A stretch of DNA of 26,495 nt from a virus: IMG/VR virus record IMGVR_UViG_3300009497_000036, positions 1 through 26,495 of that record; one strand, given 5' to 3'. Below the pieces are notes generated by a model. That model worked only from the letters and a program-made list of their open reading frames with translations. It ran no database searches and had not been told where the DNA came from. The position numbers and the translations under genes are program-made. Shown here piece by piece: positions 1 through 26,495 of this stretch (within the stretch, counting starts at the first letter, position 1; each line of letters opens with the position of its first letter).

Positions 1-31
1 AGGGTTTTATCTAAATTTATTACAATCAAAT

Positions 32-307
32 ATGAATATCAAGGAAACGAAAAAGAATATAATCCAAGCTGGACATAGAGCTGTTGATGAATTAATAAAG
101 GTTGCAAAAGAGCCTATAGTAGAAACAGACGACGATATATCAGCTGATAGATTAAAAAACGCGGCTGCAACTAAAAAGCTAGCTATATTTGATGCTTTTG
201 AGATATTAAATAGAATACAAGATGAGCAAGACATGTTAGATAACAAACCTAAAAAAGAAGAAGAAAAGTCTACTTTTGGTGGTTTTGCAGAAAGAAGATC
301 TAAATAA
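32..307 (+). CDS. Small protein before terL; candidate terminase small subunit
   Basis: This 91-residue, charged, mostly helical protein has a predicted helical core around residues 30-70 and a lysine/glutamate-rich tail. Its stop codon overlaps the terL start by one base (TAATG), which implies translational coupling. Position and size suggest the DNA-recognition subunit of the terminase, but I see no clear helix-turn-helix, so the role is inferred from context only. The reading frame stays open to the window edge upstream of the ATG at 32, so a longer protein is possible. I prefer the ATG because it sits after an A/T leader and because a different frame has a stop at 12-14, which could be the end of the preceding gene. 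Confidence 0.6.
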   Translation: MNIKETKKNIIQAGHRAVDELIKVAKEPIVETDDDISADRLKNAAATKKLAIFDAFEILNRIQDEQDMLDNKPKKEEEKSTFGGFAERRSK

Positions 308-2511
308 TGTACGAGCAAAGTTTATATAAGGTTATAGAACCTATTAAGATAAACACTATAAAAAGGCTTAACAAAAAGAAAGCCTGGAAGTATGGTTACA
401 ACAAAGAGCATGATGTTGTTGTTGTAAGTAAAACTGGTAAGATCGGTGAGGTGTATAGCATACAGAATTTAAAAATAGCATTGCCGAAGGCAACTGGTGT
501 TAATAAATTTGAAAGTGATAAATGGGAAGTTACACCACAACCTAAAGCTTTATCTCGTTTAAAAACAATATTTGATTGGAAAGATATACCAAAAGAGTTT
601 AAGGAAAAACATATAGATTACATAGAGGAAGAGTTTAAAAGAAGAGAAGAAGGTTTTTGGTTTTATAACAAAGGAAAAGCTACTTACATAACCGGTACTC
701 ACTATATGTATCTACAGTGGTCAAAAATTGATGTTGGTCAACCTGATTTTAGAGAAGCAAATAGATTATTTTATTTGTTTTGGGAAGCTTGCAAAGCTGA
801 TACTAGATGTTATGGTATGTGTTATCTTAAAAATAGAAGATCTGGGTTTTCATTTATGGCATCAGGAGAGCTAGTAAATATGGCTACAATATCAAGTGAT
901 GCTAGATTAGGAATATTATCTAAAACTGGACCAGATGCTAAAAAAATGTTTACTGACAAGGTTGTACCTATATCAGTCAACTACCCTTTCTTTTTTAAAC
1001 CGATTCAAGATGGTATGGATCGACCTAAAACAGAATTAGCATACAGAGTTCCAGCTTCTAAATTAACTAGAAGAAAGATAGAAGCAGGTAGTGACGATCA
1101 TGATTTACAAGGATTAGACACTACTATTGACTGGAAAAATACAGGTGACAATAGTTATGATGGTGAAAAGTTAAAACTATTAGCCCACGATGAAAGTGGT
1201 AAATGGGAAAGACCTAATAATATATTAAACAATTGGCGTGTTACAAAAACATGTCTTAGGTTAGGTAGTAGAATTATTGGTAAGTGCATGATGGGATCAA
1301 CGAGCAACGCTCTTGATAAAGGAGGTGATAACTTTAAAAAACTGTATAATGGGTCAGATGTTACAAAAAGAAACAGAAATGGACAAACAAGTACAGGACT
1401 CTATAGTCTGTTCATTCCTATGGAATGGAACTACGAAGGATTCATTGATTCTTATGGACTACCTGTATTTGACACACCAGAAGAAGAAGTTAAAGGGCCT
1501 TATGGAGAATATATCGATACAGGTATCATCGAACACTGGCAGAACGAAGTCGACGGCTTAAAAAATGATGGAGATGCTTTAAATGAATTTTATAGGCAAT
1601 TTCCTAGAACTGAAGAGCACGCTTTTAGAGATGAAACACAAAACAGTATATTTAATTTAGCAAAAATATACGAGCAAATAGATTATAACGAAGAGCTAAA
1701 CGCACCATTAACTAAAGGTAATTTTCAATGGGTTAACGGTATTAAAGATACTAAAGTTATATTTTACCCAGATTCAAAAGGTAGGTTTAAGGTTAGCTGG
1801 ACACCTAAGTTTGAATTACAGAATAGACATATAATAAAAAATGGAATTAAATACCCTGCTAACGAACATATGGGTTCATTTGGATGTGACTCTTATGATA
1901 TATCTGGTACTGTTGATGGTAAAGGATCTAAAGGTGCTTTGCACGGGTTAACAAAATTTAGTATGGAAGATTGTCCTCCAAACTCTTTTTTTTTAGAGTA
2001 TATAGCTAGACCTCAGACTGCTGAGATCTTCTTTGAGGACGTTCTAATGGCACTTGTGTTTTACGGGATGCCTATACTAGCAGAAAATAATAAACCACGT
2101 CTATTGTATTATTTAAAAAGGCGAGGTTACAGAGGTTATTCTATGAATAGACCTGATAGAACTTGGAACAAGTTGTCCACAGCTGAAAAAGAAGTAGGTG
2201 GTATACCAAACTCAAGTGAAGATATTAAGCAAGCTCATGCTGCTGCTATTGAAATGTATATACAAGATCACGTTGGTAAAAAGAGAGATGGATCCCACGG
2301 TGATTTATATTTTAATGAAACATTGCAAGACTGGGCTAAGTTTGATATAAATAACAGAACAAAATACGATGCTGCAATAAGTTCGGGATTAGCTATAATG
2401 GCTTGTAACAGACATTTATATAGACCACATGCAGACATAAAAAAACAAAAACTAAACATAAACATATCAAGATATAAAAACAAAGGTATGCACTCAAAAC
2501 TAATAGATTAA
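307..2511 (+). CDS. terL: Terminase large subunit (ATPase-nuclease)
   Basis: This is the motor that pumps phage DNA into the prohead through the portal and cuts it. The N-terminal ATPase has a P-loop variant K-N-R-R-S-G-F-S at residues 175-182, a Walker B strand ending in LLAHDE (D295-E296) and a motif III-like G-S-T-S at 330-333. The C-terminal RNase H-like nuclease shows a first acidic residue in FGCD (D528), a glutamate-rich helix around 564-578 and a late aspartate in KYDAA (D688). The residue assignments come from motif shape, not alignment. At 734 residues it is longer than classical terminases (about 450-600) and closer to those I recall from crAss-like and flavobacterial phages. The non-canonical P-loop with paired arginines and no GKT/GKS is typical of that type. 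The next gene starts after a 3-nt gap. Confidence 0.93.
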   Translation: MYEQSLYKVIEPIKINTIKRLNKKKAWKYGYNKEHDVVVVSKTGKIGEVYSIQNLKIALPKATGVNKFESDKWEVTPQPKALSRLKTIFDWKDIPKEFKEKHIDYIEEEFKRREEGFWFYNKGKATYITGTHYMYLQWSKIDVGQPDFREANRLFYLFWEACKADTRCYGMCYLKNRRSGFSFMASGELVNMATISSDARLGILSKTGPDAKKMFTDKVVPISVNYPFFFKPIQDGMDRPKTELAYRVPASKLTRRKIEAGSDDHDLQGLDTTIDWKNTGDNSYDGEKLKLLAHDESGKWERPNNILNNWRVTKTCLRLGSRIIGKCMMGSTSNALDKGGDNFKKLYNGSDVTKRNRNGQTSTGLYSLFIPMEWNYEGFIDSYGLPVFDTPEEEVKGPYGEYIDTGIIEHWQNEVDGLKNDGDALNEFYRQFPRTEEHAFRDETQNSIFNLAKIYEQIDYNEELNAPLTKGNFQWVNGIKDTKVIFYPDSKGRFKVSWTPKFELQNRHIIKNGIKYPANEHMGSFGCDSYDISGTVDGKGSKGALHGLTKFSMEDCPPNSFFLEYIARPQTAEIFFEDVLMALVFYGMPILAENNKPRLLYYLKRRGYRGYSMNRPDRTWNKLSTAEKEVGGIPNSSEDIKQAHAAAIEMYIQDHVGKKRDGSHGDLYFNETLQDWAKFDINNRTKYDAAISSGLAIMACNRHLYRPHADIKKQKLNINISRYKNKGMHSKLID

Positions 2512-2514
2512 AAA

Positions 2515-4941
2515 ATGGCAGAATCAATATCAAAAGGTTATTTTCCAAGTCAGGTTGTTAGCGACTCTGAGAAGATCGGGCTTGACTACGGTTTAAAGGT
2601 TGCCAAAGCTATAGAAGCGGAATGGTTTAAACGTGATTCTGGTACTAATAGATTTTATAACAACCAAAACGAGTTTCATAAGTTAAGGTTATATGCTAGA
2701 GGAGAACAGTCGATACAAAAATATAAAGATGAATTATCTATAAATGGTGATTTGTCTTATCTTAATTTAGACTGGAAACCAGTTCCTATAATACCTAAGT
2801 TTGTTGATATTGTAGTTAATGGTATGGCCGAAAGAACATACGATATAAAAGCATATTCTCAAGATCCTTACGGTATGAGTAAGAGAACAGAGTATATGGA
2901 ATCTGTAATGAGAGACATAGAAACTCAAGAGCTTATAAAGTTTGCTCAAGACTCTTTAGGTATAAACTTACAGGAAAATCCACCTGAAAAACTACCCGAT
3001 AGTGAAGAAGAGTTAAGTTTACATATGCAACTTAGTTACAAGCAAGAAGTTGAACTAGCAGAGGAACAAGCCATAACAACTATATTAAATGGTAATAAGT
3101 TTGAAGAAACAAGAAAAAGATTATTTTATGATTTAACAACTATTGGTATAGCTTGTGTAAAAGATAAATTTACAACAGCTGAAGGTATTAAAGTTGAATA
3201 CGTGGATCCTGCAAATATAGTTTACTCTTATACTGAAAATCCTTATTTTGAAGATATATATTACATTGGCGAGGTAAAAACAATACCTATAAATGAATTA
3301 AAAAAGGAGTTTCCTAATTTAGATGAAGAGCAACTTTTAAAAATAAAAAAGCAACCTAATCAAAAATCTAACTTTAGGTATACTACAGCTAGCACTAACG
3401 ATAACAACGATAATAACACTGTAGAGGTATTATACTTTAATTATAAAACTTACATGAATGAAGTTTATAAAGTTAAAGATACCATGAGTGGTGGTAGCAA
3501 AGTTATATTAAGAGATGATACTTTTGATCCACCAATACAAGAAATGGTTGGTCAATTTGAGAAAATTGAAAGATCTTTAGAGGTTTTATATGAAGGAGCT
3601 TTGGTTTTAGGAACAGATAAATTGCTTAAATGGGAAATGTCTAAAAACATGATGAGACCTAAAAGTGATTACACTAAGGTTAAAATGAATTATAATTTAG
3701 TGGCTCCTAGAATGTATAAAGGTAAAATTGAGTCTTTAGTAAAGCGTATAACTGGTTTTGCTGACATGATTCAATTAACTCATTTAAAAATACAACAAGT
3801 ATTATCAAGAATGGTGCCAGATGGTATTTATCTAGACGCTGACGGTTTAGCTGAAATAGATTTAGGTAACGGAACTAATTATAATCCACAAGAAGCATTG
3901 AATATGTTTTTTCAAACTGGTTCCGTAATAGGTAGATCGTTTACGTCAGAAGGAGATATGAATCCTGGTAAAATACCTATTCAAGAAATAACAAGTGGTA
4001 ATGGTGGTGGTAAAATACCTGTGTTAATACAGAATTACAACTATTACATGCAGATGATTAGAGATACAACCGGCTTAAACGAAGCTAGAGATGGTAGTAC
4101 TCCTGATTCTAGAGCTTTAGTTGGTGTTCAAAAACTAGCTGCTGCTAATAGTAACACCGCTACTAGACATATATTGAACTCTGGTTTATATCTTACAGCT
4201 GAATTAGCTGAATCAATATCATTAAGAATATCTGATATATTAGAATACTCTCCAACAAAAGAAGCATTTATACAAAAAATAGGTGGTCATAATGTTGGTA
4301 CGTTAGAAGATATAGCTAGTTTACATCTATATGATTTTGGTATATTTTTAGACGTATCTCCTGATGAAGAAGAAAAATCATTACTTGAAAACAATATACA
4401 AGTTGCTTTAGGTCAGCAAATGATAGATCTTGAAGATGCTATTGATTTAAGAAATATTAAAAATGTCAAGCTTGCTAATCAATTACTAAAAGTAAGAAGA
4501 AAAAAGAAAAGAGAAAGAGACGAGTTGCTACAACAAAAAAATATAGAAACTCAAGCAAACGCTAATGCACAAGCTCAAAAGATAGCTGCAGAAGCTGAGG
4601 TACAAAAAAACCAAGCTTTAATGCAAAGCACTATGCAACTTGAAGAAGCCAAAATGATGCTAGATCAAAAGAAAATGCAACAAGAGGCTATAATCAAGAA
4701 AGATCTTATGAATCATGAGTTTATGATTAATATGAGACTTAAAAACATGGAGCTTAACATAGGTAAACAAAAAGAAACAAATAAAGAAGATCGTAAAGAT
4801 GAAAGAACTAGAATACAAGCTAGTCAACAATCTGAGCTAATAGATCAAAGAAATAACAATAAATCACCTAAAAAGTTTGAATCAATGGGTAATGATAGTT
4901 TAGGTAACCTAGGTAATCTAGGTAGTTTTGACCCAAGATAA
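2515..4941 (+). CDS. Portal protein with coiled-coil C-terminal tail
   Basis: The likely product is the dodecameric ring at the capsid vertex through which DNA enters and leaves. The identification rests on its place between terL and the scaffold/capsid genes, its 808-residue length, and an N-terminal region around residues 55-130 (YARGEQSI, then a WKPVPIIPKFVDIVVNGM stretch) of the kind seen in large Bacteroidota-phage portals. Residues 180-560 are mixed alpha/beta and match the usual stem, wing and crown bulk. From about residue 655 to 790 the sequence becomes a long K/R/E/Q-rich coiled coil, beginning with RRKKKRERDELLQQ and poor in prolines. The C-terminus is a short low-complexity LGNLGNLGS tail. 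The coil probably reaches into the head or contacts scaffold or ejection proteins. Confidence 0.85.
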   Translation: MAESISKGYFPSQVVSDSEKIGLDYGLKVAKAIEAEWFKRDSGTNRFYNNQNEFHKLRLYARGEQSIQKYKDELSINGDLSYLNLDWKPVPIIPKFVDIVVNGMAERTYDIKAYSQDPYGMSKRTEYMESVMRDIETQELIKFAQDSLGINLQENPPEKLPDSEEELSLHMQLSYKQEVELAEEQAITTILNGNKFEETRKRLFYDLTTIGIACVKDKFTTAEGIKVEYVDPANIVYSYTENPYFEDIYYIGEVKTIPINELKKEFPNLDEEQLLKIKKQPNQKSNFRYTTASTNDNNDNNTVEVLYFNYKTYMNEVYKVKDTMSGGSKVILRDDTFDPPIQEMVGQFEKIERSLEVLYEGALVLGTDKLLKWEMSKNMMRPKSDYTKVKMNYNLVAPRMYKGKIESLVKRITGFADMIQLTHLKIQQVLSRMVPDGIYLDADGLAEIDLGNGTNYNPQEALNMFFQTGSVIGRSFTSEGDMNPGKIPIQEITSGNGGGKIPVLIQNYNYYMQMIRDTTGLNEARDGSTPDSRALVGVQKLAAANSNTATRHILNSGLYLTAELAESISLRISDILEYSPTKEAFIQKIGGHNVGTLEDIASLHLYDFGIFLDVSPDEEEKSLLENNIQVALGQQMIDLEDAIDLRNIKNVKLANQLLKVRRKKKRERDELLQQKNIETQANANAQAQKIAAEAEVQKNQALMQSTMQLEEAKMMLDQKKMQQEAIIKKDLMNHEFMINMRLKNMELNIGKQKETNKEDRKDERTRIQASQQSELIDQRNNNKSPKKFESMGNDSLGNLGNLGSFDPR
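4901..4927 (+). repeat. Three tandem 9-nt repeats at the portal 3' end
   Basis: Three consecutive 9-base units starting TAGGTA (4901-4909, 4910-4918, 4919-4927) encode the repeated tripeptide L-G-N/S near the portal C-terminus. The first two units differ by one base and the third has diverged further. This looks like replication slippage in a disordered tail; no function is implied. Confidence 0.75.
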
Positions 4942-4969
4942 TAATCGTTTAATTTTATAATATTATATT
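4942..4969 (+). promoter_or_regulatory. A/T-only leader before the scaffold gene
   Basis: This 28-nt gap is almost entirely A and T and ends in ATATTATATT directly before the ATG. The same ten bases precede the ATG at 7731. No Shine-Dalgarno sequence is present. It most likely keeps the start unstructured for Bacteroidota-type initiation. I cannot identify a Bacteroidota promoter (TTTG ... TAnnTTTG) in it. Confidence 0.4.
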
Positions 4970-6202
4970 ATGGCAGAAAAAGAAAAGCCGCAAGAGGTTG
5001 TAGAAGAAATTCAACCAGTTGCACAAGAACAAGCAGCAATCAAAGATAGTGAAACTATAACTGATGCTAAAATCGAAGCTCCTGTAAAAGAGGGTGGAGA
5101 TATGAAAATGAAAGAAAAACCTAAAAGACCAAAGCAATTAGTCAATCAAAATGAAGACAACGATGCTATTAAGGTTGATCTTTCAAAAAAAGAAGAAGTT
5201 ACTCCTGTAGAAGAAACAGAGGTAAAAGATACACCTGTTGTTGAGCAAGAGGTTAAAGAAGAAGAGCAAACTTCAGTAGTTGAAGAGATTACAAATGAAG
5301 AAGTTGAAGAGCAAACAGAGGAGCTACAAGAACAAGTAGAAGAAGCTGTACAAGAAGCTCAAGACACATCTGAACCATTACCAGAAAACATACAAAAAGT
5401 CGTGGACTTTATGAATGAAACTGGCGGAAGCTTAGAAGAGTATGTTAGATTAAATCAAGATTACTCTAAAAAAGATGATAAATCTTTACTTAAGGAATAC
5501 TACAAGCAAACAAAACCTCATTTAAATGATGATGAAATTGGTTTTTTAATGGAAGACAATTTTGAATATGACGAAGAAATTGATGAGGAAAGAGATATTA
5601 AAAGAAAAAAACTAGCACTAAAAGAGCAAGTTGCCAGTGCTAAAAGCCACTTAGACGGGCTAAAGTCTAAATATTACGAAGAAATTAAAGCTGGAAGCAG
5701 GTTAGCGCCTGAGCAAAAGAAAGCAATTGATTTTTTCAACCGTTACAATCAAGAAGCAGAAACTACACAAAAGGTAGTTCAGGAACAACAAACCAACTTT
5801 TTAAATAAAACCAACGAGGTTTTTAACGATAAATTCAAAGGTTTTGAATATAATATTGGTGAAAAAAAGTTTAGGTTTAATGTAAAAGATAGTGACAAGA
5901 TTAAAAATGACCAAAGCGATATTAACAATTTTATTAAGAAGTTTCTTGATAAAAATGAAAATATGAAGGATGCTACGGGTTATCATAAATCTTTATTTAC
6001 TGCTAATAATCCTGACGCTGTAGCGAAACACTTTTACGAACAGGGCAAAGCAGATGCTATCAAGGATAGTATAGCTAAGTCTAAAAATATCAACATGGAT
6101 CCTAGGGAAGCACAGTCAAATGTGATACCTACTTCTGGTTGGTCTGTAAAAGCTGTTCCTGGTGATACAGTTTCTGATTTTAAGATTAAGATTAGAAAAT
6201 AA
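4970..6202 (+). CDS. Scaffold-like capsid assembly protein
   Basis: This 410-residue, very acidic and helical protein lies directly between portal and major capsid, the usual place of the scaffolding protein that shapes the prohead and is later removed. Residues 1-145 are a low-complexity E/K/V/Q-rich region, probably disordered. Residues ~145-290 are charged helices, and residues ~295-370 look more ordered (YNIGEKKFRF and following). The C-terminus is basic (DFKIKIRK), as expected where a scaffold docks on the coat protein. No serine-protease motif is visible, so it is not an obvious protease-scaffold fusion. The assignment rests on composition and synteny; a minor head protein is the alternative. 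Confidence 0.7.
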   Translation: MAEKEKPQEVVEEIQPVAQEQAAIKDSETITDAKIEAPVKEGGDMKMKEKPKRPKQLVNQNEDNDAIKVDLSKKEEVTPVEETEVKDTPVVEQEVKEEEQTSVVEEITNEEVEEQTEELQEQVEEAVQEAQDTSEPLPENIQKVVDFMNETGGSLEEYVRLNQDYSKKDDKSLLKEYYKQTKPHLNDDEIGFLMEDNFEYDEEIDEERDIKRKKLALKEQVASAKSHLDGLKSKYYEEIKAGSRLAPEQKKAIDFFNRYNQEAETTQKVVQEQQTNFLNKTNEVFNDKFKGFEYNIGEKKFRFNVKDSDKIKNDQSDINNFIKKFLDKNENMKDATGYHKSLFTANNPDAVAKHFYEQGKADAIKDSIAKSKNINMDPREAQSNVIPTSGWSVKAVPGDTVSDFKIKIRK

Positions 6203-6228
6203 CATTAACAATTTAAAAATTAAAAATT
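6203..6228 (+). promoter_or_regulatory. A/T-rich leader of the major capsid gene
   Basis: The gap before the capsid start contains a perfect tandem duplication of TTAAAAA (6213-6219 and 6220-6226) immediately upstream of the ATG. An A-rich stretch at this distance is the usual translation enhancer in Bacteroidota, which lack strong Shine-Dalgarno use, and would suit the most highly expressed gene here. No convincing promoter is seen. Confidence 0.4.
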
Positions 6229-7650
6229 ATGGCATTAGCTGGAACAGGCGCGGAGTTATCGCACTTAACGCCGAGACCGAATAAAACTTTATTTGGTTCA
6301 AATTATTTATCAATCGCTGGCAACGACTTTAATTTCACAAAACAATTCCTACCGGAAGTTTATGAAAAAGAAGTTGAAAGATACGGAAACAGAACTATTT
6401 CTGGTTTCTTATCTATGGTCGGTGCTGAAATGCCTATGGCTTCTGACGAGGTCGTATGGTCTGAACAAGGTAGAATCCACGTAGCTTACGACGATGTCGT
6501 AGGTACTGACGTTTCTGCAAACTTACTAACATTTTCTGCTGCTCACTTACTAAGCGTCGGTGATACTATCATCGTTAGCAAAGGTGGTGTAACGTTAAAA
6601 TGTTACGTATCTGCTGTACCTAGTACAACTACTATAACTGCACAACCTTACACTGCTGCTGATATTTCAGGTATCGGCGCTGATGCTGTGACTGCTGTAA
6701 AAGTATTTGTTTATGGTTCAGAATATGCAAAAGGATCAAGCAACGCTGGTAACAAAAAAGATGCAACATTTACTTCTTTCTCGAATAAACCAATTATTCT
6801 AAGAGACAAGTACAGTGTAAATGGATCTGACACTGCTCAAATTGGGTGGGTTGAAGTTGCTACTGAAGCTGGTACTTCTGGATACTTATGGTACTTAAAA
6901 TCTGAGCACGAAGCAAGAATTAGATTTGAAGATCAATTAGAAATGGCTATGATTGAAGCTGAGAAAAAAGCATCTTCTTCTGCTATCTCTGCTTCAGGTA
7001 TTTCTGGATCTGAAGGTCTTTTTGCTGCTATTAGCTCAAGAGGATTAGTATACAACAACGCTGATTTTGATGACGGTATCTCCGGTGGAGTTCACGTTGG
7101 GCTTGCTGAATTTGATAGCATCTTACAAGAGCTTGACAAGCAAGGATCAATTGAAGAAAACATGATGTTCTTAGACAGAGCTACGTCTTTATCTATTGAC
7201 AACATGCTTGCTGCTCAAAATTCTTACGGATCTGGTGGTACTTCTTACGGAGTATTCAACAACTCTGAGGAAATGGCGTTAAATTTAGGTTTCTCTGGTT
7301 TCAGAAGAGGTTCTTATGACTTCTACAAAACTGACTGGAAATACTTAAATGATTCAACTACTAGAGGACTTGTAGCTGATATTGAAGGTGTTATCGTTCC
7401 TGCTGGAACTTCAACAGTTTACGATCAGATTATGGGTAAAAACATCCAAAGACCATTCTTACACGTTAGATACAGAGCTTCTGAAGCTGACGATAGAAGA
7501 ATGAAATCATGGATCACTGGTTCAGTTGGAGGTAACTATACAAGCGACGAAGATGCAATGAACGTACATTTCTTATCTGAGAGATGTTTATGTGTTCAAG
7601 CAGCTAACAACTTTGTATTGTTAAAATCTACTGATGGTATCCAAGGATAA
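6229..7650 (+). CDS. Major capsid protein
   Basis: The likely product is the coat protein forming the icosahedral shell, probably an HK97-type fold, though the fold is inferred and not seen. Support comes from its position after portal and scaffold, a typical length of 473 residues, an N-terminal arm (residues ~1-50), a Gly/Ala/Ser-rich middle and a well-ordered C-terminal half (residues ~225-470). Codon use is distinctive. By hand count, of 26 isoleucines only one uses ATA, while neighbouring genes prefer ATA, and TTC, AAC and TAC are frequent. This is the pattern of selection for high expression. A strong hairpin terminator follows the stop codon. Residues ~70-190 are beta-rich and Thr/Val/Ala-rich, and could be an inserted surface domain. 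Confidence 0.88.
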   Translation: MALAGTGAELSHLTPRPNKTLFGSNYLSIAGNDFNFTKQFLPEVYEKEVERYGNRTISGFLSMVGAEMPMASDEVVWSEQGRIHVAYDDVVGTDVSANLLTFSAAHLLSVGDTIIVSKGGVTLKCYVSAVPSTTTITAQPYTAADISGIGADAVTAVKVFVYGSEYAKGSSNAGNKKDATFTSFSNKPIILRDKYSVNGSDTAQIGWVEVATEAGTSGYLWYLKSEHEARIRFEDQLEMAMIEAEKKASSSAISASGISGSEGLFAAISSRGLVYNNADFDDGISGGVHVGLAEFDSILQELDKQGSIEENMMFLDRATSLSIDNMLAAQNSYGSGGTSYGVFNNSEEMALNLGFSGFRRGSYDFYKTDWKYLNDSTTRGLVADIEGVIVPAGTSTVYDQIMGKNIQRPFLHVRYRASEADDRRMKSWITGSVGGNYTSDEDAMNVHFLSERCLCVQAANNFVLLKSTDGIQG

Positions 7651-7662
7651 TCAATAGTACTT

Positions 7663-7705
7663 AAAAGGTAAGGGTGCTTCGGCACCCAACCCTTTTATTT
7701 TTTTT
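7663..7705 (+). terminator. Intrinsic terminator after the capsid gene
   Basis: A perfect 6-bp GC-rich stem (GGGTGC 7672-7677 with GCACCC 7682-7687) closes a TTCG tetraloop in the very stable C(UUCG)G context. An outer 6-bp arm (AAAAGG 7663-7668 with CCTTTT 7691-7696) extends it across a 3x3 internal loop. Eight T residues follow at 7698-7705. It lies in the largest intergenic gap and is the only strong intrinsic terminator I found. It probably lowers transcription of the connector and tail genes relative to capsid. Confidence 0.9.
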
Positions 7706-7730
7706 ATAAACTTTTTAATTATATTATATT
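7706..7730 (+). promoter_or_regulatory. A/T-only leader shared with the scaffold gene
   Basis: After the terminator T-run, the sequence to the ATG at 7731 is almost pure A/T and repeats the motif TTTAATT followed by ATATTATATT found before the scaffold start at 4970. It is either a common translation-initiation leader or part of a phage promoter that restarts transcription past the terminator. The sequence alone does not decide. Confidence 0.35.
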
Positions 7731-8507
7731 ATGTCACAAGTAAAACAAGCCGTTGGAGTACCAGTAGGTACACAATGGGAAATAAAAGATAGAATTTACT
7801 ATCTAACAACAAAGGAACAACCATTAGTTTTTTCTTTGCCTAGTAAACATACTAGAAGAAAACCATTATTATGGTTCGATACAGAAGCGGGTTTTCAAAA
7901 AGAATTAAGATACGCTACTAATCAACCATCACCATTGGTAGATGAACAAAAAGGTATGGCCACTTTAGGTCGTATAGTTTTTAGAGATGGTGCTTTATCA
8001 GTACCTGCAAGAGAGCAATCTTTACAAAAAATGCTTTCAATTTATCACCCTCTTAAAAATGTTATATATCAAGAACATAACGAGGTTGAGATAGCAAGTG
8101 ATGACTTAGATTACATGGAGCTTGAAATAGAAGCTTTAACTATAGCTAAAGATTTAGATTTAGATATAGCTGAAGGTATATTAAGAGTAGAGCTTGGTAG
8201 TAAAGTCACAAAAATGACATCCAAAGAACTAAAAAGAGATTTACTTTTATTTGCTAAAAGAAATCCAGCTTTATTTATAAGCTTAGCACAAGATGAAAAT
8301 GTACAGCTAAGAAACTTTGGTATTAAAGCAGCGGAAGCGAACTTGATTAAATTGTCGCCTGATAATAGACAGTTTACTTGGGCTAGCAACGGCAGAAAAC
8401 TAATGACAGTGCCATTTGATGAGCACCCATATTCAGCATTAGCTGCGTGGTTCCAAACAGACGAAGGTTTAGAAGTCTTTAGTAATTTAGAAAAAAGATT
8501 AAAATAA
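7731..8507 (+). CDS. Conserved virion-type protein of unknown role
   Basis: This 258-residue soluble protein has no signal peptide or membrane segment. Residues 1-75 look beta-rich (YYLTTKEQPLVFSLPSKHTRR). Residues ~110-200 are acidic and helical (DLDYMELEIEALTIAKDLDLD). The C-terminus (~218-258) has an ordered W-A-S-N-G-R-K motif followed by an aromatic helix. The pattern resembles a protein I recall from uncultured marine phages that lies just after the capsid gene, but I cannot name a function. Position suggests a head-completion or head-tail joining part; a non-structural assembly factor is also possible. It is the first gene after the capsid terminator, under an A/T leader like that of the scaffold gene. 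Confidence 0.75.
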   Translation: MSQVKQAVGVPVGTQWEIKDRIYYLTTKEQPLVFSLPSKHTRRKPLLWFDTEAGFQKELRYATNQPSPLVDEQKGMATLGRIVFRDGALSVPAREQSLQKMLSIYHPLKNVIYQEHNEVEIASDDLDYMELEIEALTIAKDLDLDIAEGILRVELGSKVTKMTSKELKRDLLLFAKRNPALFISLAQDENVQLRNFGIKAAEANLIKLSPDNRQFTWASNGRKLMTVPFDEHPYSALAAWFQTDEGLEVFSNLEKRLK

Positions 8508-8520
8508 CAATCACTTATAG

Positions 8521-8549
8521 AGGTAACCATCTCTGTGAGGTGGTTACTT
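8521..8549 (+). other. 13-bp intergenic hairpin without a T-run
   Basis: An inverted repeat (8521-8533 with 8537-8549) folds into a 13-bp stem with two G-U pairs and a 3-nt loop, between the stop at 8507 and the start at 8568. What follows is A-rich, not T-rich, so it is not a standard terminator on this strand. It could be an RNA-processing or mRNA-stability element, or a partial block between genes. Confidence 0.65.
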
Positions 8550-8567
8550 ACTATAAAAAAAATAAAT

Positions 8568-9293
8568 ATGGCAGTTAGTGTAGATACAGTTTATCAAAGA
8601 GTTTTAGCAATAGCTAACAAAGAACAAAGAGGTTATATAACACCTCAAGAGTTTAACTTGTTTGCTAATCAAGCTCAATTAGATATATTCGAACAATACT
8701 TTTATGACTTGGATCAATTTTTAAAAATGCCTGGCAATGATTCGGTTCATGCAGACATGGTAGATATTATTCAAGAAAAAATAGATATATTTGAAAAATA
8801 CAGAGCAGCCGTAGTTATGGCAGACGGTGGTGTAGGTACTTTACCAGATCATTATCGTATGGGAGAATTATATACTAATAAATGTGGTAGTTATGTTGAA
8901 ATTGACAAAATAAATCAAAACGAAATACATCACATATTAGCATCCCCATTAACAAACCCAACAACAACATATCCTGTTTATGTTAGAAACTCAGGATCAA
9001 CAGCTGTAAATAGAAAAAGATTAATACAAATTTATCCAACAACAATAGGTGCAAGTGACACAGTTGTGTGTAACTATATAGCTAAGCCAATTAAAGTACA
9101 ATGGGCTTATACTACTGTTTTAGATGAAGCTCTTTACAACGCTACACTTGCTGTAGATTTTGAGCTACATGAGTCTGAAGAGTCTGAATTAGTTATAAAG
9201 ATATTAGAACTAGCTGGTATAACGATAAAAGATCCTCAGCTTTATCCAATAGCCGCTCAAGAAGAAGCACAAAACGTCCAACAAGAAAAATAA
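8568..9293 (+). CDS. Head-tail connector (ring/adaptor) protein
   Basis: This 241-residue protein opens with a helical region (residues 5-75) containing QRGYITPQEFNLFANQAQ, followed by a short beta domain (~90-185) and a C-terminal helical region ending in an acidic/Gln tail. I recognise this opening from connector proteins of crAss-like and marine Bacteroidota phages, where such proteins stack below the portal; this is from memory, not a search. A GTG at 8535 would add 11 residues but falls inside the hairpin loop. The ATG at 8568, after an A-rich leader, is preferred. It is followed 6 nt later by a second connector-type gene. Confidence 0.78.
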   Translation: MAVSVDTVYQRVLAIANKEQRGYITPQEFNLFANQAQLDIFEQYFYDLDQFLKMPGNDSVHADMVDIIQEKIDIFEKYRAAVVMADGGVGTLPDHYRMGELYTNKCGSYVEIDKINQNEIHHILASPLTNPTTTYPVYVRNSGSTAVNRKRLIQIYPTTIGASDTVVCNYIAKPIKVQWAYTTVLDEALYNATLAVDFELHESEESELVIKILELAGITIKDPQLYPIAAQEEAQNVQQEK

Positions 9294-9299
9294 CAGAAC

Positions 9300-10403
9300 A
9301 TGCCTTTATTCACAGGAACACAACAGCAATATTACAACAACGCAATTCAGTTTACGGTAGATTCTACTATAAACTCAAACAGTTATGTTACATTAACGTT
9401 TAGCCCTTTACCAACAGTTGAAGGTGATTTTGATGTATTTATTAACGGAGATCAATTAAACGAAAGTTTATATTCATATAACAGCTCTAATGGTAGAGTT
9501 ACATTTGTGTCTAGTGCTAATCCTGCTGTTGGTGCGGTTGTAATAGTTAAACAAAGATCACTAGAGGAGAGTTTAGGTAATTACGAGCATATAACGTTAA
9601 AAGATATTGTTCAAAATTTCATAATAACATATGTAGGTGAAGACAAGCTTTTGCCAAAAGCAAGAAGAACAGATGTAATGTTTCACGCTCAAAGAGGTAT
9701 TCAAGAGTTAAACTACGATACATTAAGATGTGAAAAATCACAAGAAATAGAAATACCACCATCTCTTAAAATGAAGTTACCTCACGATTATGTTAATTAC
9801 GTTAAGGTAAGCTGGAGAGATAGCTCTGGTATTGAAAGAATAATATATCCTGCTTATAAAACAGGTAACCCAACCGCGATACTTCAAAGCGATGATTTTG
9901 AATATGTTTTTACAGACGGTGGTGAAATATTACAATCATTTGAATCAGAAACTTGGAAACAATTTAAATTAACAAGCTCTTCAAATACTTCAGACAACCC
10001 TAGAGATGATGATCAATACGACGCTACTTTAGCACAAGGTAGGAGATATGGTTTAACACCTTCTTACGCGCAAGCAAATGGTGTATATTACATAGATCAC
10101 GCTAAAGGTTTTATACATTTTAGCTCTGATTTAAATGATAAAATAATAACACTAAAATATATAAGTGATGGATTAGCTGTTGATGGAGATTCAGTTGTAC
10201 ATAAATTTGCTGAAGATGCAATATACAAATACATGATACACGCTATGTTAGCGGCTAGAACATTAGTTCCTGAGTATTTAGTAGCAAGATTTAAAAAAGA
10301 AAAGTTTGCCGCTATAAGAAAAGCAAAAATAAGATTAAGTAATATAAAAGCTGAAGAAATTTCTCAAGTATTAAGAAATAAATCTAAGCAAATAAAACAC
10401 TAA
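9300..10403 (+). CDS. Second connector/tail ring protein with extra N-terminal beta domain
   Basis: This 367-residue protein has two parts. Residues 1-95 are a beta-rich module with the phrase LTFSPLP at 32-38 and DFDVFINGDQL, of a type found on phage fibre and tail proteins. From about residue 100 (LKDIVQNFIITYVGEDKL, then RRTDVMFHAQRGIQELNYD) the sequence follows a pattern I recall from connector/tail-tube proteins of crAss-like and marine phages, with IPPSLKMKLPHDYVNYVKVSW at 152-172 and a helical, basic C-terminus. It probably forms a ring between the upper connector and the tail muzzle. The gene sits 6 nt after one connector gene and 5 nt before the muzzle-like gene. Confidence 0.72.
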   Translation: MPLFTGTQQQYYNNAIQFTVDSTINSNSYVTLTFSPLPTVEGDFDVFINGDQLNESLYSYNSSNGRVTFVSSANPAVGAVVIVKQRSLEESLGNYEHITLKDIVQNFIITYVGEDKLLPKARRTDVMFHAQRGIQELNYDTLRCEKSQEIEIPPSLKMKLPHDYVNYVKVSWRDSSGIERIIYPAYKTGNPTAILQSDDFEYVFTDGGEILQSFESETWKQFKLTSSSNTSDNPRDDDQYDATLAQGRRYGLTPSYAQANGVYYIDHAKGFIHFSSDLNDKIITLKYISDGLAVDGDSVVHKFAEDAIYKYMIHAMLAARTLVPEYLVARFKKEKFAAIRKAKIRLSNIKAEEISQVLRNKSKQIKH

Positions 10404-10408
10404 CACAT

Positions 10409-13400
10409 ATGCCAGATATTAAACATCACTTCCGTTTAGGTAAAATGAATAAAGACCTGGACGAAAGATTAGTACCTAATGGAGAGTACAGAGACGCTCT
10501 TAACATTGAGATTTCTACATCTGAAGGTAGCAATGTTGGTAGTGTTCAAAACATTAAAGGTACAACGCAAATATTAGGTAAAGTGTATGACTCGAATAAA
10601 AAAGTTATAACTGATAATTGGAATACAGATAGCTTTGGTTTAACTAACGCTATTTGTGTTGGTACTAAACTAAATAACGAGCACGATAGAATATACTGGT
10701 TTATAAAAGCTGACGAAGCCGATTGCATAGCCGAGTATGATGACGCTAGCGGTGTAATATCACCGGTGTTGGTAGATACAAATAACATACTTGATTTTAA
10801 AGCAAGTACATACATAACAGGTATAAACGTTCTAGATGGTATGTTAATGTGGACGGATGGTGAAAAAGAACCTAAAAAAATAGATATAAGTGTTTTTAAA
10901 TCTGGTTGTAGTTCTGATTTTACAACACACACTAAATACACTGGTCAAATAATAGCTTCTTCAGATCTAGCTTCTTCTTCTAGTTTTACAGAAGAACATA
11001 TAACGGTAGCTAAACAAGCGCCGATGGGTAAACCAACACTAGTAATGAGCTCTTCTACAAGAGGTGGTATTGGTACAGGTACATCTACAGTTGTTATAAG
11101 TAATGCTGTTAATACAACTTTCACAGATACAGAAGGTGTTGCTAAAGACGCTGGGACTGTTTTAAACTTAACTTTTTCACCACTACCAAATTGGCAAGCA
11201 GGTGATATAATAACTTGTACGTCTATATATGAAGAATTAGGACAACAAGAAAATCTTGAAATAAAACTATTAATAAATAGTATAAGTGCATCTAACGTTT
11301 TTAATTGTACAATACAAAGTATACCAGTTGAAATACCTTATGTACCATTAACATGGGAAGCTATACTAAGTGAAGAGGGTGTGCTTTTTGAAAAGAAATT
11401 TGTAAGCTTTGCTTATAGATGGAAATATTACTCTGGTGAATATTCTACGTTTTCACCTTTTAGCGAATTAGCTTTCTTACCTGACACTTTTGAATATTTA
11501 TCTACCAACGGTTATAACGATGGTATGATAAACAACTTAAGACAATTATCAATAAACATAACAGAATCAAGACCTATTGACGTAGAAGAGGTTGATATAC
11601 TATATAAAGAGACAAACAATAGTAATGTATATGTCGTAGACACGCTTAAGTACGCTTCTGATGGCACTTTTCCAACAGAGTATAAGTTAGAGTCAGAAAT
11701 AATAAGTAAAGTTGTAGAGTCTAATCAAACACTTCGCCCTTGGGACAACGTTCCAAGAAAAGCTACCGCTCAAGAGGTTACAGCAAATAGACTTATATAC
11801 GCTAACTACTTACAAAACTACGATATACCTGATTTTAACTTACCGAATATCAGCATGAGCATTTCACAAGCTGCTATTACAACGGTTAAAGAACCTCAGT
11901 TATCAATAAAATCACTTAGAACTTATCAAGTTGGTGTTGTTTATTTAGATAAATACAACAGACAATCACCTGTTTTTACTAGTGCAAACGCTTCTAAGCA
12001 AACAAGTAAAGATTACGCTAAAACAGTAAATAGCATAAATGTTAGTTTAAGTAATCAACCACCAGACTGGGCTACGCATTTTAAATACTACATAAAAGAA
12101 ACTTCTAATGAATATTACAATTTAGCTATGGATAGATATTATCTAGCTGAAGATGGTAATGTTTGGTTAAGCTTTCCTTCATCTGAAAGAAACAAAGTAG
12201 ATGAAGAGACTTATTTAATATTAAAGAAAAAACATGACTCTGATGATTTTGTTGCAACAAAATCTAGATATAAAATACTAGATATATCTAACGATGCACC
12301 TGATTTTTTAAAGTTAAAAGAAAGAGCCATAGCAACTGGTGATGTAGAAGCTAGAACTTCAGGTATACCTCAAATAGGTAGTGTGTCGTTTGAGTTTAGA
12401 GGTCCAAATCCTCAAACTAATCCTAGCTTTGGTGAAGGTTTTTCATCAGACGCTGTTATACAAATTGCTAATGGTGGTGTTAAATCAGATAAATACAAGG
12501 TTGTTAGTGGTGGTCCAACTGGTGATACAGACGATACAGGATCAAATGATCAAAAAGAACATATATATAAAGTAACTTTAGAAGAACCTATTAAAGCTGG
12601 TGATACTATGGTTTCTAGTATATCCGCTGGTGATAGCTTTGAAATTGTATTATTTGAAGAAAAATTTGAAAGAAAAGCTGAGTTTTACGGTAGATTTTTT
12701 GTAAAAATAAATAGAGATAGTAATTTTGATACTAATATTATAGCTTCTTTTCCAGAAGAAGATGAGCAATTTGGTATAATAGAATCTAGAACTATTTTTG
12801 GTAACGCACAAAACACGGGTGCTGGCTCTGATAAACAAGAGGCTTCTTGGTTTGATACAGCAGATAGAAGACAAAGTAGATGGGTTACACAAGCAAATAA
12901 TGGCCATCCAAAGCTTGGTCAAAAGAAAATGACGTTTTATTTTTGCGGATCACCAAAAAGTAGATCAACATCATTTGATAAATCAAACACTATAAATAAC
13001 TTTTTAAAATTAATAGAACTACAAGGTACTCTTTTTAGATTTAAAGGTAGTCAATCTGATGCGTTAAGTCCAATATATGAAATAACTAAAAACGCACAAG
13101 AAGATAGAGGGTATAGATATAGAAGAACATCTGGAAAAAGACATCAATCAGCAAAAAGAAGACAATACAACTTAGAGTTTAAAAAGAAAGACAGTACTGA
13201 TGGTTATACTGATCCTTTTAGATATCCAACTAGCGGTAATCCAACTAATTATATTAGTGAAATACAAATAATGCAAAATGTTGTTAGTGCTGATGTAGAA
13301 GTTTTAACATCTAGTAATCCAGCAATTTGGGAAACAGAACCTAAGGAATCAGCTGAGTTAGATATTTATTACGAAACTGGTTTGTCTAGACCAATATCAC

Positions 13401-16400
13401 AACATGGTTCAGCACATGTTTTAGACTTTAAAAATTGTTATTCGTTTGGCAATGGCGTTGAGTCTGATAGAATAAACGACGATTATAACGCACCGCGCAT
13501 AGGTAAAGGTGTTAAGGTTTCTGCTGTTTTAGACGAACCTTATAAAGAAGAAAGAAGAAAGAATGGTTTAATATACTCAGGTATATTTAATTCAACTAGT
13601 GGTATTAATAGGCTTAATCAATTTATACAAGGTGAAGCTATAACTAAAGACTTAAATCCTCATTATGGTGGTATACAAAAGTTACACGCTAGAAATACAG
13701 ACTTAATAGTACTGTGCGAAGATAAGTGTTTAAAAGTTTTAGCTAATAAAGACGCAATATTTGAAGCAAACGGCAACCCACAATTAACAGCTACTAATAA
13801 AGTTTTAGGGCAAGCAGTACCTTTTATAGGTGAATACGGTATATCAAAAAACCCAGAGTCTTTTGCTTCATATGCTTATAGGTGTTATTTTACAGATAAA
13901 TCAAGAGGCGCTGTTATTAGATTGTCAAGAGATGGTTTAACGGCTATATCAGATGCTGGTATGGAAGATTTCTTTAAAGATACTTTACCAGGTTCAACAT
14001 TAATACTAGGTAGTTACGATGGCAGTAAAGGTTTATACAATTTAACTTTAGATGGTCAAACAGTTTCTTTTGATGAAAAAGTAAAAGGTTTCCCTAGTTT
14101 TAAATCTTTTGTACCTGAGGGTGCTTTGTCTTTAAACAACAAATACTATTCTTTTAAAACAGGCGAATTATTTGTACATGAAAATGATATTAGAAATAAT
14201 TTTTATGGAGTACAGTATGAATCATCTGTTACTCTTTTAATAAATGAAATGCCAGAAACTATTAAAGGTTTTAAAACATTAAACTATGGTGGATCCTTAT
14301 CAAGAGTTTATACAAATGATTATGACAATGCTACCTCTACTAATACTAAGGGTTGGTACTGTGATCATATACACACGGACACTCAACAAGGTTTTATAAA
14401 AGAGTTCAAGAAAAAAGAAGGTAGGTTTTATAATCACATTAAAGGTGAAGCTACAACGTTAGAGAATTTAGATTCAAAAGAATTTAACGTACAAGGTATA
14501 GGTCAATTAACAGCTATATCTGGTGATCTAGCTCTTAGTGATAAAACAGTTACAGTTAATTTAACTGGTATAGCTAATACAACAAACCCAGGAGCTACGT
14601 TCGACGTTGAAGTTGGTACAGAAATACATAGCACTAATTCTAGTGTAACAATACTAATAACACCTGACACAGGTTCTACATTAACGGCTAGTGATTTAAG
14701 CGTAAGCTCTACTGGCGCTAACGTTGATAGTGTTAGTTTTGCACAAAGTGGTTTAAATGTAATTGCTACGGTAAACTTTACAGATGGTGTTAACATGCCG
14801 TCTAGTAACTTAGCTATTAATTTAGCTGTAACAGGTGATGGGGTTTTAAATAAATACAAGTTAGAAAACTTAGCTATAATAGATCAAAGTGACGGCAACA
14901 TAACACAAACAGTTAGTTATGCTAGTTCAGGAAGCAACGAAACAGCAAATCCAAGTGGTAATCAACTGGGTTATCAAGCTAACTACACTACACAAAACAC
15001 AGTAGCTACTGTTACTATAGATTTAGCTACAGGTTATAACTTTAACGAACAGCCTAGCTTTAAAATAACAGTAGAGGACAATGATCCTGAAAGCTATTAT
15101 GTTATAACACATCAAGATAAAGATGTTAGTGACAATAATATAACTATTGGTGTTGGTGGTAAAGTTTTAGCTGATGTAGACAAAAGAGTGTATACTGTAG
15201 CTTATAAATTCCCTGCACAAGATACAAATAAAAACGAAATAATATTCCACAGTAAGTCTGTATTGGAAAATGCTGCTGATGTAAACAAAATAAGTGGATA
15301 TGATTTAGTTGGTGGTGACACCGTGGGTAGATTTGCTCAAACAAAAGAATTAAAAATATTTGGAGCTATAGGTGCTGACTTTAGAGTTAAAAACTTTACA
15401 ACATCAACAGCTAGTACATCGGGATCTAGCACAACTTTAACTTTAACAGCTGTAAACAACGACATTAAAGTAGGTATGTTGGTTACTGGTACTGGCATAA
15501 GTGGTACTGTAACTGTGGCCGGTGTAAATGGCACGTCTATAACATTAAGCACAGCACAAACAATTAGTAGTACTACTATAACATTTTCTGAATGGTGGAA
15601 TGGAACAACGTTTGTTGGATCTGAGACTGATTTAGAAATACCTTCGACTGGGTTTTCTTTAGTATCAATACCTTTCTTTGAAACTACTGTTTCTAAAAGA
15701 TATTATATACTTATTGAAGCTATAAGTCCAACAACTTTGCTACCTATAACACCATCAAGCACTGGAGATCCTGTTTTACAAGGAAATGTATACAGCTCTT
15801 CTAATGTTGTTCAAAACCCATTTTACATAAATCAACTTGCGAATGTAGACTTAACGCTAGGTATGGCAGCAACTGCTGATTTCACTGTAACATCTAGTGA
15901 TATTACAAAAACATATATAGCTAATTTGCACACAGACGAAGACTCTGACGTTGCTAGTTTTAGCTTAAGCTTAACAGCAACAGCTACTGGAAATATTACA
16001 AAATTAAGAGATCCAGAAATAGAAGACTGGTCTAACTACTTATCTACAAATTCTGATGATATAGACTTGTTTTCAAATGGTTTTGAGTTAGACTATCAAA
16101 CACCTATAATAGCTATAAATAACACTGTATCACCTAAAACAATAAGTATAACTAGTGACATGCGTGTTAATAAATACGGTAGTGACGACTTAACATCTAA
16201 CCTAGCTATTAATAACTTTGCCTCTGTAACTGGTGGATCTGGTGGTGGTGGTTCAAGGTTATATACACCTACAGTTACTGGATCGGGTGGTGGATTAATA
16301 CTTGGTCAACACAGAGCAACGTATAACGATGGTAACGGAAATAGTGGAACAGCAGCTAAAAACGTATTAATCGGAACAGCAAGTGGAACTAACTTAACTA

Positions 16401-16648
16401 GTGGTACTGGTGTTATGTACGGTAACTTCTATAATAACGGATACAATGATATATCGTTATCAATATCAGCTACACAAGCATCAGCGTTCCATCAAGTAAG
16501 TGGATTAACAATAACTAAAACAAGTTTAGTAGGTGTTGCGCCGTCACAAGATTTACATTATAGTTGGACAGCTCAATTAGACGAACAAATTGATTCTGCG
16601 TCTGATATGACTTTCAATATAGCGGTATCACTTGCTCAAGAACCTTAA
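10409..16648 (+). CDS. Giant tail stabilisation/muzzle-like protein
   Basis: This 2079-residue protein is probably the main component of the short tail tip. The N-terminus (residues ~8-45: GKMNKDLDERLVPNGEYRDA and following) is the hallmark I recall from 'stabilisation protein' families of marine and crAss-like phages, with a P22 gp10-like role. Residues 1 to ~1365 form the core: WT-loops, many Tyr-rich strands and Gly-rich turns, ending with GRFYNHIKGE and EFNVQGIG. Residues ~1366-2079 are a Thr/Ser/Gly/Asn-rich beta extension with Ig-like strands (~1375-1480), a repeat-like GMLVTGTGISGTV segment (~1690-1703) and a Gly linker GGSGGGGS (~1943-1950) before a terminal ~130-residue domain. The extension may bind the host surface. 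No catalytic motif is seen. Confidence 0.75.
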   Translation: MPDIKHHFRLGKMNKDLDERLVPNGEYRDALNIEISTSEGSNVGSVQNIKGTTQILGKVYDSNKKVITDNWNTDSFGLTNAICVGTKLNNEHDRIYWFIKADEADCIAEYDDASGVISPVLVDTNNILDFKASTYITGINVLDGMLMWTDGEKEPKKIDISVFKSGCSSDFTTHTKYTGQIIASSDLASSSSFTEEHITVAKQAPMGKPTLVMSSSTRGGIGTGTSTVVISNAVNTTFTDTEGVAKDAGTVLNLTFSPLPNWQAGDIITCTSIYEELGQQENLEIKLLINSISASNVFNCTIQSIPVEIPYVPLTWEAILSEEGVLFEKKFVSFAYRWKYYSGEYSTFSPFSELAFLPDTFEYLSTNGYNDGMINNLRQLSINITESRPIDVEEVDILYKETNNSNVYVVDTLKYASDGTFPTEYKLESEIISKVVESNQTLRPWDNVPRKATAQEVTANRLIYANYLQNYDIPDFNLPNISMSISQAAITTVKEPQLSIKSLRTYQVGVVYLDKYNRQSPVFTSANASKQTSKDYAKTVNSINVSLSNQPPDWATHFKYYIKETSNEYYNLAMDRYYLAEDGNVWLSFPSSERNKVDEETYLILKKKHDSDDFVATKSRYKILDISNDAPDFLKLKERAIATGDVEARTSGIPQIGSVSFEFRGPNPQTNPSFGEGFSSDAVIQIANGGVKSDKYKVVSGGPTGDTDDTGSNDQKEHIYKVTLEEPIKAGDTMVSSISAGDSFEIVLFEEKFERKAEFYGRFFVKINRDSNFDTNIIASFPEEDEQFGIIESRTIFGNAQNTGAGSDKQEASWFDTADRRQSRWVTQANNGHPKLGQKKMTFYFCGSPKSRSTSFDKSNTINNFLKLIELQGTLFRFKGSQSDALSPIYEITKNAQEDRGYRYRRTSGKRHQSAKRRQYNLEFKKKDSTDGYTDPFRYPTSGNPTNYISEIQIMQNVVSADVEVLTSSNPAIWETEPKESAELDIYYETGLSRPISQHGSAHVLDFKNCYSFGNGVESDRINDDYNAPRIGKGVKVSAVLDEPYKEERRKNGLIYSGIFNSTSGINRLNQFIQGEAITKDLNPHYGGIQKLHARNTDLIVLCEDKCLKVLANKDAIFEANGNPQLTATNKVLGQAVPFIGEYGISKNPESFASYAYRCYFTDKSRGAVIRLSRDGLTAISDAGMEDFFKDTLPGSTLILGSYDGSKGLYNLTLDGQTVSFDEKVKGFPSFKSFVPEGALSLNNKYYSFKTGELFVHENDIRNNFYGVQYESSVTLLINEMPETIKGFKTLNYGGSLSRVYTNDYDNATSTNTKGWYCDHIHTDTQQGFIKEFKKKEGRFYNHIKGEATTLENLDSKEFNVQGIGQLTAISGDLALSDKTVTVNLTGIANTTNPGATFDVEVGTEIHSTNSSVTILITPDTGSTLTASDLSVSSTGANVDSVSFAQSGLNVIATVNFTDGVNMPSSNLAINLAVTGDGVLNKYKLENLAIIDQSDGNITQTVSYASSGSNETANPSGNQLGYQANYTTQNTVATVTIDLATGYNFNEQPSFKITVEDNDPESYYVITHQDKDVSDNNITIGVGGKVLADVDKRVYTVAYKFPAQDTNKNEIIFHSKSVLENAADVNKISGYDLVGGDTVGRFAQTKELKIFGAIGADFRVKNFTTSTASTSGSSTTLTLTAVNNDIKVGMLVTGTGISGTVTVAGVNGTSITLSTAQTISSTTITFSEWWNGTTFVGSETDLEIPSTGFSLVSIPFFETTVSKRYYILIEAISPTTLLPITPSSTGDPVLQGNVYSSSNVVQNPFYINQLANVDLTLGMAATADFTVTSSDITKTYIANLHTDEDSDVASFSLSLTATATGNITKLRDPEIEDWSNYLSTNSDDIDLFSNGFELDYQTPIIAINNTVSPKTISITSDMRVNKYGSDDLTSNLAINNFASVTGGSGGGGSRLYTPTVTGSGGGLILGQHRATYNDGNGNSGTAAKNVLIGTASGTNLTSGTGVMYGNFYNNGYNDISLSISATQASAFHQVSGLTITKTSLVGVAPSQDLHYSWTAQLDEQIDSASDMTFNIAVSLAQEP

Positions 16649-16658
16649 TAGATAAAAC

Positions 16659-16976
16659 ATGCCAAATATAACAATGACATTTCCGCACATACAAGATTCA
16701 GTACAAACTGGTGATACGGCTTATTATCAAAACACTAGTGGTACTATAGTGCAAATGGGTGCGGTTACAGCCGTTACTGAAACTAGCGTAAGTTGTAATA
16801 TAGGTGGTTTAGTTACTAGACCTACTTCCAGTGACTTTATACTATTTAGTAAAGATAGTAGAGGTAACACTTCCTCAATAAGAGGTTACTTTGCTGAGGT
16901 TAAAATGAAAAACGATGCTACCACAGCTTGTGAACTATATGATGTTGGTAGTGAAATCTTTGAATCAAGCAAATAA
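16659..16976 (+). CDS. Small conserved virion-associated protein, unknown function
   Basis: This 105-residue protein is predicted to be largely beta: ITMTFPHIQDSVQTGDTAYY at the start, a V-T-A-V-T-E-T-S-V strand, then SSDFILFSKDSRGN and a closing GYFAEVKMKND segment. It resembles a small family I remember from marine phage contigs next to the same large tail gene, always without an assigned function. Its size and fold would suit a minor tail or decoration protein. It is 10 nt downstream of the muzzle-like gene and 37 nt upstream of the glycine-zipper gene. No signal peptide, cysteine pair or catalytic motif is present. Confidence 0.75.
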   Translation: MPNITMTFPHIQDSVQTGDTAYYQNTSGTIVQMGAVTAVTETSVSCNIGGLVTRPTSSDFILFSKDSRGNTSSIRGYFAEVKMKNDATTACELYDVGSEIFESSK

Positions 16977-17013
16977 TGTGTAATTATAATAATAACTTAA
17001 AACTAATAAAAAT

Positions 17014-17682
17014 ATGATAGGTGCAGCAATGGGTGCGGCAAGTGGCATAATTGGAGGACTTACTGGTATAGCTGGTGGGTTAATTGGTGGAGGAAAACGA
17101 AGAAGAGAACAAAGAGCAGCTCAACAAGAATTTAACCGCAACAAAGCAAGATATGAAAACTTAGACACTAGCAATTTAGCTACTGGTCTAGAAAACGCAT
17201 ATGAAGACTTAACAGTTAATACACAAGCTGCAGATTTTGCAGCTCAACAACAACAACAAGCGTTGTCAAACACAATGGGTAGCATGCAAGGCGCAGCTGG
17301 TGGTAGTGGTATTGCTGCTTTAGCACAAGCTATGGCTGGTCAACAATCACAAAACTTACAAAAAGCTTCAGCTAGTATTGGTATGCAAGAATCATCAAAC
17401 CAGATGAAAGCAGCTCAAGGAGATATGACTGTTCAAAGCATGGAACTACAAGGTGCTCAACAATCTAGAGCTGCAGAGTTAGATAAAACAGAAACATTAC
17501 TAGGTATGTCACAACAAAGACTTGGCGCTGCTAATCAAGCTAGAGATAAAGCAACACAGTCTTTAGTGTCTGGTATAGGTAGTCTTGCGGGTGGAGTTGG
17601 AAGCGCGGTTGCAGGAGGTGCAGGAATCGCTGAAGAAGGCGCAGGTTTTATGGGTAAATTAAAAGCAGGATTAGGATTTTAA
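17014..17682 (+). CDS. Glycine-zipper internal virion protein (ejection pore candidate)
   Basis: This 222-residue protein has two hydrophobic Gly/Ala zipper segments, at residues 2-27 (GAAMGAASGIIGGLTGIAGG) and ~190-208 (GIGSLAGGVGSAVAGGAG). They flank an Ala/Gln/Met-rich helical middle with a run of five glutamines (~residues 78-82). A cluster RRREQR follows the first zipper. This architecture is like T7 gp14-type internal proteins, which leave the virion and insert into the host outer membrane during DNA ejection. The location just before a long uncharacterised gene and a giant gene mirrors the T7 gp14-gp15-gp16 order. The role is inferred from composition and synteny; a lipoprotein or holin is unlikely given the length and the absence of a lipobox. 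Confidence 0.7.
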   Translation: MIGAAMGAASGIIGGLTGIAGGLIGGGKRRREQRAAQQEFNRNKARYENLDTSNLATGLENAYEDLTVNTQAADFAAQQQQQALSNTMGSMQGAAGGSGIAALAQAMAGQQSQNLQKASASIGMQESSNQMKAAQGDMTVQSMELQGAQQSRAAELDKTETLLGMSQQRLGAANQARDKATQSLVSGIGSLAGGVGSAVAGGAGIAEEGAGFMGKLKAGLGF

Positions 17683-17693
17683 TATAAAAAAAC

Positions 17694-18884
17694 ATGGCAA
17701 ATCAAAACTTAATTAAAGGAGCATATATGGGACCGCAAAACGCGGGTATAGCTGATTTATACTTAAACAGCATAGCTAAGAAACAAGGTAGAATGCCTGG
17801 TAGATATGGTGGTAACATACCTGTACCATACGGTGCTATGCAAAAATTCTTAAATAAAAAAGTTGATACTTACATAGATAACTTACCGCCTGGTTATGAA
17901 GTTGAGAAACTACCTGCGTACATGAGGCAAGGTGTTACTAATTGGTCTAAAGATATGCAGTTACAAGCTGGTAATTTTGCTAGATTAATGAAAAAAACAA
18001 AACCTGGATCTGCTGAATATATAAACGCTAACTCTATGTTTAATGATGTAAAAAATCAATTTAAAAATATAAGCTCAAATTTAGATCAGTTTAAAGCTTC
18101 TAAAACAGAATTTTTAAAAGACTATGATAGTAAAACAATATCAGAAGGAGCTAACACAGATCAATTAAAATTACTTTATTCAGGTCAGCCTAGCTACAGT
18201 TTAATAAATGGTCAAGTAAAATATCAACTTGAAGACGGAAGCATGGTAGACGGCAATAACCTACCTAAATATTTTAACAAAAACTCTGATGGTGCTAATA
18301 AGTTAATGCAACTTAACGAAGCATCGTATAAATCAGGTCGAAACTGGGATAGTTACACTAGATCAATGTACGAAAGAAAAGTTAGAAATGTTGTACAAGA
18401 AAAAGGTAGAGAAGGTTTACTATCTTTAGCTACAGATAAGTTCTTAGATGCGCCTATAATAGCTAAGGATCACCCTAACGGCTGGTTATTACAAGAAGAA
18501 AATCACGATCAACTTGAACAGTATGTTATAGATCAATATGTTAATGGTATGGAAGAGGCTGCTGGTCAAGGTTATCAAAAAAATCAATCATCTTCAAGTG
18601 GTGGTAGTAACTCATCTAAGTATAGTGCTAACGTTAGTAACCCTGATCAATACTTTAGTAATGATAAAATAATGGATATTCAAGGCGAATTTGGTCCATC
18701 AAGCAATCATTCAATTGAATCCGCGGGTGAAGACGGAATGTATGTATTAACAATTAGACGACCTGGTTCTAGTAACTGGGAAAGAACTATTGACATGAAT
18801 AACCCTACTGACGAAACAAGAAAATTCTACAACCAATGGTTGGGAGTAAACACATCATCTAGTATAGATCCAAACTCAATATAA
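17694..18884 (+). CDS. Internal virion/ejection protein candidate, unknown family
   Basis: This 396-residue, mostly helical soluble protein lies between the glycine-zipper protein and the giant polyvalent protein, in the gp15-like position of an ejection module. Residues 1-45 are a Gly/Arg-rich start (YMGPQNAGIADLYLNSIAKK). Residues ~45-160 are amphipathic helices, ~160-195 a short beta hairpin (YSLINGQVKYQLEDGSMV), ~200-290 helices, ~293-313 a Ser/Gly-rich linker, and ~315-396 a small terminal beta domain with VLTIRRPGSSNW. I do not recognise an enzymatic motif. The next gene starts one base after its stop, so the two are probably translated together. Confidence 0.65.
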   Translation: MANQNLIKGAYMGPQNAGIADLYLNSIAKKQGRMPGRYGGNIPVPYGAMQKFLNKKVDTYIDNLPPGYEVEKLPAYMRQGVTNWSKDMQLQAGNFARLMKKTKPGSAEYINANSMFNDVKNQFKNISSNLDQFKASKTEFLKDYDSKTISEGANTDQLKLLYSGQPSYSLINGQVKYQLEDGSMVDGNNLPKYFNKNSDGANKLMQLNEASYKSGRNWDSYTRSMYERKVRNVVQEKGREGLLSLATDKFLDAPIIAKDHPNGWLLQEENHDQLEQYVIDQYVNGMEEAAGQGYQKNQSSSSGGSNSSKYSANVSNPDQYFSNDKIMDIQGEFGPSSNHSIESAGEDGMYVLTIRRPGSSNWERTIDMNNPTDETRKFYNQWLGVNTSSSIDPNSI

Positions 18885-18885
18885 T

Positions 18886-21800
18886 ATGGAAGAACTTTAC
18901 AGACAACTATATGCTAAATATAGTCCAGGTCTAAGTGAAGAAGAGTTGAATACTAAACTTCAATTTGCTTCTGAACAAGATCCAGAGGAGTGGATCAATG
19001 CGTTTTATCAGAAGTACACAGGCTCAGGTCCGAGCGAAGAACAATCAAACTACATATCGAATTACATGTCTGAGAACAAATCATCTACTGATTTAGTTCA
19101 ACTACCTAGCGAAGCTGAACCTAGTTGGATGCAAAAATTATTTGGTCAATCTGACTTTAGAGACGACCAAGCTACCGTAGGTGAATTTGAAGGGGAATCG
19201 TTTGACCTTTTGATAGATCCTAGTAAGTATACTAAAAAAGATTTAGAAGCTTACGTTAAACTTAGAGATGAATATAACAAAGTAGGTCCTAGTAAAGACA
19301 TGCAGTTATATACTAAGAATTATGAAGAAAACTTAAAACAATACGGTGATAAAGCTTCAAATCTTCAAGAGATGTGGGCTGGTTTAAAAGCTGTTGGAAG
19401 CACTGTTTCACTAAAAAATCCATTTGGAGCTATAGATGATATAGCTGTTGATTCTTTTTTAAGACCAGTAAGAGTAATGTATGGTTCTGAGCAAGTTGAA
19501 AAAGTTATTGGAGGTACTACCGTTGCAGCGGGTGCATCTAAAAAAGGTAAACTTCCAGCAAAACTTCTTAGAGGTTTAGGTGGTGGTTGGGCAGTTGCTC
19601 AAGGATCTGGTGATTCAGCTTTGCAATTACATACTTTAATAGCGGAAGAGTTAGGCGATGACTACACAGCGGAACAATTAGAATCTTTGTTGGGTGATGA
19701 AGAAGCATTTATGAAAATGAGAAGATCTGCGGCAATTAAAGGTGGAACAACAGCTTTAGTAGATTTTGCATTTATGAAATTAAGTATGGGTGCTGGAAAA
19801 GGAATTAACAAGTCTTTAGCAAGAGCAAAAGTACCTGGGTTTGTAAGAAAACCAGCTGCAGTTATTGGTGCTATGCAGGTAGAAGGTGTTGGTGGAGCAA
19901 CGGCTGAAGGAGCTGGTCAAGTTTTTACTAACCTAAGTGAGCAAGATAGAAAAACAGGTGAAATGGATCTTGGCAAAGCGGTTAAGGATGTTGATGGTGG
20001 TGAGCTAGTTATGGAATATTTTGCTGAACAATTATTCGGTGGAATAACCGGTGTAGCTGGTGTAAGAAAAGGTGTTGGTTCATACAGTATAAATGGTAAT
20101 CCTCATAATGAATCTGATTTTAGAGCTATAATGGACGGTATGAGTGATGAAGATATAGCTAAAGTATCTTTTGATATTAAAAATGATGATACTACCGCTG
20201 AATTATTTGAAAGTAGAAGAAAAGATGGTTTTATAAAAAACAACTTAGATACCAGGGTTACTGAAGAAGGTGATAGAACAAAACTTTTTGAATTAGAAAA
20301 AGAATTACAAGAGCTAGAGTCAAAGGGTTCAGTAACACAATCTCAAAAAAATGAAATAAGTAATAAAAAATCTGAAATAAAAGATATAACTAATACTTAT
20401 TTTGAAAAAAATAAAAGTTTAGAAGAAAATAAAGAAATCACAAACCAACAAGTATTAAAAAAAGCGGTTGGATCAGACATAGCTGAAGCTATGGGTGGTA
20501 AACAAGAGGTGCTTCAATACGATCAAGTTGTAGAAAGATATGGAGAAGATGCTGGTAGGCAAGCTGGTTTTATAGATCCTAAAACTGGTAAAGTTATTGT
20601 TAATAAAACTGTAGCAATTGACGGTGAAGGTAATCTTAACGTTGCCGGTCATGAGTTTATACATCAAGCATTGAACGCTAGGTTAAATGGAAAAGACAAA
20701 CAAGCTAGTGAAGCTGCACAAAAAGCTATAGAAAGCTTTAAACAAAAGATGGCTAAAGACAATGCAGATATTCATGCGATGGTTTTAGATAACTTCAAAA
20801 AACTAAACTACAGTAATGAAGAGGTTACTGGTGTAAATGCAGATGAGTATTTAGCTCAACTATCAGACTTAATGTCTAAAGACAAAAGTATAGCTAGAAA
20901 AATACAAGGTAAAGGTAGAATAGAATCTTTTATAGATAGTGTTAAAGATCTTATATCAGATACGTTAGGTATACCAAAAGCAGAGCTTAACTTTAAAACG
21001 GCAGATGATGTTACAAACTTCATGATAGCCCACAACAAAGCTTTTACTAATAAAAAAGCCGACACAAGGTTTAGAAAATTTACTAGTGAAAAAGTAGCTT
21101 CGACAGGTAAGAGAAAATTTAGTAAAGTAAATTTAGATCAAGCTGCGGATCCTGGTCCTATAATAGATGCTTTAACAAAAGGTGCTAAAACAAAAGCTGA
21201 GTTTCAAAGTCCTAATGGTGGGTTTGGCCAAGTTTATGAAGCTATAATAAACGGAGACTTAGATAAGTTATTTGGATCCGGTCTAAATAAGCAACAAAAA
21301 GATTTAGCTAGAGAAGAACTAGCAAACAGGTTAGTTAACTACGATTCAGCAAAAACACCTAGTTTATATAAGTGGTTTGGTAGTAATATAGTATATGCTA
21401 AAAGAGAAGCTAACAAAGCTTTAGCTATAGAAGCTAAAAAAGATAGACAGACTAAAAGTATCGATCAAGCTAAGAAAAATACTGAAGGTGATTCTTTTGC
21501 TACTCAAATAGAAGACACCACAGAGTTAACACCTGATGAAATACTAGATGCTAAACTTGCTAAAGAAAGAAAAGCTAAACAAGCTCCTGTAAAAGTAAAA
21601 GAAACATTGAGAAGAAAAATGGGCTTTGAAAGAAATGGTAAAGTTCATAATAGAATTAAAAAAGCTATTAAAACAAATATTCTTAGAAAAATGATGGTTA
21701 CAAGATCAGCGTTAAAAGAAGATATAGCTACTGGTCAATACAAGAAAGGTGATAAAATAACTGAAGCTGTTGATATAACAGATTTAAGATGGCAAAAAGA

Positions 21801-24800
21801 ATTAAATAAAAACTTAGGTTTTTATCTACAAGAAACTATGTATGAAGTTATGGGTAGAAGCACTGTAGATTATACTAACTTTTTAGATAAATTTATAGTA
21901 GAAGCTTTTGACATGATGGATCAAAACAATATAAACAAAAGATATAAAGATCTTGTTGTTAAAGTTGTTGATAGACAAAGCTCAAAACAATCATCACTAG
22001 ATAAGAATGTAAAAAGTAAAACAGCTGGTAACGCTTTATTTAAAAAAGCTAATAAAACTAAAGAACAATTAGTAGATTACTTTTTAAAACGTGGTAGAAA
22101 AGAAAGTCTAGCTCAAGTATTAGGTATAGAGTTTGGTCATGATGCTACTATGGAAGTTTTAGCTGAACCAGAAATAATGAGTAAAGCTGAGCAAGTATTA
22201 GTTAACAAAGGTAATTTAAAAAACCAAGCATTAACATCCCTTATAGCTAAGCAAATAAATAGAGATCCAGAATTAAAGTTTAGTAAAGTTTTAGATTTAG
22301 ACCAGAAGGATCAATTTGTACAAAAAGGATATGATTTTATACAAGCAATTAAAAAACTTCCAACAAGTAGAAAAAACATAATAGATGTGCTACGTTTTCA
22401 GTTTCCAGAATGGAGTGACAAAACATTAGCTAGCTTTGCTACGGAAATAATTAATCCAGTAAGAAGATATTTAGATCCAAAACTTAAAAAGAAAGGTATA
22501 AAAAATGAAAAAATAGATCCTTCAACTTTTATTTTTGAAAGTTTAAATTTAAAAATAAATAAACAAAACGATAACATAAATAAAATAACTGGAAATAAAG
22601 AATCTTTTAGAGATTTGTTTTTTAATGGTGATAAGCAAGCTGATGTTAGAGAAAATCTTAAAAACTACTTTTTAGACTCTATGAGCAAAGAGGTAATTAT
22701 AGATGGTGAAAAAACTAAAGTGCCAATAACTAATGACAAAGAAGTGATAAGTGTTCTTCAAGGTTTAATGCTTCATAAATCTCACAACACTGTTGGTGGT
22801 AAAAGCTTTAAAAAAAGATACCAGTCTTATAGTAGCGCTAAAGATTTTTACGACAATACATTTGCTTTTATACCAAATGTTACTGTAGTAGGTACTAAGA
22901 CAAAGCAAGGAATGTCTTATGCAATACATTATAAAGGTGTTAAGGTTAATTTTCCTCCAGCCGTATCACAATCAACAAAACTGACAGTAAAAGGTAAAAG
23001 AGTTAATAAAACAAAAGCATGGTGGGCGGAAAACTATGATAACTATGATGAAAGTGCAAAAAGAAACTTTGATGAAGTCAATAAGTATTTAGCTTACGTA
23101 GCTAAAATAAAAGATACTAGTGTTAAAGCTATGATGATAATGTCAATGAAACAAGGTATGGGTTCTATGCTGAAGTCTGCTGCTCGTGTTGAATATCATT
23201 ACGAAGGTAATTACAAGGGTGAACTTTTGTTTGAGCATATGGTACCCACTGAAAAAGCCCTGTTTGATTTATTAAGTTTTCATTCTGGTAGTAAAAAGTA
23301 TACGCTAGATGAAATACAAAAACAATATGTTGTTGCTATTATTCCAAAAACAATGGATAACAATATAAATGTTATATTTAACCAAGATAGATTATCTAAC
23401 TTTGATTATGCTACTGATGATGCTAGTTTGTTATATTATAACCCTGCTACGTTTGGCTATACCAACATGTACTCTATGAAGTCTCTTAGTGGTAAGGGTG
23501 AAATTATAGGAGAACAGTGGGCTAAATTTAAAGGAAAAATAAATAGCAAAAAAAATCAACAAGCTTTAAATAGATTAAACAAGATACAAGATATAAGAAA
23601 TAATAACTATAAGTTTTCTAAAGCTCCTGACAACAAAGGTATGAGTATATTTGATTTTGATGATACATTAGCTCAATCAAATAGTAAAGTAGGTGTTACA
23701 ATGCCTAACGGTAAGAAAAGAAAAATTACAGCTACTGAGTTTGCTATTGAATCTGCTGACTTAGAAGCTGCCGGAGCTACATTTGATTTCAGTGAGTTTA
23801 ACAAAGTTATTGATGGTAAGAAAGGACCTTTCTTCGATCTAGCTCAACAAATAAACAGTAAGTTTGGTAGTAAAGAAATATATGTATTAACAGCAAGACC
23901 TCAAGAAGCTTCTTATGCAATACATGCTTTTCTAAAAGGTATGGGGCTAAATATACCTATAGAAAACATAACTGGTTTAGAAGATGGTAAAGCGTCTGCT
24001 AAGGCTGACTGGGTTATAGCTAAAGTAGCTGATGGTTATAATAATATTTTATTTGCTGATGATGCAATAAAAAATGTTAAAGCTGTAAAAGAAGTATTAG
24101 AAATAGCTGAGGTAAAAAATGATGTACGACAAGCAAAGATTAAATTTAGTAAAACACTAGATGAAAACTTTAACACTATATTAGAAAGAAAGTCTGGTAT
24201 TAATAAAAATGAAGAATATAGTAAAGCAGCTGGTAAAGCAGCTGGATTAGGTAAAGGTAAGTATAAATTCTGGATGCCACCTTCAGCTGAAGACTTTGTG
24301 GGTCTAATTTACAATATGCTACCTGAAGGTAAGGCTGGAGAAAAATCTTTTAAATTCTTTACACAAGCTTTAATAGATCCATACTGGGCAGGTGTAAGAT
24401 CATTAAATGCAGCTAAGCAAGCTTTAGGTAATGACTTTTATGCTTTAAAGAAAAGATTTCCAAAAGCTTTTAAATCATTATTAAAAGATGTAGGTTATAA
24501 ACAATATTCAAACGAACAAGCTATAAGGGTTTATCTATGGAATAAAGCTGGTTTTGAAATACCAGGTATGTCTAAAGTTGATATAGAAAAGTTATCTGAT
24601 ATAGTAAGAAACAATCGCAACATGAGAGGTTTTGCTGATCTTGTTGGTGCTACAACTAAACTAGAAGAAGGTTATATAAAACCTGGTCAAGACTGGGTTA
24701 GTGGTACTATAGCTTATGATTACTTTAGTATAGCTCAAAAAACAAATAGAAAAAAGTATTTAGCTAATTGGATAGAAAGAAAAAATGAAATATTCTCTGA

Positions 24801-26199
24801 AAAGAACATGAATAAAATTGAAGCTATATATGGTGAAGATTATAGAAGTGCTTTAGAAGATATATTATGGAGAATGGAAAATGGTACGAACAGAACCACC
24901 GGTAAAAACAAATTAGTTAATAGTTGGATGAATTGGGTTAATAATTCTGTTGGTGCTATAATGTTCTTTAACAGTAGATCAGCTATACTTCAGACAATAT
25001 CTATGATAAACTTTATAAATTGGTCTGATAATAATCCATTAAAAGCTGGTATGGCCTTTGCTAATCAACCACAGTTTTGGTCTGATTTTAGTATGATATT
25101 TAATTCAGACATGCTAAAACAAAGAAGAGCTGGATTACAGAGTGATGTTAACGAGGCTGAGATAGCTCAAGCTGTTGCTGGTAAAACAGATAAAGCTTCT
25201 GCAGCTATATCTTATTTATTGAAAAAAGGTTTCTTACCTACACAGATGGCAGATAGCTTCGCGATATCAATGGGTGGTGCTAGTTTTTATAGAAATAGAT
25301 TTAATACATATAAGAGTCAAGGTATGACTGAAGCACAAGCTAAAGATAAAGCTTTTGCTGATTTTGCTAAAACATCTGAAGAATCACAACAATCTGCTGA
25401 TCCTGCTTTAATATCACAACAACAAGCTGGACCGCTTGGTAGACTGATACTTGCGTTTCAAAACACACCAATGCAGTATGCAAGATTAATAAAAAAAGCC
25501 GTATTAGATCTTAAAAATGGTCGAGGAGATGTAAAGACTAATATATCCAAAATACTATATTATGGTGTATTACAGAATATAATATTTTCTACTTTACAGT
25601 CTGGTTTATTTGCATTAGCTTTTGATGATGAAGAAGATGAAGAGCTAACACAAAAACTAGAAAACAAAAAGCTAAGAGCGTTAAACACTTCTCTTGATAG
25701 TTTACTAAGAGGTGGCGGTGTATATGGCGCTGGTATATCTACTATCAAAAACATGATACTTCAATTTAATGCTCAAAATGATAAAGGTTATAGAGCAGAC
25801 CACGCTTATACAATGATTGAAGCTATTAACTTATCCCCTCCAATCGGTAGTAAGGCTAGAAAAATTTACTCAGCTACACAAACATATAAGTTTAACAAAA
25901 AGATTATACCAACAATGGGTATGGGTGTTGATAACCCAGCTTATTTAGCTATAGCCAATATAGTATCTGCTACTACAAACGTACCTTTAGATAGAGCTAT
26001 AATGAAAATAAACAACTTAAGAGCCACTGCTGATTCACAAAATCAAGCTTGGCAAAGAGTTGCCACGTTTTTAGGTTGGAATACTTGGGATGTTGGTGTT
26101 AAGAATAAAGCTGTTGAAAAAGCTAAAGCTAAAAGCAAAAGAAAAAGTAAATCAAAAAGTAACAAGGATATACAAAGACTATTAAACAAAAGAAAATAA
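18886..26199 (+). CDS. Giant modular ejection protein: HExxH peptidase-like, HAD phosphatase, polyvalent C-terminus
   Basis: This 2437-residue protein probably enters the host with the DNA. Residues ~170-410 are Gly/Ala-rich helices. H589-E-F-I-H593 is an HExxH zinc-peptidase motif with E654 as a possible third ligand. Residues ~805-885 loosely resemble sigma-70 region 2 (YDSAKTPSLYKWF at 819-831, later FATQIED). Residues ~1420-1475 include an EHMVP motif at 1450-1454. Residues 1586-1750 are a HAD phosphatase with D1590-F-D1592-D-T1594, VLTARP at 1667-1672 and FADD ending D1725-D1726. The C-terminal ~680 residues resemble 'large polyvalent protein' tails, with a hydrophobic helix near 2224-2245, PLDRAIMKINNL and a Lys-rich end. 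K-F-S-K occurs at 744, 1131, 1576 and 1753, each between modules. It occupies the T7 gp16-like position. The HAD call is firm; the sigma resemblance is weak. Confidence 0.85.
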   Translation: MEELYRQLYAKYSPGLSEEELNTKLQFASEQDPEEWINAFYQKYTGSGPSEEQSNYISNYMSENKSSTDLVQLPSEAEPSWMQKLFGQSDFRDDQATVGEFEGESFDLLIDPSKYTKKDLEAYVKLRDEYNKVGPSKDMQLYTKNYEENLKQYGDKASNLQEMWAGLKAVGSTVSLKNPFGAIDDIAVDSFLRPVRVMYGSEQVEKVIGGTTVAAGASKKGKLPAKLLRGLGGGWAVAQGSGDSALQLHTLIAEELGDDYTAEQLESLLGDEEAFMKMRRSAAIKGGTTALVDFAFMKLSMGAGKGINKSLARAKVPGFVRKPAAVIGAMQVEGVGGATAEGAGQVFTNLSEQDRKTGEMDLGKAVKDVDGGELVMEYFAEQLFGGITGVAGVRKGVGSYSINGNPHNESDFRAIMDGMSDEDIAKVSFDIKNDDTTAELFESRRKDGFIKNNLDTRVTEEGDRTKLFELEKELQELESKGSVTQSQKNEISNKKSEIKDITNTYFEKNKSLEENKEITNQQVLKKAVGSDIAEAMGGKQEVLQYDQVVERYGEDAGRQAGFIDPKTGKVIVNKTVAIDGEGNLNVAGHEFIHQALNARLNGKDKQASEAAQKAIESFKQKMAKDNADIHAMVLDNFKKLNYSNEEVTGVNADEYLAQLSDLMSKDKSIARKIQGKGRIESFIDSVKDLISDTLGIPKAELNFKTADDVTNFMIAHNKAFTNKKADTRFRKFTSEKVASTGKRKFSKVNLDQAADPGPIIDALTKGAKTKAEFQSPNGGFGQVYEAIINGDLDKLFGSGLNKQQKDLAREELANRLVNYDSAKTPSLYKWFGSNIVYAKREANKALAIEAKKDRQTKSIDQAKKNTEGDSFATQIEDTTELTPDEILDAKLAKERKAKQAPVKVKETLRRKMGFERNGKVHNRIKKAIKTNILRKMMVTRSALKEDIATGQYKKGDKITEAVDITDLRWQKELNKNLGFYLQETMYEVMGRSTVDYTNFLDKFIVEAFDMMDQNNINKRYKDLVVKVVDRQSSKQSSLDKNVKSKTAGNALFKKANKTKEQLVDYFLKRGRKESLAQVLGIEFGHDATMEVLAEPEIMSKAEQVLVNKGNLKNQALTSLIAKQINRDPELKFSKVLDLDQKDQFVQKGYDFIQAIKKLPTSRKNIIDVLRFQFPEWSDKTLASFATEIINPVRRYLDPKLKKKGIKNEKIDPSTFIFESLNLKINKQNDNINKITGNKESFRDLFFNGDKQADVRENLKNYFLDSMSKEVIIDGEKTKVPITNDKEVISVLQGLMLHKSHNTVGGKSFKKRYQSYSSAKDFYDNTFAFIPNVTVVGTKTKQGMSYAIHYKGVKVNFPPAVSQSTKLTVKGKRVNKTKAWWAENYDNYDESAKRNFDEVNKYLAYVAKIKDTSVKAMMIMSMKQGMGSMLKSAARVEYHYEGNYKGELLFEHMVPTEKALFDLLSFHSGSKKYTLDEIQKQYVVAIIPKTMDNNINVIFNQDRLSNFDYATDDASLLYYNPATFGYTNMYSMKSLSGKGEIIGEQWAKFKGKINSKKNQQALNRLNKIQDIRNNNYKFSKAPDNKGMSIFDFDDTLAQSNSKVGVTMPNGKKRKITATEFAIESADLEAAGATFDFSEFNKVIDGKKGPFFDLAQQINSKFGSKEIYVLTARPQEASYAIHAFLKGMGLNIPIENITGLEDGKASAKADWVIAKVADGYNNILFADDAIKNVKAVKEVLEIAEVKNDVRQAKIKFSKTLDENFNTILERKSGINKNEEYSKAAGKAAGLGKGKYKFWMPPSAEDFVGLIYNMLPEGKAGEKSFKFFTQALIDPYWAGVRSLNAAKQALGNDFYALKKRFPKAFKSLLKDVGYKQYSNEQAIRVYLWNKAGFEIPGMSKVDIEKLSDIVRNNRNMRGFADLVGATTKLEEGYIKPGQDWVSGTIAYDYFSIAQKTNRKKYLANWIERKNEIFSEKNMNKIEAIYGEDYRSALEDILWRMENGTNRTTGKNKLVNSWMNWVNNSVGAIMFFNSRSAILQTISMINFINWSDNNPLKAGMAFANQPQFWSDFSMIFNSDMLKQRRAGLQSDVNEAEIAQAVAGKTDKASAAISYLLKKGFLPTQMADSFAISMGGASFYRNRFNTYKSQGMTEAQAKDKAFADFAKTSEESQQSADPALISQQQAGPLGRLILAFQNTPMQYARLIKKAVLDLKNGRGDVKTNISKILYYGVLQNIIFSTLQSGLFALAFDDEEDEELTQKLENKKLRALNTSLDSLLRGGGVYGAGISTIKNMILQFNAQNDKGYRADHAYTMIEAINLSPPIGSKARKIYSATQTYKFNKKIIPTMGMGVDNPAYLAIANIVSATTNVPLDRAIMKINNLRATADSQNQAWQRVATFLGWNTWDVGVKNKAVEKAKAKSKRKSKSKSNKDIQRLLNKRK

Positions 26200-26201
26200 C
26201 T

Positions 26202-26495
26202 ATGAAAAAACTAATAACTATAATAACATTACTTGTGTATAGCAACATAAGCGGACAGTTTTTAAAAGAAGTTTATAAAGACTTTTTAAAATATGGTACG
26301 GTGTATGTGGCTGGAGACGTAAATAATCCTCAAATGGAAGTTAAAGAGTATTTTGTTAGAACAGATCCTCAGGATTTTTATGGTATACCAGATGTTATAG
26401 ATCAAACAACATATCACCCTTATGATTATAGATTTGGGTTTGGTATACGTAAACTAGCTAGATTTGGTTACGAAAGTAAACCAGGTAACTTTTGG
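26202..26495 (+). CDS. Secreted/outer-membrane protein, 5' part only
   Basis: The frame starts at ATG 26202, two bases after the preceding stop, and runs open to the last base of the window (98 codons). The product begins with a clear signal peptide: MKK, a hydrophobic LITIITLLVYS core and a likely cut near ISG/QF, which fits Bacteroidota where glutamine often follows the cleavage site. The mature part is Tyr/Phe-rich (FLKYGTVYVAGDV, YDYRFGFGIRKLARFGYE), as in beta-barrel or surface proteins. I recall a similar family from uncultured marine phage contigs but know no function for it. Possible roles are modification of the host envelope, superinfection exclusion or lysis. A secreted protein directly after the ejection gene is unusual. 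Confidence 0.8.
   Translation, partial: MKKLITIITLLVYSNISGQFLKEVYKDFLKYGTVYVAGDVNNPQMEVKEYFVRTDPQDFYGIPDVIDQTTYHPYDYRFGFGIRKLARFGYESKPGNFW

What the first reader, a model, noticed from the sequence alone, without database searches (positions are those of the whole stretch)
14505..16648. ~700-residue beta-rich extension on the muzzle-like protein
The core of the protein seems to end near residue 1365. What follows is a chain of Thr/Ser/Asn/Gly-rich beta domains, a GMLVTGTGISGT repeat-type segment and a Gly linker before a terminal domain. This is the composition of adhesins and fibre tips. It may supply the receptor-binding function, since no separate tail-fibre gene is visible in the window.
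Basis: inference. Interest (0 to 1): 0.5.

Follow-up and report, generated by a model that had tools for sequence, protein, structure and literature searches.

The report
Beta-domain arm cassette on phage muzzle
The long tail on this marine phage's tail-gate ("muzzle") protein is a string of beta-sheet domains that relatives often encode as a separate neighbouring gene, wedged in front of a small last piece of the gate that has become its own gene; it is probably an exchangeable arm around the tail, not the phage's only receptor binder.

Summary
ORF 10409-16648 (2079 aa) is a crAss-type muzzle; its body ends near residue 1365, and 1366-2079 are predicted as about five beta domains, one clearly Ig-like in fold search (AlphaFold2 mean pLDDT 82). 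(1) In relatives, homologues of the extension are often a separate gene just downstream of the muzzle; fused and separate forms line up across the stop/start. (2) In several cultured relatives a ~105-aa domain follows the body directly; here it is the separate ORF 16659-16976, as in 16 of 16 readable clade members. The extension thus fills a slot that cuts the muzzle's last domain off. (3) The fused state needs at least 5 changes on a tree of bodies. The receptor-binding argument is weakened: a record 97.9% identical over 18.2 kb has a tail-fibre-like gene and an S74-like gene upstream of terminase (weak S74 match; homologue in another record over the cut-off), and these vary more than the extension. 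By homology to crAss001 and T7 nozzles, the muzzle C-terminus faces the rings, not the tip (inferred; my own tests could not confirm it). Best guess: accessory collar arms; adhesion unproven.

The parts
10409..16648 (+). Muzzle protein ORF, 2079 aa (body 1-1365 plus extension 1366-2079)
   Evidence: ORF; phrog_14478 4.8e-146; a profile of clade bodies hits PDB muzzle gp44 7qok/7qol/8ckb, E 1.3e-9
14189..14443 (+). crAss_MUZ_C region of the body (residues 1261-1345)
   Evidence: PF25729 8.9e-9, above cut-off
14504..16645 (+). C-terminal extension, 714 aa; fused form of a cassette protein that is a separate gene in relatives
   Evidence: homologues; hits 6 of 23 separate cassettes directly, and 20 of 23 hit some fused extension; AF2
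14534..14839 (+). beta domain D1 (residues about 1376-1477), most conserved part of the extension (0.66); holds the approximate fusion point near residue 1394
   Evidence: boundaries read by me from strands and pLDDT; identity; junction alignment
14852..15268 (+). beta domain D2 (about 1482-1620)
   Evidence: strands and pLDDT dip at model 257-259
15281..15844 (+). Ig-like domain D3 (about 1625-1812) that carries the inserted GM unit
   Evidence: VIA-align spans model 258-447, best Z 7.5, rmsd 2.9, 93 aligned
15404..15604 (+). Inserted GMLVTGTGISGT unit (residues 1666-1732)
   Evidence: 46% gaps in bin 1681-1740; 9 of 17 members carry it, further copies in L006 and L060
15842..16228 (+). beta domain D4 (about 1812-1940)
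   Evidence: strands
16232..16357 (+). Gly/Ser-rich linker (GGSGGGG at 1942-1948)
   Evidence: pLDDT under 50 at model 577-584 and 593-618; position
16361..16645 (+). terminal beta domain D5 (about 1985-2079)
   Evidence: strands
16659..16976 (+). 105-aa ORF: detached C-terminal domain of the muzzle
   Evidence: blastp to terminal domains of Panino CDS0074 (4.7e-14), phi13:2 gp121 (3e-9), phi38:1 muzzle (2e-7), elemoF muzzle (1e-6) (12-sequence database); present in 16 of 16 readable clade members, window included

Best explanation
The extension is an exchangeable cassette protein made of beta domains, here fused in frame to the muzzle C-terminus. It sits in a slot between the muzzle body and the muzzle's own last domain; occupation of the slot has cut that last domain off as a separate 105-aa protein (insertional fission). 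SHOWN by sequence: the order body / extension / detached terminal domain; cassettes homologous to such extensions are free-standing genes at the same place in relatives; fused and separate forms are collinear across the stop/start; the state changes repeatedly on the tree; fibre-like genes exist in a near-identical genome. INFERRED: the 105-aa protein still binds the muzzle and completes its ring-joining (platform) domain in trans; the extension leaves the muzzle at its ring-facing end, giving up to six flexible arms (the muzzle is a hexamer in crAss001) around the tail below the ring barrel; the arms act as accessory, non-primary contacts (with the cell surface, the environment or the fibres) while upstream fibres do the specific recognition.
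For: Of 77 loci classed by script (76 contigs; L038 and L080 are one contig), 43 have a long tail fused to the body with the terminal domain on the next ORF (EXT, phi13:2 among them although its split is elsewhere), 23 have separate ORF(s) between muzzle and terminal-domain ORF (SEP), 7 have the terminal domain contiguous (FUSED), 4 show none in the DNA held. 20 of 23 separate cassettes hit a fused tail by blastp at E<=1e-3, two nearly end to end (L122 2-665 of 666 and L114 24-630 of 632, both against L118). In L122 the muzzle ends ...GGGGAWDSTAD, stop, then MANWTV...; in L115 the chain reads on ...GSGGAWDSTADSGNWTV.... Junctions are a stop and, 0-19 nt on, the first ATG. Tree of 71 bodies (quick method): EXT needs 9 changes, at least 5 forced by starred branches. 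Detached terminal domain: 16 of 16; its mean pairwise identity is 0.71, the body's 0.74, the extension's 0.51 over the same 16. Fibre-like genes. Ring-facing end: the crAss001 tip domain is an internal insertion, and ring-joining domain and propeller resemble the T7 nozzle (PMC10172136 section 9); in T7 gp12 the C-terminal domain is the platform that meets the adaptor (PMC6702177 passages).
Against: No structure of any muzzle of this clade. My model of a natural body-plus-terminal-domain protein was poor (pLDDT 42). Three tests failed to match the terminal domain clearly to the end of gp44: HMM (no hit), profile-profile (0.3% probability), and a shuffle test (z 3.6, but other 50-aa windows score 17.2-21.6 against 22.1); the platform placement therefore rests on the body alignment and the two papers. 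No binding, structural or proteomic evidence for the arms. Within the window's own subclade the cassette is not exchanged: all 17 aligned members, which were found through it, keep it fused and alignable. 13 of the 23 SEP loci also have 132-365 aa of their own after the body, so fused and separate are not strict alternatives. G001 (65.5 kb) shows no S74 match.
Confidence: 0.55

Rival explanations
1. The extension is the main receptor-binding part of the phage.
For: Beta-domain chain with low charge and T/S/N/G-rich composition; less conserved than the core; occupants without detectable relationship in the slot of some relatives; a divergent tract (residues 1381-1560, 60 of 148 codon differences) against the near-identical record.
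Against: Fibre-like genes in a near-identical genome, more variable than the extension; only sub-threshold family hits in the extension, such as a tail-tube PHROG at E 0.008; the divergent tract is rich in synonymous changes (41 of 60), so it looks recombined rather than selected; position inferred to be ring-facing.
Confidence: 0.15
2. The extension is a docking or bracing structure: its domains hold the tail fibres or wrap the barrel, as the fibre docks of the T7 nozzle and adaptor and the Ig-like nozzle domains of SU10 do.
For: In T7 the fibre dock joins the propeller end to the platform, close to where this cassette is inferred to sit (PMC6702177 passages). SU10 nozzle proteins carry Ig-like domains that straighten on infection (PMC9509320 passages). 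The neighbouring ring protein also has an added N-terminal segment.
Against: The ring segment (over 50 extra residues, rough estimate) does not track fused against separate cassettes: 20 of 40 EXT and 10 of 20 SEP loci with a readable start; 0 of 6 FUSED, a small sample. Cassettes without detectable relationship in some relatives argue against one fixed docking surface.
Confidence: 0.25
3. Separate and fused forms are assembly or sequencing artefacts, or the ORF split has no functional meaning.
For: All wide-clade sequences are uncultured virus contigs.
Against: The separate state is shared by related contigs from different samples with clean stop-ATG junctions (7 loci: L087-L091, L093, L095) and the terminal ORF is present in 16 of 16. 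Cultured phi13:2 (gp120/gp121) and Panino (CDS0075/0074) are also split.
Confidence: 0.03

Closest known systems
Muzzle protein gp44 of Bacteroides phage crAss001 (PDB 7qok, 7qol, 8ckb; PF25729)
   Same: Body profile positions 76-295 align to gp44 1055-1280 (E 1.3e-9); same gene position after a ring / tail tubular protein.
   Different: gp44 is 1371 aa without such a tail; here 714 aa follow the body and the last domain is a separate ORF.
Muzzle homologues of phi38:1 (1324 aa), elemoF (1493 aa), Gundel_1 (1386 aa)
   Same: 30-34% identity over the matched core; terminal domain related to the 105-aa ORF by blastp (phi38:1, elemoF) or by profile (Gundel_1).
   Different: Terminal domain contiguous with the body; no cassette.
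phi13:2 gp120/gp121 and Panino CDS0075/CDS0074
   Same: Muzzle also split, with the terminal domain on the downstream ORF; gp120 has its own long tail.
   Different: Cut further upstream (about window residue 1204-1217 in phi13:2, 1095-1137 in Panino); phi13:2 tail unrelated to this extension at blastp E<=1e-4.
T7 gp12 and SU10 gp17 nozzle proteins
   Same: Functional class; propeller plus platform; SU10 carries Ig-like nozzle domains (passages).
   Different: No detached platform piece is described in the passages read.
Insertional fission of mitochondrial cox2 (PMC5374615, seen in search listing only)
   Same: By its title, an insertional fission of one gene into complementary genes.
   Different: Unrelated protein and organism; here the insert is itself a coding cassette.

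Membership tests
crAss-type muzzle protein | Sequence homology of the C-terminal body to gp44 / PF25729 | tested here: met
   PF25729 36.1 bits over cut-off 27; A5 profile to 7qok/7qol/8ckb E 1.3e-9
crAss-type muzzle protein | N-terminal propeller segment shared with gp44 | tested here: inconclusive
   core profile matches gp44 7-60 at 6.2 bits only
crAss-type muzzle protein | Crass fold inserted in IG2; [quoted passage not shown]
Tail fibre / receptor-binding protein | Known fibre, lectin, depolymerase or chaperone domain in the extension | tested here: inconclusive
   only sub-threshold Pfam and PHROG hits for the extension and for 9 other cassettes scanned; fold search covers model 258-447 mainly, Ig-like, best Z 7.5
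Tail fibre / receptor-binding protein | Most variable large tail component between relatives | tested here: not met
   pairwise identity in three genomes: extension 0.59-0.68; g679 0.34-0.48, g871 0.42-0.51, g713 0.42-0.48 (G003's muzzle taken from its near-copy L004; small neighbours g94, g145, g187 also vary more than the extension)
Tail fibre / receptor-binding protein | Binds host cells | not testable with these tools
   needs experiment
Insertional gene fission | Two collinear pieces of one domain order on adjacent ORFs with an insert between | tested here: met
Insertional gene fission | The pieces complement in trans | not testable with these tools
   inferred from conservation of the 105-aa ORF

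The most novel reading that the evidence does not exclude
A large marine clade of crAss-like phages builds its tail gate as a split protein: the muzzle body is completed in trans by a small detached platform piece, and the gap between them is a dedicated slot of closely spaced genes into which exchangeable beta-domain arm proteins are placed, either free or fused to the gate. The slot lets a phage change the surface of the gate without touching the gate itself.
Probability: 0.4. Interest if true: 0.65.

Novelty: new variant of a known kind. Interest (0 to 1): 0.5.

Why it matters
Muzzle length variation has been described as insertions into the crass and IG2 domains (PMC10172136 section 9). 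This shows another way: a cassette slot at the C-terminal end that detaches the muzzle's last domain and whose state has changed repeatedly. If the detached piece completes the gate in trans, it gives a direct experimental handle on how the muzzle is held to the ring barrel and how it opens, and it marks the slot as a place to look for accessory host-contact proteins in uncultured marine phages.

Tried and rejected
Sole receptor binder by default: rejected because fibre-like genes lie upstream of terminase in a near-identical genome. Link between the cassette and the added segment on the ring protein: none seen between EXT and SEP; 0 of 6 FUSED loci have it. Repeat array for the GMLVTG unit: rejected, the string occurs once in the extension. 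Origin in bacterial genomes: one scan of genome contigs with A3, 38 pattern matches, no relative. Homology of the 105-aa ORF to the end of gp44: looked plausible by eye (gp44 RIRNTWAYIKL...HD against SIRGYFAEVKM...YD), but HMM, hhalign and shuffle tests do not establish it. Foldseek against the PDB gave two matches under E 0.001, both with probability under 0.3; in BFVD 12 matches under 0.001, the top three uncharacterised or unnamed, best A0A7S9SUB0 at 2e-8. No PDB sequence matches the extension profile at E<=0.1, nor the single full-length protein at E<=1. The model of L098 was too poor to search with. Rows dropped: near-copies L010 and L013 and the cut-off L045 from the identity table; loci that repeat earlier contigs or end before the terminal domain could be read from the 77; 6 loci with identical bodies from the tree, where 4 rows carry no state. 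The tree is a quick one with SH-aLRT support only; long outgroup branches make their placing unsure, and its EXT label lumps tails that are not all homologous. The survey took the best 80 of 103 relatives. Blastp E-values refer to small local databases; starts are the first ATG after a stop, chosen by script. Pfam and PHROG scans covered the extension and 9 other cassettes only. That a split muzzle is not described rests on searches of open-licence PMC papers; I read section 9 of PMC10172136 and passages of it, passages of PMC6702177, PMC9509320 and PMC11054128, and listings otherwise.
Full report
WHAT WAS CLAIMED. The window is a 26,495-base virus record.

THE OBSERVATION. The ORF is 2079 aa. 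It belongs with crAss-type muzzle proteins: phrog_14478 at 4.8e-146, PF25729 over its cut-off at residues 1261-1345, and a profile of clade bodies finds the solved muzzle gp44 in the PDB at 1.3e-9. 87 phage records match, all under 60% identity; in the 50 listed, matches stop at 1291-1452. Residues 1366-2079 alone match none of 50,697 phage records. The extension is richer in T, S, N and G and poor in K and R. AlphaFold2 on a 29-row alignment predicts beta domains at mean pLDDT 81.7 (pTM 0.45) with a low-confidence Gly-rich linker before the last one. Fold search mainly covers one domain (model 258-447), which is Ig-like, best Z 7.5, a level common for such models. Domain boundaries are my reading of the strands.

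CONSERVATION. Over 17 full-length muzzles (window included) the core has mean pairwise identity 0.69 and the extension 0.51. The extension is alignable throughout, and its first domain (0.66) is nearly as conserved as the core. The GMLVTG unit comes and goes. The extension is not a hypervariable tip within this subclade.

THE LAST DOMAIN IS NEXT DOOR. In phi38:1, elemoF and Gundel_1 the body runs straight into a ~105-aa terminal domain. In the window that domain is the separate ORF 16659-16976, which starts 11 nt after the muzzle stop. Of the 17 muzzles, 16 have readable DNA beyond (L041 does not), and all 16 have this ORF 5-11 nt on, each hitting the terminal domain of at least two named phages. 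Its conservation (0.71) is like that of the body (0.74). So the extension lies between a protein and its own last domain.

THE EXTENSION IS A CASSETTE. A scan with the body gave 80 loci, the best of 103. I classed 77 loci (76 contigs), including five named phages and the window: 43 with a long tail fused to the body, 23 with separate ORFs between the muzzle stop and the terminal-domain ORF, 7 with the terminal domain contiguous, 4 with none found. The window extension itself hits 6 of 23 separate cassettes (best 7e-11); 20 of 23 hit some fused tail. In the clearest pair the separate form breaks with a stop and ATG where the fused form reads on: L122 STAD, stop, MANWTV against L115 STADSGNWTV. 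Some occupants show no blastp relationship to the main group (L099/L105/L112, L103, L117, L108/L110, and phi13:2, at E<=1e-4 over 60 aa or more). On a quick tree of 71 bodies the fused state needs 9 changes, at least 5 forced by starred branches. 13 of 23 separate-cassette loci also have 132-365 residues of their own after the body.

WHERE IT SITS. In crAss001 the tip domain is an internal insertion in the chain, and the propeller and ring-joining domain resemble the T7 nozzle (PMC10172136, section 9 read). In T7 gp12 the C-terminal domain is the platform that meets the adaptor, and the fibre dock joins the propeller to it (PMC6702177, passages). By this homology the extension leaves the muzzle at the ring-facing end. 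I could not confirm it: the model of a natural body-plus-terminal-domain protein was poor, and sequence tests of the terminal domain against the gp44 end were negative or weak.

THE FIBRES. A 53-kb record with 97.9% nt identity over 18.2 kb (86-94% in three further pieces), which I take as the same species, carries upstream of terminase on the same strand a 679-aa protein with a 65-residue tail-fibre PHROG match, an 871-aa Thr/Ser-rich protein with an S74-like end and a 713-aa Thr/Ser-rich protein. S74 was sought in six records, three of them under 30 kb: 2 of 6 matched at E<=0.001, 1 over the family cut-off, and the 65.5-kb G001 had none; a direct Pfam scan shows the domain in the G003 protein only. 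In three genomes these proteins are more variable than the extension, as are some small neighbours. phi38:1 has a protein annotated as carrying the endosialidase chaperone in the corresponding place.

READING. The extension is best seen as an accessory arm protein fused to the gate. Whether it sticks to cells, braces the tail or holds fibres is open; I put accessory surface contact first, docking second, main receptor binding third.

WITHIN-SPECIES NOTE. Between the window and the near-identical record, 60 of 148 codon differences in the muzzle gene lie in residues 1381-1560; 41 of the 60 are synonymous. That suggests a recombined segment.

KNOWN OR NEW. A muzzle is known; a muzzle with a detached last domain and a cassette slot was not found in the papers searched. 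I file it as a new variant of a known kind.

Noticed in passing
window 9300-10403: The ring protein before the muzzle has about 76-88 extra N-terminal residues that phi38:1, elemoF and the relative L028 lack; presence is patchy and does not track fused against separate cassettes.
   Followed up: partly
window 15404-15604; L006, L060, L092, L122, L123: A 40-65-residue unit (GMxVTGTGIxGTVTV...TLS...ITF) or weaker relatives of it lie at different places in different cassettes, sometimes twice.
   Followed up: partly
window 14549-15088 against L007: Divergent tract between two near-identical viruses (41 synonymous and 19 nonsynonymous codon changes in 180 codons), probably recombination.
   Followed up: partly
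L023 3162-5303 and 5866-8481 (minus strand): Fibre-like proteins with long Thr/Ser-rich repeats (TTTTFNTSTTT type) upstream of terminase; nature of the repeat not studied.
   Followed up: no
L018 12001-17571 (phi13:2 gp120/gp121); L019 11587-15500 (Panino): Cultured relatives also have split muzzles, cut at other points further upstream.
   Followed up: partly
L096, L099, L105, L109, L117: Ring-protein ORFs of 520-731 aa, far longer than the 270-390 of many others, suggesting large insertions there too.
   Followed up: no
window 18886-26199: 2437-aa ORF without Pfam match; the last large structural ORF of the cluster varies widely in length in relatives (1691 aa in phi38:1, 3694 aa in elemoF).
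   Followed up: no

Follow-up and report, generated by a model that had tools for sequence, protein, structure and literature searches.

Polyvalent proteins of phages and conjugative elements are large multidomain proteins of the virion or of the transferred complement that carry embedded zincin-like metallopeptidases, for which autoproteolysis was predicted (Iyer et al., 2017; PMC5512222). The text of that paper contains neither "linker" nor "KFS", and no cleavage sites were found in it. Self-cleavage of these proteins was predicted as early as 2017, the role of the metallopeptidase has been a standing question since, and we found no published cleavage sites. In phage P1, the polyvalent head proteins DarA and DdrB are proteolytically processed; in DarA the prohead protease Pro cuts close to the N-terminus, and the available portion of the source describes no repeated internal site (PMC12810830). 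The cargo proteins gp47, gp49 and gp50 of crAss001 are likewise giant and carried in the virion, but no coherent repeated peptide was found in them and cleavage is not mentioned in their description (PMC10172136). The virion RNA polymerase of phage N4 is a giant ejected protein with a HExxH peptidase domain of the kind considered here; it is packaged unprocessed and, unlike the protein described below, has no repeated [KRQ][FYW]S peptide. That it has such a domain and is nevertheless packaged whole speaks against self-processing; its lack of a repeated site is what a self-processing hypothesis would predict. Polyproteins of RNA viruses have several similar sites and one embedded protease of the cysteine or serine type. 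The present protein resembles these in its coherent sites and embedded protease, and differs in that it belongs to a DNA phage, is probably delivered by the virion and carries a zincin, with cleavage only predicted.

The window, i.e. the whole stretch analysed, is a virus record of 26.5 kb (26,495 nucleotides) with a terminase-portal-capsid-tail block, the last gene of which encodes a protein of 2437 amino acids (Table 1). Zincin, sigma-like, HAD and C-terminal modules are combined in this one phage-encoded chain, as is characteristic of polyvalent proteins. A Pfam search with the window protein gave no confident match and no LPD domain, and its best BFVD match is an LPD-annotated protein (E 6.5e-3, probability 0.93). 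For the sigma-like module, one sequence in the alignment hits Sigma70_r2 at 2e-5, a match that was not obtained with the window protein alone. The HAD module matches the polynucleotide kinase family PHROG 415 (E 4e-4) and, by Foldseek, HAD phosphatases, with probabilities that reach 0.99-1.0 and an E that stays above 0.03. The C-terminal module probably has a role in ejection or at the membrane. Delivery of the protein from the virion into the host is suggested by gene order and by distantly related structural proteins in flavobacterial phages, of which one set is MS-annotated. The sigma-70 region-2-like module (21235-22269) of this probably injected protein may redirect the host RNA polymerase at infection.

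Table 1. Position of the giant protein, its modules and its repeated peptides in the window.
Feature	Residues	Position	Strand	Basis
Giant polyvalent protein, 2437 aa, probably ejection protein		18886..26199	+	ORF; last gene of terminase-portal-capsid-tail block
N-terminal module	97-425	19174..20160	+	iterative HMM; in 26/123 relatives
Zincin metallopeptidase module	431-719	20176..21042	+	module in 98/123 relatives; conserved residues; AF2 model
HExxH active-site motif	589-593	20650..20664	+	sequence and alignment
Invariant Glu654, probable third zinc ligand	654	20845..20847	+	alignment, model position 228
KFSK site 1	744-747	21115..21126	+	~155 aa after HExxH; in pLDDT<50 segment 721-747
Sigma-70 region-2-like module	784-1128	21235..22269	+	in 32/123 relatives
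KFSK site 2	1131-1134	22276..22287	+	3 aa past sigma-like module; in pLDDT<50 segment 1114-1135
Module X	1304-1549	22795..23532	+	in 50/123 relatives
KFSK site 3	1576-1579	23611..23622	+	in pLDDT<50 segment 1574-1580
HAD phosphatase module	1583-1750	23632..24135	+	PHROG 415 and Foldseek
KFSK site 4, post-HAD	1753-1756	24142..24153	+	in pLDDT<50 segment 1753-1759
Conserved C-terminal module	1761-2427	24166..26166	+	in 123/123 relatives

The initial annotation had placed KFSK at residues 744, 1131, 1576 and 1753 and nowhere else, with HExxH upstream of all four and the last two copies on either side of the HAD module, and was correct in each respect (HExxH at 589-593, HAD at 1583-1750). The four are also the sole occurrences of KFS, FSK, [KR]FS and K.SK in the 2437 residues. 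Composition predicts 0.099 copies of KFSK; four copies arose in none of 5000 shuffles, in which some 4-mer reached at least four copies in about 3%. In AlphaFold2 models (mean pLDDT 78), all four peptides fall in disordered gaps that separate predicted folded blocks, and segments with pLDDT<50 beyond the four that bear KFSK are few. Site 2 is, in the first of these models, a coil ending the sigma-like module at moderate confidence. Similar sites at several domain joints within predicted disordered linkers are what is expected of a self-processing polyprotein.

We consider it probable that the 2437-residue chain is a polyprotein of the virion and that the KFSK peptides are recognized or cleaved by one endopeptidase, most likely the embedded zincin. 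Cleavage itself, its assignment to the zincin and its timing are our inferences: cleavage would separate the N-terminus with the peptidase, the sigma-like module, module X, the HAD phosphatase and the C-terminal ejection module from each other, either during assembly or after injection. The version of the peptide would be specific to each phage, and the sites of one protein would drift together, being read by a single recognizer.

Scans of public viral contigs yielded 165 giant proteins with the C-terminal module, or 123 once near-duplicates were removed, and every known relative of the window protein comes from metagenomes. Among isolated phages, tblastn with the window protein found no close relative; with L060 it gave weak matches only, leading to Tenacibaculum phage Gundel_1 and from there to Cellulophaga and Flavobacterium phages, with no clear repeated site. 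A coherent repeat was not found in Pseudomonas phages F116 and USP_25 either. The joint peptides of the metagenomic relatives vary by phage and repeat within the protein: KFSK, QFSK, NFSK, KFSQ, DFSK, MFSR, KFKR, KFSE, SENP, SKSI and others. Examples are QFSK five times in L033, MFSR four times in L046, KFKR four times in L060, SENP three times in L042 and SKSI three times in L029. The search for KFSK in homologues proposed in the initial annotation thus recovers a repeated peptide at equivalent joints, while the exact peptide changes between phages. The L-D that was pointed out after three of the copies is present here and absent in relatives (VDGTK and VEKG in L005), and is incidental since it is not kept.

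Relatives can be aligned at the position that follows HAD, and the tetrapeptide that each protein has there was counted elsewhere in the same protein. Such recurrences number 66 among the 123 relatives. When words were swapped between proteins 20,000 times, the mean was 17.3 and the highest value 39, and an anagram control gave 6.8. Words other than KFSK and QFSK account for 27 recurrences where 4.4 are expected. The coherence persists among representatives whose C-terminal modules are less than 65%, 60% and 55% identical (n=53, 37 and 21), and at less than 50% (n=11) the test loses its power. The swap tests leave each word and each protein intact, and shared ancestry is not fully removable from them. 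The exact post-HAD tetrapeptide is repeated in only 41/123 relatives, and loss of a single site is frequent; site 3 is missing in L002 and L003. Two relatives have an additional domain between HAD and the C-terminus with copies on both sides, L122 (xFSE[TS] six times) and L150 (QFS[KRE] at several joints). Some relatives without an aromatic residue in the post-HAD site have a different coherent peptide (SENP, SKSI), and in others a repeat was not detectable at all. In a clade with L103, L105, L111, L113, L118 and L134, the aromatic motif after HAD gives way to an inserted peptide of the type [TK]MxSK[VI][IV] about 16 aa further on, and L113 has a similar peptide also before HAD.

The sites after HAD and at the end of the sigma-like module occupy homologous positions in the relatives, as would be the case if the repeats stemmed from common ancestry of conserved domain ends. 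This explanation, or one of chance repeats, is nevertheless very unlikely: sites within one protein match each other more than they match the words of other proteins, and coherence is seen also in a sequence-unrelated class of proteins (see below). The shuffles and swap tests rule out chance, barring sampling artefacts. The best explanation of the within-protein coherence is one recognizer per phage that reads several linkers.

The six modules of the window protein are freely mixed among relatives, as delimited by iterative HMMs. In comparison with four relatives (L006-L009), the N-terminal halves of which are largely unrelated to that of the window protein, strong homology begins at 1483-1584, and for three of the four at 1561-1584, which coincides with site 3. 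This joining of HAD and the C-terminal module, close to site 3, to N-terminal halves that are unrelated is the arrangement expected if the motifs were short DNA homologies for cassette recombination, as the initial annotation suggested. The serine codon families AGY and TCN cannot be interconverted by a single base change. In the window, KFSK is encoded at sites 1 to 4 by AAATTTAGTAAA, AAGTTTAGTAAA, AAGTTTTCTAAA and AAATTTAGTAAA, which are not DNA repeats, and across relatives the serine codon family differs in 46/96 pairs of sites in the same protein (48%, against 47% expected if independent). The serine codons at coherent sites are therefore independent; selection is on the peptide, and the repeats did not arise by copying of linker DNA. 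Variants other than KFSK are equally coherent. DNA-level recombination joints are not supported, given the mixed AGY/TCN codons at matching sites, and we regard the recombination explanation as largely refuted and exceedingly improbable. Module swaps do occur at the joints, as had been suggested, because the joints are domain borders.

The zincin appears catalytically intact. Each of the 68 aligned zincins has His-Glu-His and a Glu further downstream, at a mean column identity of 12%, and the AF2 model has three strands, the HExxH helix and a Glu helix; the invariant residues and predicted topology thus place HExxH on one helix and Glu on the following one, as in zincins. Foldseek against the PDB with the two-module peptidase model was uninformative and matched no solved zincin, and a PDB search by sequence was likewise uninformative, giving coiled-coil noise only. 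The position of the sites relative to the peptidase is one-sided. Recurrences of a protein's own word are C-terminal to HExxH in 60/60 cases and before it in none, where 17.9 would be expected before, and pooled [KRQ][FYW]S motifs are most frequent 125-175 aa past HExxH, at the C-terminal border of the zincin. Among candidates for the cutter the embedded zincin comes first: it precedes the sites, directly adjoins one of them and has conserved catalytic residues. The protease-site part of the initial annotation is supported to this extent: the sites lie at domain joints and all past the embedded zincin, are kept or change in concert among relatives, and behave as recognition sites at the level of the peptide.

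The main rival to cleavage is that the peptides are docking motifs, bound in the linkers by one phage or host factor (a packaging partner, the portal, a chaperone or an unfoldase) that loads or threads the modules without cutting them. Coherence points to one recognizer and not to proteolysis as such, and N4 packages its virion RNA polymerase without processing. Motif type did not covary with peptidase divergence (partial Mantel r -0.004, p 0.52), in a test of low power on saturated whole-zincin distances; co-evolution of motif and peptidase was rejected on this result. Docking is unlikely, in that own-word sites recur solely past the peptidase with one at its C-terminal edge, and in that the inserted domains of L122 and L150 are flanked on both sides.

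The missing covariation would equally fit cleavage by a separate phage or host protease, for which the cutting of P1 DarA by Pro (PMC12810830) offers a precedent. We find this quite improbable, as an S78 prohead protease was not found in six contigs of relatives, and the best 25 of 31 Pfam families in a 68-kb relative include just one further peptidase, a lysin-type M15. Neither HExxH nor KFSK is present in any other ORF of 80+ aa in that relative. Cleavage by the embedded zincin remains our preferred reading. Counting against it are the missing covariation, which would be expected of a self-processing polyprotein, the exact repeat in only a minority of relatives, the loss of single sites, the lack of a Foldseek match to a solved zincin and the unprocessed N4 polymerase.

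The likeness to [KR][FY]S linkers of polyvalent proteins, pointed out in the initial annotation, held in a second, sequence-unrelated class. A [KR]YSLKD-like peptide served as bait in a pattern search and led to a viral giant protein, L182, with HExxH at 695 and [KR]YSLK at 855, 1045 and 1214 around an ADP-ribosyltransferase-like domain. No relation of L182 to the zincin and C-terminal HMMs was detectable. Among its relatives in genomes of Clostridia and other Bacillota (18 proteins), residue matches number 60, against 25.9 expected and a maximum of 54 in 20,000 swaps; with one motif copy as bait, the other copies are unbiased, but at least one copy was selected for. Polyvalent proteins in Clostridia-type genomes (L206, L211, L229, L219 and others) have coherent [KR][FY]S-xx peptides of their own around ADP-ribosyltransferase-like domains. 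A broader possibility, to which we give somewhat less than an even chance, is that polyvalent ejection proteins of tailed phages are self-processing in general, with an element-specific joint code that drifts as a set, also in the Clostridia class.

If the peptides are sites, self-processing becomes directly testable through four short linkers or one glutamate. They would also provide an objective domain division of giant phage proteins for which annotation is poor, as well as a set of natural proteases whose specificities diverge.

The genomic setting offers two further observations. The 68-kb contig that holds L002 (L173-L176) encodes a GroEL chaperonin, a sigma factor, ribonucleotide reductase, thymidylate synthase, DNA ligase and ERF. 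In the window, the major capsid protein (6229-7650) has a weak Pfam match to the crassvirus capsid (E 3e-4, short of the cut-off), a hint from sequence that the virus may be a marine relative of Crassvirales.
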